A DNA stretch of 64,000 bases from Clostridium brassicae (lineage in GTDB: Bacteria > Bacillota > Clostridia > Clostridiales > Clostridiaceae), in contig NZ_JAPQFJ010000001.1 in the NCBI RefSeq assembly GCF_026738875.1, positions 124,001-188,000 on the forward strand, given 5' to 3'. The notes beneath the pieces are model-generated. The model did not search any database, was not told the origin of the DNA, and worked only from the letters and a program-made list of their open reading frames with translations. Positions within the stretch are counted from its first letter, which is position 1. Each line of letters begins with the position of its first letter. The position numbers and the translations under genes are program-made. Of this stretch, positions 1 to 64,000 are shown piece by piece.

Positions 1-300
1 GAAGAAATAAGTACTTCTTTAGCTGATTTTTTTAAGGTATTAGGGGATAATACTAGAATAAAGATTTTATTCGCACTTTCTGTTAATGAAATGTGCGTAT
101 GTGATATAAGTACGTTGCTAAGTATGAATCAATCAGCTGTTTCTCATCAATTGAGAGTTTTAAGAGGTGCTAGACTTGTTAAATATAGAAAAGAAGGAAA
201 AGTGGTTTATTATTCACTTGATGATGAACATGTGGAAAATGTATTTAAACAAGGATTAGACCATATACAACATAAACATATAAATACTTCTAAAGGTTAG
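1..300 (+). CDS. ArsR/SmtB-family transcriptional regulator (5' end missing)
   Basis: The reading frame is open from base 1, so the gene begins upstream of the window; 99 codons are visible. It reads as a winged-helix ArsR-family repressor: 'ADFFKVLGDNTRIKIL' is the usual first helix pair, 'NEMCVCDIS' matches the E-x-CVCD metal-binding stretch of CadC/SmtB-type sensors, and 'NQSAVSHQLRVLRGARLV' is the recognition helix. The wing 'YRKEGKVVYYSL' follows. Members of this family repress metal-efflux genes and release DNA on binding Zn, Cd, Pb or As. The regulated gene is not visible. The stop codon lies in the loop-proximal part of a strong hairpin. Confidence 0.88.
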   Translation, partial: EEISTSLADFFKVLGDNTRIKILFALSVNEMCVCDISTLLSMNQSAVSHQLRVLRGARLVKYRKEGKVVYYSLDDEHVENVFKQGLDHIQHKHINTSKG

Positions 301-316
301 AAGTATTTATATGTTT
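274..316 (+). terminator. 18-bp perfect hairpin overlapping the ArsR stop codon
   Basis: Bases 274-291 are the exact reverse complement of 299-316, with a 7-nt loop. The right arm begins inside the stop codon. There is no long T-run, so it may be a weak terminator or an mRNA 3'-end stabilising hairpin. Confidence 0.6.
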
Positions 317-459
317 ATATGTAATTAATCTATTATGCAATGAGAGTGAAACTTGATGTTAATATACAGTAAATGATATAATTAAAATACTACAAAAAAT
401 TCTGATTGTTTTGAAATTATAGAATGACATGATAATTTCTTATGTTAGGAAGGTATAAA

Positions 460-1623
460 ATGAGAAACTCAAGAGCAAATAAAAATAAAGAAAACAAGGA
501 TGGGAAGAAAAAAAAAGCAGTAAAAGTCATATTAATAGTGCTTTTCTTAGTTTTATGTTGTTTTGGGGGATTATATTATTATGTTAGACACAATATAAAG
601 GTTCCAGATAATGATATTACACATGAAAACTCAGCTAGCGAACAAAATCCAGAGTATGAAGAACAAGAAGGTATAAATAATATATTATTAATAGGTGTTG
701 ATAGTAGAGATCCAAAAGAAAAAGCACGTTCAGATTCAATGATTATAATGACGATAGATGACAATGATAAAAAATTAAAGTTAACATCTATAATGAGGGA
801 TAGTTATGTTCCTATAAGTGGTCATGGAGAACAAAAAATAAATGCTGCTTTTGCTTTTGGAGGACCAGAACTTTTACTTAAAACACTAAGAGATAATTTC
901 AAAATTAATATAAATAAGTACATTATAATTGATTTTTGGGGATTTGAAGGACTTATTGATGCTGTAGGTGGAATTGATGTCGATGTAAAGGATTACGAAA
1001 TAAAAGAGCTGAATAAATTCATAGGAGAATCTACAGGTGGAAAAAAGTCTGCAACTATTACTCATAGTGGTCTGCAGCATTTAGATGGGCAACAAGCTCT
1101 ATCTTATGCAAGGATAAGAAAGGTTGGAAATGGAACTTTTGAAAGAGATCAAAGACAAAGGTTGGTTATCTCTTTATTAGCTAAAAAATTAGAGGATATA
1201 AATATTATTCAATACCCAAAGCTCCTCAATAGTTTGTTACCTATTGTAAAAACCAATATAGAGCCTGTAATGCTTTTAAATTATGGATATACTGTATCAA
1301 AGATTAAACCTTTGACTATAGAACAGCTTCAAATACCACAAAATGAACTTAGTGAGGGAAGAATATACATGGGTAGCTGGGTTCAAATTATGGATATAGA
1401 GCAAAATGCTAAAATTTTAAATGATTTTATTTTTAAAGATAAAAAACCAGATAAAAAAGAGTACGACATTAGTCAGTTTAAGAAAATATTAAAGAAGTAT
1501 CTCCAAGCAGAAAAAGAAATTCATCCTCATGTAGATCAAGATGATCCAGAGCTTAAAAAAGAGCCTGAAGCAAGTGACCATAGTTATCCATACAAAAAAA
1601 ACAATAACAATAAAAAAAATTAA
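460..1623 (+). CDS. LytR-CpsA-Psr (LCP) family cell-wall polymer transferase
   Basis: 387 residues from the chosen ATG at 460, which has AGGAAGG seven bases upstream; an in-frame ATG at 442 lies before that site and has none. The protein has a very basic N-terminus, one membrane segment ('VILIVLFLVLCCFGGLYYYV', about residues 23-43), then an extracellular LCP domain. Family marks seen are 'NILLIGVDSRD', 'RSDSMIIMTID', 'TSIMRDSYV', 'KINAAFAFGGPELL', and the arginine-rich 'YARIRKVGNGTFERDQRQR'. LCP enzymes attach anionic glycopolymers such as teichoic acids to peptidoglycan at the outer membrane face. The C-terminal ~60 residues are charged, low-complexity linker. It stands alone between terminators. 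Confidence 0.9.
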   Translation: MRNSRANKNKENKDGKKKKAVKVILIVLFLVLCCFGGLYYYVRHNIKVPDNDITHENSASEQNPEYEEQEGINNILLIGVDSRDPKEKARSDSMIIMTIDDNDKKLKLTSIMRDSYVPISGHGEQKINAAFAFGGPELLLKTLRDNFKININKYIIIDFWGFEGLIDAVGGIDVDVKDYEIKELNKFIGESTGGKKSATITHSGLQHLDGQQALSYARIRKVGNGTFERDQRQRLVISLLAKKLEDINIIQYPKLLNSLLPIVKTNIEPVMLLNYGYTVSKIKPLTIEQLQIPQNELSEGRIYMGSWVQIMDIEQNAKILNDFIFKDKKPDKKEYDISQFKKILKKYLQAEKEIHPHVDQDDPELKKEPEASDHSYPYKKNNNNKKN

Positions 1624-1670
1624 TATGTAATTATTTATTTGAAACACTAAAACAAATAAAGTTCTAAAAC

Positions 1671-1724
1671 AAATCTAGGTTGTTGAATAATTTATATTTT
1701 ATTATTATCCAACAACCTAGATTT
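1671..1724. terminator. Bidirectional terminator between convergent LCP and glutaredoxin genes
   Basis: Arms 1671-1691 and 1704-1724 pair over 21 positions with a single mismatch. The hairpin lies between two convergent genes and is flanked by A/T runs on both sides. Confidence 0.75.
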
Positions 1725-1764
1725 ATAAATTAGTATATATTTTTTAGTAAAGCAGGAATATTAT

Positions 1765-2010
1765 TTATTTCATTAAAGCGTTATGTTTATCAAGAGTGTT
1801 TATTATAGCTGGTTTATCAAATCCTAAAACTATTTCACCATCTATACTGATTACAGGGACCCTTTGTTGACCTGAAAGTTCTATCATTTCTTCTCTTGCT
1901 ACTCTATCCTTTAGCACATCTACATCGACATAGTTAGCATTTATAGAATCTAGAAACTCTTTAACTTTTTTACAATGAGAACAAGTTGGAGTCGAATATA
2001 CTTTTATCAT
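1765..2010 (-). CDS. Glutaredoxin-like (YruB/NrdH-type) thiol oxidoreductase
   Basis: 81 residues with the thioredoxin fold. The redox motif is at the N-terminus, 'YSTPTCSHCKKVKEFL' (CxxC at about residues 10-13), with the cis-proline loop 'QQRVPVISIDGEIVLGFD' and a C-terminal helix. Small glutaredoxins of this class are reduced by thioredoxin reductase or similar flavoproteins and act on cytoplasmic disulfides or serve ribonucleotide reductase. The ATG at 2010 has a good AAGGAGG site upstream. Immediately upstream on the same strand lies what looks like a thioredoxin-reductase relic (2091-2183), which suggests a former trxB-glutaredoxin operon. Confidence 0.85.
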   Translation of the reverse strand: MIKVYSTPTCSHCKKVKEFLDSINANYVDVDVLKDRVAREEMIELSGQQRVPVISIDGEIVLGFDKPAIINTLDKHNALMK

Positions 2011-2050
2011 ATTAAGAAACCTCCTTAATTTTTATTAAGGTGTATTTTTA

Positions 2051-2075
2051 TACCATTAAGGTTTTAATAATGGTA
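2051..2075. promoter_or_regulatory. Small inverted repeat upstream of the glutaredoxin gene
   Basis: TACCATTA at 2051-2058 is mirrored by TAATGGTA at 2068-2075. It sits about 40 bp upstream of the minus-strand start codon, in the expected 5'-leader or promoter. Its function is unknown. Confidence 0.3.
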
Positions 2076-2090
2076 TTTATTATTATTTTC

Positions 2091-2183
2091 TTAGTTATTT
2101 AAATATTTTTCAGGAAATTTTCTGCTAGAAAATACACCATCTATGTTAGTTTGCATAATTTCATCAGTTTCTATGTACCAATT
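2091..2183 (-). pseudogene. Remnant of a thioredoxin reductase C-terminus
   Basis: On the minus strand one frame reads 'YIETDEIMQTNIDGVF', then unrelated residues, then a stop at 2091-2093. This closely resembles the conserved TrxB segment (T-D-E-x-M-x-T-N-x-x-G-V-F-A-A-G-D) but the following AGD and FAD-binding part is lost, and stops lie just upstream in frame. About 30 codons remain, so no functional protein is possible. The position directly upstream of the glutaredoxin gene in the same orientation supports decay of a trxB neighbour. The call rests on recognition of about 16 residues. Confidence 0.55.
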
Positions 2184-2432
2184 TCATCTGCTTTAATAGT
2201 CAGATTTATAAGTTATAAAAAAAATTAATATAATATATCAAATTAGGTTATATTTTCAAAAATCAAAAAAACATACATTTAAGCTTAGATTATACTTCTT
2301 ATCTAAGAATACTTATTAATTTTGAAAAAAATATTAAATAAGTCTTTGTTTATATCAATAAATATGGTAATATATAATTTGTAAATTTGTTGTAAGGCAA
2401 ATACATAAAAACAAGAGATGGAGGGTTTTATT

Positions 2433-2603
2433 ATGGCATTTAAAATTACAGATGCTTGTGTAAGCTGTGGAGCTTGTGCTTCAGAATGTCCAGTAGGAGC
2501 TATCAATCAAGGAGATGCTCAATTCGAAATCGATGCAAATTCTTGCATAGATTGCGGAAGCTGTGCTAATGCTTGCCCAACAGGAGCTATAGTACAAGAA
2601 TAA
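2433..2603 (+). CDS. 2[4Fe-4S] ferredoxin (clostridial type)
   Basis: 56 residues starting MAFKITDACVSCGACASECP. Two CxxCxxCxxxCP motifs ('CVSCGACASECP' and 'CIDCGSCANACP') bind two [4Fe-4S] clusters, as in classical clostridial ferredoxin of about 55 residues. The ATG at 2433 is chosen because GGAGGG lies 8 bases upstream; an in-frame ATG at 2418 precedes the Shine-Dalgarno. It is a cytoplasmic low-potential electron carrier for pyruvate:ferredoxin oxidoreductase, hydrogenases and similar enzymes. It is monocistronic, with its own terminator. A close paralogue lies at 5674-5847. Confidence 0.95.
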   Translation: MAFKITDACVSCGACASECPVGAINQGDAQFEIDANSCIDCGSCANACPTGAIVQE

Positions 2604-2611
2604 TTAAACTT

Positions 2612-2648
2612 AAAAATGTAAGTTACCTTGCGTGGCTTACATTTTTGT
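2612..2648 (+). terminator. Terminator of the ferredoxin gene
   Basis: AAAAATGTAAG at 2612-2622 pairs with CTTACATTTTT at 2635-2645, followed by more T-rich sequence. It lies 9 bases after the stop codon. Confidence 0.8.
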
Positions 2649-2780
2649 TATATACAAATATATTTTAAGCAAGTTTAAAGTTTAGATGTTTAACATGTAT
2701 TTTTATATAATAAATAAGTATTACATAAATTTATTATATAGTGTGTTACCTTCAAAATCTATCTAGAATAATTTTTTAAC

Positions 2781-2840
2781 ATAAAGTTATCTTTGAAATC
2801 TATTTATAAGGATATTTCAGAGATAACTTTATTTTTATTG
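2781..2840 (+). terminator. Strong terminator-like hairpin with no gene directly before it
   Basis: Bases 2781-2799 pair with 2814-2832 over 19 positions (one G-U), followed by a T-rich run. It lies about 180 bases after the ferredoxin stop and 130 bases after that gene's own terminator. It could be a backup terminator or the 3' end of a short non-coding transcript from 2650-2780. The rest of 2841-3020 holds no gene that I can see. Confidence 0.5.
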
Positions 2841-2892
2841 TAGATAAATGTTGAAATAATTAGCATAAAGATATATAATAAATTATTGAAAA

Positions 2893-2907
2893 TGAGAATT
2901 GTTTTCA
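2893..2907. promoter_or_regulatory. Fur-box-like 7-1-7 repeat upstream of the chemoreceptor gene
   Basis: TGAGAATTGTTTTCA matches the Bacillus-type Fur consensus TGATAAT-N-ATTATCA at 11 of 14 positions. It sits inside a larger TTGAAAA...TTTTCAA inverted repeat (2886-2908). The match is by eye only. Confidence 0.35.
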
Positions 2908-3036
2908 ATATCTTATGGTATATAAGTAAGATAAAATAGACAAAGAATAACTGAACATAGAATTTTTCATCTATAAAGTTATCTTTAATATGACAATTAA
3001 ATTGTAAATAATACACATTTAATAAGGGAGGAAAGT

Positions 3037-4320
3037 ATGAAGAATATAAGGTTAAAGTGTTATGGAATTATTAGTGGTATATTAGTTTTAAATTCTATTA
3101 TTATAGGAATAACTTTACTTAACATGGAAAGTGGAATTTTAATAAATACACCATTAACTATAAGTGTAAGAAGTATAATACTTAAACAAGTATCTATTAT
3201 TTTTATATCAACTAGTTTATTTATTATATTAGCTATAATAGCTATGAGAAAAGTTTTAGGGGAAGCTGATATTTTATATAGTGAATTAAATAAAATTTTA
3301 AATATAAATCTTGATAATGATAATAGGAATCAGATTCATGGACAACCTAAGATTTTAGATAATATATATTTTTTTAAAAATAAAATTAAAGAAAAAATAT
3401 TATGTATAAGTGATGATTTATATGAAGCAAATGAAGTATACGAAAATATTGATTCATGTATAAGTAAATTAAATAATTGCTATGCAGAAAATGTATCTAA
3501 TATAAAAAATAGATTTGAGAAAATGCAAGATAGAACAAGTAATATTGAAACAGGTACAGAAAAGATTATAGAACTTACAGAAGATATATATAGAGTAACT
3601 GATAATATTAAAAATATAAAGAACAAATCCACAGAAATTCAAGAACTTAATTATGAGAGTGTAAATGCTATGCAAGAATTAAAGAATAAATTTGAGGTAA
3701 ATAAAAAAGCAGTTTTAGACTTAGAAGATGGAATTGAATATTTAAATGAAAAATCAAGGGATATAGGGAGTATAGTACATGTAATAAAAGGAATATCGAA
3801 TAAAACTAATTTACTCGCTTTAAATGCAGCTATAGAAGCTGCAAGAGCTGGTGAAGAAGGAAAAGGATTTGCTGTTGTAGCAGGAGAAATAAAAAAGCTT
3901 GCAGCACAAACAGTAATAGCTACTAATAATATAGAAAATATAATTATTGAGATAGAGGAAGAAATAAATGCTGTAAAAATAAATATGGATACTGAAGTTA
4001 AAATAGTTAATGAAACATGTGAATCTTTAGAGATAACTAATAAATGTTTTGAGAATATTGAAGAATCGATTTTAGATATGAATTTTGGTATGAATATATT
4101 ATATAGACAGTTTGAAGGAATGGAAGAAAATAATAAAGTGGTTTCTAAAATATTTGAAGAAATATCTAATGATTTTAAGAGTTTATCTGTTTTCAATGAG
4201 AAAATCATTCTATTTATAGAGAATCAAAGCAGTGATATGAAAAATGTAATAAAAAATTCTAAAGCTTTAGGAACAATAGAAATGAATTTAAAGAATAGTA
4301 TAGAGGAATTTAGTATCTAA
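3037..4320 (+). CDS. Methyl-accepting chemotaxis-type signalling protein without a large sensor domain
   Basis: 427 residues. There are two membrane segments (about 11-29 and 47-69) with only a ~17-residue outside loop between them, then a long cytoplasmic coiled coil. The MCP hairpin tip is clear: '[20 protein letters not shown]' followed by '[15 protein letters not shown]' (about residues 255-290). Such proteins signal through CheW/CheA. With almost no periplasmic domain it probably senses membrane state or an intracellular or partner signal. GGGAGGA precedes the ATG. The next gene, an HD-GYP protein 45 bases downstream on the same strand, suggests a joint signalling unit. A Fur-like box lies upstream. 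Confidence 0.85.
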
Positions 4321-4365
4321 AACTAAGTCAAAAATTTATTTATGTAAAGGAGATATATAACGATT

Positions 4366-5556
4366 ATGGAGAGAACGTATTTTAATGAAATACCATCTTT
4401 TCATGTATTTAATGCGTTTTCTATGGCATTAGATATAGCAGAATGTAAAAGTATTAATCATGCTAAAAGGATAGCTTATATTTCTATAAGATTAGCAAGA
4501 GCTTTAAATTTAACTGAAGATAAAATTAAGAATGTATATTATGCAGCAGCATTACATGATATAGGAATAAACAACTATAATAGAAGTGATATATTAGATA
4601 AAAAGACTAATTGGATAGTTCATTGTAAAAAGGGTGAACATATATTAAAGAGGATGAATTTGCCTGAAGAAGTTTATATAGCTATTAAATACCATCATGA
4701 AAGATGGGATGGCAAAGGACCTTTTGAATTATATAGAAATAATATACCAATTATTTCTCAAATAGTCTCGCTTGCTGATGAATTTGATTCTATATTTGAT
4801 GAACGTATAGATTATATAAAAGCAAAATATATATTTACAGAAGCTATTATTAAAAATAAAAACAAAAGGGTAAGCTCAGAAGTTATAGATGGTTTTCTAA
4901 AAATATCTGAAGGCGAAAGATTTTGGTTAGACTGTAAATTTAATAATTTTGATTATATTTTAAATAAAATTTTGCCTAAAGATATGCTAAATATTAATTT
5001 AGAGTCTTTAGAGAATATTTCAGAAGTTTTTGCAGGTATTATAGATAGTAAAAGCAAGTTTACTCATAATCATTCAAGAGGTATAGCAAATAAGATGTAT
5101 TGTGTTACAAATATATTAGGATATAATCAAGTCGTCCAAAAAAAAGCGTATATTGCAGGACTTTTACATGATCTTGGTAAAATTGCAGTTCCAAATAGCA
5201 TTTTAAACAAAAATGGGAAATTAAATACATATGAGAGAGGTATAATTGATACTCATCCTTATTATACAAGATTAATATTAGAGCAAATACCTGGTATAGA
5301 AGACATAACTTCATGGGCATCCAATCATCATGAAAGAGTTGATGGTAAGGGATATCCACAAAGGCTTCTAGGTTGTGAACTTGGTGATATAGATAAATTA
5401 ATGTGTGTTTGTGATGTATATCAAGCATTAACTGAAGATAGACCTTATAGGAAAGGGATGGAAGCATCAAAAGCGTGGAATATTGTTAATGATATGATTA
5501 TTGATGGTGCGTTATGTCCTTTAGCTACTAAAAAAGTTAGATTAGCACTTGAGTAA
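4366..5556 (+). CDS. Tandem HD-domain protein with C-terminal HD-GYP (c-di-GMP phosphodiesterase candidate)
   Basis: 396 residues built from two HD repeats. The N-terminal copy has 'AALHDIGINN' and 'HHERWDGKGPFELY', so its GYP loop is degenerate (GKGP). The C-terminal copy has 'GLLHDLGKIAVPNSIL', 'HPYYTRLIL', 'SNHHERVDGKGYPQRLLG' and 'MCVCDVYQALTEDRPYRKGM', a complete HD-GYP signature. HD-GYP enzymes hydrolyse c-di-GMP with a bi- or tri-nuclear metal centre. There is no membrane segment. AAGGAGAT precedes the ATG. It probably forms an operon with the chemoreceptor just upstream, and ends at a strong bidirectional terminator. The activity is inferred from motifs. Confidence 0.88.
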   Translation: MERTYFNEIPSFHVFNAFSMALDIAECKSINHAKRIAYISIRLARALNLTEDKIKNVYYAAALHDIGINNYNRSDILDKKTNWIVHCKKGEHILKRMNLPEEVYIAIKYHHERWDGKGPFELYRNNIPIISQIVSLADEFDSIFDERIDYIKAKYIFTEAIIKNKNKRVSSEVIDGFLKISEGERFWLDCKFNNFDYILNKILPKDMLNINLESLENISEVFAGIIDSKSKFTHNHSRGIANKMYCVTNILGYNQVVQKKAYIAGLLHDLGKIAVPNSILNKNGKLNTYERGIIDTHPYYTRLILEQIPGIEDITSWASNHHERVDGKGYPQRLLGCELGDIDKLMCVCDVYQALTEDRPYRKGMEASKAWNIVNDMIIDGALCPLATKKVRLALE

Positions 5557-5595
5557 TTTAATTAAGAAAATTAATTATAGTGTAATATAAATAAT

Positions 5596-5640
5596 AAAAA
5601 GAGATAGAATGTGAATGGTTTTCACATTCTATCTCTTTTT
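5596..5640. terminator. Perfect 20-bp bidirectional terminator
   Basis: Bases 5596-5615 are the exact complement of 5621-5640 with a 5-nt loop and flanking A/T runs. It lies between the HD-GYP gene and the convergent small ferredoxin gene. Confidence 0.9.
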
Positions 5641-5673
5641 ATTATTTTAGCTATATTAACTAAAGTTTATAAT

Positions 5674-5847
5674 CTAATCTTCTGGTACAGGAGCACCGAC
5701 TGGACAGACATTGGCACAAGCGCCACAGTCTATACAAGTGTTGGGATCTATAACATAATAATGTTCACCTTGGCTGATTGCATTAACAGGACATTCGGGT
5801 TCGCATGCTCCACAGCTCACACAGGAATCAATAATTTTAAAAGCCAT
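5674..5847 (-). CDS. 2[4Fe-4S] ferredoxin, second copy
   Basis: A 57-residue protein starting [20 protein letters not shown] and ending '[12 protein letters not shown]'. Both CxxCxxCxxxCP motifs are intact. It closely parallels the ferredoxin at 2433-2603 (same MAFKI-D-CVSCGAC start) but has a loop with two tyrosines ('[12 protein letters not shown]') and a Pro-rich end, so its potential or partner may differ. The ATG has AAGGAGG seven bases upstream on the minus strand. It is monocistronic, convergent with the HD-GYP gene. It carries electrons in the cytoplasm; the specific partner is not evident. Confidence 0.93.
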
Positions 5848-6081
5848 TAAGAAAACCTCCTTAAACTTATTTTCACATTCATTATAATTTGCTTTTAGAG
5901 AATATTATATACATTTTCTTTTATGATTCGCTTTGTTTAGAAATTGTTTAATTAAGCAAAATATATTATTTATTAATGTAAATAATATTATTAAGATTTA
6001 AAGAAAAGTATATGAATTATCTGTTTTGGTAATCTAATGTATTCTTAAAAATTATTAAAACAAAAGATAGAGAGGTATTTT

Positions 6082-6693
6082 ATGGATAATCTAAAGAAAT
6101 ATAATTTTATGAATATAATTGATAAGTTTAGTAATAAGGATTATTTAATTGCAATGATTTTATATAGTGCTGCACCTACTATAGCAAAGCACAAGCCTTC
6201 ATACCTTATAATTTTTCATAATCAAGGAAAGAGAAAATTAAATAATATTTGGGAAATTTATAAAAATGATATATATAAAGAATTAAATATAAGTTTTTAT
6301 GAATTAAAAAATAATAGTGATAGTACAGCTGTTCTTTTTTATGATAATAGTAAAATGAATAAAATATTAAAAAATAAAAGGAATACAAAGTTTTTAAAAC
6401 AATATGGATACACATCAAAAATGTCATTAAAACAATGTCTTTCTTTATTAAAAAATAGATATTATTATAGTTGTCCTAATGAAATAGGAGTTTTTTTAGG
6501 GTATCCTTTAGAGGATGTAATTGAATTTATAAGTGATAATCAAAAGGAAGCTATAATATTTGGATATTGGAAAGTATATCATAATCTTAATTACGCATTA
6601 AATGTATTTAAGAAGTATGACTCTTGTAGAGAAAAAGTTATAAATTTAATTAGTAATGGAGTAGATTTTATAGATATATTGAATAAAATTTAA
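6082..6693 (+). CDS. DUF3793 family protein, copy 1
   Basis: 203 residues, soluble. It aligns along its whole length with the protein at 7328-7927: shared 'YS(A/T)APTIA(K/G)(H/E)KPS', 'FYELK(N/H)N', 'LFY', 'K(F/L)LQ..GYT', 'CP(N/H)EIG(V/I)FLGYP', 'GYWKVYH' and the lysine- and valine-rich end. This is the DUF3793 family of anaerobic Firmicutes. In my experience it lies near flavodoxins and iron-uptake genes, and that is the case here. The biochemical function is unknown; the conserved Cys-Pro before EIG could bind a metal or cofactor, which is speculative. AGAGAGG precedes the ATG. Confidence 0.82.
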   Translation: MDNLKKYNFMNIIDKFSNKDYLIAMILYSAAPTIAKHKPSYLIIFHNQGKRKLNNIWEIYKNDIYKELNISFYELKNNSDSTAVLFYDNSKMNKILKNKRNTKFLKQYGYTSKMSLKQCLSLLKNRYYYSCPNEIGVFLGYPLEDVIEFISDNQKEAIIFGYWKVYHNLNYALNVFKKYDSCREKVINLISNGVDFIDILNKI

Positions 6694-6740
6694 TAAAAAT
6701 ATCGGAAAGATATTTACAAAACAAAGATAATAGTATATAC

Positions 6741-6767
6741 TGATAATGAAATTGAAACTCATTATCA
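6741..6767. promoter_or_regulatory. Fur-box-like array upstream of flavodoxin
   Basis: TGATAATGA (6741-6749) and TCATTATCA (6759-6767) form a perfect inverted repeat. The inner 7-1-7 site at 6753-6767 matches the Fur consensus at 12 of 14 positions. It lies 17 bases before the flavodoxin start codon. Flavodoxin induction under iron limitation is a classical Fur response. Confidence 0.6.
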
Positions 6768-6783
6768 TTTAGGAGGGGTAACT

Positions 6784-7215
6784 ATGAAAAAAATAAATAT
6801 TATTTATTGGAGTGGAACTGGAAATACAGAAGCTATGGCTAAGGCAATAGCAGAAGGTGCAAAAGGAAATGAGGCAGAAGTTAAATTGCTTAATGTAGGT
6901 GAGGCTTCAGTCGATGATGTTATAAATGCAGATGTAGTAGCATTAGGGTGCCCATCTATGGGACAAGAAGTTTTAGAAGAAGCTGAAATGGAACCATTTG
7001 TTGAATCTATTGAGTCAAAAGTACAAGGAAAGAAAATCGCATTATTTGGTTCATATGGATGGGGAGACGGAGAGTGGATGAGGAATTGGGTAGAGAGAAT
7101 GGAAGGTGTTGGAGCTGATTTAATAGAAGATGAAGGATTAATGGCGAACAACGAACCCAATGATGAAGATATACAAAAATGTAAAGAACTCGGTGAAATG
7201 TTAGCAAAAGCATAA
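6784..7215 (+). CDS. Flavodoxin (short-chain)
   Basis: 143 residues. The FMN phosphate loop 'YWSGTGNTEAMAKAIAEGA' (T/S-x-T-G-x-T type) is at residues 7-25. It is followed by 'DVVALGCPSMGQEVLEEAEM' with the flavin-stacking loop and 'LFGSYGWGDGEWMRNW' with the second aromatic flank. It replaces ferredoxin as a low-potential carrier when iron is scarce. AGGAGGGG precedes the ATG. The Fur-like array just upstream and the location between two DUF3793 genes and ahead of feoAAB fit iron-responsive expression. Confidence 0.93.
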   Translation: MKKINIIYWSGTGNTEAMAKAIAEGAKGNEAEVKLLNVGEASVDDVINADVVALGCPSMGQEVLEEAEMEPFVESIESKVQGKKIALFGSYGWGDGEWMRNWVERMEGVGADLIEDEGLMANNEPNDEDIQKCKELGEMLAKA

Positions 7216-7327
7216 TTAGATTCATAAATTATAATATGTTACAGGAAAATAGACCTTAGAAAAATAACGAAACTTTTTAACTTTGGATTAAACTTACCTA
7301 AATATCATTGAAGGGAGGATGGAATAT

Positions 7328-7927
7328 ATGAGTAAGGATTTAATTAGAGAGTTTATAAATACCATAGAAAAGCAAGAGGATAAAAAATACTTGATTTCTA
7401 CTATTGCTTATAGTACAGCACCAACCATTGCTGGAGAAAAACCATCTTCCCTTGTTGTTTTTAAAAATAGAGAGATAAAAAATTTATATAAATATTGGGA
7501 ATTATATAAGGAAGAAATAAGAAGAGAAATCCCTCTAGAGTTTTATGAACTTAAACATAATGAAAATATGGTTTCTGTGTTATTTTATAATAGTGAAGAA
7601 TTAATAAAGATTTTAAAGGAGGATAAAAGTATAAAGTTTTTGCAAAGGTTTGGTTATACAGAAGAAATGAGTTTAAAAGAAAGTTTAAATTTATTAAGTC
7701 AAAGATATGAGAATGTATGTCCACATGAGATAGGAATCTTTTTAGGATATCCTGTTGATGATGTATTGGAGTTTACAGATTGTCCTAATAAACAATGTTT
7801 AATAATGGGATATTGGAAAGTATATCATGATATGGAGAAAGCGAAAGATACTTTTAAAAGGTATGATGATGCTAAAGTAAAGGTTATTAATTTGCTTATA
7901 CAAGATCTGGATCCTTTTAGAGTTTAA
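7328..7927 (+). CDS. DUF3793 family protein, copy 2
   Basis: 199 residues from the ATG at 7328 (MSKDLIREFINTIEK). An in-frame ATG at 7319 overlaps the GGGAGG Shine-Dalgarno itself, so the later start is chosen. It is clearly paralogous to the gene at 6082-6693, sharing 'CPHEIGIFLGYPVDDVLEF' and 'MGYWKVYHDMEKAKDTFKRY'. The two paralogues bracket the flavodoxin gene. Function unknown; the context suggests a role in iron or flavodoxin/haem physiology, by association only. Confidence 0.82.
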   Translation: MSKDLIREFINTIEKQEDKKYLISTIAYSTAPTIAGEKPSSLVVFKNREIKNLYKYWELYKEEIRREIPLEFYELKHNENMVSVLFYNSEELIKILKEDKSIKFLQRFGYTEEMSLKESLNLLSQRYENVCPHEIGIFLGYPVDDVLEFTDCPNKQCLIMGYWKVYHDMEKAKDTFKRYDDAKVKVINLLIQDLDPFRV

Positions 7928-7948
7928 TATAAAAATTAGCAATTGTTA

Positions 7949-8003
7949 TTGACAATACAATTGAAAAAGAGTATCATTTACATGTAAATGAAAATAATTA
8001 TTA
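7949..8003 (+). promoter_or_regulatory. feo promoter with two overlapping Fur-box-like sites
   Basis: TTGACA (7949-7954), a 17-base spacer and TATCAT (7972-7977) form a good vegetative promoter. TGAAAAAGAGTATCA (7962-7976) overlaps the -10 and matches the Fur 7-1-7 consensus at 11/14. TGAAAATAATTATTA (7989-8003) just downstream matches at 12/14. This placement would allow repression of feoAAB when Fe2+ is plentiful. Confidence 0.6.
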
Positions 8004-8076
8004 ATTTAAATTGATATAATAAATCATTTGTGCTTTTATTGATTTTGTTTTTATTTTAAAGGGGGGACAGATAATT

Positions 8077-8301
8077 ATGGCTAGAGGCTTAAATGAAGTT
8101 TCTGTAGGAGTTAAAACTAAAGTTACCTCTATATCTAGAGAAAGCAATGTTAGAAGACGTTTAATGGATATGGGTATAGTTCCTGGAATACAGATTCAAG
8201 TATCAGGTAAGGCACCACTAGGAGATCCTATAGAAGTATTAATAAGAGGGTATAAACTTACTCTTAGAAAAGCAGAAGCTATGTATATTACAGTAGAATA
8301 A
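8077..8301 (+). CDS. feoA: FeoA-family ferrous iron transport protein, copy 1
   Basis: 74 residues folding as an SH3-like FeoA domain: 'KTKVTSISRESNVRRRLMDM' then 'GIVPGIQIQVSGKAPLGDPI' and 'VLIRGYKLTLRKAEAMYITV'. FeoA proteins are cytoplasmic accessory partners of the FeoB iron(II) transporter. GGGGGG precedes the ATG. It is followed 19 bases later by a second feoA and then feoB. Two separate FeoA genes per FeoB are common in clostridia, although the role of the second copy is not settled. Confidence 0.92.
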   Translation: MARGLNEVSVGVKTKVTSISRESNVRRRLMDMGIVPGIQIQVSGKAPLGDPIEVLIRGYKLTLRKAEAMYITVE

Positions 8302-8320
8302 TTTAAAGGGAGGTTTTTTT

Positions 8321-8548
8321 ATGGAGAGAATGCCTTTGAGTTTTGCTAATATTGGGTGTAAAGTTATAATACATGATATAGCTGGAGGAGAAGATTTTTC
8401 TAAGAAGATGGTAGAGATGGGTTTTAATAAAGGTACAGAAATTAGAATTATAAGCAATAATAATGGACCAATCATAGTTAGATTAGGAGAGAGTCGTATA
8501 GCTCTTGGAAGAGGAATGGCACAAAAAATTATGGTTCAAGCTTGTTGA
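8321..8548 (+). CDS. feoA: FeoA-family ferrous iron transport protein, copy 2
   Basis: 75 residues, FeoA domain with 'CKVIIHDIAGGEDFSKKMVE', 'MGFNKGTEIRIISNNNGPII' and 'VRLGESRIALGRGMAQKIMV'. It is only loosely similar to copy 1, so the pair is probably not a recent duplication. GGGAGG lies before the ATG. It sits between feoA copy 1 (19 bases) and feoB (126 bases), the likely transcript running through all three. Confidence 0.92.
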   Translation: MERMPLSFANIGCKVIIHDIAGGEDFSKKMVEMGFNKGTEIRIISNNNGPIIVRLGESRIALGRGMAQKIMVQAC

Positions 8549-8674
8549 TGGCTCAAATGGAATATGTAATATAAGTAATTTTAAGATTATTGTTATAATA
8601 GGTTATTTTTTTAATTAATAAATGAGAATGAATATTGAAGTCATATAAGAGCGTTTTGCATAAGGGGGAGAATA

Positions 8675-10693
8675 ATGAGTACAATAGCTTTGGTAGGTAA
8701 TCCTAACTGTGGTAAAACTACATTATTTAATGCTTTGACAGGATCAAGGCAACATGTAGGTAACTGGCCAGGGGTTACAGTAGAAAAAAAAGTAGGAAAA
8801 TTAAAATATAAAGATAATGAAGAAGAGATAGTAGACCTTCCAGGAACATATAGCCTAGGAGCATATTCTGAAGATGAAGTTGTTGCGAGAAATTTTATTA
8901 TAAAGGACAATCCAGATGTAGTTATTAATGTAGTTGATGCTACTAATATAGAAAGAAACTTATATTTAACTACACAGCTTCTTGAAATGAATGCAAATGT
9001 AGTTGTAGCTTTAAATATGGTAGATGAAGCAAAAAATAGGAAGATAGAAATAGATATTGATAAATTATCGGCTGAATTAGGGGTACCTGTTATAGCTACT
9101 GTTGCTACTAAAAAGCAAGGAATAGAAGAATTGATTTCTAAAGTATTAGAATATGGAAAAAAAGGAAGGAATGCAAGAGTAGAAATTGCTTATGGTTCGG
9201 AAATTGAAAAAGAAATTTCGAATTTAAAAGCATCTCTTGAAGAAAGTGCTGCATCAATAGAATATCCAGCACAATGGACAGCTATTAAGTTATTAGAGAA
9301 TGATTCTTATATCCTAAACAACATAAAAGAAAAAGGAAATGTTCAAAAGGTATTAGATAAACTTTCACATAGTGTTAAGAGATTAACGGAATCATTAGGA
9401 TATGAACCTGAAATGGCAATTGTAGATAAAAGATATGAATTTATAGGTGAAGTAGTACAAAAATCTATAAAAAGATCAGAAAAATATGAGGAAACATTGT
9501 CAGATAAGATAGATAGATTTGTTACTAATAAATTTCTAGGAATTCCGATATTTGCTTTTATAATGTTTTGTTTATATCAGGCAACATTTGTTGTTGGACA
9601 ATTTTTTGCAGATACATTGGAAGAATGGTTTGGTGTTCTAGGAGAGAAAGCTGGAGAAGCTATGGCAAATTCAGGAGCTTCAGAAATGCTAACTTCTTTT
9701 GTTACAGATGGACTTATAAATGGAGTAGGATCGGTAATAGTATTCCTTCCAATAATAATGGTTATGTACTTATTAATTGGTGTTCTAGAAGATAGTGGAT
9801 ATATGGCTAGAGCAGCATATGTTATGGACAGATTAATGAGAGCATTAGGACTTCATGGAAAAACTTTTGTATCTATGATAATTGGAGGTGGATGCAACGT
9901 TCCGGGAATAATGGCTACAAGAACATTAGAAAGTAAAAAAGATAGAATGATAGCCATACTTATAAATCCTTTTGTTTCATGTGGGGCTAGACTTCCAATA
10001 TATTTAGTATTTATTGGTGCGTTTTTCTCTGCTAAGGGAGGATTAGTATTAATATCACTTTATGTAATAGGAATAATAGTGGCATTAATTGCTGGTAAAG
10101 TATTAAGTAAAACTTTGTTTAAAGGAGAATCTTCCTATTTCATCATGGAATTACCTCCTTATCGTGTACCTTCAGTTAAAAATGTTTTAATGCTTATGTG
10201 GGAAAAAGCTGGAGCATTCTTAAAAAAAGCAGGAACAATTATATTTGCTGTAGTAACATTACTTTGGTTTTTATCTGTTATACCTTTTGGAGTTGAACAA
10301 TACAGTGAAGCATCAGTTTTAGGTAAAATAGGAGGAATAATAGCACCTATATTTAAACCAGCTGGTTTTGGAACATGGCAAGCAGGTGTTGCTTTGTTTG
10401 CTGGTATAATAGCTAAAGAATCTGTTGTTGCTACTTTAGGTATGGTTTATGCAGGAGTTGAGGAAGGAGCTGCACTTACAGCAGCAATACAAGGAGCATT
10501 TACTCCTCTTACGGCTATGGCATTTATGATAATGACATTACTTTATACACCTTGCGCAGCTGCTTTAGGAGCAATAAGAAGAGAAACAAATTCACATAAA
10601 TGGGCTATATTCTCAGCTGTTTATACATTTATAATAGGATGGGTAGCAGCAGTACTTGTATATCAAGTTGGAAGATTAATAGGATTTCAATAA
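8675..10693 (+). CDS. feoB: FeoB ferrous iron transporter
   Basis: 672 residues, a usual FeoB length. The N-terminal GTPase has G1 'GNPNCGKTT' (8-16), G3 'DLPGTYSL' and G4 'NMVDE', then a helical GDI-like region, then a membrane domain from about residue 285 with two Gate-type repeats ('GGGCNVPGIMATRTLESKKD', 'NPFVSCGARLPIYLVF', 'FAGIIAKESVVATLGMVY'). The conserved cysteines in 'GGGCNVPG', 'VSCGARLP' and 'YTPCAAALGA' are present. It transports Fe2+ across the cytoplasmic membrane. GGGGGAG precedes the ATG, and a hairpin terminator follows. Confidence 0.97.
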   Translation: MSTIALVGNPNCGKTTLFNALTGSRQHVGNWPGVTVEKKVGKLKYKDNEEEIVDLPGTYSLGAYSEDEVVARNFIIKDNPDVVINVVDATNIERNLYLTTQLLEMNANVVVALNMVDEAKNRKIEIDIDKLSAELGVPVIATVATKKQGIEELISKVLEYGKKGRNARVEIAYGSEIEKEISNLKASLEESAASIEYPAQWTAIKLLENDSYILNNIKEKGNVQKVLDKLSHSVKRLTESLGYEPEMAIVDKRYEFIGEVVQKSIKRSEKYEETLSDKIDRFVTNKFLGIPIFAFIMFCLYQATFVVGQFFADTLEEWFGVLGEKAGEAMANSGASEMLTSFVTDGLINGVGSVIVFLPIIMVMYLLIGVLEDSGYMARAAYVMDRLMRALGLHGKTFVSMIIGGGCNVPGIMATRTLESKKDRMIAILINPFVSCGARLPIYLVFIGAFFSAKGGLVLISLYVIGIIVALIAGKVLSKTLFKGESSYFIMELPPYRVPSVKNVLMLMWEKAGAFLKKAGTIIFAVVTLLWFLSVIPFGVEQYSEASVLGKIGGIIAPIFKPAGFGTWQAGVALFAGIIAKESVVATLGMVYAGVEEGAALTAAIQGAFTPLTAMAFMIMTLLYTPCAAALGAIRRETNSHKWAIFSAVYTFIIGWVAAVLVYQVGRLIGFQ

Positions 10694-10699
10694 TATAAT

Positions 10700-10730
10700 A
10701 AGGGTGATCTAAGAGATCATCCTTTTATTT
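10700..10730 (+). terminator. Terminator after feoB
   Basis: Arms 10700-10710 and 10714-10724 pair over 11 positions (one G-U), followed by TTTATTT, seven bases past the stop codon. Confidence 0.8.
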
Positions 10731-10735
10731 AAAAA

Positions 10736-10767
10736 GTAATTGATAATGAAATTCAATTACATATCAT
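10736..10767. promoter_or_regulatory. Fur-box-like inverted repeat before the DUF2325 gene
   Basis: GTAATTG (10736-10742) and CAATTAC (10754-10760) bracket a TGATAATGAAATTCA core (10741-10755) that matches the Fur 7-1-7 consensus at 11 of 14. GATAAT and GAAATT hexamers are followed by inverted partners. It lies 24 bases before the start codon. Confidence 0.5.
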
Positions 10768-10783
10768 AAGGAGGATAGATAAA

Positions 10784-11071
10784 GTGAGTGTTTTAGTTGT
10801 AGGTGGAGATAAGTTAGGTAATATAAAAGAAAATTTAAGATTACAAGGATTTGAACAAATAAATCACTTGTCAGGGAGAAAGAAAAGTCAAAAATCTATT
10901 AAAGTTCCTGAAAATACAGATTTAGTTCTGGTCTTAACTGATTTTGTAAATCATCAAATTACTAAGGCATTAAAAAAGCAAATTAAATGTGACAGTACAA
11001 AAGTTTTATTTGCCAAGAGATCTTGGATTCATATAGAAAAATCATTAAATGAGTTTTTAAATGAATGTTAA
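10784..11071 (+). CDS. DUF2325 domain protein
   Basis: 95 residues. It begins 'SVLVVGGDKLGNIKENLRLQ', typical of the small DUF2325 proteins often found near feo and metal-responsive genes, and ends with 'KVLFAKRSWIHIEKSLNEFL'. The fold looks like a single Rossmann-like alpha/beta unit. It has no conserved cysteine pair. The GTG start at 10784 has AGGAGG nine bases upstream. The function is not known. A Fur-like box upstream and the feoB neighbour suggest iron-responsive expression. Confidence 0.8.
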   Translation: MSVLVVGGDKLGNIKENLRLQGFEQINHLSGRKKSQKSIKVPENTDLVLVLTDFVNHQITKALKKQIKCDSTKVLFAKRSWIHIEKSLNEFLNEC

Positions 11072-11076
11072 TAATG

Positions 11077-11139
11077 TTAGATTGCTTTATAATTCATATT
11101 AGCAGAAAAATACTGGCTACGAATTATAGAGCAATCTAA
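11077..11139 (+). terminator. Long hairpin after the DUF2325 gene
   Basis: Bases 11077-11095 pair with 11121-11139 over 19 positions with one G-U. The right arm is followed by TTTATTTAG. It is the probable terminator of the iron block. Confidence 0.75.
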
Positions 11140-11324
11140 TTTATTTAGTCTATAAATACTAATAGTAGAATTGATTATAAACATACTATATAAGTTGATC
11201 TAGAGTTCACACCCAATAAAACTAGTGATATAATGAACAGGATTATTTAAATTAGGTGAAGATTTAAAAATTCACATTAATTAAAATTTAAAACTTAATG
11301 TAGAAATGTATAGAGGGTGATTGT

Positions 11325-12065
11325 ATGGATTTTCATGGGAAAGTGGTTCTTATAACTGGGGGAAGTAGAGGTATAGGAAGAAGCATAGCATTAGAATTTG
11401 CAAAGTGCAATGCTTCTGTAATAGTTAATTATAGAAATAATGATAAAGAGGCCGAAAAGACTATAGAAGAAATAAAAAAGTTAGGTGGTTATTGTGAGAC
11501 AATAAAGGGTGATATTAAGGAATATGATTTTTCAAAAAAAATGATTCAGTACATAATAGATAAATACGGTAAAATAGACGTGCTAATAAATAATGCAGGA
11601 ATATCTAAAGTGGGCCTTTTTATAGATATGACAGAAAAAGATTTTGATGATATTATGGGTGTAAATTTGAGAGGTGTTTTTAATACTTGTAGTAATGTTG
11701 TAAAGCATATGATAGAAAGAAAAGAGGGGAATATAGTTAATATTTCTTCTATATGGGGTGGGGTTGGTGCCTCTTGTGAGGTTTTGTATTCTGCTTCAAA
11801 AGGTGGAGTGAATTCTTTTACAAAAGCATTAGGAAAAGAGCTTGCACCTTCAGGTATAAGAGTTAATGGTATACAACCTGGCGTTATAGATACAGATATG
11901 AATAAATGGATGTCACAAGAAGATAGAAAAGCTTTAATTGATGAGATACCTATATCAAGATTTGGTGAAGGTGAAGACATAGCTAAATTGGCAGTATTCC
12001 TTGCTAGCGATGAAGCTAAGTACATTACATCACAAATTATATCTGTAGATGGAGGGTATATTTAA
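11325..12065 (+). CDS. Short-chain dehydrogenase/reductase (FabG/YmfI-like)
   Basis: 246 residues, classical SDR. The cofactor loop 'TGGSRGIGRSIALEFA' (about 11-26), 'NNAG' near residue 88, a catalytic serine in 'NISSIWGG', and the 'YSASKGG' motif are all present. The C-terminus 'ITSQIISVDGGYI' is standard for 3-oxoacyl-ACP reductases and their relatives. 'NYRNN' after strand beta-2 suggests NADP(H). The substrate cannot be named: it is a lone gene with no fatty-acid genes near it and a terminator-like hairpin behind it. AGGGTGAT precedes the ATG. Confidence 0.88.
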   Translation: MDFHGKVVLITGGSRGIGRSIALEFAKCNASVIVNYRNNDKEAEKTIEEIKKLGGYCETIKGDIKEYDFSKKMIQYIIDKYGKIDVLINNAGISKVGLFIDMTEKDFDDIMGVNLRGVFNTCSNVVKHMIERKEGNIVNISSIWGGVGASCEVLYSASKGGVNSFTKALGKELAPSGIRVNGIQPGVIDTDMNKWMSQEDRKALIDEIPISRFGEGEDIAKLAVFLASDEAKYITSQIISVDGGYI

Positions 12066-12152
12066 GTTGGAAAAGTATATAATTTAATAAATATTTTAGT
12101 TTTATAATGAACTATTAGAAAAGTTAATATTTTAACAAAAATATTTCTCATA

Positions 12153-12211
12153 CCTTGCCAGATAAAGATAGGTAAATTCTATAACAATTTACCTATCTTT
12201 ATCTGGCAAGG
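12153..12211. terminator. 26-bp perfect hairpin between the SDR gene and the deoR-type regulator
   Basis: Bases 12153-12178 are an exact reverse complement of 12186-12211, with a 7-nt loop. GATTTTTA follows on the plus strand. It is unusually long and GC-rich for the surroundings. Termination of the SDR transcript is the simplest reading. Confidence 0.7.
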
Positions 12212-12249
12212 TGATTTTTATTTGTATTTATGCAAAAATGATGGATATG

Positions 12250-12267
12250 TTTTCGAATGTTCGAAAA
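12250..12267. promoter_or_regulatory. 18-bp perfect palindrome, possible DeoR-type operator
   Basis: TTTTCGAATGTTCGAAAA is a two-fold repeat (eight-base arms, 2-base centre). It lies about 105 bases upstream of the -35 of the deoR-type gene. TTCGAA-containing repeats are typical of DeoR-family operators. Confidence 0.45.
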
Positions 12268-12373
12268 TGTTAATTTTTTAATTAACGAAGTGTATTAATA
12301 ATACAAAAACGAACTTGATTCCCAAGATGTTAAGCTGTGAATACTGGTTTGATATGAATTAATACATAAACTA

Positions 12374-12435
12374 TTGACAAAATAAAAAACAAGGTATAAT
12401 ATTTAATTAACATAAACGAACATTAAAACGAAAGC
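12374..12435 (+). promoter_or_regulatory. Promoter of the sugar-acid regulator with downstream AAACGAA repeats
   Basis: TTGACA (12374-12379) and TATAAT (12395-12400) are 15 bases apart. Immediately downstream, two direct repeats AAACGAAC (12414-12421) and AAACGAAA (12427-12434) could be the operator; a third copy AAACGAAC is at 12306-12313. DeoR-family repressors commonly bind such CGAA direct repeats, so autorepression is plausible. Confidence 0.5.
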
Positions 12436-12511
12436 AAAAGAACAAATATGAATGAACTTATAAGAATAGTATGTAAAAATACACCATCAATATAAATTAA
12501 GAGGTGATAAA

Positions 12512-13270
12512 GTGCTTCCAGCAGAAAGAGAAAAATATATAATAGATAAGTTAGAAGAAATGGAAAGTATAAAAGTTGAAGATATTGCGAGTGAACTTAA
12601 TGTAAGTTTGATGACTATAAGAAGGGATTTTGAAAGACTTCAAGACAAAGGATTACTATATAGAAGTCATGGAGGGGCAGTAAAAAGAGATATATATCTT
12701 TTAGAACAATCTTATGACTTAAAAAAAATAAGTAATATAGATATAAAAGAAAAAATAGCTAAGAGGGCTTTAGACATAATAAAGGAAGGAGATACCATAT
12801 TTTTAGATGCAGGTACTACTAATTTTGAAGTGGCTAGATTAGTTAAAGAGATAAAGGATGTAACGATTATAACAAATGATTTAAAAATAGCCCTGGAGTT
12901 ATACCAAAATCATGTAAGGACTTTTATAGTAGGTGGAATAATACAAGAGGAAACAGGATGTGTTATGGGACCAACTGCTGAGGAATTTATATCCAATGTT
13001 AAAGTTAATTTAGCTTTTTTAGGAACTTCTGGGGTGAGTTCTGATTGGAGGTTATCTACTCCTACTTTTGAAAAAGCCAGCCTAAAAAAGAAAATAATAA
13101 AATCTGCATCTTACTCAGTAGTTCTAGTAGATAATAGTAAGTTTAATAAAGAGTCTTTTGTGAACATAGCTTCTATTGAAGCTGTGGATGCTATTATTAC
13201 TGATAAAAAAATTGTTGAAAGTGAAAGAAAATACTTAGATTCATTAAATGTAAAAGTAATAAATGTTTAA
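12512..13270 (+). CDS. DeoR/GlpR-family regulator of the sugar-acid operon
   Basis: 252 residues. The N-terminal winged helix has 'IKVEDIASELNVSLMTIRRD' and 'KGLLYRSHGGAV', the standard DeoR signature. The C-terminal sugar-phosphate sensor domain has 'IFLDAGTTNFEVARL', 'TIITNDLKIAL', 'GTSGVS' and 'VVLVDNSKF'. It would respond to a phosphorylated intermediate of the kinase/dehydrogenase pathway encoded next. The GTG start follows GAGGTGAT. It lies 222 bases ahead of the kinase gene, same strand, and no terminator was seen between them. Confidence 0.9.
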   Translation: MLPAEREKYIIDKLEEMESIKVEDIASELNVSLMTIRRDFERLQDKGLLYRSHGGAVKRDIYLLEQSYDLKKISNIDIKEKIAKRALDIIKEGDTIFLDAGTTNFEVARLVKEIKDVTIITNDLKIALELYQNHVRTFIVGGIIQEETGCVMGPTAEEFISNVKVNLAFLGTSGVSSDWRLSTPTFEKASLKKKIIKSASYSVVLVDNSKFNKESFVNIASIEAVDAIITDKKIVESERKYLDSLNVKVINV

Positions 13271-13491
13271 TTTTTATTATATGGATATGGGGACAATTAT
13301 TAATTCTCCTATGGACATAAAGGGAAAGTTACCAAATGTAAGATGAATCTTATTTTGTTTACTTTCATATTAGAATATAATGGATGCGGCCTCTGTAAAT
13401 AAGTTATTCTAATGCTCGGAGCAAGTACTATCATAAGCAGAATTTCGTTAAGACTAGGAATAATTTGATAATAGCTTAAGGGGGAAAATAA

Positions 13492-14802
13492 ATGATTAAC
13501 TATGTTGTTATAGCAGATGATCTTACTGGAGCTAATGCTACAGGAGTTTTAATAAAAAAGCTAAATTTAACACCTGTGACTATTATGAACTCTATGGAAA
13601 AGGATAATTTAGAAAAAAATAAATTTGATACAGTACTTTATTCTACAGATAGTAGAGGAGTAGATAAAGAAGAAGCATACTGTAGAGTTTATAAGGCTAC
13701 TGAATTATTCAGTAATCCCTGTGTAAATGTTTACGGAAAAAGGATAGATAGTACATTAAGAGGAAATTTAGGTGCAGAAATAGATGGAATGTTAGATGCA
13801 TTAGGAGATGATACTGTTGCAGCGGTAGTTCCAGTTTTCCCAGATGCAGGAAGGGTTGCGGTGGGAGGATACCTTCTTGTGAATGGAATAGCTTTAGAAG
13901 AAACAGATGCTTCAAAAGATGGAAAGAGACCTATAAATTCTTCTGTAATCGAAAAATTGATAAAACAGCAAACAAAGTATGAAATAGATTCTATATATCT
14001 TGAATCTATTAAGGGTAAGAAGGAAATTTTAAAAGAAAGAATACTAGAATTATATAGTAAAGGTAACAGAATTATAGTGTTTGATGCCTTAAATAATAAC
14101 GATCTAGAGGTTATATCTGAAGCTTTAGTAGATACCAAAATAAAATTTATATGTGTAGACCCAGGGCCATTTACAGCAGCAACGATAGCACAGTATGAAT
14201 CTTTAAAAGAAGAATCACAAAAGAATGATAATAAAGTTCTTATGGTTGTAGGTAGTATAACTAATACTACAAGAAAACAACTGGATAAGGTGTGCAAAGA
14301 ATTAAATTTGTTAAAAGTGGATATAGAAGTTAAAGATATATTAGGTAGTTTAGATGAGAAAGAAGATGAAATAAAAAGAGTGGTAAATCAAGTTATACAA
14401 AACAAAGAAAATTATGATGTGTTTTGTATAGTTTTAGATTCTATTTACGAAGAAATAAGGATTGATTTAGATAGAGAGGCAAAAAACAGGAATACTAACA
14501 AGGAATTTTTAACTGAGATAATAAATAATTCTGTAGCAGAAATTAGCTATAGAATATTGAAAAATATAAAAGATATTAAAGGTATTTTTAGTAGTGGAGG
14601 AGATATAAGTATAAGTATTTGTAAGAAATTCAATTCTGTGGGATTGGAACTTTTAAGTGAAGTAATACCACTTGCAGCCTATGGAGAACTTATTGGAGGG
14701 GAATTCCCAAAAATGAAAATTGTAAGCAAAGGAGGGATAGTAGGAGATATAAATGGAATGAAAGTATGTGTGGAACATTTATTAAAAGCTATTAATGATT
14801 AA
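13492..14802 (+). CDS. dtnK: Four-carbon acid sugar kinase family protein (DtnK/OtnK-like)
   Basis: 436 residues, the usual length for the former DUF1537 family. N-terminal substrate domain: 'YVVIADDLTGANATGVLI' (3-20) and 'YGKRIDSTLRGNLGAEIDGM'. C-terminal nucleotide domain: 'VVGSITNTTRKQLDKV', 'GIFSSGGDIS' and the closing 'KGGIVGD'. Characterised members phosphorylate D-threonate, D-erythronate, 3-oxo-tetronates or similar acids using ATP. Its partner just 12 bases downstream is PdxA2-like, the pair known from D-threonate catabolism to dihydroxyacetone phosphate. D-threonate or D-erythronate is therefore the best guess; the symbol is tentative. Confidence 0.85.
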   Translation: MINYVVIADDLTGANATGVLIKKLNLTPVTIMNSMEKDNLEKNKFDTVLYSTDSRGVDKEEAYCRVYKATELFSNPCVNVYGKRIDSTLRGNLGAEIDGMLDALGDDTVAAVVPVFPDAGRVAVGGYLLVNGIALEETDASKDGKRPINSSVIEKLIKQQTKYEIDSIYLESIKGKKEILKERILELYSKGNRIIVFDALNNNDLEVISEALVDTKIKFICVDPGPFTAATIAQYESLKEESQKNDNKVLMVVGSITNTTRKQLDKVCKELNLLKVDIEVKDILGSLDEKEDEIKRVVNQVIQNKENYDVFCIVLDSIYEEIRIDLDREAKNRNTNKEFLTEIINNSVAEISYRILKNIKDIKGIFSSGGDISISICKKFNSVGLELLSEVIPLAAYGELIGGEFPKMKIVSKGGIVGDINGMKVCVEHLLKAIND

Positions 14803-14814
14803 GGAGGAGTCAAT

Positions 14815-15816
14815 ATGAGTAATAGACCAATAATAGGAATACCTATAGGAGATCCAGCTGGCATAGGACCAGAGATAGTAGTTAAGGCATTATCTGAAAA
14901 GAAAGTTTATGATAGATGCAATCCTGTATTGATAGGAGATAAAGATGTTATAGAACAAGCTATGAAGTTTTGTGATTTAAAATTGGACATTAATATAATT
15001 AAAAATCCAAAAGAAGGCAAATTTAACTTAGGAGCTATAGATTTAATAGATTTAAATAATGTTGATATAGATAAATTAGAGGTAGGAAAAGTCCAAGCTT
15101 TAGGTGGAAAAGCCGCTTTTGAATATATAAAAAAATCTGTAGAAATGACTATGGATGGACAAATAGATGCAGTAGCCACAACACCTATAAATAAAGAGTC
15201 TTTAAAATTAGCTAAAATAAATTATATAGGACATACGGAGATTTTAGCAGACCTAACAAATACAGAAGATCCTCTTACTATGTTTGAAGTTAGAGGTATG
15301 AGGGTATTTTTCCTGACAAGGCACGTATCTTTAAGGCAAGCATGTGATTTAGTAACTAAAGAAAAAGTCTTAGACTATATAATAAGATGCTCTAAAGCTT
15401 TAGAAAAATTAGGTGTAAAAGATGGAACTATGGCTGTAGCAGGATTAAATCCACATAGTGGAGAGCATGGACTATTTGGAGATGAAGAAATGAAAGAAAT
15501 AGTTCCAGCTATAGAGGAAGCTAAGAGAAAGGGATATAAGGTAGAGGGGCCAATAGGAGCAGATTCAGTATTTCATCTAGCTCTTCAAGGAAGATATAAC
15601 TCAGTATTATCTTTATATCATGACCAAGGACATATAGCTACAAAAACTTTAGATTTTGAGAGAACTATTGCGGTTACAAATGGAATGCCTATATTAAGAA
15701 CTTCTGTAGATCATGGAACAGCATTTGATATAGCAGGAACAGGACAAGCTAGCTCTGTAAGCATGGTAGAAGCTATAGTTTTAGCTGCTAAATATTCACC
15801 TAAATTTGAAAAATAG
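14815..15816 (+). CDS. pdxA2: PdxA2-like 4-phospho-D-threonate/D-erythronate dehydrogenase
   Basis: 333 residues, PdxA family: '[20 protein letters not shown]', '[11 protein letters not shown]', '[10 protein letters not shown]', '[16 protein letters not shown]' and '[15 protein letters not shown]'. The histidines in 'GHTE', 'YHDQGH' and the metal site are kept. PdxA2 enzymes oxidise and decarboxylate 4-phospho-tetronates to DHAP with NAD+, rather than making vitamin B6. The gene directly follows the four-carbon acid kinase (12 bases, AGGAGG before the ATG), with no B6 genes nearby, so the catabolic role is preferred. Confidence 0.88.
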
Positions 15817-15840
15817 AGGGTTATTTTAGATAAGGATTTA

Positions 15841-15899
15841 GAGTACCTCCATATAATCAATAAAGATTGGCGTGTTTATTAAATTATAAGGAGGTGCTC
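15841..15899 (+). other. Intercistronic hairpin between pdxA2 and gntP
   Basis: GAGTACCTCC... at 15841-15857 pairs with 15883-15899 at 15 of 17 positions. No T-run follows. It may mark an mRNA processing point or a weak terminator. The rest of 15900-16210 holds no gene; TGAAACGATTTCA at 16111-16123 looks like a degenerate catabolite-response element. Confidence 0.4.
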
Positions 15900-16214
15900 A
15901 TATAAAAATTACATACATGTAAATTATACATCAAAGATTAGATATTTATAAGGGGTATTTTAATTAATATGTTTATATTGAGCGATTTTTAGTTTTAGGG
16001 ATAATTTTATTAAAAGGGATAATGTAACTTGTATAAAATTTAAAAAATCTTATGAAAGAGTGTAATAGCTTCCTATAGCTAAGTGAAGATGTAAAGATTT
16101 TGGTTAAGTGTGAAACGATTTCATAAGATGCAATGAGGATATTGTGGATGGTAGCTACGGAATAAATATAAATATTTTACAAAAGTGAAAAATAAACAAG
16201 AGGAGGAATTTTTA

Positions 16215-17600
16215 ATGGAGAATGCAGTAGTTGGAAACCAAATGATACTAGGACTTTTGGTAGGTATTGTAATACTTGTATTTTTAATATTAAAAACTAA
16301 AATTCACACATTTCCAGCGCTCATAATTTCGGCTTCTATCACTGGTTTGGTAGGTGGTATGCCAACAAATAAAATAATTGATTCTATATCAAAAGGGTTT
16401 GGTGGAACTTTAGGTAGTATAGGGATAATCATAGGATTTGGAGTAATGATGGGACAGATTTTTGAAGTGTCTGGCGCAGCGGAGAAAATGGCTCAAACAT
16501 TTATAAAAGTTTTAGGAAAAAAACATGAAGAGTTAGCCCTGGCTATAACAGGATTTATAGTATCAATACCAATATTTTGTGATTCAGGATTTATAATTTT
16601 ATCACCTCTTGCAAAAGCCATTTCAAGGAAAACAAAGAAATCTGTAGTTTCTCTTGGGGTAGCATTAGGGCTTGGACTTGTAATAACTCATAGCTTAGTA
16701 CCTCCAACACCAGGTCCTGTAGGTGTTGCAGGGATATTCGGGGTAAGTGTAGGAACATTTATTTTATGGGGAATTGTTCTAGCTATACCTATGCTCATAG
16801 CAGGTATGACTTATGGTAAATACGTTGGAAAGAAGATTTATCAAATTCCTGGAGAAAAAGAAGATGAATGGCTTCGTCCAGAATATCAAGAGCCTGTTTA
16901 TGATTTTAAAGAAGAAAATGATAATAAGAATCTACCTTCTACTTTCGCTGCATTTGCGCCTATATTGATTCCTATAATATTGATACTTGGAAGTACTATA
17001 GTAGATACATTACTTAAACAGAAAACGATAAGTGTTAGCGGATTTACCAATGTAGTTCAATTTTTAGGTGCACCAATAATTGCTGTAGGAATAGGGCTAA
17101 TAATTTCAATATATGGATTAGCTAATAAATTAGATAGAAAAACAGTTATAGAGGAAATGGAAAAAGGTGTTAAATCAGCAGGTATTATAATATTAGTTAC
17201 TGGTGGTGGTGCTTTAGGAATGGTACTTCGTGACAGTGGTACAGGCAATTATATAGCTAAGGTGATTGCTGATTCAAATATGCCAGCTATATTAATTCCC
17301 TTTATAATAGCATCATTAGTACGTTTGATACAAGGAAGTGGTACTGTTTCCATGATTACAGCCGCTTCTATAACAGCTCCAATAATGCCTTCATTAAATG
17401 TTAATCCAACATTGGCAGCACTTGGAGCATGTATGGGATCATTACTGTTTTCATATTTTAATGATAGTTATTTTTGGGTAGTTAATCGTTCACTTGGTAT
17501 AAAAGATGCTAAAGAACAAATAAAGATTTGGTCCGTTACTACAACTATAGCTTGGGCAGTAGGATTAGTAGAACTTATAATATTAAGTTTTATAATGTAA
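16215..17600 (+). CDS. GntP-family sugar-acid permease
   Basis: 461 residues from the ATG at 16215, chosen because GAGGAGG lies just before it; an in-frame upstream start at 16185 precedes that site. It is a polytopic membrane protein (12 or more hydrophobic segments) with GntP marks 'IPIFCDSGFIILSPLAKAIS', 'SLVPPTPGPVGVAGIFGV', 'VTGGGALGMVLRDSG' and 'IQGSGTVSMITAASI'. GntP transporters import gluconate-like acids with protons. Being behind dtnK-pdxA2, it probably carries a tetronate such as D-threonate or D-erythronate. The 399-base gap suggests an additional promoter. Confidence 0.9.
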   Translation: MENAVVGNQMILGLLVGIVILVFLILKTKIHTFPALIISASITGLVGGMPTNKIIDSISKGFGGTLGSIGIIIGFGVMMGQIFEVSGAAEKMAQTFIKVLGKKHEELALAITGFIVSIPIFCDSGFIILSPLAKAISRKTKKSVVSLGVALGLGLVITHSLVPPTPGPVGVAGIFGVSVGTFILWGIVLAIPMLIAGMTYGKYVGKKIYQIPGEKEDEWLRPEYQEPVYDFKEENDNKNLPSTFAAFAPILIPIILILGSTIVDTLLKQKTISVSGFTNVVQFLGAPIIAVGIGLIISIYGLANKLDRKTVIEEMEKGVKSAGIIILVTGGGALGMVLRDSGTGNYIAKVIADSNMPAILIPFIIASLVRLIQGSGTVSMITAASITAPIMPSLNVNPTLAALGACMGSLLFSYFNDSYFWVVNRSLGIKDAKEQIKIWSVTTTIAWAVGLVELIILSFIM

Positions 17601-17851
17601 ATTAAAGATAAATGTGTATATAAATTTTGATGTTTGTTAAAAGGCATTATCTAAAATAGCTTATTTTGTGGTTAAAAAGTGTCGAAAAATAGAGTTACAA
17701 ATTAATTGAATATTGTGTATATATGTGGTAAACTGAATAAAGATAAGGTGCGCTTAAGGTATCATTCCAGGCCATAATAATCAAAGCTTTTATGAAATTT
17801 TGATATTAAGAGCAGCAAATAAAATTAAAAAGGAAGAGGAGTTAGTTTATA

Positions 17852-18019
17852 ATGGCAGACAAAGTAATTGTATGTAAAGATTGTGGAAATGAGTTTGTAT
17901 TTTCAGAAGGAGAACAGGCTTTTTACAAAGAAAAAGGGTTTGAGAATGATCCTGTAAGATGCCCAGAGTGCAGAAAAAAGAAAAAGATGCAAAAAAGAAA
18001 TTCAGGACCTAGAAGATAA
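17852..18019 (+). CDS. Small zinc-ribbon protein
   Basis: 55 residues: 'MADKVIVCKDCGNEFVFS' then 'GEQAFYKEKGFENDPVRCPE' and a basic tail. The two CxxC pairs ('CKDC', 'CPEC') spaced about 30 apart make a zinc ribbon of the kind annotated as a zinc-ribbon domain protein in many Firmicutes. The very basic end (RKKKKMQKRNSGPRR) suggests nucleic-acid or ribosome contact. AGGAAGAGGAG precedes the ATG. It has a ~100-base leader of unusual, more GC-rich composition (17740-17800) that I do not recognise. Function unknown. Confidence 0.85.
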   Translation: MADKVIVCKDCGNEFVFSEGEQAFYKEKGFENDPVRCPECRKKKKMQKRNSGPRR

Positions 18020-18035
18020 TATTTATATAATGTAA

Positions 18036-18068
18036 AAGGATGACTGTTGATTACAACAGTCATTTTTA
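18036..18068. terminator. Terminator between the zinc-ribbon and HxlR genes
   Basis: ATGACTGTTG (18040-18049) pairs with CAACAGTCAT (18054-18063), with a T-run on the plus side and an A-run giving T's on the minus side. It is likely to serve both convergent genes. Confidence 0.8.
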
Positions 18069-18081
18069 AATTTGTGATATT

Positions 18082-18465
18082 TTATACTTCACAAGTCATT
18101 ATTTTTTGAATAATGTCTTCAGGGATGTCTAAATCTAGATCAAAATGTTTTGAATAATTAATTCCCCACTGATAAATGCTGTAAAGAACAGGTACAATAC
18201 TTTGTCCATATTCAGTAAGACTATATTCTACTTTTGGAGGAACTTGAGGAAATACTTTTCTATTTATAAGACCATCTTCTTCTAATTCCCTAAGTTGTTG
18301 AGTTAACATTTTTTGAGTTATGCCATGAAGCCTTCTTTTTAATTGGCTAAATCTAAGAGTTTTATTTCTTAAATGCCATAGTATAACACTTTTCCATTTA
18401 CCACCAATCACATCCATTGTGAGCTCCATACCACATAGGTAAGTTTTATCTTTAACTTTTGACAT
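18082..18465 (-). CDS. HxlR-family transcriptional regulator
   Basis: 127 residues. The HxlR winged-helix signature is complete: 'CGMELTMDVIGGKWKSVILW', 'LRFSQLKRRLHGITQKMLTQ', 'QLRELEEDGLINRKVFPQVP' and 'PPKVEYSLTEYGQSI'. HxlR proteins sense redox-active or electrophilic compounds, often through an N-terminal cysteine; here Cys11 in 'YLCGME' is at that position. The regulated gene is usually adjacent and divergent. The divergent neighbour is the PAS-GGDEF-EAL gene 412 bases away, which is not a typical target. An AGGGGG-type site precedes the ATG. Confidence 0.9.
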   Translation of the reverse strand: MSKVKDKTYLCGMELTMDVIGGKWKSVILWHLRNKTLRFSQLKRRLHGITQKMLTQQLRELEEDGLINRKVFPQVPPKVEYSLTEYGQSIVPVLYSIYQWGINYSKHFDLDLDIPEDIIQKIMTCEV

Positions 18466-18877
18466 GTATCCCCCTCATCTCTATTAGTATATTTTTTGAC
18501 TGTATATACTTTAAAAATATATATAGTCTAAATAATTTATAAGGACATTTATTATTATACCATAAAATGTAACAGTGTAAAATCTATATTTATACTTGAA
18601 AAATAAGGTTGATTTTAGAAAATAATCTCATTTTAAGATAAAAATATAATATGCATTTGAATAAAATTAATATTAATAAATGAAATTCATGCAAAAATAT
18701 GTTAAAATAAGAAAAAATGCCATATACTTCATTAAAAAATAGTGTAAAATGTTAAAAGCTATCAATAAAAGTATTTGAAAATAATAATTTCTAGTATTAT
18801 AATTATGTTAAGTATGGTGGTTATTTTTACTTAAAATTAGTTTAATTTAAAGCTTGTGCCCAAGGTAGGTGATATAT

Positions 18878-21055
18878 TTGAATAACTTCAACGACATGGA
18901 AAAGAACTCACTTTTTATTAAAAATATACCTGGATTAGTTTTTATTAAAGACAAAAACATGAAGACAGTTTTTTTAAGTAAGAAATATGAGAAAATATTA
19001 AACAAGCCATTACATGAAATTTTATGCAAAAAGAATGATGAAATATGGTTAAAGGACACAGTAAATCATATAACACAGAGTGATTTAGAAGCATTTGAAT
19101 TAAATAAAGGACAGTACATATTAACAGAAGAGACTATAGAAGTTAATGGTGAGAATAACACTTATATGATTGTAAAATTTCCTATTCCAGATGAAAAGAA
19201 TGAAATTTCTTTAATAGGTGGAGTTAGTATAAATGTTACAACATTAAAGGAAAAAGAAAAAAGGCTAGAGGAAGAGTATATTGAACTTTCAGCTGTATAT
19301 GAAGAATTGACAGCAACAGAGGAAGAACTTAGAATCCAGTATAATGAATTACAGGAAAAGGAAGAACTTCTTAGAAAAAGTGAAGAAAGATATCAGTTAG
19401 CCTTATTAGCAGCAAAAGATGGAATATATGATTTTGATATAAAAAATAATAAGATGTTTTATTCAAATAGCTGGAAAAATATGCTGGGATATCAAGATGA
19501 GGATATAGAAGATTCATATGATGTATGGGAAAGTTTAATACATCCATTAGATAAACAAAGAGTTGTAGAAGAAATGAACAAGTATCTTAATAAGGAAATA
19601 AATAGTTATAATATAGAATATAGATTTAAAAATAAAGATGGATCATATATTTGGGTACAAGATAGAGCTACTGCTGTTTGGGACGGTGAAGGTAATCCTT
19701 CTCGTGTAACGGGAGCACATATTAATATAGATGAAAGAATAAAAAAAGAAAAAATTATTTTTAATATGGCCTATTATGATGGTTTAACAGGATTACCTAA
19801 TAGAAGATTTTTTAAAGAAAAATTGAAAGAAATTTTAAAAGAAGATAATAAAGGTATAGTTTTATTTTTAGATTTGGATAATTTCAAAAATATAAATGAT
19901 ACTCTAGGACATGATGTAGGGGACGAATTATTAAAGGTTATAGCTTGTAAATTAAAAGAAGTTTTGGGAAAAGATGATATTTTAGCAAGGTTTGGTGGAG
20001 ATGAATTTTTAATACTTCAACCTAATATTTATAAAAGAGAAGAAGCTATAAAAAGTGTAAATAAGATATTAGATATATTTAAAGATTTATGGCAAGTAAG
20101 AGAGCATAAAATTTACATAACTTCAAGTATAGGAATAACTCACTACCCTCATGATAGCTCTGATTTAAATATAATATTAAGAAATGTAGATACAGCTGCA
20201 TATGATGCAAAATCTTCTGGAAAAAATAGATATGAGTTTTTTGAAAAATCTATGTATGATGAAATGCTAAGGAAAACCAAAATAGAAAAAGCACTAAGAG
20301 AGGCTATAGATAATAATGAATTAGAATTATATTATCAACCTCAAGTTGAAGTTAAAACTGGAAAGATCGTTAGTCTTGAGGCACTTATAAGATGGAAGCA
20401 TCCTGAAATGGGATTAGTTTCGCCAATGGAATTTATACCTATAGCGGAAGAAACTGGATTTATTGTTGATATAGGAGAATGGGTACTTAGAACTGCATGT
20501 AAGCAAAATAAAGAATGGAAAGATAAAGGCTATAAGTATGATACTGTAGCAGTTAATGTTTCCTCAATACAATTAAGGCAAAGAGGATTTGTAGATTTGG
20601 TTAAAAATATTTTAGAAGAAACTAAATTAGAACCTCAATTTTTAGAATTAGAAATAACAGAAAGTGTTCTTATGGAGTCATTACAAAAGAGTATAAAAAT
20701 TCTTGATGAACTAAGAACAATTGGAGTAAAAACTGCTTTAGATGATTTTGGAACAGGATATTCTTCACTAAACTATTTAATGAAGATACCAATAGATACT
20801 GTAAAGATAGATAAGACTTTTATAGATAATATTTGTGTAAATTATACTCAAAAATCTGTAATAGAGGGCATTATTTTAATTGCTCATGAGATGAAATTGG
20901 ATGTTGTTGCTGAAGGGGTTGAAGTTGAAGATCAACTAAAAATATTAGCTAATAAAAAATGTGATAAGATACAGGGATATTTTTTTAGTAAACCATATGA
21001 AGCAAATAATGTAGAGAAAAATTTAAAAAAAGGTTTTTTTTCAGTAAGTGTTTAA
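18878..21055 (+). CDS. PAS-PAS-GGDEF-EAL c-di-GMP signalling protein
   Basis: 725 residues from a TTG at 18878, preferred because AGGTGAT (18867-18873) is correctly spaced before it. Domains in order: PAS ('IPGLVFIKDKNMKTVFLSKK', ~15-120), coiled coil (~125-165), PAS_3 ('AKDGIYDFDIKNNKMFYSN' with 'FKNKDGSYIWVQDRATAVW', ~170-285), GGDEF ('RFGGDEFLIL', ~300-460, intact), EAL ('SLEALIRWKHPEMG', 'EITESVLM', 'DDFGTGYSSLNYL', ~470-720, intact). It may make or degrade c-di-GMP, gated by a cytoplasmic PAS-bound signal; no membrane segment. A hairpin overlaps the stop codon. Confidence 0.93.
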   Translation: MNNFNDMEKNSLFIKNIPGLVFIKDKNMKTVFLSKKYEKILNKPLHEILCKKNDEIWLKDTVNHITQSDLEAFELNKGQYILTEETIEVNGENNTYMIVKFPIPDEKNEISLIGGVSINVTTLKEKEKRLEEEYIELSAVYEELTATEEELRIQYNELQEKEELLRKSEERYQLALLAAKDGIYDFDIKNNKMFYSNSWKNMLGYQDEDIEDSYDVWESLIHPLDKQRVVEEMNKYLNKEINSYNIEYRFKNKDGSYIWVQDRATAVWDGEGNPSRVTGAHINIDERIKKEKIIFNMAYYDGLTGLPNRRFFKEKLKEILKEDNKGIVLFLDLDNFKNINDTLGHDVGDELLKVIACKLKEVLGKDDILARFGGDEFLILQPNIYKREEAIKSVNKILDIFKDLWQVREHKIYITSSIGITHYPHDSSDLNIILRNVDTAAYDAKSSGKNRYEFFEKSMYDEMLRKTKIEKALREAIDNNELELYYQPQVEVKTGKIVSLEALIRWKHPEMGLVSPMEFIPIAEETGFIVDIGEWVLRTACKQNKEWKDKGYKYDTVAVNVSSIQLRQRGFVDLVKNILEETKLEPQFLELEITESVLMESLQKSIKILDELRTIGVKTALDDFGTGYSSLNYLMKIPIDTVKIDKTFIDNICVNYTQKSVIEGIILIAHEMKLDVVAEGVEVEDQLKILANKKCDKIQGYFFSKPYEANNVEKNLKKGFFSVSV

Positions 21056-21071
21056 CTTACTGTTTTTTTTT
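21042..21071 (+). terminator. Terminator overlapping the GGDEF-EAL stop codon
   Basis: CAGTAAGT (21042-21049) pairs with ACTTACTG (21055-21062), followed by a run of nine T's. The stop codon is in the loop. Confidence 0.85.
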
Positions 21072-21267
21072 ACATATGTATTTAAAAAAGCTATTTACCA
21101 CTAAAGTTTAGGAACTTTAGAATTTACTTAATATAATAATAAGTAGTGAAAAAAAATAGTTATTCCTTTATAATATAAGGGTAAGAGAAAATTTTTCGAA
21201 GATTATGAATTAATTGTGAAAAGGTTCTTTACACTAGATAAATTAAATAACTAGGAGAGGTAAAACA

Positions 21268-23004
21268 ATGAATTATATGAACTTTTCTAAGGCTAGTTGT
21301 AAAAATTGCTATAAGTGTTTAAGATCATGCCCAGTTAAGGCAATTAGATTTAAAAATCAACAAGCAAAGATAGTTGAAGAACGCTGTATTGGATGTGGGC
21401 ATTGTTTAGAAGTATGTCCTCAAAATGCTAGAGACATATTAAGTGATTTAGAAAGAGTACAACAATTAATAACTAGAGGTGAAAAGGTTATCGCAAGCAT
21501 AGCACCTTCTTTTCCTGCCTATTTTAATCTTGAAGAAGGTAAGGTAGTTTCTGCTTTAAGAAAGTTAGGTTTTTCTATTGTAGAAGAAACTGCCATGGGA
21601 GCAGAAGTTGTATCACAAGCTTATGAAGATTATATAAAGAATAATAAACTCGAAAATTATATAACTACCTGCTGTCCTTCTGCTAACTATTTAATAGAAA
21701 AATATTTTCCGAGATTAGTTCCTTATATGATACCAGTAGTATCACCTATGCTTACACATGGACAGATCCTAAAAAAGGCTTATGGTAAGGAGGCATTTGT
21801 AGTATTTATAGGACCTTGTGCTGCAAAAAAAATTGAAGCAGAAGGTTTAGATGATAATAAATTTATAGATGCAGTTTTAACTTTCGAGGAAATAAATAGA
21901 TGGATTTTAGATTGTAAATTAGATTTAGATTCACTTAATGAAGAGGACTTTGATAAGTTGGCATGTAGAAGAGGGGAGAGTTATCCTTTAGGTGGAGGGA
22001 TTATTAGTGGAATTAAAAAAACTCTAGAAAAGAATAATCTCCAACCTATTTCTATAAGCGGAACAGAGGATTGTATAAATGTTCTAAAAAGTATGGAAAG
22101 AGAAAGTTTGAAATCGGTATTTTTAGAAATAAGTGTTTGTAAGGGTAGCTGTGTTGGAGGCCCAAATATGATAAACAACAATGATGATTATTATGAAAAA
22201 TTATCAAGAGTAAAAAATTATATTAAAAGAAGAGAAGATATGATAAGTACACAAGATAAGGTGAAATGTAGTGAAGTTACAATAGATAATCTAAATATGC
22301 ATAGAACTTTTCAAGATAAGAGCTTAAAAATAGAAGAGCCGAGTAAAGAAGAGATACAAAGAGTATTAAAAGAAATGGGAAAATTTGAAGATAAAGATGA
22401 ATTGAATTGTGGAGTATGTGGATACAATACTTGTAAAGAAAAGGCAAAGGCTATTTGTGAAGGCATGGCAGAGACTGATATGTGTCTACATTTTATGAGA
22501 AATAAAGCAGAAAGTTTAAGTAATGTAATTTTTGAGAACACTCCTAATATTGTTATGTTGCTAGATGGGGATTTAAATATAAAGGAAATAAATCCTGCTG
22601 CTCAAGAAGTATTTATGGTAAATGATGAAAAAATAAAAGGTAAGCCAATCTCTATGCTGATTAATGATGAGGATTTTAGAACTGTTAAAGAAACAGGTAA
22701 GAGTATAATTGGAAAAAGAGCAGATTATCCACAATATAACGCTATATTAATCCAGAATATTGTGTATCTTAAAAAACAGAATTTGGTTTTAGCTTCTATG
22801 ATAAATATTATGGAAGAAGAGAAAAACAAAATAGAGTTACTAAGAGTCAAAGAAAACACATTAAATGTTGCTCAAGAAGTAATTGATAAACAGATGAGAG
22901 TAGCTCAAGAAATAGCAGGACTTCTTGGAGAGACTACTGCTGAGACAAAAGTTATATTAAATAAGCTAAGGAAGGTTATTTCTGGTGATGATAAATATTA
23001 TTAG
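21268..23004 (+). CDS. Sensory-type [FeFe] hydrogenase with PAS domain, copy 1
   Basis: 578 residues. Two [4Fe-4S] ferredoxin motifs (Cys11/14/17/21 and 40/43/46/50), then an H-cluster domain with 'TTCCPSANY' (Cys135-Cys136), 'GPCAAKKIEAEG' and 'VCKGSCVGGPNM', giving all four H-cluster cysteines. Next comes a CxxCGxxxC cluster motif ('CGVCGYNTCKEKAKAICEGM'), a PAS domain (~425-530) and a C-terminal helix. This is the HydS-like, group C architecture; homologues are thought to sense H2 or redox state rather than turn over fast. It clusters with a [2Fe-2S] protein, a paralogue and a SpoIIE-type phosphatase, all facing hydCBA. AGGAGAGG precedes the ATG. Confidence 0.9.
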   Translation: MNYMNFSKASCKNCYKCLRSCPVKAIRFKNQQAKIVEERCIGCGHCLEVCPQNARDILSDLERVQQLITRGEKVIASIAPSFPAYFNLEEGKVVSALRKLGFSIVEETAMGAEVVSQAYEDYIKNNKLENYITTCCPSANYLIEKYFPRLVPYMIPVVSPMLTHGQILKKAYGKEAFVVFIGPCAAKKIEAEGLDDNKFIDAVLTFEEINRWILDCKLDLDSLNEEDFDKLACRRGESYPLGGGIISGIKKTLEKNNLQPISISGTEDCINVLKSMERESLKSVFLEISVCKGSCVGGPNMINNNDDYYEKLSRVKNYIKRREDMISTQDKVKCSEVTIDNLNMHRTFQDKSLKIEEPSKEEIQRVLKEMGKFEDKDELNCGVCGYNTCKEKAKAICEGMAETDMCLHFMRNKAESLSNVIFENTPNIVMLLDGDLNIKEINPAAQEVFMVNDEKIKGKPISMLINDEDFRTVKETGKSIIGKRADYPQYNAILIQNIVYLKKQNLVLASMINIMEEEKNKIELLRVKENTLNVAQEVIDKQMRVAQEIAGLLGETTAETKVILNKLRKVISGDDKYY

Positions 23005-23043
23005 AAAAAATAAAAGTTGTTAGGATAGAAGGGTGATTTGGAT

Positions 23044-23292
23044 ATGGAAATTACGGTTTGTGTTGGAAGTACATGTTATCTTAAAGGGTCTTATAATATA
23101 ATCAATAGATTAACTGAACTTATAAAAGAAAATAATCTTGAGGATAAGGTGGTTATCAAAGGCGCTTGTTGCCTTGGTAACTGCTGTAGACCAGTATCCA
23201 TTAAAATAGATGATGGTCCTGTTCTTTCTGTTGATGAAAGTAGCTTAGAAAAATTTTTTAAAGAACAAGTGATTGATAAGTTAAATAAATGA
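23044..23292 (+). CDS. Small thioredoxin-like [2Fe-2S] ferredoxin
   Basis: 82 residues from the ATG at 23044; GGGTGAT at 23031-23037 is well spaced for it and too close for the TTG at 23038. It resembles the C-terminal half of NuoE/HydC: 'VCVGSTCYLKGSYNIINRL' supplies two cysteines and 'IKGACCLGNCCRPVSIKID' the other two of a [2Fe-2S] site (extra cysteines flank it). It lies between the two hydrogenase-like genes (39- and 46-base gaps). It could carry electrons to the sensory hydrogenases. Equivalent small [2Fe-2S] genes are known next to hydS in other anaerobes. Confidence 0.87.
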   Translation: MEITVCVGSTCYLKGSYNIINRLTELIKENNLEDKVVIKGACCLGNCCRPVSIKIDDGPVLSVDESSLEKFFKEQVIDKLNK

Positions 23293-23338
23293 CACAAAAT
23301 GTAGGGAATTTAATTAGCAACTTAGGAGGAAATGGTAA

Positions 23339-25069
23339 ATGAATTATATAAATTTTTCAAAAGCTAGGTGTAAAAATTGTTATAAATGTCTACGTGCCTG
23401 TTTAGTAAAAGCCATAAAATTTAAAAATGGACAAGCTGAAATCGTTCAAGAAAGATGTATAGCTTGTGGTCATTGTCTTGAAATATGTCCTCAAAATGCT
23501 ACAAGAGTTGTGAGTGATTTAGATAAGGTTAAAGAAGCTATTGAAGGTAATAAAAAGGTTATTGCTAGTATAACTCCATCTTTTGCAGGTTATTTTAATG
23601 TAGATGAAGGAAAGTTAATAGCGGCTTTAAGAAAATTAGGTTTTTCTTTTGTAGAAGAAAATGATATGGGAATTGATGTTTTAGGTGATTATTATAAAAA
23701 TTATTTAGATAATAGTAATCTTGAAAACTATATAACTACATTTTGTCCATCTGCAAACTATTTGATACAAAAATATTATCCTGAACTTATAAAATATATG
23801 ATTCCTGTGGTGTCACCCATGATTGCTCAAGCGAAAATCCTTAGAAAAGTATATGGGGAAGATAGTTTTATAGTATTTATAGATCCATGCATTGCTAAGA
23901 AGATAGAAATTAGTGAATTTGAAGAAAAAACTATAGATTCAGTGCTCAATTTCAATGAAATTAATAAGTGGATATATAGTTCAGAAATAAAATTAGATAG
24001 GTTACAAGAAGAAGAATTCGATGGAAATATATCTAAGGGAAGAAAAAGTTTTTTATTGGCTGGTGAAATAGTTAATTCTATTAAGGAAACTACAGATAAG
24101 AATATGTTATATCCTGCTATTGTAAGTGGAACTCAGGATTGTATAGATATGTTGGATAGTATTAAAATGGGGACTGTAAAAGGTGTTTTTGCAGAGTTAA
24201 GTATTTGTAGGGGTGGCTGTATAGGCGGACATAATATGATGAAGAATAAAAAACAGTATTATAAAAGACTTCAAAAAACTAAAGAATATATCTATAAGAA
24301 AGAATTAAAACAAAATAAAGTAGATAATTATGAAGAAAACGTATTAGATGGTATATCTTTCGAAAGAAAGTTCAATAAAATGGAATTTCATAGACCAACT
24401 CCATCAAAAGAAGATTTAGATAAGATAATGAAACAGATGGGGAAGGTTGCCAAAGAAGATAAACTTAATTGTGGAGTCTGTGGATATGATACTTGTATAG
24501 AGAAGGCTAAAGCTGTTTTTGAAGGGATGGCTGAAACGGATATGTGTCTTCATTTTATGAGGAGTAAAGCAGAAAGTTTGAGCAATGTAGTTATTGAAAA
24601 TACAGCTAATGGCATAATTATGGTAGATGAGGACATCAATATAATAGAAATTAATCCAGCTGCTCAGCAAGTATTCTGTGTTCAACCTCAAAATATTTTA
24701 GGGAAGCCTCTTAGTTTATTAATAGATGATACTGATTTTGTAAGGGTAAGAGATACCGCAGAGAGTATTATAGGAAAAAAGGTTTGTTATCCTCAATATA
24801 ATGCTGCATTTATGATTAACATAATGTATTTGCATAAAGAGAATTTAATATTGGCAGCTTTGACTGATATAATGGATGAGGAAAAGAATAAAAAAGAATT
24901 AAATAGAGTGAAAAAGAACACTTTAAATGCTGCTCAAGATGTTATAGAAAGACAGATGAGAGTAGCACAAGAAATTGCGGGTGTGCTTGGCGAAACTACA
25001 GCTGAGACAAAGGTAATTTTAAATAAACTAAGAAGGATTGTAGAAGGAGAGGAGGGGGAGATTGATTGA
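23339..25069 (+). CDS. Sensory-type [FeFe] hydrogenase-like protein with PAS domain, copy 2 (proton-relay Cys replaced by Phe)
   Basis: 576 residues, collinear with the gene at 21268. The ferredoxin cysteines are kept (first motif ends 'CLRACLV', without the usual proline). The H-cluster motifs read 'TTFCPSANY', 'DPCIAKKIEISE' and 'ICRGGCIGGHNM'. The four cluster ligands remain, but the residue matching the catalytic proton-relay cysteine (CpI Cys299) is Phe135. The CxxCGxxxC motif, PAS and C-terminal helix 'QMRVAQEIAGVLGETTAETK' follow. It is probably non-catalytic or very slow, i.e. a specialised sensor. The stop TGA overlaps the TTG start of the phosphatase. Confidence 0.9.
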   Translation: MNYINFSKARCKNCYKCLRACLVKAIKFKNGQAEIVQERCIACGHCLEICPQNATRVVSDLDKVKEAIEGNKKVIASITPSFAGYFNVDEGKLIAALRKLGFSFVEENDMGIDVLGDYYKNYLDNSNLENYITTFCPSANYLIQKYYPELIKYMIPVVSPMIAQAKILRKVYGEDSFIVFIDPCIAKKIEISEFEEKTIDSVLNFNEINKWIYSSEIKLDRLQEEEFDGNISKGRKSFLLAGEIVNSIKETTDKNMLYPAIVSGTQDCIDMLDSIKMGTVKGVFAELSICRGGCIGGHNMMKNKKQYYKRLQKTKEYIYKKELKQNKVDNYEENVLDGISFERKFNKMEFHRPTPSKEDLDKIMKQMGKVAKEDKLNCGVCGYDTCIEKAKAVFEGMAETDMCLHFMRSKAESLSNVVIENTANGIIMVDEDINIIEINPAAQQVFCVQPQNILGKPLSLLIDDTDFVRVRDTAESIIGKKVCYPQYNAAFMINIMYLHKENLILAALTDIMDEEKNKKELNRVKKNTLNAAQDVIERQMRVAQEIAGVLGETTAETKVILNKLRRIVEGEEGEID

Positions 25070-26238
25070 GTTTATTCATAGATATTGCATATGATAGCTT
25101 AATTAAATATGAAGAAGAGCTTTGCGGTGATAATGTAGAAATAGTTAAATTAGATGATTGTATTATTATAGTTTTAGCTGATGGGCTTGGAAGTGGAGTT
25201 AAAGCAAATATTTTATCTACACTTACAACTAAAATTGCAGCAACCATGTTGAAAGAAGGCGAAGATATATATGAAACTGTTGACACAATAGTAAACACTC
25301 TTCCAGTATGTAAAGTTAGGAATATAGCGTATTCTACATTTACTATTCTTAAAATATATAATGATGGTCGAATATATACAGCTGAATATGATAACCCTCC
25401 TTTATTTATAATTAGAAATAATAAAAGTATAAATATAGATAAAAAAGAGATTGATATAAATGGTAAGAAAGTATATGTAAGCAAATTTAATGCACAAACA
25501 GGAGATATACTTACTGCCATTAGTGATGGGGTTATTCATGCGGGAATAGGTCAAGTTTTAAATTTAGGTTGGACATGGGATAAAGTGGAAAATTATTTAG
25601 AGAGAAGCTGTTGTAATAAAAAATCAGCTAAAAATATATCTAGAGACTTAGTAGAAGTATGTTGGGATTTATATGGGAAAAAACCAGGAGATGATACTAC
25701 TGTATTGACTGTAAAAATGAGGCAACCAGAGCATATTGATTTATTTACAGGTCCTCCTATCAATAAAGGAAATGATAGTTATGTAATTAAAAAGCTTATG
25801 CAGGGAAAAGGAAAAAAAATTATTTGTGGAGGAACAGCAGCTAATATTGCATCAAGGGAATTAAATAGGCCAATAAAGGTTAAAATGGATCTTCTTTATA
25901 AAGAGATTCCACCTATATCAACTATGTATGGAATAGACTTAATAACAGAAGGGGTTCTTACTTTAAGCAAAGCTGTAGAAAAGCTGAAAAGGGCAGTGAA
26001 GAGTTATGCAGAGAGTGGGATGATATATGACATAAAAGAAAAAGATGGAGCTTCTATTTTGGTAAAGATGCTAGTGGAAGATTGCACTAATTTGAACTTA
26101 TGGATTGGAAAAGCAGTAAATTTAGCACATCAAAATCCTGATTTCCCTTCAGATTTAAATATAAAACTTAAGTTAGTAGATGAACTATGTGAGATTATGA
26201 AAAGTCTTGGAAAAACGGTAACGGTAAATTATGTTTAG
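25066..26238 (+). CDS. SpoIIE/PP2C-type serine phosphatase linked to sensory hydrogenase
   Basis: 390 residues. The PP2C-like fold shows 'IIIVLADGLGSGVKANILST' (metal aspartate near residue 44), 'ILTAISDGVIHAG' and 'KPGDDTTVLTVKMR' in the first 220 residues. A C-terminal region of ~170 residues without a motif I recognise follows ('KIICGGTAANIASRELNRPI'). TTG start at 25066 with GGAGGGGG ahead, overlapping the upstream stop by TTGA, implying translational coupling. Phosphatases of this type pair with group C hydrogenases, so it is probably the output of the H2/redox sensor, acting on a phosphorylated anti-sigma-antagonist-like partner not visible here. Confidence 0.88.
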   Translation: MSLFIDIAYDSLIKYEEELCGDNVEIVKLDDCIIIVLADGLGSGVKANILSTLTTKIAATMLKEGEDIYETVDTIVNTLPVCKVRNIAYSTFTILKIYNDGRIYTAEYDNPPLFIIRNNKSINIDKKEIDINGKKVYVSKFNAQTGDILTAISDGVIHAGIGQVLNLGWTWDKVENYLERSCCNKKSAKNISRDLVEVCWDLYGKKPGDDTTVLTVKMRQPEHIDLFTGPPINKGNDSYVIKKLMQGKGKKIICGGTAANIASRELNRPIKVKMDLLYKEIPPISTMYGIDLITEGVLTLSKAVEKLKRAVKSYAESGMIYDIKEKDGASILVKMLVEDCTNLNLWIGKAVNLAHQNPDFPSDLNIKLKLVDELCEIMKSLGKTVTVNYV

Positions 26239-26286
26239 TGGCTAATAACCATATGCCAGTGAAATTTTATTCCAATGGAATGATAA

Positions 26287-26330
26287 ATAAGCTAGTGAAA
26301 AATTGAAATTTTCACTAGCTTATATTTTTT
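26287..26330. terminator. Bidirectional terminator between the sensor operon and hydA
   Basis: Bases 26287-26301 pair exactly with 26309-26323, with A-rich and T-rich flanks, between two convergent operons. Confidence 0.85.
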
Positions 26331-26352
26331 GTCAATTTTTAATTAAATGGTT

Positions 26353-28089
26353 TTATTTTCTTTTTATATAGTGAGTATGGAGAAGATTATGAGCTTTTTC
26401 GCCATAAGGTTCACCTAAGAATTCTTTATATAATTTTTCAATGTAAGGATTATCATGAGATTTTCTTAAAGATTTATTTTTATCTTCTGCGTATAAAGCA
26501 TCCATTCTTTTTTCTAATATTGAAGAATCTCCATGAATATATGGTTGGCCACCACCACCAATACATCCTCCAGGACATGCCATAATTTCTATCATATGAT
26601 AATTTGCTTTCCCTGATTGAATAGCCTCTAAAAGCTTACGAGCATTTCCAAGCCCGCTAGCAATTGCTACCCTTATTTCCATATCATTTATTTGAACAGA
26701 AGCTTCTTTTATACCTTCAAGACCACGTACATGTTTAAATTCTAAATTATGAATAGATTCTTTAGTAATCCACTCGTAAGCAGTACGTAATGCTGCTTCC
26801 ATAACTCCGCCAGATGTTCCGAATATTACACCAGCACCAGTTGATTCTCCAAGAGGAGAGTCAAAATCTTCATCTTTTAATGATAAAAAGTCAATTCCAG
26901 CTTCCTTAATCATTTTTGCAAGTTCTCTCGTACTTATTACTATATCTACATCTTTAATACCATTAGTATTCATTTCAGATCTAGCTGCCTCATATTTTTT
27001 AGCTAGGCAAGGCATAACTGAAACGAGAACTATATCTTCGGGATTTATATTCATTTTAGCGGCAAAATATGTTTTGGCTATTGCACCAAACATTTGTTGT
27101 GGAGATTTACAAGTAGATGGTATATCTAAAAGGTCATTAAAATCATGTTCAATAAAATTAATCCATCCTGGACAACAGCTAGTTAACATCGGAAGTCTTC
27201 CGTTATGATTAAGTCTATGAACAAATTCACTAGCTTCTTCCATAATAGTTAAATCTGCTGCAAAATCTGTATCAAATACTCTATCAAATCCTAAAGCACG
27301 AAGAGAGGAAACCATTTTACCAGTTACAGGAGTACCAGGTTCAAGTCCAAATTCTTCTCCAAGTGCAGCGCGAATTGCGGGAGCAGTTTGAACAATGACT
27401 ACTTTATCTTTATCATTTAATGCATCCCATACTTGAGATACATAATTAACTTCAGTTAAAGCTCCAGTAGGACATACAGCAACACATTGACCACAAAAAG
27501 TACATTTAGTTTCAATCATAGGAAGATCAAAAGCAGGACCAACTATAGTTTTAAATCCTCTATTCATAGCAGATAATACTCCTACTGTTTGAATCTCGTT
27601 ACATACAGTCTCACACCTTCTACAAAGTATACACTTGTCAAAATCTCTTATTATTGAGTAACTAGAGTTATCTTTAGGGAAAGTTGCTTTTTCACCTTTA
27701 TATCTAATTTCTCTTATACCTAAATCTGCAGCTAAGTTTTGAAGTTCACAAGAAGTATTTTTTTCGCATAATAAACAGTCGTGTGGATGATCTGAAAGCA
27801 TAAGTTCAACAATATTTCTACGAGCTTTGATAGCTCTTATTGAATTTGTTTTTACAACCATTCCCTCAGATACAGGAGTTGAACAGGCAGGAGCTAAGTT
27901 TTTTCTACCCTCAACTTCAACAACACAAACTCTACAAGAACCAGGATGATTTATAGTTTTATCATCAGGCAGTCTAAAGTGACATAATGCAGGGATAGTG
28001 ATATTTAGTTTCTTAGCTGCTTCTAAAATAGTCGTACCTTCTTCAACATGTATTTCTCTATTATTTATTGTTAGGTTTACTAAACTCAA
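26353..28089 (-). CDS. hydA: [FeFe] hydrogenase catalytic subunit of trimeric NAD-linked enzyme
   Basis: 578 residues. N-terminal [2Fe-2S] ('ALCHF', 'GSCRVCVVEVEG'), His-Cys3 [4Fe-4S] ('HPHDCLLCEKNTSCELQ'), two ferredoxin clusters ('CILCRRCETVCNEIQ', 'CTFCGQCVAVCPTGA'), then the H-cluster domain with all canonical motifs: 'TSCCPGWINFIE', 'MPCLAKKYEA' and 'MACPGGCIGGGGQP'. With hydB and hydC upstream on the same strand it forms the trimer that, in Thermotoga and Acetobacterium, couples NADH and ferredoxin oxidation to H2 (electron bifurcation/confurcation). It is last in the operon, 34 bases after hydB. Confidence 0.97.
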   Translation of the reverse strand: MSLVNLTINNREIHVEEGTTILEAAKKLNITIPALCHFRLPDDKTINHPGSCRVCVVEVEGRKNLAPACSTPVSEGMVVKTNSIRAIKARRNIVELMLSDHPHDCLLCEKNTSCELQNLAADLGIREIRYKGEKATFPKDNSSYSIIRDFDKCILCRRCETVCNEIQTVGVLSAMNRGFKTIVGPAFDLPMIETKCTFCGQCVAVCPTGALTEVNYVSQVWDALNDKDKVVIVQTAPAIRAALGEEFGLEPGTPVTGKMVSSLRALGFDRVFDTDFAADLTIMEEASEFVHRLNHNGRLPMLTSCCPGWINFIEHDFNDLLDIPSTCKSPQQMFGAIAKTYFAAKMNINPEDIVLVSVMPCLAKKYEAARSEMNTNGIKDVDIVISTRELAKMIKEAGIDFLSLKDEDFDSPLGESTGAGVIFGTSGGVMEAALRTAYEWITKESIHNLEFKHVRGLEGIKEASVQINDMEIRVAIASGLGNARKLLEAIQSGKANYHMIEIMACPGGCIGGGGQPYIHGDSSILEKRMDALYAEDKNKSLRKSHDNPYIEKLYKEFLGEPYGEKAHNLLHTHYIKRK

Positions 28090-28123
28090 AGCTTACACCT
28101 CTTCCTTTTTAAATAATGATGGG

Positions 28124-30019
28124 TTATTTCTTTATTATTGCGCCAACAGGACAAGCACCATAACATTGTCCACATTTAATGCATTTTTCTTGATCTATAA
28201 CGTGCATTTCTTTAACTTTTCCACTTATACAAGATACAGGACATTGTCTAGCACATTTTGTACATCCTATACAGCTTCCAGTAATTTCATATCTAAGAAG
28301 GTCGTTACAAACTCCAGCAGGACAACGTTTTTCATATATATGAGCTTCATATTCATTCATAAAGTATTTCATTGTACTTAAAACTGGATTTGGAGCAGTT
28401 TGTCCAAGACCGCATAGTGAAGTATCTTTTATTGTTTCACTTAATTCTTTTAGGTTTTCTAAATCTTGTTTTTCTCCTTTACCGGCAGTTATTTTTTCTA
28501 GAGTTTCATATAAACGTTTATTTCCGATTCTACAAGGAGTACATTTTCCACAAGATTCTTCTACAGTAAAGTCTAGGTAGAATTTAGCTATATCAACCAT
28601 ACAGTTATCTTCATCCATAACGATCATACCACCAGATCCCATCATAGAACCTATAGCAGTTAAAGATTCATAATCGATAGGTGTATCAAGGAATTGTTCA
28701 GGTATACATCCACCTGATGGACCACCAGTTTGAACAGCCTTAAATTTACGGCCATTTTTAATTCCTCCACCTATTTCATATATTATTTCTCTTAAAGTTG
28801 TGCCCATAGGAACTTCAACTAGACCAACATTATTTATTTTACCTGCTAAAGCAAAAACCTTTGTTCCTTTAGATGTTTCTGTACCGATAGAGTTGTACCA
28901 ACTTGCACCATTATTAATTATAGCTGGTATATTTGCAAGGGTTTCAACATTATTTACACAAGTAGGTTTATTCCATAATCCGTTTTCAGCAGGAAATGGA
29001 GGTTTATTTGTAGGTTCTCCTCTACAGCCTTCTATTGAATGAATTAATGCAGTTTCTTCTCCACATACAAAAGCTCCAGCCCCATATTTAATTTTAATAT
29101 CAAAATTAAAATTAGTACCTAATATATTTTCACCAAGGAGTCCATATTCATGAGCTTGTTTTATGGCAATTCTAAGTCGTTCAATTGCTAAAGGGTATTC
29201 AGCCCTTATATAAATACAACCTATAGAAGCACCAATGGCATATCCAGCTATAGCCATAGCTTCAAGTACACTGTGAGGATCTCCTTCTAGTATTGAACGA
29301 TCCATAAATGCACCAGGATCACCTTCATCGGCATTACAAATTATATATTTTTGAGGGGCATTAAACATTTTAGCAAAATTCCATTTTCTACCTGTAGGGA
29401 ATCCGCCGCCACCTCTTCCTCTTAATCCAGATTCAGATATTAATTTTATAACTTCATCACAGGTCATTTCAGTAATACATTTACCAAGAGCTAAATAACC
29501 ATCTTCTCCTAAATATTCTTTAATGTCCTCAGGATTTATTAAGCCACAATTTCTAAGAGCAATTCTTTTTTGTTTCTTATAAAAAGACATTTCATTTTGT
29601 TTTTTTACTTTTGAATTTATAGTAGGTTCAACATAAAGGAGTCTTTCCACTACGTTACCTTTAAGTATATGTTCTTGAACTATATCTTCTGCATCTTTAG
29701 GTGATACATGAACATAAAAAACATTATCAGGAGCTATTTTTACTATAGGACCTTTTTCACAAAAACCAAAGCAACCTGTTATAGAAACATTGACATCTTC
29801 AGATAAACCAGCCTTATCAATTTCAGTTTTTAAATTTTTTAAAATATCATCGCTATCAGAGGATTTACAACCAGTTCCTCCGCATATAAGTATATCTCTT
29901 TTTAAACAATTTTCTTTATTACAATTTTTAATATCTTCTGATAATTTTCTAAGTGATACTAGGTTTTTAAATTCATTACTGAGTTTTTTTAATTCATTAA
30001 AGGAATTTATTTTATTCAA
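28124..30019 (-). CDS. hydB: NuoF-like flavoprotein subunit of the NAD-linked [FeFe] hydrogenase
   Basis: 631 residues. Thioredoxin-like [2Fe-2S] N-terminus ('ICGGTGCKSSD', 'GCFGFCEKGP'), NADH loop 'GLRGRGGGGFPTGRKW', FMN segment 'YGAGAFVCGEETAL', NuoF [4Fe-4S] 'ESCGKCTPCRIG' with 'SLCGLG', and two C-terminal ferredoxin clusters ('CIGCTKCARQCP', 'CIKCGQCYGACP'). This is the usual HydB layout. It carries the FMN where electrons from NADH split or join. Only 3 bases separate hydC and hydB, so they are co-translated or nearly so. Confidence 0.96.
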   Translation of the reverse strand: MNKINSFNELKKLSNEFKNLVSLRKLSEDIKNCNKENCLKRDILICGGTGCKSSDSDDILKNLKTEIDKAGLSEDVNVSITGCFGFCEKGPIVKIAPDNVFYVHVSPKDAEDIVQEHILKGNVVERLLYVEPTINSKVKKQNEMSFYKKQKRIALRNCGLINPEDIKEYLGEDGYLALGKCITEMTCDEVIKLISESGLRGRGGGGFPTGRKWNFAKMFNAPQKYIICNADEGDPGAFMDRSILEGDPHSVLEAMAIAGYAIGASIGCIYIRAEYPLAIERLRIAIKQAHEYGLLGENILGTNFNFDIKIKYGAGAFVCGEETALIHSIEGCRGEPTNKPPFPAENGLWNKPTCVNNVETLANIPAIINNGASWYNSIGTETSKGTKVFALAGKINNVGLVEVPMGTTLREIIYEIGGGIKNGRKFKAVQTGGPSGGCIPEQFLDTPIDYESLTAIGSMMGSGGMIVMDEDNCMVDIAKFYLDFTVEESCGKCTPCRIGNKRLYETLEKITAGKGEKQDLENLKELSETIKDTSLCGLGQTAPNPVLSTMKYFMNEYEAHIYEKRCPAGVCNDLLRYEITGSCIGCTKCARQCPVSCISGKVKEMHVIDQEKCIKCGQCYGACPVGAIIKK

Positions 30020-30022
30020 GGA

Positions 30023-30511
30023 TTATCCCTCCAATTCTGAGTATTCTTTTAGAAGTTTACTTACCATGTCTACTGTAAAATGACCATAAACTTTACCATT
30101 TACAGTAACTACAGGAGCTAGTCCACAAGCTCCTACGCATCTTAGAACGTCGATAGTGAATTTAGAGTCTTCTGTGGTTTCTCCTGCTTTGATGTTTAAT
30201 TGTTTTTCAAATTCTTTTAGTACATCTCCAGCACCTTTTACAAAGCAAGCTGTACCCATGCATATACTTAATACATATTTTCCTCTTGGCTTAGTATTAA
30301 AGTAAGAGTAAAAACTTACTACTCCACAGACTTTGGAAACATTGATATTTAGTTTATCGGCTACAAATATCTGAACTTCTTCAGGAAGATAGCCAAATAA
30401 GCCTTGAGCTTTATGAAGAACTTCTATTAATGCACCCTGCTTATCTTCTAAATCATCAATAAATTTTGCTAAATCTTGAAATTTTTCGCTAGTTAACTTA
30501 TTAGTGCACAC
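30023..30511 (-). CDS. hydC: NuoE-like [2Fe-2S] subunit of the NAD-linked [FeFe] hydrogenase
   Basis: 162 residues. Helical N-terminus then a thioredoxin fold with four [2Fe-2S] cysteines: 'SICMGTACFVKGA' and 'VLRCVGACGLAPVV'. Standard HydC/NuoE length. The GTG start at 30511 follows a GGGGG ribosome site about 9 bases away. First gene of hydCBA; its promoter must lie in the 30512-30988 intergenic region, which otherwise holds no gene I can see. Confidence 0.95.
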   Translation of the reverse strand: MCTNKLTSEKFQDLAKFIDDLEDKQGALIEVLHKAQGLFGYLPEEVQIFVADKLNINVSKVCGVVSFYSYFNTKPRGKYVLSICMGTACFVKGAGDVLKEFEKQLNIKAGETTEDSKFTIDVLRCVGACGLAPVVTVNGKVYGHFTVDMVSKLLKEYSELEG

Positions 30512-30988
30512 TAATTAATACCCCCTTAAAGAAAAGATTAGTAATATTGTGAAATATTTAATAAACACAACTTAAAAATTTAAATAAGTAAAAAAACATT
30601 TAATATTCAGAAAAATCAAAGGATTTCACTGTCTCTTCATGGATTGTATGTAAGAAAAGTTAGCCTTTATTATTTCTATATAACTAGATTACTATAAAAA
30701 GAGTAAAAAATAAAGATAAAGATTATATAAAATTTAACAAAGTTATATGTAAAAAATAAACATTAATTTGAAAAAAATACAAAAATGGTATATAATCTAT
30801 ATAAATATAGATATATTAACATAATCTCTTGCAAGGAACTATTCAAATCAGGGTATTTTAATGGAAAACTTTGATAGATATATAACATACAATGGTTTTT
30901 TTATGTAATTTTTTAATTAAAGTGATTAGTAATTTAAGCAATTTCGTATATAATAAATTAATTAATAATTATAAGGTGGTAAACATAT
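30512..30988. other. 477-base divergent intergenic region between hydC and the GH65-like gene
   Basis: Very A+T-rich, with no supported gene. It should contain the minus-strand hydCBA promoter and a plus-strand promoter; TATAAT near 30951 lies about 40 bases before the plus-strand start. I see no clear operator repeat. Confidence 0.4.
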
Positions 30989-31990
30989 ATGTCAAATTTT
31001 TTTGTAAATAATTGTTTGTTTAATGAATGGAATGTTATTGAAAAGAATTTTGATATTAACAATATGCCTTTAAGTTCAAAAGTTTTTGAGACTAGTAATG
31101 GATATATAAAAATGATAGGAGATTTTGAAGAGGAAGTTTATTTTAATAATAAAGTATATCCACAAGGTACAACTATAAATGGATTTTATGAATTAGATTC
31201 TGATAGTTATGGAATAAAAGATCCATTGAAAAATAAAAATATTAATGTAATTGAAGCCAAATGTTTAAAAATATATGTTGAAGATGAGGAATTTAACATA
31301 ATAAATGGTGTCTTTTTAGAATATGAGAGAAATCTTGATTTGAGAAGTGGTATTCTATATAGACATTTTATATGGGAATCTCCGCGAGGTAGAAGAATAG
31401 AGGTAAATGTTAAAAGAATAGTTTCTTTCAATAATAAACATTTAGCTGCTATTTGTTATGAAGTAGTGCCACTTAATTTTTCTGGAGAGATTAAAATAAT
31501 ATCTTCTGTTAAGGTAGAAAAAGACTTAAAAATGGTAGAGAAAAAATCTAAAGATAGCTTTGGGCTTATGGTTGGAGAAACTAATAATACAAAATTTAAA
31601 GTAATATGTGGTGTTGAAAATAGTGTTTCTTACGAGGGACGTTATGATTTTGAGAATATAGAAAAAGATGAAAAAATAGAATTTATTTATGATTTTCAAG
31701 CAATAGTTAATAAAAAAATACAACTTAATAAATTTATTTTATATTTTACTTCAAAAGATTTTAAAGAAAAGGATATGGAGAGTAAATTAGAAGATGAATT
31801 AATAAATATAAAGAGGTTAGGCTTTTTTAGTATAGAGAAATCTCAAAAAAATTTTTTGAAAAGATTTTGGGAGAATTTTTATATAAATACAAATGCGAAT
31901 AAAACAATTGAGAATATGGTTAGGTTTAATGAATTTAAATTATTACAGAAATATGGAGGGAATTATATTGCAACTTATAGATTAGTATAA
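30989..31990 (+). CDS. Isolated N-terminal domain of a GH65-type glycoside phosphorylase (probably truncated)
   Basis: 333 residues. The sequence follows the N-terminal beta-sandwich of family 65 enzymes (maltose/kojibiose phosphorylases): 'FETSNGYIKMIGDFEEE', 'YPQGTTINGFYE', 'LDLRSGILYRHFIWESPRGR' and the linker end 'MVRFNEFKLLQKYGGNY'. Full enzymes are about 750-780 residues and continue into an (alpha/alpha)6 barrel holding the catalytic glutamate; here the frame stops just where the barrel starts. So it cannot be an active phosphorylase as read. It is either a decayed gene or a stand-alone carbohydrate-binding protein. AAGGTGG precedes the ATG. Confidence 0.7.
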   Translation: MSNFFVNNCLFNEWNVIEKNFDINNMPLSSKVFETSNGYIKMIGDFEEEVYFNNKVYPQGTTINGFYELDSDSYGIKDPLKNKNINVIEAKCLKIYVEDEEFNIINGVFLEYERNLDLRSGILYRHFIWESPRGRRIEVNVKRIVSFNNKHLAAICYEVVPLNFSGEIKIISSVKVEKDLKMVEKKSKDSFGLMVGETNNTKFKVICGVENSVSYEGRYDFENIEKDEKIEFIYDFQAIVNKKIQLNKFILYFTSKDFKEKDMESKLEDELINIKRLGFFSIEKSQKNFLKRFWENFYINTNANKTIENMVRFNEFKLLQKYGGNYIATYRLV

Positions 31991-32058
31991 AAGAGTAGCA
32001 AAAAAACAATATAATCATATCTTATTAATGTAACATATATATATGGAGGTATATTATA

Positions 32059-32442
32059 TTGTATAGAAGCGACTTATTAGATGATTATGAGATGGTACCC
32101 TTTGAATTACCTAGTTGTATATACATGCCAAGAGAAGTAGATGCTGTTCTCGAAGAGCAATATTTTGAAGATATGACAAGAGGAGAAGAGGAAGTAGAAG
32201 AGAAAATAGAAGAAAGAGTAGAAGGAGTAGACAATAGGCAAAAAGACAAATATAATGATGATGAATTTTATGATGATAAGTATGATTCTAAAATTAGACC
32301 AAGGGATGTAGATAGAATTTGTAGAATGATAGAAAGAAATAATCCTGAAATTATTAGAACTATGATGAGATATGGGGTTCCATATCCGGTTGCAATAAGA
32401 TTATGCAGAAGAATAGTTAGGATAACTCTTAGATATTGTTAA
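32059..32442 (+). CDS. Hypothetical protein with acidic middle and basic C-terminus
   Basis: 127 residues, TTG start at 32059 with TGGAGGT eight bases upstream. Not recognised. Residues ~30-80 are strongly acidic ('RGEEEVEEKIEERVEGVDNR' then 'DDEFYDDKYDSKI'), while the last ~45 residues are basic and helical ('RPRDVDRICRMIERNNPEII', 'YPVAIRLCRRIVRITLRYC') with three cysteines. No membrane segment or signal peptide. The charge split recalls small spore-associated proteins of clostridia, but that is a guess. It has its own terminator. Confidence 0.65.
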   Translation: MYRSDLLDDYEMVPFELPSCIYMPREVDAVLEEQYFEDMTRGEEEVEEKIEERVEGVDNRQKDKYNDDEFYDDKYDSKIRPRDVDRICRMIERNNPEIIRTMMRYGVPYPVAIRLCRRIVRITLRYC

Positions 32443-32443
32443 G

Positions 32444-32494
32444 AGGTTATATTTGAGATAAGTGCTGTATTAGTATTTATCTCAAATATAACCT
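32444..32494 (+). terminator. Terminator after the acidic/basic protein
   Basis: Bases 32444-32461 pair exactly with 32477-32494 (18 bp), followed by TTATTCTATTT. Confidence 0.75.
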
Positions 32495-32688
32495 TATTCT
32501 ATTTAAAGTAGGATACAATAGATTTTATTAAAAAATAAATATATCATAATAAAATTTAAAATGTAACTCGCTATTGTATATTTTGCTCAGGTGTAAGAAG
32601 AGATTTATAGAAAATAACCTATTTAGTTGCAATAAATTCCAAAGTAAGGTTATAATTTAAATATCATAATACGTGGAGGGGGAAATGT

Positions 32689-33537
32689 ATGAAAAATATA
32701 GGACTTGTATTAGAGGGGGGAGGTATGAGAGGGCTTTATACAGCTGGAATTCTAGATTATTTTATGGAAAAAAATCTATATTTTCCATATGTAGTAGCTG
32801 TATCTGCTGGAGCGTGTAATGCCACTTCATATATATCAAAACAAAAAGAAAGAAATAAAAGAATAAATATTCATTATATAAAAGATCCTAGGTATTTAAG
32901 TTATAGAAATTTAATAAGGGAAAAAAGTATCTTTGGTATGGATTTTTTATTTAATGAAATACCAAATAAATTAGAACCATTTGATTTTGAAGCTTTTAAA
33001 TCTTCCAATCAAAAATTTATTATAGGTACAACAGATTGTAAAACAGGTAAAACAGTATATTTTGATAAAGATGAATGTAAAGATATCCTTAAAGTTATAA
33101 GAGCATCTAGTAGTATACCATTACTAGCACCTGTAGTAGAATTAGAAGAACAAAGGTTATTAGATGGAGGGGTAACTGATTCTATTCCAATAAAAAAAGC
33201 GAAACAAGATGGTATGGAAAGAAATATAATAGTTTTGACTAGAAATAATGGGTATAGGAAGGAACCATATAAATTTAAAACTTTAGTAAGAAGAGTCTAC
33301 AAGAAATATCCGCTTCTTGCAGAAGCTATTTTTAATAGGCACGATATGTATAATACAACTTTAGATTACATAGAAGAATTGGAGAAAAAAAATGAGGTGT
33401 TTGTATTTAGACCAAGTAAACCATTAAAAGTTGACAGACTTGAAAAAAAATCTGAAAGATTAGAAGAACTATATGAAATGGGTTATGTAGATGCAAAAGA
33501 ATCTTATGAAAAAATGGTAAAATGGATTGGAAAATAA
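32689..33537 (+). CDS. Patatin-like phospholipase (YjjU-type)
   Basis: 282 residues. Patatin hallmarks: oxyanion loop 'LVLEGGGMRGLYTAGILDYF' (7-25), nucleophile elbow 'VAVSAGACNAT' (G-x-S-x-G type, Ser about 42) and the catalytic aspartate in 'LLDGGVTDSIP'. The Ser-Asp dyad is therefore complete. The C-terminal part matches the YjjU-like bacterial group ('IIVLTRNNGYRKEP'). Cytosolic acyl hydrolase; the physiological substrate is unknown. GGAGGGGG precedes the ATG. It stands alone. Confidence 0.9.
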   Translation: MKNIGLVLEGGGMRGLYTAGILDYFMEKNLYFPYVVAVSAGACNATSYISKQKERNKRINIHYIKDPRYLSYRNLIREKSIFGMDFLFNEIPNKLEPFDFEAFKSSNQKFIIGTTDCKTGKTVYFDKDECKDILKVIRASSSIPLLAPVVELEEQRLLDGGVTDSIPIKKAKQDGMERNIIVLTRNNGYRKEPYKFKTLVRRVYKKYPLLAEAIFNRHDMYNTTLDYIEELEKKNEVFVFRPSKPLKVDRLEKKSERLEELYEMGYVDAKESYEKMVKWIGK

Positions 33538-33600
33538 GTTTTTTCTTTTAAATAGTAAAAATTAATGATATAATTAATCCGTTAATTTAAATAATCTAAA

Positions 33601-33639
33601 GACAGTTCGAAAGCCTCCTGTCTATAAATAAAACTAAGG
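33601..33639 (+). ncRNA. preQ1-I riboswitch aptamer
   Basis: Stem GACAG (33601-33605) pairs with CTGTC (33618-33622) around a 12-base loop TTCGAAAGCCTC, followed by an A-rich tail ending ACTAAGG (33633-33639). This is the preQ1 class I arrangement (short stem, C-rich loop, A-rich tail whose end pairs with the loop as a pseudoknot). Downstream genes are a radical SAM protein and QueT, the expected preQ1/queuosine genes. The tail hexamer CTAAGG is complementary to CCTTAG (33729-33734) in the left arm of the downstream terminator, suggesting an antiterminator switch. Confidence 0.85.
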
Positions 33640-33720
33640 TGCAAATTGATATAATTAAAGTATGTATATTTATATGGCTATGCTGTTTTTAGTGTAGTTA
33701 TTATTTATCGTGCTTTTATT

Positions 33721-33756
33721 AAAAGCTGCCTTAGAATTTTAAGGCAGCTTTTAAAT
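33721..33756 (+). terminator. Riboswitch-controlled terminator
   Basis: AAAAGCTGCCTT (33721-33732) pairs with AAGGCAGCTTTT (33741-33752), then a T-rich run. It lies between the preQ1 aptamer and the radical SAM gene, so ligand-dependent attenuation is likely. Confidence 0.8.
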
Positions 33757-33876
33757 TTTAGGGATTATAAAGAGGATTTTTATTAAATGCAGGTTGTTAT
33801 TTACAAGTTCCATAAGGGTTTTATAGTATAACAAAAATTAATATACTAGCTATTTTAATAATTTAGGAGGAAGTAA

Positions 33877-34578
33877 ATGGAGATTGAAAGATACAGTGAA
33901 GTTAAAGGAAAAAATGAAAGAGAAATAGTTTTGTTAAAGGCTTTTCCATGTAAATGGGGAAGATGTACTTTTTGTGATTACATTTTAGATAATGATGTAG
34001 ATGAAAAGAAAATGGTTAAGATAAATAAACAAATTTTAGATAAAGTTACAGGCGAATATGGAGTATTAGAGATTATAAATTCTGGAAGTTGTTTTGAACT
34101 TTCTAAAGAGACTTTAAATTACATAAAGAAAATAGTTGAGGATAAAAAAATAAAGAAGCTTTTTTTTGAAAGTCATTGGATATATAAAAATAGGCTTCAA
34201 GAGATGAGAGAATTTTTTAATATACCTATAGTGTTTAAATGTGGGATAGAAACTTTTGATGATTATTTTAGGAATGAAGTTCTTAAGAAAGGTGCTAAAT
34301 TTTCTTCGCCAGAAGAGGTGGCAAAATATTTTAAGTCAATATGTCTTATGGTAGGAATAAAAGGACAAACAAAAGAAATGATAAAAAAAGATATGGAATA
34401 TTTGCAAAAATATTTTGAGAGAGGATGTATAAACATCTATATAGAAAACACCACTCATTTTAAAAGAGATGAGGAATTAATAAATTGGTTTAAAGAGGAG
34501 TATTCTTATTTAGATAAAAATGAAAATATAGAAATTCTCTGGAATAATACAGATTTTGGGGTTGGGGGAGAAATTTAA
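33877..34578 (+). CDS. Radical SAM protein of the queuosine salvage locus (possible queuine lyase QueL)
   Basis: 233 residues. A compact radical SAM-like protein: 'FPCKWGRCTFCDYILDN' supplies three cysteines in a CxxxxCxxC pattern rather than the common CxxxCxxC. It then has 'GVLEIINSGSCFEL', 'KLFFESHWIYKNR' and 'VFKCGIETFDDYFRNEVLKK', which fit a TIM-barrel SAM fold. It lies between a preQ1 riboswitch and queT. In Clostridioides difficile a radical SAM enzyme, QueL, cleaves queuine to preQ1; the context makes that the best hypothesis. Family assignment is from memory, so the symbol is withheld. TAGGAGG precedes the ATG. Confidence 0.7.
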   Translation: MEIERYSEVKGKNEREIVLLKAFPCKWGRCTFCDYILDNDVDEKKMVKINKQILDKVTGEYGVLEIINSGSCFELSKETLNYIKKIVEDKKIKKLFFESHWIYKNRLQEMREFFNIPIVFKCGIETFDDYFRNEVLKKGAKFSSPEEVAKYFKSICLMVGIKGQTKEMIKKDMEYLQKYFERGCINIYIENTTHFKRDEELINWFKEEYSYLDKNENIEILWNNTDFGVGGEI

Positions 34579-35061
34579 ATGAAAAATATAAAAACTAGTA
34601 TTTTAATAAAAATGGCACTTGTAGCTGCTATATATGCTGTTTTGACAGCAGGTTTAAGTCCTATAAGCTATGGAGCTGTACAATTTAGATTGTCAGAAAT
34701 TATGGTGCTTCTTGCTTTTATAGATCCTTTATATATACCAGGATTAGTTTTAGGATGTGCTATTGCAAATCTATTTAGTCCTTTAGGGATAGTAGATGTA
34801 GTAGTTGGAAGCTTTGCTACATTCATAAGTGTATATATGATAAGCAAAACTAAAAATCTATTAATAGCATCTATATGGCCAACAGTAAACTGTGTATTTG
34901 TAGGAGCAGAGTTATACTATATATCTAAGCTTCCGTTTTGGTTGACTACATTACAAGTAGCTTTAGGTGAATTTGTAGTTGTAACTTTATTAGGATATCC
35001 TATATTTAAGTATCTCATATTAAAAAATAAAAATATAGTCAATGCTTTAAGAATAAATTAA
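34579..35061 (+). CDS. queT: QueT family queuosine-precursor transporter (ECF S component)
   Basis: 160 residues with about five or six hydrophobic segments. Typical QueT features: 'MALVAAIYAVLTAGLSPISY', 'GAVQFRLSEIMVLLAFIDPL', 'GCAIANLFSPLGIVDVVVGS' and 'YISKLPFWLTTLQVALGEF'. QueT is the substrate-binding membrane subunit that imports preQ1 or queuine with a shared ECF energising module. The ATG directly follows the stop codon of the radical SAM gene, so the two are translationally linked and share the preQ1 riboswitch. A terminator follows at once. Confidence 0.93.
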   Translation: MKNIKTSILIKMALVAAIYAVLTAGLSPISYGAVQFRLSEIMVLLAFIDPLYIPGLVLGCAIANLFSPLGIVDVVVGSFATFISVYMISKTKNLLIASIWPTVNCVFVGAELYYISKLPFWLTTLQVALGEFVVVTLLGYPIFKYLILKNKNIVNALRIN

Positions 35062-35086
35062 AAGTCCTTACTGAGGGCTTTTTTAT
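35061..35086 (+). terminator. Terminator after queT
   Basis: AAAGTCCT (35061-35068) pairs with AGGGCTTT (35074-35081), one G-U, followed by a T-run. Confidence 0.8.
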
Positions 35087-35342
35087 TTGTCATTGAAAAT
35101 AAAATTATATTACATTTATGATTAAGTTATTTATAATTAATAGAAAATCATATACATAAACAAATCACTGTACTATAATTAAAATTGTTGTAATATATGG
35201 AATAATTACTATTATAGAGGTGAAATGGTATGAATAATGTAATGATTATTTATATTGTTCTATTTTTGCGGTGTTAGTAGGTATAGATATTGATATAAGT
35301 TTATTAACTTTAGAATGTTTTTACTATTATGTAATAATTGAA

Positions 35343-35360
35343 AATGGACAATTGTCCATT
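35343..35360. promoter_or_regulatory. 18-bp perfect palindrome before the Xaa-Pro aminopeptidase gene
   Basis: AATGGACAATTGTCCATT is fully self-complementary and ends 13 bases before the GGAGGGG ribosome site. It could be a repressor operator or an RNA hairpin sequestering the leader. The surrounding 35090-35340 has no supported gene, only a short RBS-preceded 15-codon frame at 35231. Confidence 0.5.
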
Positions 35361-35385
35361 AAATATATTGTTTGGAGGGGACGAG

Positions 35386-37164
35386 ATGGAAGTAAAGGAA
35401 AAGCTAAGATTACTAAGAGAAGAGATGAAGAAAAAAGGATTAGATGCTTATATTATACCTAGTTCTGATGCTCATCAAAGTGAGTATGTTGCTGATCATT
35501 GGAGATCAAGAGCATGGATATCTGGATTTACTGGTTCAGCAGGTACTTTTGTTATTACCATGAAAGAAAGTGGTTTATGGGCAGATGGAAGGTATTTTAT
35601 TCAAGCTGATAAACAACTTAGTGGAACAGAAACTAAGTTGTTTAAAATGAGACAACCTAATGTTCCTACATATACAGAGTGGCTTGGAGATTCACTTTCA
35701 CAAGGAGAATGTGTCGGAGTTGATAGTAGTGTATTTTCATGGTCTCAAATAAGAGAGATGAAAGAACATTTTGATAAAAAGGGAATAAAAATTAATGGTG
35801 ATTATGATTTAATAGATTTAATATGGGAAGACAGACCAGAGATACCTATGAGTGAAGTTTATATCCATGATGTGAAATATTGTGGGAAAAGTACTTTAGA
35901 AAAGTTAAAAATAGTAAGAAATTATATGGATAGAATAGGAGCACAACATTATTTATTAAGTTCTTTAGATGATATAGCATGGTTATTTAATATAAGAGGA
36001 AATGATGTAAGTAATAATCCAGTAGTGGTTTCTTATGCATTAATATCAGAAAAAGATGCTATATTATTTGTAGATAATAAAAAAATAAGTAAAGAAGTAT
36101 CAGAAATTCTAAAAGAAAATGGGGTTCAAGTAAAAGAATACTTAAAAATAGAGGAATATCTAAATAACTTAAATTCAAGTAATGCTGTTTATATAGATCC
36201 TAATAAAGTAAGTTTAAAACTTTATGATTCTATTCCAAAAAAATGTATTAAAGTAGAGGAAAGAGATATTACTACTACACTAAAATCAGTTAAAAATGAA
36301 GTTGAAATTAAAAATTTAAAAAGATGTCATATAAAAGATGGTGTGGCTATGGTAAAATTCCTTCGTTGGTTGGATGAAAATGTAGGAAATGTTGATATTA
36401 CAGAAATTTCTGCTTCCGACAAGTTAGAAGGATTTAGGAGAGAGCAAGAACATTTTATAGAAACTAGTTTTGATACTATAGCGGCATATAAAGACCATGC
36501 ACCTATGATGCATTATAAAGCAACTGAAGATACAGACTATTCTTTAAAAAGAGAGGGTATGTTATTAGTAGATTCAGGTGGACAATATTTAGATGGAACA
36601 ACAGATATTACAAGAACAATTATTTTAGGAACTTTAACTGAAGAAGAAAGACATGACTTTACATTAGTATTAAAAAGTCATATGGCTTTAAGTAATTTGA
36701 AATTCCTATATGGGGCTACTGGTAGTAATCTTGATGTAATAGCTAGACAGCCAATATGGGAAGAAGGTATTGACTATAAATGTGGTACAGGACATGGAGT
36801 AGGTTTCCTTCTTAATGTTCACGAAGGTCCTCAAAGATTTAGTCAAGATTTAAATAATGCAGTATTAAAGGCAGGAATGATTATTACTAATGAACCTGGA
36901 ATTTACAAAGAAGGTAAGCATGGTATAAGAACAGAAAATGAATTGTTAGTTGTTAAAGACGAGGAAACAGAATTTGGTCAATTTATGAGATTTGAGCCTG
37001 TTACTTATTGTCCAATAGATTTAGATGGAATAGACATAAATATGCTTACAGAAAAAGAAAAATTATGGTTAAATAACTATCATAAAAAAGTATATGAAAC
37101 TCTTTCATCTTATTTAAATGAAGAAGAAAGAGAATGGCTTAAGAAAGAAACAAGAACTATATAA
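35386..37164 (+). CDS. pepP: M24-family Xaa-Pro aminopeptidase (aminopeptidase P)
   Basis: 592 residues from the ATG at 35386, which has GGAGGGG five bases upstream; an in-frame ATG at 35338 lacks one. It is the long three-domain form: two creatinase-like N-terminal domains ('IPSSDAHQSEYVADHWRSRA', 'SLDDIAWLFNIRGNDV') and a C-terminal pita-bread domain with the metal ligands in 'LLVDSGGQYLDGTTDITRT', 'GTGHGVGFLLNVHEGPQ', 'NEPGIYKEGKHGIRTENE' and 'FEPVTYCPID'. It removes N-terminal residues preceding proline, with a two-metal (Mn) centre, in the cytoplasm. The symbol is generic. Confidence 0.95.
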   Translation: MEVKEKLRLLREEMKKKGLDAYIIPSSDAHQSEYVADHWRSRAWISGFTGSAGTFVITMKESGLWADGRYFIQADKQLSGTETKLFKMRQPNVPTYTEWLGDSLSQGECVGVDSSVFSWSQIREMKEHFDKKGIKINGDYDLIDLIWEDRPEIPMSEVYIHDVKYCGKSTLEKLKIVRNYMDRIGAQHYLLSSLDDIAWLFNIRGNDVSNNPVVVSYALISEKDAILFVDNKKISKEVSEILKENGVQVKEYLKIEEYLNNLNSSNAVYIDPNKVSLKLYDSIPKKCIKVEERDITTTLKSVKNEVEIKNLKRCHIKDGVAMVKFLRWLDENVGNVDITEISASDKLEGFRREQEHFIETSFDTIAAYKDHAPMMHYKATEDTDYSLKREGMLLVDSGGQYLDGTTDITRTIILGTLTEEERHDFTLVLKSHMALSNLKFLYGATGSNLDVIARQPIWEEGIDYKCGTGHGVGFLLNVHEGPQRFSQDLNNAVLKAGMIITNEPGIYKEGKHGIRTENELLVVKDEETEFGQFMRFEPVTYCPIDLDGIDINMLTEKEKLWLNNYHKKVYETLSSYLNEEEREWLKKETRTI

Positions 37165-37177
37165 TAAAATATGAAGT

Positions 37178-37440
37178 AATGAATAACGGCAAAGAAATAG
37201 TTTTTCTAGATATATGTAGTTATCTATTAAACCTTCAGTACGCAAAGAAGTACTAAAGGCGTAGCCTTCTAAAAGTTCTACCCTCGCTATGGGGAGTCCA
37301 TTCCCCAGCTCGGCTGTCAGAGTCCATTCTGACAATTACGCACTTTTAGAATTCTACACCTTAAGTACTTCTAATTGCTACTTCAAAGTTTAATGTGCTA
37401 ACTACGTATATAAGAAAAACTTATTCCTATGCCTTGATTT
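37178..37440. repeat. Palindromic structured repeat, copy A
   Basis: About 263 bp, similar to the reverse complement of 42089-42353 along its whole length. The element is itself an imperfect inverted repeat: the outer ~100 bases on each side pair (both begin GGCA...GAA-TA). In the centre are two short hairpins, TGGGGA/TCCCCA (37290-37307) and GTCAGA/TCTGAC (37316-37333), each with a GTCCAT loop. No transposase is present. It is MITE-like or a structured RNA/DNA element. The frame on the minus strand here is a shadow of the repeat. Confidence 0.85.
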
Positions 37441-37553
37441 ATTATCAATAATATAGTTTAAAATATATATTGGGGAGAGATAGGAAGACTAAAGGATTAA
37501 AAGCGATTAGTGACTTTAAATTTAATAGACAGTGAACAATTGATAAAATAAAT

Positions 37554-37592
37554 AGGGCTATGATGGGAATTTAATTCCATTATAGTTCTTTT
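37554..37592 (+). terminator. Terminator-like hairpin downstream of repeat copy A
   Basis: GGGCTATGATGG... pairs with CCATTATAGTTCT (with G-U pairs) across the ATTTAATT centre, followed by TTTTTTTG. The rest of 37600-37940 is non-coding; TATAAT at 37702-37707 may be the -10 of the next gene. Confidence 0.6.
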
Positions 37593-37949
37593 TTTGTTTT
37601 GATTTTTTGTAGTTAATTTAGGTAGGTTTTGCTTAAAAAATGAGGTAAAAAGGCAAAAACTAAACATAGTGATTTTTTATGCATAATATATAAGCTTATG
37701 GTATAATACTAGAGCGGTAATAACTGGTTAAATAAATAAGAATTGTAAAGGGATAAACATAATTAGCGATAAATATAATTGTAGAACTTTGATTGTGATA
37801 ATTGAAGTTATGGTAGAAGGTTAATTGAAAGGGAACAGCTTTTGTACTAACTTTGTTATTTTTAAATAGGTATAAATAATGTATAAACAAAGACGCAATA
37901 AGCCTAAGGTTTTACAGATAAAAAATAATGATCAACAGGGGGAGAAAAT

Positions 37950-39683
37950 ATGTCAAAAAGAAAGATAGAATTACTTATAACATTTCTATTGTTAAATACG
38001 ACAATCTCAAATGTGGAGATTGTTAATGCCTATGATTTAAAAACTAAAGATGGGCAAACGCATAGTTATAAAACTGAGGAATTACAAAAGTCCCTAACAA
38101 AGACAAAAGATGAAAGGCAACGTACTAAATTGTATAAACAATTTGCAGAAAATGTCTCACAATCTGAGTATTTAGGAGTAAAGGATAAGGATGGAAAATA
38201 CATCACTTACGATAATGTGGTTAAAGAGTATAGTGAAGGTAAAAGAAGATTAGGAGCTAAAACAGTGGCAAAAGATATGTCAAGTATTTTAACTAAATAT
38301 TCTAACAATTATAAAACTTTTGGAACTAAAGAGGACTTACCACAAAATAAAGTGTGGAAGATCACATTTAACCATGAAGTAGATAGAACAACTATGAATA
38401 CAAATAATTTAAAAGTTGTAGATAGTGAAGGTAAAGTACAAGAAATTAAAATGGAACCGCATAGTGGTAATTTAAAGGTATGGGATATAAAACCTGCATC
38501 AGAGTGGAAAGCAGGTGAAACTTATGCATTAATAATGAATACAAATATAACAACAAATCTAACAAGTCATAAAGGCTTAAAAAAAGATGTAGTATTTGTA
38601 TTCAGTATTAAAGCAGATGCGGGAACAACTAATCCTGGTAAAGAATTTAGTAAATCAGAAATGCTATCTATACTGAAAGATATTAGCGGTGGTTACTATG
38701 ATGACAGTGTAGAGTATGATTATATGGGTATGTGGAATTTAGGAAAAGAAACAAAATATGGATGTGTTAATAATTCTATTGATGTCTACAAAGAAAGAAT
38801 GGAAAGAGGTACAAGGTTAGAAAATAAATATTTCAATAATCCGATTTATTCCAATCTGACAGATCCTTATCTATATGAAAAGTTACCTAATACAACAGTA
38901 AGTTTCAAAGGACTCAGCAGAAGAAATCTAGGGGATTCTAAAAATATCCAACTATACACTTCAAATAAAAAAGATAGATCAGATTTACCAAAAGAAATAC
39001 CTAATTTATATCTTAAACCATACGATACTACAGATGGTTATGCATTTACCATAATGGAAGGGAAGAGTGAAACTTTATCTAAATATATCTGGAGACCAGA
39101 TTTAGAAAAGGAAATGGTAGAAGAGATAAATAAGTTGAGAATATCTAAAGGTGCTAAACCTTTGACAGTAAAAAATGACTTAGTAGCTATGGCTAAATTC
39201 TCAGCAAAAAGAAGCCATTTAGGTTATAGTCACAATAGTTTAATATCGAATACTTTAGAGTTTAGTGTAAGAGGAGGACAACTTAATTGGTGTAGAGGAT
39301 GTGTACCTTTTCCTTATGACTATGGTGATTTAGATACCGATAGACTTATGAACGATGAGGACACAAAGGGACATGATGCTATATATCCTATAGAAGATAA
39401 TACCAATAAACTATTTAATTACCCAAATAAAGTTAGAGCATTCAGTGATGTAAGTAATTATATTATAAGTGCTAAGGGATTTTTAAAAGAATGGAAAGAT
39501 GAGACAAACTATCAACCACATGGTAGAGGAGAGCAGTTTATAAAATACTCTAAAAAAGCTAATATAGAGAGAGACTTTTTAGATCCTAATCTAAAATATA
39601 TTGGTGTGGGAAGTATATATGAAGGTTCAAGACATAAAGCAGATATTAATGGTATGACCGGTGTCTTTGTGATAACGGAGTAG
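37950..39683 (+). CDS. Secreted CAP/SCP-domain protein with Ig-like domain
   Basis: 577 residues. Signal peptide about 1-27 ('LLITFLLLNTTISNVEIVNA'). Residues ~125-220 look like an SbsA-type bacterial Ig-like domain ('KVWKITFNHEVDRTTMNTNN', 'SEWKAGETYALIM'). The C-terminal ~185 residues are a CAP domain: 'EMVEEINKLRISKGAKPLTV', 'MAKFSAKRSHLGYSHNS' and 'NPNLKYIGVGSIYEGS'-like end. It contains an inserted Cys pair ('WCRGC'). Extracellular; CAP proteins have varied, often unclear functions. GGGGGAG precedes the ATG. It pairs with the next secreted gene 8 bases on, and both lie between inverted palindromic repeats. Confidence 0.82.
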   Translation: MSKRKIELLITFLLLNTTISNVEIVNAYDLKTKDGQTHSYKTEELQKSLTKTKDERQRTKLYKQFAENVSQSEYLGVKDKDGKYITYDNVVKEYSEGKRRLGAKTVAKDMSSILTKYSNNYKTFGTKEDLPQNKVWKITFNHEVDRTTMNTNNLKVVDSEGKVQEIKMEPHSGNLKVWDIKPASEWKAGETYALIMNTNITTNLTSHKGLKKDVVFVFSIKADAGTTNPGKEFSKSEMLSILKDISGGYYDDSVEYDYMGMWNLGKETKYGCVNNSIDVYKERMERGTRLENKYFNNPIYSNLTDPYLYEKLPNTTVSFKGLSRRNLGDSKNIQLYTSNKKDRSDLPKEIPNLYLKPYDTTDGYAFTIMEGKSETLSKYIWRPDLEKEMVEEINKLRISKGAKPLTVKNDLVAMAKFSAKRSHLGYSHNSLISNTLEFSVRGGQLNWCRGCVPFPYDYGDLDTDRLMNDEDTKGHDAIYPIEDNTNKLFNYPNKVRAFSDVSNYIISAKGFLKEWKDETNYQPHGRGEQFIKYSKKANIERDFLDPNLKYIGVGSIYEGSRHKADINGMTGVFVITE

Positions 39684-39691
39684 GTGAGTAT

Positions 39692-42046
39692 ATGTTAAAA
39701 CTGAAAAAAATAAATAGTCTAGTTTTAAGTTTTTTATTTATAAGCACTCTAATTATGCCTACTCAAGTTAAAGCTGAAGGTGAAATAATTACTGTAGTTG
39801 GTGAAAGTGAAACTGATTTACCTCAAATTATAGAGAGTGATTCACAAGGAAGAAAATTAGAAAGAATAAGTCCTATTAGATCAGGAAAACCTATTACATT
39901 ACCAGAGATAAGTTTATCCTACAATAGAGATTTAAATATGAAATATTATGTAAAGTGGATAGAAGATAGTCCAACAGAAGGTCATTTTATAGGTAAACAA
40001 ACAAATACTTGGGATGAAACAAAAAGCCCTATAAAGCAACCACCAGGAACGCCTAGTGGTGAAAATTGGACAAAAGGTTATCAAATTGGTTATAGTACTT
40101 TATACGAACCAAATAGTTTGGGCATACGTTCTTTGATTTATGGTGATTTTAGTGTAGCCAGTAATCCTGCAATAAGGGATGGTTCTGATTTCTTTAATAA
40201 GACATTCTTATCTGATGACGCTGTTGGGTATGTAATGAAAACAGGTAAATCTTTCACAGATAGTATTCAATTTATTGTAGATGAAGAGGAATTTAAAAAA
40301 CAACTATTAGCCATTACTGGTATTGAGGTTACTGAAAGTAGTTTAAAATCTCTTATGGTTGTAAGAACAGCTTACCCAGAAAGACGTATAGGTAAAGATC
40401 CTGGACTTGAGTTTGGAGTTTATAAAGATAATTTAAGAGGACCTAGAAATGTGTGTATGATTCCAGGCGTAAGATATCCAAAAGCCTGGTTAAATTCTGA
40501 TAACTGGCATCCCACTATGAAAGATTACTATTGCTCTGGGGAATATGGGCAACAAACATTCAATTATTATTCACCTCCGATAACTAGAAATCCAAAATTG
40601 GAAGCTGATTATAAGGTAGTTACAGGTGACGAAGAGGATGAAAACACACATCCAGGTGGTAAAGTTGGACCTATAGTATTTAAACCTAATTCAACTACTT
40701 GGAGTAATAGAGGTAAAACTTCAGAAGGTATTGGAGCATATAATGTTAAAGTGGAATATAAAGGAGATACCAAAATAGTTTATAAAGGTACTGTAAAAAG
40801 TAAAAAGAAAGTATGCCATACAAATTCAGAAGGTCATAAAAGTTGTCATTATGATTATTATACAAAACATTTTGATGTAGTGTATGATTTGGACAGGATT
40901 GAAGTTAATGGGGATGCTAGTAAAACATTTACTGGCAAAAAAAGTGAAGTTGATATAACTCACGAAGGTGAAAATCTTGGTTTATCTGCAAAAGGATTTT
41001 GGAAAAAAGCTAAGTATAGTGTACCTTCAATGCCAGGAAGTATTTATGATACAGATATACCAGGACCACCGCCTAATCCTGTTGGTAAATCGGGAGATTA
41101 TGATATTGACTGGACTATGCCAACAATAGAAATAGACAAAATAGCTCATGACCGAGCAATTGATTCTTTAACTTTTGGAATAGATATTGATGATAATCTA
41201 GAGCCAGATAATTGTTTAACTGTAACAGCTCCTACTGAATATGGTGTGGATGGTACTTTGGATAATCAAACAAAAGAGCATAGAAATATAACATATAGTG
41301 GTATACCTAATGAGGATACTATTTATGAATTTCATTATGATATAGAAGATGAAGCTACAAATAAAAGATTTTGTAAGTTTAAAACTTCTATTATCAAAGA
41401 ATATTGGGAACAATTAATTGATACTTATAAAGATGATTTAGACTTAGAAGTCCCTATTAAATTCTTATCGAATAGTGATACACAAACTTTAAAAGGCTTT
41501 AAGCGTAGTAAAACTATTAACTTCGATTCTTGGAGAGGGATACCTACTGAAGTCTGGTATAAATTTACAGATAAGACGGTGAATTTTATTAGAGTTATAC
41601 ATTATGATGATCCCAATATTCCAGTAATCGATGAAAACGGAAATAAATTATATCCTAAAGATAGCGAATTCCAAGACTCCCCAGGATTAGCTAATAAGAT
41701 AGGTGTAGATGTTGGAAGTAATAAAGAAATAACTAACTATGGAAGATTATCTATGCAAAAACCTATTAAAACTGTAGATAATAATGATGGAACTTACACT
41801 AATTATTATGTTAATGGTGATGTAAGAACATTTGATAAAGCTACAGGAAAAATTATATCGGATAAGCAAAAAGGATATGGGGAGATTTTACCAGAACTAA
41901 CTGAGATTAGTGGTAATAAAACTATATACCATACAGGTAACCGATATACTATTACAATTATAGAATATGATAGCTATACCGATATAACTATAAGAGATAG
42001 ATTACAAAAAGTAGTAGAGCAAACAAGAATAAATAAGAGATGTTAA
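39692..42046 (+). CDS. Large secreted orphan protein
   Basis: 784 residues. Signal peptide about 1-28 ('SLVLSFLFISTLIMPTQVKA'). I do not recognise the rest. It is rich in Tyr, Asp, Lys and Pro, has no membrane anchor, sortase motif or cell-wall repeats at the C-terminus, and contains scattered cysteines ('RNVCMIPG', 'YYCSGEYG', 'VCHTNSEGHKSCHYDYY'), the last a possible metal or disulfide knot. Segments such as 'YDIDWTMPTIEIDKIAHDRA' look like beta-rich adhesion-type modules. AGGTGAG precedes the ATG, 8 bases after the CAP gene stop, so the two are co-expressed. Possible cell-surface or matrix factor; function unknown. Confidence 0.7.
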   Translation: MLKLKKINSLVLSFLFISTLIMPTQVKAEGEIITVVGESETDLPQIIESDSQGRKLERISPIRSGKPITLPEISLSYNRDLNMKYYVKWIEDSPTEGHFIGKQTNTWDETKSPIKQPPGTPSGENWTKGYQIGYSTLYEPNSLGIRSLIYGDFSVASNPAIRDGSDFFNKTFLSDDAVGYVMKTGKSFTDSIQFIVDEEEFKKQLLAITGIEVTESSLKSLMVVRTAYPERRIGKDPGLEFGVYKDNLRGPRNVCMIPGVRYPKAWLNSDNWHPTMKDYYCSGEYGQQTFNYYSPPITRNPKLEADYKVVTGDEEDENTHPGGKVGPIVFKPNSTTWSNRGKTSEGIGAYNVKVEYKGDTKIVYKGTVKSKKKVCHTNSEGHKSCHYDYYTKHFDVVYDLDRIEVNGDASKTFTGKKSEVDITHEGENLGLSAKGFWKKAKYSVPSMPGSIYDTDIPGPPPNPVGKSGDYDIDWTMPTIEIDKIAHDRAIDSLTFGIDIDDNLEPDNCLTVTAPTEYGVDGTLDNQTKEHRNITYSGIPNEDTIYEFHYDIEDEATNKRFCKFKTSIIKEYWEQLIDTYKDDLDLEVPIKFLSNSDTQTLKGFKRSKTINFDSWRGIPTEVWYKFTDKTVNFIRVIHYDDPNIPVIDENGNKLYPKDSEFQDSPGLANKIGVDVGSNKEITNYGRLSMQKPIKTVDNNDGTYTNYYVNGDVRTFDKATGKIISDKQKGYGEILPELTEISGNKTIYHTGNRYTITIIEYDSYTDITIRDRLQKVVEQTRINKRC

Positions 42047-42088
42047 GTATTGATAGAGTAGTTATTTTATCGATATTTAATTATGAAA

Positions 42089-42353
42089 AAATCAAGGCAG
42101 AGAAATCAGATTTTCTTATATATGTAGTTAGCCGATTAAACTTTGAAGTAGCAATTAGAATTACTTAAGGTGTAGAATTCTAAAAACCCGTAATTGCAGG
42201 AATGGACTCCTGCAGCCGAACTGCGTCATGGACGACGCATAGTAAGGGTAGGATTTTTAGAAGGCTACGCCTTTAGTAATTCTTTGCGTGCTGAAGGTTT
42301 AATGGATAACTACATATATTTAGAAAAATCTATTTCTATGCCGTTATTCATTA
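42089..42353. repeat. Palindromic structured repeat, copy B (inverted relative to copy A)
   Basis: About 265 bp, inverted relative to 37178-37440. Arms from 42098 and 42340 inward pair imperfectly over ~100 bases. Central hairpins are GCAGGA/TCCTGC (42196-42213) and TGCGTC/GACGCA (42222-42239), both with loop ATGGAC, the complement of the GTCCAT loops in copy A. The stems differ from copy A but every change is compensated. It separates the secreted-protein pair from the convergent 2-hydroxyacid dehydrogenase. Confidence 0.85.
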
Positions 42354-42368
42354 TGTCACAACATTTTT

Positions 42369-43325
42369 CTAAAGTTTCATAAGGTTTTGTGGATTACCTT
42401 CAAGCCATTTTGTTATGTTGCCAAAAGTTATTTCTGCTCTTTTAAGCATAGATTCATCTGTAGCAAAAGCAGCATGAGGTGTTAGAACAACATTTTTGGC
42501 ATTTAAAAGTGGGTGATTTGTAGGAATTGGAGGTTCCATTTCAAATACGTCTATTCCAGCTCCAGCAATCTTTTCATTGTTTAATGCATTAGCTAAGGCT
42601 TCACTATCTACAACTCCTCCTCTTGCTGCATTTATTAGAATAGACGAAGGTTTCATTAAAGATAGATTTTTTTTATTTATAAGTAGTTTTGTTTCATCTG
42701 TAAGAGGAACATGTAAAGATACTATATCGCTTTCTTTTAAAAGGTTTTCCAAAGTAACATATGTAATGCCTATGTTTTTAGCATCTTCTCTTTGAGTCCT
42801 GCTATAGCCTAATAGTTTGCACCCAAAAGCCTTACCTATTTCAGCAACTCTTTTTCCAATAGAGCCTGTACCTATAATCCCTAGAGTTTTACCATAAAGC
42901 TCATTACCAACTAAACCTGCTTTAGTTTTGGATTCTCTTGTAGCTATATCACATGGGATTATGTTTCTAAAGGTTGATAGGATAAGACCAAAGGTTAATT
43001 CTGCAACAGAATTAGTAGAGTATCCGGCTGCATTACAAATAGTAATACCTTTTTCTTTGCAAGTAGCTATATCTACATGGTCTATACCTGTAAAAGCAAC
43101 AGATATCATTTTTAAGTTAGGAGCAGACTCTATTATATCTCTATTTAATGGAGAATTTGCAATGATAAATATATCTGCTCCACTAGCTTGAGCTAATAAA
43201 CCTTCATTAGTTTCTATTTTTTTGTAACATGGTACAAATTCATGTCCTTTAGATGTGAGTGATTTAGATAAAGTTTGTACATCATTTTGGCTTATTCCTA
43301 GTGGTTCTAACATAACAATACGCAT
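42369..43325 (-). CDS. D-isomer-specific 2-hydroxyacid dehydrogenase
   Basis: 318 residues. NAD-binding loop 'LGIIGTGSIGKRVAEIGKAF' (about 147-166); catalytic Arg in 'INAARGGVVDSEAL', Glu in 'GAGIDVFEMEPPIP' and His in 'LTPHAAFATDESM', so the active site is complete. It belongs to the phosphoglycerate/lactate/hydroxypyruvate dehydrogenase superfamily; the substrate is not clear. It lies downstream of the IolR-like gene, same strand, but a terminator-like hairpin is between them, so it probably has its own promoter. A GGAGTG-type site precedes the ATG. Confidence 0.9.
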   Translation of the reverse strand: MRIVMLEPLGISQNDVQTLSKSLTSKGHEFVPCYKKIETNEGLLAQASGADIFIIANSPLNRDIIESAPNLKMISVAFTGIDHVDIATCKEKGITICNAAGYSTNSVAELTFGLILSTFRNIIPCDIATRESKTKAGLVGNELYGKTLGIIGTGSIGKRVAEIGKAFGCKLLGYSRTQREDAKNIGITYVTLENLLKESDIVSLHVPLTDETKLLINKKNLSLMKPSSILINAARGGVVDSEALANALNNEKIAGAGIDVFEMEPPIPTNHPLLNAKNVVLTPHAAFATDESMLKRAEITFGNITKWLEGNPQNLMKL

Positions 43326-43430
43326 ATAAACACACTCCTTTTCATATTAAATTATTGGATAACTTGTTTTGATTAATTTTTATTTGATAATCTAAAATAC
43401 TTCATATTATAATGATAGCATAAATTAATA

Positions 43431-43482
43431 AAAGAAAAAGAGACTGCAAATATAATTAAATATTTACGGCCTCTTTTTCTTT
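43431..43482 (-). terminator. Terminator at the end of the iolR-like gene
   Basis: AAAGAAAAAGAG (43431-43442) pairs with CTCTTTTTCTTT (43471-43482), with further pairing inside. On the minus strand the hairpin is followed by T-rich sequence; the regulator's stop codon lies inside it. Confidence 0.75.
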
Positions 43483-44247
43483 ATATATAGTTGGAACAAT
43501 TACGTTAACATTATTTTGCTGAAAGAAATTTTGAAAAGGTTTAGGGGGTGTTTTATCTGTAATAAACACATCTATATCCTGTAATTCACAGTAGGTCATT
43601 AAAGATGCTACACCCAGTTTTGATTCGTCAGCTAAAACTATTATGTTATCACTTTTATTTACTACCTTTTTCTTGATTTGATACTCAATACAAGAGGAAT
43701 TGGTAACACCTTTTGAAATGGAAACTCCTGTTGATGCCATAAAAGCTTTGGAAATATTATAGTTTTGTAGAAAGTTTACAGCTTCTATTCCTATAAGAGA
43801 GTTTGTTTCTCTAAACAATGATCCTCCTGTAGACAATATATTTAAATTAGGATACGGGAGAGAGTTTATTAAAACATTAATATTATTAGTTATTATGGTG
43901 AGATTATTTTTGTCTGCTAAAAAAGGAAGCATGTGCATTGTAGTTGTTCCTGAATCAATAAATATAATATCACCATCATTTACTAATGAACTTGCAGTTT
44001 CACAAAGAAGTTGTTTTACTGATTTATTTTTAATCTCTCTTTCTGAAAAAGGTACAGTGTCTTTTTGACTATCACTTAAAGTAACTCCGCCATATACTTT
44101 TTTTATTATGCCTTTTTTCTCAAGTTCACCAAGGTCTCTCCTTATAGTATTTTTTGAAACATCAAAAATGGAACATAGAGTATTTATTGAAACACTTTCA
44201 TGTTTTAATATATAATTCTCCATTTCTCTTAATCTATCTGATTTCAA
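43456..44247 (-). CDS. iolR: DeoR-family repressor of the inositol operon (IolR-like)
   Basis: 263 residues. DeoR helix-turn-helix 'SINTLCSIFDVSKNTIRRDL' with 'KKGIIKKVYGGVTLSD', and sensor domain 'IIFIDSGTTTMHMLPFLADK', 'TIITNNINVLINSL', 'ILSTGGSLFRETNSLIG', 'ASTGVSISKGVTNSS' and 'IIVLADESKLGVASL'. TTG start at 44247 behind GGGGGGG. It is divergent from the iol operon, and IolR-box-like repeats lie in the shared upstream region. In Bacillus, IolR is released by 2-deoxy-5-keto-gluconate phosphate. A paralogue is at 58520-59284. Confidence 0.87.
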   Translation of the reverse strand: MKSDRLREMENYILKHESVSINTLCSIFDVSKNTIRRDLGELEKKGIIKKVYGGVTLSDSQKDTVPFSEREIKNKSVKQLLCETASSLVNDGDIIFIDSGTTTMHMLPFLADKNNLTIITNNINVLINSLPYPNLNILSTGGSLFRETNSLIGIEAVNFLQNYNISKAFMASTGVSISKGVTNSSCIEYQIKKKVVNKSDNIIVLADESKLGVASLMTYCELQDIDVFITDKTPPKPFQNFFQQNNVNVIVPTIYKEKEAVNI

Positions 44248-44408
44248 CTTTTGTCCCCCCCTACTAGGTTACATTTTCAAATATTTTAAAGTGTAAAAAA
44301 TCACATATTTATTCACAATATATTTATATAAATTTTTTAAAGTTACATATAAATATATTATAATTATATAAAAAAAGATACCAAATTACAAGATGTATAT
44401 ACAAAAGT

Positions 44409-44430
44409 TAATCAAAACATAACCAAAAAA
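44409..44430. promoter_or_regulatory. Tandem IolR-box-like repeats
   Basis: Two adjoining 11-mers, TAATCAAAACA (44409-44419) and TAACCAAAAAA (44420-44430), match the Bacillus IolR consensus WRAYCAADARD at 10/11 and 11/11. They lie about 45 bases upstream of the iol -35 and in the path of the divergent regulator. Confidence 0.6.
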
Positions 44431-44473
44431 TTATATTAAAATTATAAAACAATATAAAAAATAAAAAAAATAA

Positions 44474-44546
44474 TTGACAATCGGTAATAAGTGGAGTAAA
44501 ATTTAATCAAAAGATGACAATAAATTCATAAGAGTTACTCAAAACA
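44474..44546 (+). promoter_or_regulatory. iol operon promoter with downstream IolR-box-like sites
   Basis: TTGACA (44474-44479), a 17-base spacer and TAAAAT (44497-44502) form a strong sigma-A promoter. TAATCAAAAGA (44504-44514), just after the -10, matches WRAYCAADARD at 11/11; TACTCAAAACA (44536-44546) matches at 9/11. Binding there would block initiation. Confidence 0.65.
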
Positions 44547-44585
44547 TGTAGTAGTTTGGAATTTTATGAAATGGGGGGGAGCCTT

Positions 44586-45740
44586 GTGGCACACAAATTT
44601 ATAGTTCCTAAGAATATTATCTCAGGAAAAAATGCTTTAGGAGAAGCGGGAGTTTACATTAAAGAATTTGGAGAGAAAGCTTTAATTGTAACCGATAACA
44701 TAATGGTCCAAATTGGAAATGTAGATAAAGTTACAAAAGTATTAAAAGAAAATGGAATACAATATGAAATTTACAGTGGAGTTAACAAAGAACCTACTGA
44801 TGTAATAGTTGAAGAAGGAATAAAATTATACAAAGAAAACGGTTGTGATTTTTTAGTAGCACTAGGTGGAGGAAGTCCGATAGATGCTGCTAAAGCTATA
44901 GGAGCAATGATTACAAACCCAGGAAAAATAACTGATTATATGGGAAAAGTCATTCCAAATCCTATGCCACCACTTGTAGCTATACCAACTACAGCTGGTA
45001 CAGGTTCAGAAGCTACACAATTTACAATAATAGCAGATACAAAAAATAACGTTAAAATGTTATTAAAAGGACCAAATGTAGTTCCAACTTTAGCTTTAGT
45101 TGATGCAGAAATGACAATGACATCACCAACTAATGTTACTGCTGCAACTGGTATAGACGCTTTAACTCATGCTATTGAATCATATACTTCAAGACTTGCT
45201 CAACCATTATCTGATACATTTGCTTTGTCAGCTATAAAACGTATTTTTGCAAATTTAAGAACTGCATATAATGATGGAAAGAATTTTGAAGCAAGAAATG
45301 AGATGGCTCTTGGAGCATTAGAAGCAGGAATAGCTTTCAACAATGCTTCAGTTACAATTATCCATGGAATGAGTAGGCCAATAGGAGCATTGTTCCACGT
45401 ACCACACGGAATTGCAAATGCTATGTTAATAGGAGAATGTTTAGAATTTGCAGTAGAAGGGGCACCTGAACGTTTTGCACAAATTGCAAAAGTAATAGGA
45501 GCTTATAAAGAAGGTATATCTGATATGGATGCTGCAAAAGCGTTAGTATTAGAAGTTAAAAAATTATGTGATGATATAAATATTCCTACTTTAGAAGATT
45601 TCGGAATAGAACGTGGAGAATTCTTTACAAATATGGACAAGATGGCAGAAGATGCATTAGCAAGTGGAAGTCCTGCAAATACAATAAAACAACCTTCAAA
45701 GCAAGATGTCATAGATATTTACACAAGACTATGGAACTAG
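44586..45740 (+). CDS. Iron-containing alcohol dehydrogenase at the head of the iol operon
   Basis: 384 residues from the GTG at 44586, five bases after GGGGGGAG; in-frame ATGs at 44556 and 44571 lack a site. Group III ADH: NAD-loop 'FLVALGGGSPIDAAKAIGAM', 'AIPTTAGTGSEATQF', and iron ligands in 'GIDALTHAIESYTS' (Asp, His) and 'IIHGMSRPIGALFHVPHG' (two His). It resembles 1,3-propanediol/lactaldehyde-type enzymes. No methylmalonate-semialdehyde dehydrogenase (iolA) is found in this operon, so this enzyme could reduce malonate semialdehyde to 3-hydroxypropionate. That role is inferred from context. Confidence 0.9.
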   Translation: MAHKFIVPKNIISGKNALGEAGVYIKEFGEKALIVTDNIMVQIGNVDKVTKVLKENGIQYEIYSGVNKEPTDVIVEEGIKLYKENGCDFLVALGGGSPIDAAKAIGAMITNPGKITDYMGKVIPNPMPPLVAIPTTAGTGSEATQFTIIADTKNNVKMLLKGPNVVPTLALVDAEMTMTSPTNVTAATGIDALTHAIESYTSRLAQPLSDTFALSAIKRIFANLRTAYNDGKNFEARNEMALGALEAGIAFNNASVTIIHGMSRPIGALFHVPHGIANAMLIGECLEFAVEGAPERFAQIAKVIGAYKEGISDMDAAKALVLEVKKLCDDINIPTLEDFGIERGEFFTNMDKMAEDALASGSPANTIKQPSKQDVIDIYTRLWN

Positions 45741-45784
45741 TTTCCTAGTCTTGAGTTGATATAGTTAGGGAGGAGCAAACTATA

Positions 45785-46630
45785 ATGTCACTAGTTAAAA
45801 TGAAAGAGTTACTAGAACAGGCAGATAAATCAGATTATGGTGTTGGTGCATTTAGTATAGCAAATATGGAAATGATTATGGGAGCTGTTAAAGCTGCTGA
45901 AGAATTAAATTCACCTTTAATATTACAAATTGCAGAGGTAAGATTAAAACATTCTCCATTACATTTGATTGGCCCAGTAATGATTGAAGCTGCTAAAAAG
46001 GCAAAAGTTCCAGTAGCTGTTCACTTAGATCACGGAATGACAATTGAAACTATTAAACAAGCTTTAGAATTAGGATTTACTTCAGTAATGTTTGATGGTT
46101 CTCACTTGCCATTAGATGAAAATATCAAAAAAACAAAAGAAGTAATAGAATTAGCTAAGGAATATGGTGCAACTGTAGAAGCTGAAATAGGAAGAGTTGG
46201 CGGAAGTGAAGATGGATCACAAGATATAAGTATGTTAATTACTAGCGTAGAAGAGGCTAAGCGTTTTGCAGAGGAAACAAATGTAGATGCATTAGCAGTA
46301 GCTATAGGAAATGCTCATGGAGTTTATAAAGAAACACCGGTTTTACAGTTAGGAAGATTAAAAGAAATAGATAACGAAGTAAAGACACCTCTAGTTTTAC
46401 ATGGAGGATCAGGTATTGATGCGGACGGATTTAGAAATTGTATTAAAAACGGTGTAAAGAAAATAAATGTTGCTACAGCTACATTTAATAATGTAGTCAA
46501 GAGAGTAGATGAATTGTTCAAGAGTTCTGAATCAGTAGATTATTTTACTTATCATCAAAAAGTCATTGAAGGCGCATATGAGAATGTGAAAAACCATATG
46601 AATATTTTTGGAAGTAATAACAGAGCATAA
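45785..46630 (+). CDS. iolJ: Class II aldolase, 5-dehydro-2-deoxyphosphogluconate aldolase
   Basis: 281 residues, class II fructose-bisphosphate aldolase fold. Zinc-binding and active-site motifs: 'VPVAVHLDHGMTIETIKQAL', 'EAEIGRVGGSEDG', 'IGNAHGVYKETP' and 'VLHGGSGIDADG', then 'KINVATATFN'. In the inositol pathway IolJ splits 2-deoxy-5-keto-D-gluconate 6-phosphate to DHAP and malonate semialdehyde. GGAGGAG precedes the ATG. It follows the iron-ADH by 44 bases, which places producer and possible consumer of malonate semialdehyde side by side. Confidence 0.92.
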   Translation: MSLVKMKELLEQADKSDYGVGAFSIANMEMIMGAVKAAEELNSPLILQIAEVRLKHSPLHLIGPVMIEAAKKAKVPVAVHLDHGMTIETIKQALELGFTSVMFDGSHLPLDENIKKTKEVIELAKEYGATVEAEIGRVGGSEDGSQDISMLITSVEEAKRFAEETNVDALAVAIGNAHGVYKETPVLQLGRLKEIDNEVKTPLVLHGGSGIDADGFRNCIKNGVKKINVATATFNNVVKRVDELFKSSESVDYFTYHQKVIEGAYENVKNHMNIFGSNNRA

Positions 46631-46651
46631 TTTGTAAGGAGGCAATTTATA

Positions 46652-47668
46652 ATGAATAATATAAAATTTGATAGCTCTAAACCATTAGATATAATACCAA
46701 TAGGGAGAGTTGCTATTGATTTTAATCCAAATGAAATACACAGACCTTTAGAAGAAAGTAGAACTTTTACAAAATATGTTGGAGGTTCTCCAGCAAATAT
46801 AGCAGTTGGAATGGCTAGATTAGGGAAAAAAGTGGGATTTATTGGAAAGGTTTCTGATGATCAATTTGGAAAATTCGTAACTAACTATTTTGAAAAAGAA
46901 GGTATAGATACTTCAAATGTTTCTGTAGCTAAAAATGGTGAGTCATTAGGATTAACATTTACTGAAATTTTAAGCCCAACAGAGAGTAGCATATTAATGT
47001 ACAGAAATGGTATAGCAGATCTTCAATTATCTCCAGAAGATATAAATGAAGATTATATAAAAAGTGCAAAAGCAATTGTTGTATCAGGTGTTGCATTAGC
47101 AGCAAGTCCTTCAAGAGAAGCTTGCTTTGTGGCTATAGAGTATGCTAAAAAACATGGTACAGTAGTAATTTTTGATGTAGACTATAGAAGCTATACTTGG
47201 AAGTCAAAAGAAGAAATCGCAGTTTATTATGCAATGGCTGCTAGAATGAGTGACATTGTAATGGGGTCAAGAGAAGAATTTGACTTAATGGAACAAATCA
47301 TAAGCCCAGGTAGCACTGATCAAGAAACAGCAGCAAGATGGATTAAAGCTGGAAACAAAATAGTTGTTATTAAACACGGAAAAGAAGGTTCAACAGCCTA
47401 TACAGATGACGGACAATCATTTAAAATAAAACCATTCCCAGTTAAATTATTAAAATCTTTCGGTGGCGGAGATGCTTATGGTTCAGCATTCATGTACGCT
47501 TTAATGGAAGGTTGGGATGTAATCGATGCCTTAGAATTTGGTAGTGCTTCAGCAGCTATGTTAGTTGCTAGTCACAGTTGTTCTGAAGATATGCCTTCAG
47601 CAGAACAAGTAAAAGAATTTATTCGCCAAAAGAAAGAAGAATATGGTGAAATGATAGCTAGAGCTTAA
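46652..47668 (+). CDS. iolC: 5-dehydro-2-deoxygluconokinase
   Basis: 338 residues, PfkB/ribokinase family. N-terminal 'TKYVGGSPANIAVGMARLGK' and C-terminal 'LKSFGGGDAYGSAFMYALME' (the GAGD-type catalytic loop, here GGGD, with Asp present). IolC phosphorylates 2-deoxy-5-keto-D-gluconate with ATP, making the aldolase substrate and the likely IolR effector. AGGAGGC precedes the ATG, and the gene is 21 bases from iolJ. The length fits single-domain IolC, not the IolC-DUF2090 fusion. Confidence 0.94.
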   Translation: MNNIKFDSSKPLDIIPIGRVAIDFNPNEIHRPLEESRTFTKYVGGSPANIAVGMARLGKKVGFIGKVSDDQFGKFVTNYFEKEGIDTSNVSVAKNGESLGLTFTEILSPTESSILMYRNGIADLQLSPEDINEDYIKSAKAIVVSGVALAASPSREACFVAIEYAKKHGTVVIFDVDYRSYTWKSKEEIAVYYAMAARMSDIVMGSREEFDLMEQIISPGSTDQETAARWIKAGNKIVVIKHGKEGSTAYTDDGQSFKIKPFPVKLLKSFGGGDAYGSAFMYALMEGWDVIDALEFGSASAAMLVASHSCSEDMPSAEQVKEFIRQKKEEYGEMIARA

Positions 47669-47700
47669 AAGATTGTTTAATAGAAAGAAGGTAATTAAGG

Positions 47701-48489
47701 GTGATTGATAGATTAGGTCAACTTAAAGAAGGATATAATGTTTTAACAGAAATGAATGGAAAGCACAAAGATATGCTAATGGATATCGGCGTATACAAAA
47801 TGAAAGCAGGACAAGAAGAGGTTTGTCTTGATAATGAAAAAGAAAGTGCTGTTTTATTATTAACTGGTAAGCTAGTATTAGAATGGGATGGAAACAAAAA
47901 AGAAATTGAAAGAAATTCAGTTTTTGATGAAGATCCTTGGTGTTTACATGTTCCTAAAAATGTTGAAATAAAAATTACTGCTGTTAAAGAATCAGAAGTG
48001 ATTCTTCAAAAGACAGATAATGAAAAGGAATTCGATTGCAAATTATATTCACCAGAGGATTGCAGAAGTGATATATTTGGAGAAGGTGTATGGAAAGATG
48101 CTGCTAGAAGAGTAGTTCGTACAGTATTTGATTATTCAAATGCACCTTACTCAAATTTAGTAATAGGAGAAGTTATTAACTTCCCAGGAAGATGGTCTAG
48201 TTATATACCACACCATCATCCACAACCAGAAGTTTATTACTACAAGTTTAATAAACCGCAAGGATTTGGATGTTCAATAATAGGTGATGATGTTTATAAA
48301 ATCGAAGACAACAGTACATCTATAATTCCAGGAGGGTTAGTTCATCCACAAGTAGCTGCTCCAGGATATGCAATGTACTACTGCTGGATGATAAGACACT
48401 TAGATAACAATCCATGGACAGATAGAATCGATGCAGAAGAACATAAATGGTTATTAGGCAAAGATGTTAAAATTTGGCCAGAGAAATAG
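47701..48489 (+). CDS. iolB: 5-deoxy-glucuronate isomerase
   Basis: 262 residues, KduI/IolB-type double cupin. Metal-binding signature in 'WSSYIPHHHPQPEVYYYKFN' and the later 'GGLVHPQVAAPGYAMYYCWM' are conserved. IolB isomerises 5-deoxy-D-glucuronate to 2-deoxy-5-keto-D-gluconate. GTG start at 47701 with GAAGGTAATTAAGG upstream. It sits in the usual operon order between iolC and iolD. Confidence 0.93.
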   Translation: MIDRLGQLKEGYNVLTEMNGKHKDMLMDIGVYKMKAGQEEVCLDNEKESAVLLLTGKLVLEWDGNKKEIERNSVFDEDPWCLHVPKNVEIKITAVKESEVILQKTDNEKEFDCKLYSPEDCRSDIFGEGVWKDAARRVVRTVFDYSNAPYSNLVIGEVINFPGRWSSYIPHHHPQPEVYYYKFNKPQGFGCSIIGDDVYKIEDNSTSIIPGGLVHPQVAAPGYAMYYCWMIRHLDNNPWTDRIDAEEHKWLLGKDVKIWPEK

Positions 48490-48508
48490 GAGATGGAGGT
48501 AATTAAAG

Positions 48509-50443
48509 GTGAAAACTATTAAAATGACTACCGCTCAAGCTTTAGTTAAATTTCTTAACCAACAATATGTTGAGTTTGATGGAAAACAAGAAAGATTTGT
48601 AAAAGGTATTTTTACTATATTCGGACACGGTAATGTTGTTGGTTTAGGCCAAGCTTTAGAACAAGATCCAGGTGAATTAGAAGTTTACCAAGGACGTAAT
48701 GAACAAGGTATGGCGCAAGCTGCAATGGGATTTGCAAAACAAAAACATAGAAAACAAATTTGTGCATGTACTTCATCAGTTGGACCAGGAGCTGCAAATA
48801 TGGTAACAGCAGCAGCAACAGCTACTGCGAATAATATACCAGTTTTGTTATTACCAGGAGATGTATTTGCAACAAGACAACCTGATCCAGTATTACAACA
48901 AATAGAACAAATACATGATTTATCGATATCAACTAACGACGCTTTTAGAGCAGTTAGTAAATACTGGGATAGAGTTAGCAGACCAGAGCAACTTATGAGC
49001 GCAATGATAAACGCTATGAGAGTATTAACTGATACAGCTAATACTGGTGCTGTAACAATAGCTCTTCCTCAAGATGTACAAGGAGAAGCTTTTGATTTTC
49101 CAGAATACTTCTTCAAAAAACGTGTACACAGAATAGAAAGAAGACCTGCAACTGTAGAAGCAATAAATGATGCAGTTGAATTAATGAAAACTAAGAAAAA
49201 GCCAATAATAATTTGTGGTGGTGGAGTAAGGTATTCAGAAGCAGCAGAAGCGTTAAAGAATTTTGCTGAAAAATTCAATATACCATTTGGTGAAACTCAA
49301 GCAGGAAAGAGTGCAATTGAATGGGATTACTCATTAAACTTAGGTGGAATTGGTGTTACAGGTAACCTAGCTGCAAATATAATAGCAAGAAACACAGATT
49401 TAGTAATTGGAGTTGGTACAAGATTTACTGACTTTACAACAGGATCTAAAGAATTATTCAGCAATCCAGAAGTGGATTTCTTAACAATAAATATATCTGA
49501 ATTCCAAGCAGGAAAATTAGATGCTACTAAAGTTGTAGCAGATGCTAAAGTTGGATTAGAAGCATTACAATCAGAATTAGAAAAAGTAGGATACAAATCA
49601 GCATACACTAATGAAATTAAGGAAGCTAAAGATAAATGGTTAGCTGAATTAGAAAGATTATCTAATATAGAATATAAAGAAGAAGGATTTGTTCCTGAAA
49701 TAGCAGGACACCTTGATAAAGTTTTAGCTGACTTCTATAAAGAAACAGGTTCTTGCTTAACTCAAACAAGAGTACTTGGAGAATTAAACAAACTTATTGA
49801 TGATGATTCAATAGTTGTAGGAGCTGCAGGAAGTTTACCAGGAGACCTTCAAAGAGTATGGTGTCCAAAGAAACCAAACACATATCATATGGAGTATGGC
49901 TATTCTTGTATGGGATACGAAGTAGCAGCTGCATTAGGTGCTAAAATGGCTGAACCTAATAAAGAAGTATATACTATGCTTGGAGATGGAAGTTACTTAA
50001 TGCTTCACTCTGAATTAGTAACAAGTATTCAAGAAGGAAAGAAAATAAATGTAGTCTTATTCGATAACTCTGGGTTTGGATGTATAAATAACCTACAAAT
50101 GGGTAATGGAATGGGAAGCTTTGGAACAGAATTTAGATACAGAAATCCAAAAACAGGTAAAATGGATGGAGCTTTAATGCACTTAGATTTTGCTATGTCT
50201 GCAGCTGGATATGGTGCTAAAACTTATACAGTAAAAACAATAGAAGATTTAAGAGCAGCTATAGAAGATGCTAAGAAACAAACAGTTTCAACTTTAATAG
50301 ATATAAAAGTATTACCAAAGACAATGACAAATGGCTATGATTCATGGTGGCATGTTGGAGTAGCAGAAGTTTCAAATAGTGAAAAAATACAAGCAGCATA
50401 CCAAAATAAAGAAGAAAACCTAAATAGAGCTAGAAGATATTAA
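48509..50443 (+). CDS. iolD: 3D-(3,5/4)-trihydroxycyclohexane-1,2-dione acylhydrolase, ThDP-dependent
   Basis: 644 residues, ThDP enzyme. The catalytic glutamate is in '[20 protein letters not shown]', the central domain has '[20 protein letters not shown]', and the ThDP-Mg motif runs from '[20 protein letters not shown]' to '[19 protein letters not shown]' (GDGS...N). It hydrolytically opens the trihydroxycyclohexanedione ring to 5-deoxy-D-glucuronate. GTG start at 48509 with GGAGGT nearby, 19 bases after iolB. Confidence 0.96.
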
Positions 50444-50462
50444 TTTTAGTTAAGTGTTGTCA

Positions 50463-50500
50463 TCGGTTTCTCTTTCATCGTAAAGTTTAAGAGAAACCGA
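50463..50500 (+). other. Intercistronic hairpin between iolD and iolG
   Basis: TCGGTTTCTCTT (50463-50474) pairs exactly with AAGAGAAACCGA (50489-50500). There is no T-run, so it looks more like an mRNA processing or stabilising stem than a terminator. Confidence 0.5.
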
Positions 50501-50542
50501 ATAAACATAAATTATATTTTAATAGTAAAGGAGTACTGACTT

Positions 50543-51556
50543 ATGTTAAAAGTAGGTATTATTGGTGCAGGAAGAATAGGAAAAGTTCATACTGAAAGTA
50601 TTACTAAGTATGTTCCAAATGCTGAAGTTAAAGCTATTGCTGATCCATTCATGAACGATGCAACTGCAGAATGGGCTAAATCAATGGGAGTTAAAGAAGT
50701 ATACAAAGATTACAAAGAAATACTAAACGATAAAGAAATCGAAGCAGTATTAGTTTGTTCTTCAACAGATACTCACTCTCAAATATCAATAGAAGCTCTT
50801 CAAGCTGGAAAACATGTTTTCTGTGAAAAACCAGTTGATCATGATCTTGGAAGAATCAAAAAAGTTTTAGATGAAGTTGAGAAATCAGGAAAAAAATTCC
50901 AAGTTGGATTTAATAGAAGATTTGACCACAACTTCAGAGCTATTAAAGAAACTGTTTTAGCTGGAAAAGTTGGAGAACCACATATAATCAGAGTTACTTC
51001 AAGAGACCCAGAAGCACCTCCAGCAGAATATGTAAAGGTTTCAGGAGGAATATTCCTAGATATGACAATCCATGATTTTGATATGGTTAGATATCTTTCA
51101 GGAAGTGAAGTAGAAGAAGTTTATGCTGCAGGAACTGTTCTTGTTGATCCTGCTATAGGAGAAGCTGGAGATATAGATACTGCAATCATAACTTTAAAAT
51201 TTGCTAATGGAGCTTTAGGAGTAATTGATAACAGTAGACGTGCAGCTTATGGATATGATCAAAGAGCTGAAGTGTTCGGATCAAAAGGATCAGTAGCCAC
51301 TGCTAATGATGCTGCTTCAACAGCTGTAATAAGTACTGAAGAAGGAATCGTTTCAGAAAAACCTTTATATTTCTTCTTAGAAAGATACATGCAATCATTT
51401 GCTGAAGAAGTAAGACAATTCGTTGATGCAATCGTAAACGATACAGAAGTTCCTGTAAATGCTAACGATGGATTACAACCAGTATTAATAGGATTAGCTG
51501 CTAAAAAATCATTAGAAGAAGGAAGACCAGTAAAACTTGCTGAATTCAAATTCTAA
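50543..51556 (+). CDS. iolG: myo-Inositol 2-dehydrogenase
   Basis: 337 residues, Gfo/Idh/MocA family. Rossmann loop 'KVGIIGAGRIGKVHTESITK' (3-22), the catalytic 'CEKPVDHDLGR' (EKP lysine), and 'GGIFLDMTIHDFDMVRYLSG' with the catalytic Asp/His (D-x-x-x-H). It oxidises myo-inositol to scyllo-inosose with NAD+, the entry step of the pathway. AAGGAG precedes the ATG. It is separated from iolD by a 99-base gap with a hairpin, and followed by iolE. Confidence 0.94.
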   Translation: MLKVGIIGAGRIGKVHTESITKYVPNAEVKAIADPFMNDATAEWAKSMGVKEVYKDYKEILNDKEIEAVLVCSSTDTHSQISIEALQAGKHVFCEKPVDHDLGRIKKVLDEVEKSGKKFQVGFNRRFDHNFRAIKETVLAGKVGEPHIIRVTSRDPEAPPAEYVKVSGGIFLDMTIHDFDMVRYLSGSEVEEVYAAGTVLVDPAIGEAGDIDTAIITLKFANGALGVIDNSRRAAYGYDQRAEVFGSKGSVATANDAASTAVISTEEGIVSEKPLYFFLERYMQSFAEEVRQFVDAIVNDTEVPVNANDGLQPVLIGLAAKKSLEEGRPVKLAEFKF

Positions 51557-51587
51557 TATCTTATGTAAATAGTTTAGATTTAAAATG

Positions 51588-51636
51588 TAATCTTTCCAGG
51601 AATATGAGGTGAATATCTCCTTACTTGGAAAGATTA
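51588..51636 (+). other. Intercistronic hairpin between iolG and iolE
   Basis: TAATCTTTCCA (51588-51598) pairs exactly with TGGAAAGATTA (51626-51636), with a smaller stem inside. No T-run follows. Similar in position and type to the iolD-iolG hairpin. Confidence 0.5.
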
Positions 51637-51678
51637 TGTTTGAAACAAAATTTATAAATATAAAAGGAGAGATATTAA

Positions 51679-52575
51679 ATGTTTAATAAAGATGCTGTTA
51701 AATTAGGTATAGCACCAATCGCATGGACAAATGACGACATGCCTGAATTAGGAAGCGAAAACACTTTTGAACAATGTATAAGTGAAATGGCTCTTGCTGG
51801 ATTTACTGGTTCAGAAGTAGGTAACAAATATCCAAGAGATACTAAAGTTTTAAGAAAAGCTTTAGAATTAAGAGGAATGGAAATAGCCAGTGCTTGGTTC
51901 AGTTCTTTTGTAACAACTAAACCGCTTCAAGAAACAGTAGATGCTTTCATAGAACACAGAGATTTTTTACATGCAATGGGAGCAAAAGTTGTTGTTGTAT
52001 CAGAACAAGGAGGAAGTATCCAAGGTCAAATGGACACTCCGATATTTGATGCAAAACCAGTATTAGATGAAGAAGGCTGGAAGAGACTTGCTGAAGGATT
52101 AAATAAATTAGGTGAACTTGCAAAAGAAAAAGGCATGAAAGTTGTTTATCATCACCATATGGGAACAGTTGTTCAAACTACTGAAGAAATAGATAAATTC
52201 ATGGAAATGACAGATCCTAATTTAGTATATTTATTATTCGATACTGGACATTTAGTATTCTCAGGAGAAGATCATTTAGCAGTATTAAAGAAATATGTAA
52301 ATAGAATTAAACATGTACATTTAAAAGACGTTAGAGCAGAAGTTGTTAAAGAAGTAAAAGCAAGCAAAATGAGCTTCTTACAAGCTGTTAAAGCTGGAGC
52401 ATTCACAGTTCCAGGAGATGGATGTGTCGATTTTGAACCAGTATTCAAAGTGTTAGCTGAAAACAACTATGAAGGATATCTTTTAGTTGAAGCTGAACAA
52501 GATCCAGCTAAAGCAAATCCACTTGAATATGCTATAAAAGCAAGAAAATATATTGGGGAAAAAGCAGGTCTTTAA
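51679..52575 (+). CDS. iolE: Inosose dehydratase
   Basis: 298 residues, xylose-isomerase-like TIM barrel. Typical IolE start '[20 protein letters not shown]', then '[14 protein letters not shown]', metal residues in '[20 protein letters not shown]', '[20 protein letters not shown]', '[10 protein letters not shown]' and '[11 protein letters not shown]'. It dehydrates scyllo-inosose to the trihydroxycyclohexanedione used by IolD. AAGGAGAG precedes the ATG. Confidence 0.95.
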
Positions 52576-52650
52576 TTAGACTTGTTTTTACTCGGGGGGT
52601 TCTTTAAATAGTTTTAAAATTAATATTCATACATTTTGGAGGAATCATAA

Positions 52651-53676
52651 ATGAAAAAAATTAAAGTTGGTATAGTTGGTCTTGGAAGACTTGGAAGACA
52701 ACATGCAGAAAATCTTGCTTTCAGAATTCCAAATGCAGAACTTTTAGCTATATGCAGTGTAGTTAAAGAAGAAGTAGAACAGGTTCAAAAAGAATGGGGT
52801 ATAAAATATGGATACATTAATTACGATGAAATGCTAGAGAACAAAGAGCTAGATGCAATATTTATTTCTTCACCTTCAGGTTATCATTGCGAACAAATTA
52901 TAAAAGCATTAGAAGCTGGTTTTCATGTTTTTAGTGAAAAACCACTAGGATTATATCTAGATGAAGCTAAAAAAGCAGCAGAGGTTGTTAATAAATATAA
53001 GGACAAGCAAGTATTTATGCTTGGATTTATGAGAAGATATGATGCATCTTATGCATATGCTAAAAAGAAGATGGAAGAAGGCGCTATTGGTGATCCAGTT
53101 CTTATAAGATGCTATGGGTTAGACCCTTCAAGTGCTATGAAAGGATTTTTGAAATTTGCAAAGAATAGCTACAGTGGTGGATTATTCTTAGATATGGCAA
53201 TACATGATCTTGATTTAGCTAGATGGTACATGGGCTCAGAAGCTGAAAAAGTATGGGCAATTGGTGGAGCATATCAATATCCAGAGTTTAAAGAACTTAA
53301 TGATGCTGAAACAGGATCAGCAATGGTTAAATTCAAGAATGGAACAATGGGAATATTCGTTGCAGGAAGAAACTGTGCACACGGATATCATGTTGAAACT
53401 GAAATCATATGTACAAAAGGAACATTAAGAGTAGCAACAGTTCCAGAAAAGAATATGGTTACAGTATTTGATGAAACTGGAGCAAGAAGAGAATGTTCAC
53501 AAGGATTCCTAGAAAGATTTGAACAAGCTTATTTAGCAGAAACACAAGAATTTATAAACTGTATAGTTGAAAACAGACAACCATCAGTTACAGTAGAAGA
53601 TGGTGTACTATCTACTGCTCTTGGATATGCTTGCAAAGAATCTTTTGAAACTGGTGAATTAGTAACTGTAAAATAG
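52651..53676 (+). CDS. Second Gfo/Idh/MocA inositol-type dehydrogenase
   Basis: 341 residues. Rossmann loop 'KVGIVGLGRLGRQHAENLAF', catalytic 'SEKPLGLYLDEAKKAAEV', and 'SGGLFLDMAIHDLDLARWYM'. It shares the fold and D-x-x-x-H active site with iolG, but has clearly different sequence. In other iol clusters such paralogues (IolX, IolW, scyllo- or D-chiro-inositol dehydrogenases) extend substrate range. GGAGGAA precedes the ATG. Which isomer it uses cannot be told from sequence alone. Confidence 0.9.
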   Translation: MKKIKVGIVGLGRLGRQHAENLAFRIPNAELLAICSVVKEEVEQVQKEWGIKYGYINYDEMLENKELDAIFISSPSGYHCEQIIKALEAGFHVFSEKPLGLYLDEAKKAAEVVNKYKDKQVFMLGFMRRYDASYAYAKKKMEEGAIGDPVLIRCYGLDPSSAMKGFLKFAKNSYSGGLFLDMAIHDLDLARWYMGSEAEKVWAIGGAYQYPEFKELNDAETGSAMVKFKNGTMGIFVAGRNCAHGYHVETEIICTKGTLRVATVPEKNMVTVFDETGARRECSQGFLERFEQAYLAETQEFINCIVENRQPSVTVEDGVLSTALGYACKESFETGELVTVK

Positions 53677-53684
53677 TAAAAAAT

Positions 53685-53741
53685 ATGGCATACTAATACA
53701 TTATAATTGCGACATTATAATATTAAGTATTAGTGTGCCAT
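53685..53741 (+). other. Long hairpin after the second inositol dehydrogenase
   Basis: Arms 53685-53699 and 53727-53741 pair over 15 positions (one G-U), and an inner ATTATAAT stem extends it. No T-run follows. It may attenuate or mark the end of the main iol message before the transporter gene. Confidence 0.55.
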
Positions 53742-53817
53742 GTAAAAATAAATACAGCTAATAAATCAGAAAATTGTTATTTTTATTAATTTTATCACAA
53801 TGCTTGTATGCTGTAAA

Positions 53818-53872
53818 TGAAAATGTTTTCAAGAAAAAGATTTTTTTATAAAATTAAATGAAAATGTTATCA
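53818..53872 (+). promoter_or_regulatory. Two cre-like catabolite-repression boxes before the symporter gene
   Basis: TGAAAATGTTTTCA (53818-53831) and TGAAAATGTTATCA (53859-53872) are near-identical 14-mers, the first a perfect palindrome around TG. They fit the CcpA cre pattern TGWAANCGNTNWCA except for TG in place of the central CG. CcpA control of a carbohydrate transporter is plausible. Confidence 0.5.
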
Positions 53873-53933
53873 AAAATAGACTATATAATAGAATATATAA
53901 CTAAACAAAACGATGAAGAATGGAGAGATTTGA

Positions 53934-55532
53934 GTGAGTTTATTTACGGTTATAACTTTTATACTTTTCACCATTATGGTTGCGGTAATTTCATGGTGGA
54001 AAACTCGTGATGATGATTTATCAACGCAAGATGGGTACTTCCTTGGAGGAAGAAGCTTAACTGGAATAGTTATAGGTGGTTCTTTAATGCTTACTAATCT
54101 GTCAACTGAACAGATGGTAGGATTAAATGGTCAAAGTTACGCTACTAATATGGGACCAATGGCTTGGGAAGCAACTTCAACAATTGCCTTAGTAATCCTA
54201 GCTTTGGTGGTATTACCAAAGTACTTAAAAAGTGGTATAACAACTATACCAGATTTCTTAGAGGAACGTTATGACAGAAAAACAAAACAAATCATATCTA
54301 TATTATTCTTAATTGGATATGTTTTAACTTATCTTCCAACAGTATTATATTCTGGAGCTTTAGTATTAAATCAAATATTCGGAATACAACAAATATTTGG
54401 TACAAGTCAGTTTACAGCTGTAGCTATAACAGCAACAGCAATAGGTATTATAGGTGCAATATATGCTATATTTGGTGGACTTAAAGCCGTTGCAGTTTCA
54501 GATACAATCAACGGTGCTGGATTGCTACTAGGGGGATTAATGATTCCTATACTTGGATTAGTAGCATTAGGACATGGAAATTTTTCAGATGGTTTAAACA
54601 CATTATTAACTGTTCATCCAGAAAAATTAAACTCAATTAACCCTGCAAGTTCACAATCACCATTAATACCATGGCCAGTATTATGTACAGGATTATTATT
54701 TAACAATTTATTTTATTGGTGTACTAACCAATCTATAGTTCAAAGAACATTTGGAGCTAAGAACTTGGCAGAAGGACAAAAGGGAGCTCTTATAGCTGGA
54801 TTCTTAAAACTTTTAGGACCTTTCTTCTTAGTATTACCTGGAATTATAGCATTCCATTTATATGGACCAACATTAGGGAACAATGACTTAGCTTATCCAA
54901 AATTAATACTTGATGTAGTTCCAAAACCATTATTAGGATTTTTCGCAGCAGTATTATTTGGTGCAATCTTAAGTTCATTTAACAGTGCATTAAATAGTGC
55001 AGTAACATTATATACATTAGATATTCACAGACCAGTATTTAACCCAGAAGCAACAGATGCTCATTTAGTACAAATAGGTAAGAAATTCGGTACTATATTA
55101 GCAGTAGCTTCAATTGCAATTGCTCCATTTATATCATATGCTCCATCTGGATTATATGGATATTTACAAGAATGTTTTGGATTCTACAACGTTCCGATAT
55201 TAGCGGCAGTTTTTGTAGGTTTCTTCAGTAAGAAGGTACCAGCAATTGCTCCAAAAGTAGCACTTTTATCACATGTAGTGTTATATACAATATCTAAGTT
55301 TGTAGCATCAGATGTACATTTCTTGTATGTACTAGGAGTGCTATTCCCAGTAAATGTAATTATTATGCTTGTAATTGGTAAGATGAAACCAAGAGAAACA
55401 GATTTTGAACAAGTATACACAGAACAAGTTGATATTACACCATGGAAACATGCTAAAACTGTTTCTGTTATAGCAATAATAATAATGATTTGTGTTTATG
55501 CACTATTCTCAAAAATAGGAATAGCTGCTTAA
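53934..55532 (+). CDS. Sodium:solute symporter (SSS family), probable inositol transporter
   Basis: 532 residues with about 14 hydrophobic segments. SSS marks: 'GYFLGGRSLTGIVIGGSLML', 'LSTEQMVGLNGQSYA', 'AIYAIFGGLKAVAVSDTING' (the conserved GG-x-x-A-V-x-x-T/S-D motif), and 'FNNLFYWCTNQSIVQRTFGA' (the SGLT-like WCxxQ signature). GTG start at 53934 with GGAGAG six bases upstream. As last gene of the inositol cluster it most likely imports myo-inositol with Na+. Its own leader contains two cre-like boxes, and a strong terminator follows. Confidence 0.92.
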   Translation: MSLFTVITFILFTIMVAVISWWKTRDDDLSTQDGYFLGGRSLTGIVIGGSLMLTNLSTEQMVGLNGQSYATNMGPMAWEATSTIALVILALVVLPKYLKSGITTIPDFLEERYDRKTKQIISILFLIGYVLTYLPTVLYSGALVLNQIFGIQQIFGTSQFTAVAITATAIGIIGAIYAIFGGLKAVAVSDTINGAGLLLGGLMIPILGLVALGHGNFSDGLNTLLTVHPEKLNSINPASSQSPLIPWPVLCTGLLFNNLFYWCTNQSIVQRTFGAKNLAEGQKGALIAGFLKLLGPFFLVLPGIIAFHLYGPTLGNNDLAYPKLILDVVPKPLLGFFAAVLFGAILSSFNSALNSAVTLYTLDIHRPVFNPEATDAHLVQIGKKFGTILAVASIAIAPFISYAPSGLYGYLQECFGFYNVPILAAVFVGFFSKKVPAIAPKVALLSHVVLYTISKFVASDVHFLYVLGVLFPVNVIIMLVIGKMKPRETDFEQVYTEQVDITPWKHAKTVSVIAIIIMICVYALFSKIGIAA

Positions 55533-55663
55533 TTATAAATCTAGATTAATTAGAGTTTTAGGGGGTTTGAAAATTTGTTAATAGATTTTTGAACAAGCCC
55601 TATAACATAAATAAATGTTATACCAAAGATATACCTTCCAAAAAAGAAAAACGCTCACCCTAC

Positions 55664-55700
55664 AAAAAAGATGGCTTCTGCATTAGCAGAAGCCATTTTT
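55664..55700 (+). terminator. Terminator of the inositol cluster
   Basis: ATGGCTTCTGC (55671-55681) pairs exactly with GCAGAAGCCAT (55686-55696), flanked by A- and T-runs. Confidence 0.92.
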
Positions 55701-55797
55701 TATAAGCTACATTTGTAGTTATATTAAAAAAACAAAATCAAAGTATTTTATTAAAAATATATTATTGAAAACTGTAAAATATTTTGAAATTAAAGTC

Positions 55798-55833
55798 ATT
55801 TTACCATAAAAACAACTATTTTCATGGTAAAAT
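55798..55833. promoter_or_regulatory. Inverted repeat upstream of the sigma-54 activator gene
   Basis: ATTTTACCAT (55798-55807) and ATGGTAAAAT (55824-55833) are exact inverted half-sites 16 bases apart, about 170 bases before the gene. It could be an operator; no factor is suggested. The remaining 55534-56000 region holds no gene. Confidence 0.35.
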
Positions 55834-56001
55834 ATTATTTAAGATATACTTTATTATAAACTAATACGATAAAATATAAAGCAGGAATTTATAAGTTAAT
55901 CTTTAGTTTAATTTTATAGCCAGTCTTTTTTATTTAAATAGTAATAAATAAGTTATTTTATACAATAATTTTTTTGATTTAGATGGGAGGAAATATGGAG
56001 T

Positions 56002-57921
56002 ATGAATAAAGATATATTAGAAGATAAAATTAAAGATTACATTGATATGGAAGTATTTAAATTAAAAGATATTAATGAACTTATAAATAATATACCCATA
56101 ATGATCTGTGTTTTAAATAAAGGGAAATTTGTGTACATAAACTCATATTTTAAATCAATACTTAAGTATTCTAAATATGAATTAAATAAAATAAGGTTTA
56201 TGGAATTAGTGCATAAAGATTATATGGATATTATAGAAAATTATCAAAAATGTACAGGTAAATATAGTAATATAAAAATTATAAATAAAAAAGGTCAAGA
56301 ACTTTGCTTATATTTATATATGAATAAATTGAAAATTGAAAATAAGGAGTTTACTTTAGTATTAGCTTTTAATGCTAAAGATTTTTATTTACAAAGGGGA
56401 AAATCACAAACAGTTAAAACAGAATATTGTGAAAATATGTTTGATAATAAAGGAATGGAATTAGAAAAAATAAAGCAGAAATTTGAAACAGAAATCAAAA
56501 AAAAATCAGATCAATTAATAAATGTTAATAAAAACTTAATACTAACTAATAACTACTTAACCAACATTTTAAAAAACATATCTGAGGCTGTAATCATTAT
56601 TGATGAACTAGGTAACTGTAATAGTTTAAATAATATATTAGATAAAATATGTAATAATTGTGAGGATAAAATAGAAAAGCATTTTTCAAAGTTAGTTATT
56701 GAAGAAAAAAATTATTATATTAATAAACTATTAAAAAACAAAAAATCTTTTCATAATGTTGAAATTATTATACCAAATGAACTGAGAGATATTAGATGTA
56801 TTATTTCAGGTAGTCCAATAGAACAAGAAGAAAACATTAGTAAAGCTGTTATTATTATTCGTGATATTAAGGAGATTCGTGACTTGGTTAATCGCTTTAA
56901 TGGTTACCAGGCAAGATTTGATTTTGAGGATATTATTACGAAAAATAAAAAAATGCTAGAAGCTATACAAAGCGCAAAAAATATTGCCCTAGGAGAAGGA
57001 AACGTTTTAATATATGGTGAAAGTGGCACAGGAAAAGAGATGTTTGCACAAGCTATACATAATTATAGTAATCGTTCTGAAGGACCATTTATAGCTGTTA
57101 ATTGTGGAGCATTACCAAGAGAATTAGTAGGAAGCGAACTTTTTGGTTATGCAGGAGGAGCATTTACAGGTGCAAAGAAAGAAGGAAATCCAGGGAAATT
57201 TGAACTGGCATCAGGAGGAACAATTTTTTTAGATGAAATAGGAGATATGCCTATAGAACAGCAAGTTGCATTATTAAGAGTTATTCAGGAAAGAACTGTA
57301 ACACGTATAGGAGGTAGCAGAATTATACCTGTAAATGCAAGGATAATTTGTGCAACTAATAAGGACTTATTTCAAGAAGTTAGGAAAGGTAATTTTAGAG
57401 AAGATTTATACTACCGTTTAAACGTTATGTCGATAAGAATTTTACCTCTTCGTGAAAGACGGGAAGATATATTAGAACTTATTAAATATTTTCTTAGAAA
57501 ACAAAAATATAGTGAATATGATAGTTTTGAAAAAATAAATAAAGATGTTATAGATTGTTTAGTTAGATATGATTGGCATGGAAATGTTAGAGAGTTGGAA
57601 AATATTGTGGAAAGAATATTAAATATAATTGACAGAGAAAATATTTGTATAGAGCATTTACCAGAAAATATTTATAATGAAGTACTTAATAATGAAATTA
57701 TTAAGGATAACAATAGAAAAATTGGTTTTTTAGATGAAAGTATAAGTATTCATGAGTTTGTAAAATATAAAAAAACAAAACAAGAAGAGGAGGAGATTAA
57801 TAGTATTATAAAATTAATACGAAAACACAATGGAAATATTAGTAAGATAGCTAAAGATATGAAAATTTCTAGAAGTACATTGTATAGGAAAATGAAGAAA
57901 TATAAAATTAATAATATTTAA
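56002..57921 (+). CDS. Sigma-54-dependent enhancer-binding regulator with PAS domains
   Basis: 639 residues. N-terminal PAS ('CVLNKGKFVYINSYFKSIL', ~25-120), coiled coil (~150-185), second PAS-like region ('ISEAVIIIDELGNCNSLNNI', ~195-300), AAA+ domain with Walker A 'GESGTGKEMFAQAIH', 'GAFTGA' sigma-54 contact loop and Walker B 'TIFLDEIGDMP' (~310-545), and a Fis-type helix-turn-helix 'NGNISKIAKDMKISRSTLYR' at the end. It activates RNA polymerase-sigma54 in response to a cytoplasmic PAS signal. The nearest sigma-54 promoter is at 58121. GGGAGGA precedes the ATG. Confidence 0.94.
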   Translation: MNKDILEDKIKDYIDMEVFKLKDINELINNIPIMICVLNKGKFVYINSYFKSILKYSKYELNKIRFMELVHKDYMDIIENYQKCTGKYSNIKIINKKGQELCLYLYMNKLKIENKEFTLVLAFNAKDFYLQRGKSQTVKTEYCENMFDNKGMELEKIKQKFETEIKKKSDQLINVNKNLILTNNYLTNILKNISEAVIIIDELGNCNSLNNILDKICNNCEDKIEKHFSKLVIEEKNYYINKLLKNKKSFHNVEIIIPNELRDIRCIISGSPIEQEENISKAVIIIRDIKEIRDLVNRFNGYQARFDFEDIITKNKKMLEAIQSAKNIALGEGNVLIYGESGTGKEMFAQAIHNYSNRSEGPFIAVNCGALPRELVGSELFGYAGGAFTGAKKEGNPGKFELASGGTIFLDEIGDMPIEQQVALLRVIQERTVTRIGGSRIIPVNARIICATNKDLFQEVRKGNFREDLYYRLNVMSIRILPLRERREDILELIKYFLRKQKYSEYDSFEKINKDVIDCLVRYDWHGNVRELENIVERILNIIDRENICIEHLPENIYNEVLNNEIIKDNNRKIGFLDESISIHEFVKYKKTKQEEEEINSIIKLIRKHNGNISKIAKDMKISRSTLYRKMKKYKINNI

Positions 57922-57940
57922 TGTATTATATTGTTTTAAA

Positions 57941-57980
57941 GTGTATCAAAAAAATATGATATATATACAGATATATACAC
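57941..57980. promoter_or_regulatory. Candidate upstream activating sequence for the sigma-54 promoter
   Basis: GTGTAT (57941-57946) and ATACAC (57975-57980) are inverted ends, with TATCA/TGATA half-sites inside (57944-57961). It lies 140-180 bases upstream of the -24 element at 58121, a usual enhancer distance. Confidence 0.45.
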
Positions 57981-58005
57981 TATTTTAAAATTATATAAGT
58001 AGATT

Positions 58006-58056
58006 AAACTCATGGATAATTAATATCATCATATTAATTATCCATGAGTTTTTATT
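58006..58056 (+). terminator. Terminator after the sigma-54 activator gene
   Basis: Bases 58006-58026 pair exactly with 58031-58051 (21 bp, 4-nt loop), followed by TTATT. Confidence 0.85.
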
Positions 58057-58120
58057 GATTAAAGGTGTTTAGAATGTAGTAAACTTTAGCTTTAGATTTT
58101 TATGTAAAAAAATAAAAAAA

Positions 58121-58136
58121 TGGCATATTTTTTGCA
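58121..58136 (+). promoter_or_regulatory. Sigma-54 (-24/-12) promoter
   Basis: TGGCAT-ATTTT-TTGCA matches the sigma-54 consensus TGGCAC-N5-TTGCA/T with exact GG/GC spacing. It lies 84 bases before the Spo0E-like gene and downstream of an enhancer-binding-protein gene. Confidence 0.8.
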
Positions 58137-58219
58137 AAATATATTTTTGTAAATTAATATAATCTGTTATACAAAAAATATATAGAAAATAAAGATACTA
58201 AATAAAAAGGAGGGGTTAT

Positions 58220-58399
58220 GTGAAAGAATATAAGAGAGAAGAAATAGATAAAATAAAAGAGGATATATTTTTTTTAAAACAACAAATGTATGAATTAATT
58301 GAAGAAAAGCCAAGTATGTTAGATAATGAACTAATACAAATTAGTGAGGAACTAGATATACTTATAAATATATATTATTTTTTTCAAAAGACACTATAG
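58220..58399 (+). CDS. Spo0E-like aspartyl phosphatase
   Basis: 59 residues: starts MKEYKREEIDKIKEDIFF, then 'LKQQMYELIEEKPSMLDNEL' and the signature 'QISEELDILINIYYFFQ'. The S-x-E-L-D-x-L-I motif is the hallmark of Spo0E/YisI/YnzD proteins, two-helix phosphatases that dephosphorylate Spo0A~P. The GTG at 58220 has GGAGGGG a few bases upstream; the overlapping ATG at 58218 is followed at once by TGA. The sigma-54 promoter upstream suggests that the PAS-regulated activator next door controls it, tying a metabolic signal to sporulation. Confidence 0.85.
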   Translation: MKEYKREEIDKIKEDIFFLKQQMYELIEEKPSMLDNELIQISEELDILINIYYFFQKTL

Positions 58400-58460
58400 A
58401 AAGATAATTATATAATTTAAAAAAGGAGACAAAGTGAAGAGTTATAAAATAAAAATAGTG

Positions 58461-58499
58461 AAAAAGGGGTTATCAAAAGTTAATTTTCGTATAACCCCT
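58461..58499. terminator. Terminator between the spo0E-like and minus-strand deoR genes
   Basis: AGGGGTTAT (58465-58473) pairs with ATAACCCCT (58491-58499). The A-run at 58461-58465 gives a T-run on the minus strand, so it mainly ends the minus-strand operon. Confidence 0.75.
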
Positions 58500-58519
58500 A
58501 AACAATAAGATAATAAGTT

Positions 58520-59284
58520 TTATTTATTATTAGGAGTTAAAAGATCAACATTATTTGCCTTGAAAAATTCAGAAAAATCTTTAGAAGGAATTTTATCTGT
58601 AATAAGCGCATCTATTTCTTTTATACTACAATATGTCATAAGAGAAACTATATCAACTTTAGAAGAATCGGCTAAAATAAAAACTTTATCGCTGTTTTCT
58701 ACCATTGTTCTTTTAATTTCAGATTCTAAAGGTGAGGAATTAGTAATTCCTTTTGAAATAGATATTCCTGAAGCAGCCATAAAAGCTTTAGAAATATTAT
58801 ATTGTTTTAAAAAATTTAATGTTTCAATACCTACAAATGAACTAGTATTTCTATATAGTGTACCACCTGTTGATAAAATATTTAAATTATCATAAGCTAT
58901 AGCTTCTTGAATTACTACTAGATTATTTGTAATTATAGTTAAGTTTTGTTTGTTTTTTAGAAATGGCACCATTTGTAGGGTTGTGGTTCCAGAATCTATA
59001 AATATGATATCTCTATCTTCTACAAGTTCACTAGCTAATTTACCTATAAGTTTTTTCTCATTCAAATTACTAATTTGCCTTTCAGCAAAAGGAATTGTAC
59101 TTTTTTTATTAGTTACAGTTACACCACCATAAACTTTTTTTATTATTCCTTTCTTCTCTAATTCTGAGACATCTCTCCTTATGGTATTTTTTGAAACGTT
59201 GAATATTTCACAAAGAGTGTCTAAGGATGCACTTTCGTGCTTTATCAAATAAGCCTCTATCTTTTTTATTCTATTTATTTTCAA
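58520..59284 (-). CDS. DeoR-family regulator, IolR paralogue, of the yjjIW operon
   Basis: 254 residues from a TTG at 59284, just after GGAGGTG; the longer in-frame ATG at 59344 has no site. HTH 'SLDTLCEIFNVSKNTIRRDV' and 'KKGIIKKVYGGVTVTNKKST'; sensor domain 'IIFIDSGTTTLQMVPFLKNK', 'ILSTGGTLYRNTSSFVG', 'AASGISISKGITNSS' and 'VFILADSSKVDIVSL'. It parallels the regulator at 43456-44247 nearly residue for residue in these motifs, so the two arose by duplication. It lies 60 bases after yjjW and probably controls that operon or cross-talks with the iol genes. Confidence 0.88.
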   Translation of the reverse strand: MKINRIKKIEAYLIKHESASLDTLCEIFNVSKNTIRRDVSELEKKGIIKKVYGGVTVTNKKSTIPFAERQISNLNEKKLIGKLASELVEDRDIIFIDSGTTTLQMVPFLKNKQNLTIITNNLVVIQEAIAYDNLNILSTGGTLYRNTSSFVGIETLNFLKQYNISKAFMAASGISISKGITNSSPLESEIKRTMVENSDKVFILADSSKVDIVSLMTYCSIKEIDALITDKIPSKDFSEFFKANNVDLLTPNNK

Positions 59285-59344
59285 AGTAGCACCTCCGATG
59301 AATAGGTTATGTGAATATTTATTGATTAAGCAGTATATAGGCAA

Positions 59345-60181
59345 TTAAATTAATATTATGTTTTTACAGCCATTTTTAGTAGCTAAAGTTCCAAGGTTAT
59401 TCATAACATCATCTGAAGGTGAATAACTATTTATGAGTTCATGTCGAACACCTAAGGGTCTATATTTTATAATTTTATATCTTATATTTGGATTTAGTGA
59501 TGCTATGAGCCTACTTGTCATATCTACGTTATGACAATTGTTTAAAATGTTAGGAACTATAACAGTTCTTATTTCATATAATTTATTTATTTGAGATAAA
59601 TATTTTATATTACTTATTACAGTTTTATTATCTACTCCCGTAAGATTTTTATGTTCTTTTGAATCATAGGACTTCAAATCTACCATTGCCATATCCATAT
59701 ATTTTATTAATTCTTTTTGATTTTGTAAAGAGATAAATCCATTTGTATCTAAAAAAGAAGTTAAACCTAGGTTTTTAACTTCTTTAAATAAAGAAATTAA
59801 AAACTTAGATTGTAAAGTACATTCTCCACCAGAAATAGTTATTCCAGATATAAATGGTTTTACTTTATTAATCTCTTTTAAAATATCATTAACATCCATA
59901 ACTAATGTCTTTGGAGAACTATAGTTAGGACAAACTTTAATACATGAATCACATTCCATGCAAAGAGATTTATTCCAAATTACTTCTTTATTTGTAAAGG
60001 AAAGTGCTTTATAAGGGCAGTTTTTCACACATATTCCACAATGAATACAAATATTTATCGTTTCTGGATTATGACAATAAAGACAGTTTAAATTGCATCC
60101 TTGTAGGAAAATAGCTAGTCTATTACCAGGTCCATCTACAGAACTAAAAGGAATTATTTTGTTAATTAGAGCTTGCTCCAT
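59345..60181 (-). CDS. yjjW: Glycyl-radical enzyme activase, YjjW family
   Basis: 278 residues. The radical SAM core has 'GCNLNCLYCHNPETINI' (CxxxCxxC) after 'PFSSVDGPGNRLAIFLQ', followed by an inserted ferredoxin-like domain with two clusters ('CIHCGICVKNCPYKAL', 'CMECDSCIKVCPNYSS') and 'GITISGGECTLQ'. This is the architecture of YjjW/PflC-type activases, which install the glycyl radical using S-adenosylmethionine. It overlaps the end of yjjI by 20 bases (translational coupling). Its partner is thus clearly the YjjI protein. Confidence 0.93.
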   Translation of the reverse strand: MEQALINKIIPFSSVDGPGNRLAIFLQGCNLNCLYCHNPETINICIHCGICVKNCPYKALSFTNKEVIWNKSLCMECDSCIKVCPNYSSPKTLVMDVNDILKEINKVKPFISGITISGGECTLQSKFLISLFKEVKNLGLTSFLDTNGFISLQNQKELIKYMDMAMVDLKSYDSKEHKNLTGVDNKTVISNIKYLSQINKLYEIRTVIVPNILNNCHNVDMTSRLIASLNPNIRYKIIKYRPLGVRHELINSYSPSDDVMNNLGTLATKNGCKNIILI

Positions 60182-61676
60182 TTTTCCTTATCCTTCTTTC
60201 TAGTACTCTCTGATTTTTTACAGCTCCAAGGCCTAGTGCAGTGGTATCATGAAGAGTTTGTTCTCCTCTATCTAATTTTCTCATTTCAGATTTTTTTACA
60301 AGGTATCCAGTAATTCTTATGACATCACAGTCACTGCAATATAAGGAAAAATATCTTATACCTTGCTTGAATGAACCTTTAATTATATCTAATATAAATT
60401 CTGGATTTTTCTTTACTGTTTCATCAAAAGCAAATACATCGCCTATACCTGATGGAAAAAATTTATGGAATTTAGCTGATTGAATTAAGTGTTCATAAAG
60501 TTCAGGTTCTTCACCTATTGGTATTCTGCATCCAGGACTTATGCTGTTATCACTATCGATTCCTACTTGAGCATGTAATAAGAAATTTTCGTTTGTTATA
60601 GTACAATAAGGATTCTTATGATTTTTAACTTCTTGATGAAGTCTTTCAATTATTTTATATCCTAAATTATTGGCTTCTTCCCCATGACCAAATCTATCTT
60701 TTGATTTAATTGGCTTCAATAAAGTATTAACACATTCAGCAAGTCCAAACATACCAAACATAGCTGTGAAATTATCCTTACATATTAAACCTTCCTTAAC
60801 AAGAAAATTACTTTCAAAAAATCCACTTTCTTCTACCAAAAATTTGATTCTTTCATCTATATAATTTGTCATTCTTTTTACTGCATCAGGAAGTATATTA
60901 TCAACAAAATCATTTTCATCTATAGCTTTTTTAGAAAGATATGCTAAATTTAATCTTACCAAAGTATAACTTCCTCCACCAATAGGAAGACCGTTGTAAC
61001 AACTAGCAATGCAGTAGCTATTATTAAACTCTTTTGAAAAAATTTTATCATTAGCAAAACTAGGTTTTGCGGTTATTAAAGATGTTTTTATTGCATCAAT
61101 TGCATAATCATCTGGAGTTTTATCATTGTATTTAATTGTTATATTAGGGATAGAAGTTTGAAGCTCTCTTTGAACTTTTAGTATTATTCTTCCTGCTTTT
61201 GTATCAAAAGGTCCTATGTTAGCATGGCAAAAAGAATCTGTTATAGTTCTATCTATATGAGTTAAAAATAATTTTATTGCAGTATAAGCTTCTTCTTCAT
61301 TTATTACAAATGGTTCAAGTAAAGAATCTATATTACCTATATAAACAGGAAATGTGGTAATGGAAGGTACATGTTTGTAGAGTATTAACAGGTTATTTAT
61401 TGCTTCCCAGATATTTGTTGCAGGTTTTAATTTTAGAAAACAACAACCATTCTTCATAAATTTATCATAATCAGGGACTATATATCTAGGTCTATAAGGA
61501 GCATGACCCTCATTAAGGTCACAAATTATGCCTTCATCCATATAAGCTTTAACTTCTTTGTTTATGTTTAATACATTTAAAGTGTTTTCAGCTGCTTTTG
61601 CAAGAAAAATTACTTTTTGTTCATAAGTTAGGGTCTTATCCTTAACAATATTTAAAATACTATCCATATACTTCAC
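60162..61676 (-). CDS. yjjI: YjjI-family glycyl radical enzyme (function unknown)
   Basis: 504 residues, matching YjjI (DUF3029) rather than PflB length. The C-terminus carries the radical loop 'VIRITGYLVKKSEMRKLDRG' (R-x-x-G-Y, radical Gly in 'TGY'). Other segments: 'GHAPYRPRYIVPDYDKFMKN', 'FGHGEEANNLGYKIIERLHQ' and 'CSDCDVIRITGY'. YjjI reactions are unknown; the fold resembles pyruvate formate-lyase and anaerobic ribonucleotide reductase. First gene of a three-gene minus-strand operon with yjjW and a DeoR-type regulator, implying a sugar- or nucleoside-derived substrate. A GGAGTG site precedes the ATG. Confidence 0.9.
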   Translation of the reverse strand: MKYMDSILNIVKDKTLTYEQKVIFLAKAAENTLNVLNINKEVKAYMDEGIICDLNEGHAPYRPRYIVPDYDKFMKNGCCFLKLKPATNIWEAINNLLILYKHVPSITTFPVYIGNIDSLLEPFVINEEEAYTAIKLFLTHIDRTITDSFCHANIGPFDTKAGRIILKVQRELQTSIPNITIKYNDKTPDDYAIDAIKTSLITAKPSFANDKIFSKEFNNSYCIASCYNGLPIGGGSYTLVRLNLAYLSKKAIDENDFVDNILPDAVKRMTNYIDERIKFLVEESGFFESNFLVKEGLICKDNFTAMFGMFGLAECVNTLLKPIKSKDRFGHGEEANNLGYKIIERLHQEVKNHKNPYCTITNENFLLHAQVGIDSDNSISPGCRIPIGEEPELYEHLIQSAKFHKFFPSGIGDVFAFDETVKKNPEFILDIIKGSFKQGIRYFSLYCSDCDVIRITGYLVKKSEMRKLDRGEQTLHDTTALGLGAVKNQRVLERRIRKNGASSN

Positions 61677-61913
61677 TCCATTTAAAATATTTTATAATGT
61701 AAAGCATTTCAGAATATTAATTATATTGTACATTGAATGGATAACTATATCAACGTTAATTATTAATAGTCTATCTAATAATTAATATTATCAAAATAAA
61801 TATAATATTAATTTAACTGAACTCAAGGGTTATTAAATCAGGCATGTTGGGAAAATATAAACTAGAGTAGATGAGGGAAAAGTATAGGAATTTTTAGAAA
61901 GAGAGGGGTTATT

Positions 61914-62735
61914 GTGGAAATACCTGAAGAACTAATAGAAGAGATAAGAGAAAAAAAAGTAATTTTATTTATCGGAGCGGGAGTATCAGAACTTCTAGGA
62001 AGTGCTCCATGGGGAAAACTTATAGATGAAATGGCATTAGAGCTGGGATATGATAGGGACGTTTTTAAATCTATGGGCAATCATTTAGAATTAGCTGAAT
62101 TTTACAATATAAGAAAGAACTCAATGGAATCGCTTATAAATTGGATGAATATAAACTGGCATAATAGCAATATAAAAATTCAAGATTCAAATGTACATAA
62201 ATTAATTGTGGATTTAGATTTCCAAATTATATATACTACAAATTATGATAGATGGATTGAAAAAGCTTTTGAATATTATAACAAAGAATATACAAAAATT
62301 GTTACAATGGATGATTTAGTAAATATTAAGGAAAATGTTACTGAAATAATAAAACTTCATGGTGATTTGAATGAAGAAAATTCTATAGTTTTAACAGAGT
62401 CAAGTTATTTTGAAAGATTAAACTTCGAAAGTCCATTAGATATAAGACTTAAAGGAGATATATTAGGAAAATCTATACTATTTATAGGATATAGTTTAAA
62501 TGATATAAATATAAGGTATTTATTATATAAATTAAATGATTTGTGGCAATGTTCAAAGAATAGATCATGTAGACCAAAGTCTTATATTTTTTTGTTAAAT
62601 AAAAATTCAGTTCAACAAGAGATATTAGAAAATAGAGGAGTGGAGACGATAATTTATGATAGAGATGATAAACAGAACGGAATCCAAAATTTTTTAAAAG
62701 AGCTTTGGATAAAAGTTAATGATTTTGAAAAATAA
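61914..62735 (+). CDS. Stand-alone SIR2-like domain protein
   Basis: 273 residues, one SIR2-like NAD-binding domain of the SIR2_2 type seen in defence proteins. NAD-loop 'VILFIGAGVSELLGSAPWGK' (16-35), 'IIYTTNYDRWIEKAFE', 'IIKLHGDLNEENSIVLTESS' and 'SILFIGYSLNDINIRYLLYK'. The His in 'LHGDL' and Asn in 'TTNYD' match the catalytic pair. It lacks zinc cysteines, so it is not a classical deacetylase. Such domains in antiphage systems degrade NAD+. Here no partner effector is visible. GTG start with GAGAGGGG upstream. Confidence 0.85.
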   Translation: MEIPEELIEEIREKKVILFIGAGVSELLGSAPWGKLIDEMALELGYDRDVFKSMGNHLELAEFYNIRKNSMESLINWMNINWHNSNIKIQDSNVHKLIVDLDFQIIYTTNYDRWIEKAFEYYNKEYTKIVTMDDLVNIKENVTEIIKLHGDLNEENSIVLTESSYFERLNFESPLDIRLKGDILGKSILFIGYSLNDINIRYLLYKLNDLWQCSKNRSCRPKSYIFLLNKNSVQQEILENRGVETIIYDRDDKQNGIQNFLKELWIKVNDFEK

Positions 62736-62875
62736 TTATATAAAACTATATCAAATTACTAATTTAGTATGATAAAATAGTAAAGTGTAATGAGTATATA
62801 GCAGAAATAAATAATTTAAAAATGTAAAACATATACAAAGGATGAATTGTTGTACAAAATACGAGGAGGAAATTA

Positions 62876-64000
62876 ATGATATTGTTAAACCCAGTTGTTA
62901 TTTCAGTTTTAGTTATGATAGTATTGAGTTTGCTGAACCTAAATGTAATATTAGCAATTCTTATTGCTGCCATTACTGCAGGAGTATCGTCAGGAATGTC
63001 ATTTCAAGATACTATGGCATTTTTAGTAAAAGGTATGGGTGGTAATTCGGAAACAGCTTTAAGTTATATTCTTTTAGGTGTTTTAGCAGTGGCTATAAGC
63101 CAAACAGGACTTGCAGAAATTTTAGCAAAAAAGATATCAGGAGTAGTTAAAGAAAGAAAAATAATGTTTATTTTATTAATTGCTTTTATAAGTTGTTTTT
63201 CTCAAAACCTTATTCCTGTACACATAGCTTTTATACCAATCCTTATACCACCATTACTTGAACTTATGAATAAATTAAAAATTGATAGAAGAGCAGTAGC
63301 ATGTGCGTTAACTTTTGGATTAGAAATCCCATATGTAGCTCTTCCAGTAGGATTTGGACTTATATTTCATAATATAATTAGGGATCAGATTATTTCAAAT
63401 GGCATAAAGGTAACTACAAATATGATATGGAAAGCTTTGTGGATTCCATCACTAGGTATGGTTGTAGGGCTTTTAGTTGCGGTATTTATTACTTATAGAA
63501 AACAAAGAGAATATAAAGAGATAGAGATTACTAATATAGAAAAGAATATAAATTATAGTATGGATTATGAAATAGAAACAACCATTAAAGACAAAAAGAT
63601 TAATGAAGATAAAGGACTTGAATCATCAGAAGAGTGGAAGTATGCACATGTAAATAATATTGATAAAGATGAAATTATACATAATGAAAGATTAACAAGA
63701 AATCAATATTCTGCATTAGTAGGTACCATAGTAGCATTTACCATTCAACTATTAACACAATCTTTGCCTTTAGGAGCATTAAGTGGAATTACTTTTATGA
63801 TAATTACAGGAGGAATAAAGTGGAAAGAAATAGACAAGCTTATGAATGAGGGAATAATTATGATGGCATTTATATCCTTTGTTATGCTTATAGCAGCAGG
63901 GTATGGAAATGTATTAAGACAAACTGGTTCTATAGAGGTATTAGTTACATCTGCTACCGCAGTTATTGCAGGTAATAAAATATTAGGTGCATTAATAATG
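62876..64000 (+). CDS. Na+/H+ antiporter family protein (3' end cut by window)
   Basis: 375 codons are visible from the ATG at 62876 (GAGGAGG just before), open to the window end. Polytopic membrane protein with segments such as 'PVVISVLVMIVLSLLNLNVI', 'YILLGVLAVAISQTGLAEIL', 'FISCFSQNLIPVHIAFIPIL' and 'LEIPYVALPVGFGLIFHNII'. A large hydrophilic loop (~210-265) rich in Glu, Lys and Asn sits in the middle. The N-terminal part fits the Na+/H+ antiporter family related to NhaC/YuiF-type amino-acid or cation exchangers. Substrate uncertain. Confidence 0.8.
   Translation, partial: MILLNPVVISVLVMIVLSLLNLNVILAILIAAITAGVSSGMSFQDTMAFLVKGMGGNSETALSYILLGVLAVAISQTGLAEILAKKISGVVKERKIMFILLIAFISCFSQNLIPVHIAFIPILIPPLLELMNKLKIDRRAVACALTFGLEIPYVALPVGFGLIFHNIIRDQIISNGIKVTTNMIWKALWIPSLGMVVGLLVAVFITYRKQREYKEIEITNIEKNINYSMDYEIETTIKDKKINEDKGLESSEEWKYAHVNNIDKDEIIHNERLTRNQYSALVGTIVAFTIQLLTQSLPLGALSGITFMIITGGIKWKEIDKLMNEGIIMMAFISFVMLIAAGYGNVLRQTGSIEVLVTSATAVIAGNKILGALIM

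What the first reader, a model, noticed from the sequence alone, without database searches (positions are those of the whole stretch)
37178..42353. Two inverted palindromic elements with compensated stem changes flank a secreted-protein pair
Copies A (37178-37440) and B (42089-42353) are similar in inverted orientation over ~263 bp. Each is also an imperfect palindrome of ~100-bp arms. Where the copies differ, both arms within one copy usually agree (for example AAGTACT in both arms of A against AATTACT in both arms of B; AGTTTTT against AGATTTT). This is covariation, which implies selection on a folded DNA or RNA, or a repair process that homogenises arms. The copies bracket a two-gene cassette like the ends of a composite mobile element, without a transposase. 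I know of no named element with this form.
Basis: partly seen in the sequence, partly recalled or inferred. Interest (0 to 1): 0.88.

Follow-up and report, generated by a model that had tools for sequence, protein, structure and literature searches.

The report
Shuffled palindromic cassettes in fixed slots
The two palindromes are the ends of one of many fixed chromosomal slots at gene ends in a Clostridium-like bacterium; comparison with a sister species suggests that the DNA in such slots, sometimes with genes, has been swapped between slots and flipped while the slots stayed in place.

Summary
In detail: A and B are inverted copies (85% over 255 nt), each a strong palindrome, and the compensated changes are real (17 of 86 pairs; 0 of 500 shuffles reach the compensated-cell count). 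They are not a lone pair but members of a family with at least 29 left ends in the own genome and 40 in a sister species (G006). Most elements compared (41 of 47) are 400-850 bp, bounded by the inverted end TAGAATAATRTTRYGACG, often at a stop codon. An RNA reading gets no support: half-compensated cells show no strand bias (G.T 31, A.C 27).

At 20 orthologous sites both species carry an element, yet the two elements are no more alike than random pairings, and orientation is the same at 8 and inverted at 11 of 19. Flank and end bases 1-3 are inherited with the site; base 6 and inward are not. So contents seem to be exchanged between fixed slots at a point inside the inverted end. Slots also hold genes: the window slot (37160-42371) holds a CAP-domain/partner pair, in G006 14.4 kb of other cargo. 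Best explanation: end-directed site-specific recombination, enzyme not found. Two genomes, one a draft; the mechanism is inferred.

The parts
37160..42371 (.). the whole slot: from the left-type end in the stop codon region of the M24 peptidase gene to the left-type end at the stop codon of the dehydrogenase gene, 5,212 bp
   Evidence: end positions; same two gene ends carry left ends in G006
37160..37495 (+). element copy A: inverted end (37160-37177), palindrome (about 37172-37440) and part of the tail; cut off on the inner side
42073..42371 (-). element copy B: inverted end (42354-42371) and palindrome (about 42090-42358); similarity to other copies stops at 42073-42077
37160..37177 (+). 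inverted end of A (TATAATAAAATATGAAGT), holds the TAA stop of the M24 gene at 37162-37164
42354..42371 (-). inverted end of B (TAGAAAAATGTTGTGACA), its first three bases are the TAG stop of the dehydrogenase gene
37950..39683 (+). cargo gene 1: 577 aa, probable secreted protein with Big_5 and CAP domains
   Evidence: weak YkwD-family hit below cut-off
39692..42046 (+). cargo gene 2: 784 aa, probable secreted partner, no Pfam or NCBIfam match
37554..37589 (+). terminator-like hairpin with T run between A and the cargo genes
   Evidence: 2 found in 37150-37950, shuffle mean 0.3

Best explanation
Shown by comparison of two genomes: the elements sit at a set of fixed chromosomal sites, often at gene 3' ends, that both species share, while element content and orientation at those sites are randomised between the species. 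Inferred: an enzyme recognises the inverted ends and exchanges DNA inside them, so that a cassette can flip in place or be replaced by the cassette of another slot. The end looks like an imperfect inverted site (outer half CAYAATA on the site side, inner half TRTTRYG on the cassette side, centre between end bases 5 and 6), and the exchange point lies in its middle, as in sites of tyrosine or serine recombinases (class features recalled). Some cassettes carry genes, so the slots also serve as exchange places for cargo, in this window a CAP-domain gene and its partner. Hairpins with terminator-like tails on both strands in at least one full element suggest that a cassette can end transcription in either orientation (inferred). 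The arm-to-arm covariation is read as DNA-level upkeep of palindromes (inferred).
For: Sites fixed: 22 distinct sites, none joined in the other genome. Contents randomised: 20 site pairs, similarity 0.381 against 0.417 for random pairing, true partner ranks 3 to 27 of 27 (same result with either strand and without three doubtful pairs). Orientation 8 same, 11 inverted of 19 (L141 left out because both its ends are right-type). Exchange point: in 28 strict ends of 40, bases 1, 2, 3 agree in 26, 25, 20 against 21.0, 20.0, 12.3 expected (p 0.002 or less); bases 6, 10, 13, 14 agree in 18, 12, 15, 15 against 18.0, 14.0, 15.3, 15.0 (30 ends). Inverted site around bases 5/6. Cargo differs at four slots. 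Four of four close CAP loci lie in slots. Terminator-like hits on both strands of L107, 6 against 0.3.
Against: No recombinase was found or searched for systematically. One genome is a draft of 71 contigs, and repeats are where drafts fail. Only two genomes carry this body, so exchange events were not dated or seen within a species. The inverted-site register is third and fourth of 269 tested; the top two are the internal palindrome of the right end. A third-species element gave no terminator-like hit. Three of 22 sites were seen from one flank only (L107, L108, L125). Right ends of several elements were set from flank matches, not from a recognised end.
Confidence: 0.5

Rival explanations
1. 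Ordinary MITE-like elements moved in trans by a transposase with a very strong preference for these places; old copies leave or are deleted and other copies enter at the same base in either orientation.
For: Inverted ends around non-coding bodies; a near-identical 704-707 bp variant at several G006 sites, 97-99% alike in L125, L126, L130, L131, looks like recent spread; flank bases have a consensus CAYAATA that could be a target preference.
Against: No empty site among 22; end bases 1-3 stay with the site instead of arriving with the element; no change of flank length at most ends shown; no transposase found that belongs to the family.
Confidence: 0.22
2. RecA-type gene conversion among dispersed repeats, plus inversion between the inverted ends.
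For: Copies share long similar stretches and mosaic modules; conversion has been proposed for REP repeats (title in the reference list of PMC3733652).
Against: Replacement reaches to base 6 of the end at both sides, leaving almost no shared sequence outside the tract; variable bases 10, 13 and 14 show no gradient; whole-element flips need exchange within about 18 shared bases.
Confidence: 0.15
3. Old repeats with contents misplaced by draft assembly or by wrong pairing of sites.
For: G000 has 71 contigs, and some contigs start or end in the repeat.
Against: Site flanks are 86-100% identical and 18 of 20 pairs are supported on both sides; copies usually differ by about 10% or more, so they can be told apart; G006 is one contig; all 20 pairs would have to be wrong.
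Confidence: 0.06
4. A structured RNA made from the palindrome is the selected product.
For: Compensated stems with rather conserved loops; the minus strand folds 12-13 kcal/mol better, and over the union of both strand models A.C cells exceed G.T, 136 to 110.
Against: On the 77 pairs common to both models the half steps are symmetric, 31 and 27 cells, 21 and 22 pairs; no Rfam match at gathering scores in the window; elements lie in both orientations at the same gene end.
Confidence: 0.05

Closest known systems
Bacterial MITEs (RUP, NEMIS, Bcr1, ERIC, YPAL, Nezha, EFAR; list from passages of PMC3733652)
   Same: non-coding, inverted ends of about 18 bp, intergenic, strong secondary structure
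   Different: usually longer than the 70-300 bp given there; no empty site or target duplication seen; sites fixed while contents and orientation change; some carry genes
REP and REPIN repeats with RAYT transposases (passages of PMC3733652, PMC3116915, PMC8049555)
   Same: palindromic, downstream of genes, ends that can supply a TAG stop codon
   Different: REPs are 20-40 bp; here the units are hundreds of bases with inverted ends; no RAYT sought or found; no fixed-slot exchange in the passages seen
Site-specific inversion and cassette-exchange systems, integrons included (recalled, no call)
   Same: short inverted-repeat sites, random orientation, exchange point inside the site, variable cargo
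   Different: many dispersed slots instead of one locus or array; cassettes mostly non-coding; recombinase unknown
Composite transposon
   Same: cargo between two inverted copies
   Different: no transposase in the flanking copies; same place in a sister species with other cargo

Membership tests
bacterial MITE | terminal inverted repeats around a body without coding capacity | tested here: met
   in 47 elements one frame of 70 aa or more from a Met was found, in L195
bacterial MITE | target-site duplication or empty sites showing transposition | tested here: not met
   22 sites, none empty; no duplication seen at the junctions printed
bacterial MITE | a related full-length transposon with a transposase | tested here: inconclusive
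   no systematic search; one DDE_Tnp_1 transposase lies inside a G006 element and may be a separate IS
REP/RAYT | short 20-40 bp palindromes next to a RAYT gene | tested here: inconclusive
   unit size not met; RAYT genes not searched
composite transposon | flanking copies encode a transposase | tested here: not met
   no such frame in A or B
site-specific recombination system | exchange at a fixed point inside a short site | tested here: met
   step between end bases 3 and 6, by comparison only
site-specific recombination system | a cognate recombinase | not tested
structured RNA family | covariation with strand-specific G-U half steps | tested here: not met
   with the union count 136 to 110 as a mild counter-sign

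The most novel reading that the evidence does not exclude
A genome-wide docking system: tens of fixed slots at gene ends, older than the species, each bounded by a short recombination site, among which hairpin-rich cassettes and gene cargo are shuffled and flipped by a dedicated, still unknown recombinase; a third species uses the same ends with other cassette bodies at some of the same genes.
Probability: 0.42. Interest if true: 0.92.

Novelty: new variant of a known kind. Interest (0 to 1): 0.76.

Why it matters
If the exchange is real, intergenic repeats usually taken for dead MITEs would be a cassette system that keeps its chromosomal addresses and changes what is stored there, secreted-protein genes included. 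That would be a testable route for gene exchange at fixed places without phage or plasmid, and a case of exchangeable, orientation-free gene ends. It also shows that compensated changes between repeat copies need not mean a functional RNA.

Tried and rejected
RNA function: dropped as the leading idea after the strand test. Strict composite transposon: no transposase in A or B and the same place occupied in the sister species. TA-target (IS630/mariner) origin: considered from the TA at the ends, not supported by any duplication. Names by database: no Rfam match in the window; no match of 37155-37500 in plasmids or phages; the two genome-contig scans gave nothing usable, but near genomes may be left out there. 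Literature: nine searches (two returned no paper) listed none that I recognised as describing this repeat; I saw listings and openings of abstracts, and passages of PMC3733652, PMC8049555 and PMC3116915. So absence from print is not shown.

Rows left out and corrections: one search used 28 full-length copies, partial ones omitted. One search compared 20 G000 and 27 G006 elements, not the whole family; for about ten of them the right end was taken from flank matches. One search printed 9 same and 11 inverted; I count 8 and 11 because L141 has two right-type ends. Two of the 20 pairs (L107, L108) rest on one flank. One search dropped 10 of 40 ends; one kept end (L107 right) was out of register, so repeats the count on 28 strict ends with the same outcome. 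Copy numbers are lower bounds: 40 candidates scored of 77 and of 106. Stop-codon counts include orthologous sites of both genomes, so they are not independent.

Full report
What is there. A and B are confirmed at the given coordinates as an inverted pair, 85% complementary over 255 nt, each an imperfect palindrome. In the own genome (G000, 4.10 Mb, 71 contigs) A gives 49 BLAST matches. The left 81 bases alone give 29 left ends with 48 or more bases aligned, plus two shorter ones, a lower bound because 40 of 77 candidates were scored. Of 58 genomes searched, own genome included, two have the palindrome: G000 and the sister species G006, a single contig of 3.89 Mb. G006 has at least 40 left ends, 40 of 106 candidates scored.

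About 50 bases of the conserved tail recur in inverted orientation some hundred bases on. Loci read show an element from TAGAATAATRTTRYGACG to its inverted copy, with the palindrome on the left, a tail, a long terminator-like hairpin and a 31-base palindromic right end. The 20 G000 and 27 G006 elements compared are 239-1128 bp, 41 of 47 between 400 and 850. A and B hold only the left part.

Covariation. On 28 copies the consensus fold has 86 pairs, 17 with changes on both sides; 121 compensated cells against a shuffle mean of 41.3, 0 of 500 as high; slid controls 3 to 15. If one RNA strand were selected, half-changed pairs should favour G.U on that strand. Over the 77 pairs common to both strand models there are 31 G.T and 27 A.C cells, in 21 and 22 pairs. 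Over the union of both models it is 110 to 136, a mild sign for the minus strand, in sets that each model chose to suit its own wobbles. I read the covariation as DNA-level (inference).

Position. Of 39 left ends examined in both genomes, 23 start within 12 nt of the stop codon of an upstream, same-strand frame of at least 100 codons, and in 16 of these the stop lies at or inside the element start. In the window 1.27% of positions are that close to such a stop. Both genes that flank the window slot are such cases. G001, without a match to the palindrome, has a plain hairpin with a T run right after the dehydrogenase stop (one case).

Slots. Joined flanks of 18 G000 elements were searched in G006 and of 12 G006 elements in G000: 22 distinct sites, none joined. 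At 19 both flanks were found, apart from each other; L107, L108 and L125 were seen adjoining on one flank only; one site (L138) holds a 191-base remnant in G000. For 20 pairs with both loci in hand, flanks are 86-100% identical. Orientation is the same at 8 and inverted at 11; L141 has two right-type ends and is not counted. The partner at the orthologous site ranks 3 to 27 among 27 G006 elements. Mean similarity is 0.381 against 0.417 (sd 0.022) for random pairing, 4771 of 5000 pairings at least as high. Using either strand and leaving out L141, L107 and L108 gives 0.390 against 0.431, 4777 of 5000. The better match sits in another slot, in many cases full length at 87-92%, close to the divergence of the flanks.

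Exchange point. Ends were lined up by their flanks. In 28 strict ends of 40, bases 1, 2 and 3 agree between species in 26, 25 and 20 (expected 21.0, 20.0, 12.3; p 0.002 or less), while base 6 (18 against 18.0) and the variable bases 10, 13 and 14 (12, 15, 15 against 14.0, 15.3, 15.0) do not; bases 4 and 5 hardly vary (30 ends, junctions). So the site keeps the first bases and the content changes from base 4-6 inward, on both sides and in both orientations. Base frequencies of 83 of 94 ends show an outer half CAYAATA facing an inner half TRTTRYG, centre between bases 5 and 6. This register ranks third and fourth of 269, behind the right end's own palindrome. It looks like a recombination site cut in its middle (inference).

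Cargo. In G006 left ends lie at the same two gene ends as A and B, but between them are a CAP gene of about 30% identity, a shortened partner frame, ABC-transporter-like frames (recalled label), a radical SAM/SPASM protein, AgrB, a GHKL kinase and a LytTR regulator: 14,372 bp against 5,212 bp in G000. The slot after an mnmA-like gene (recalled label) holds partner and CAP genes and a 158-aa gene in G000 (L074, 4.5 kb) and an element of about 0.78 kb in G006; the 158-aa family is DUF6985 as tested on its G006 relative. The slot after a biotin-carrier-like gene (recalled) holds such a set plus IS66-like frames (recalled) in G006 and a DUF3784 gene in G000. A fourth slot holds a YetF-like gene in G000 and not in G006. 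The four close CAP loci found in eight genus genomes all lie in slots; later hits (E 6e-11 or worse) cover short parts.

Depth. In a third species, G003, the end pattern has 39 matches against 2 for the reversed pattern; G005 has 13 against 3, and the other four species 4-6 against 0-3. Seventeen hand-set G003 elements are 225-332 bp with the same ends and other bodies. Of 18 G003 loci fetched, six lie at the 3' ends of genes that are slots in G000 or G006, two at the same codon. Independent insertion at a preferred target is not excluded for these.

Function. One full element (L107) has 6 terminator-like hits on both strands against 0.3 in shuffles, the A side of the window slot 2 against 0.3, a G003 element none. 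A terminator role is therefore likely for some cassettes and not shown.

Verdict. Facts: fixed sites, randomised contents and orientation, a sharp boundary, cargo differences. Inference: end-directed site-specific exchange. Open: the enzyme, the rate, and whether the G000 draft is right at every slot.

Noticed in passing
L147:762-2663 (G006:C1:2935261-2937162): an element interrupted by a DDE_Tnp_1 transposase gene (315 aa), probably a separate IS; its ends were not worked out
   Followed up: partly
L145:664-15041 (G006): cargo with radical SAM/SPASM protein, AgrB, GHKL kinase, LytTR regulator and ABC-transporter-like frames, like a peptide-signal or peptide-antibiotic cluster (recalled)
   Followed up: partly
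L022, L024 and L195 (G000): variants with the outer arms of the palindrome but another middle module containing AATAGTGAATAGT-like repeats
   Followed up: no
L198-L214 (G003): elements of 225-332 bp with CCAGTAACCAGT-like arms around a central hairpin, same inverted ends as in G000
   Followed up: partly
L116 right side (G000:C4:about 61210-61260): next to the element a palindrome ACAATAATATTGCACTGCAATATTATTGT, like a variant right end
   Followed up: no
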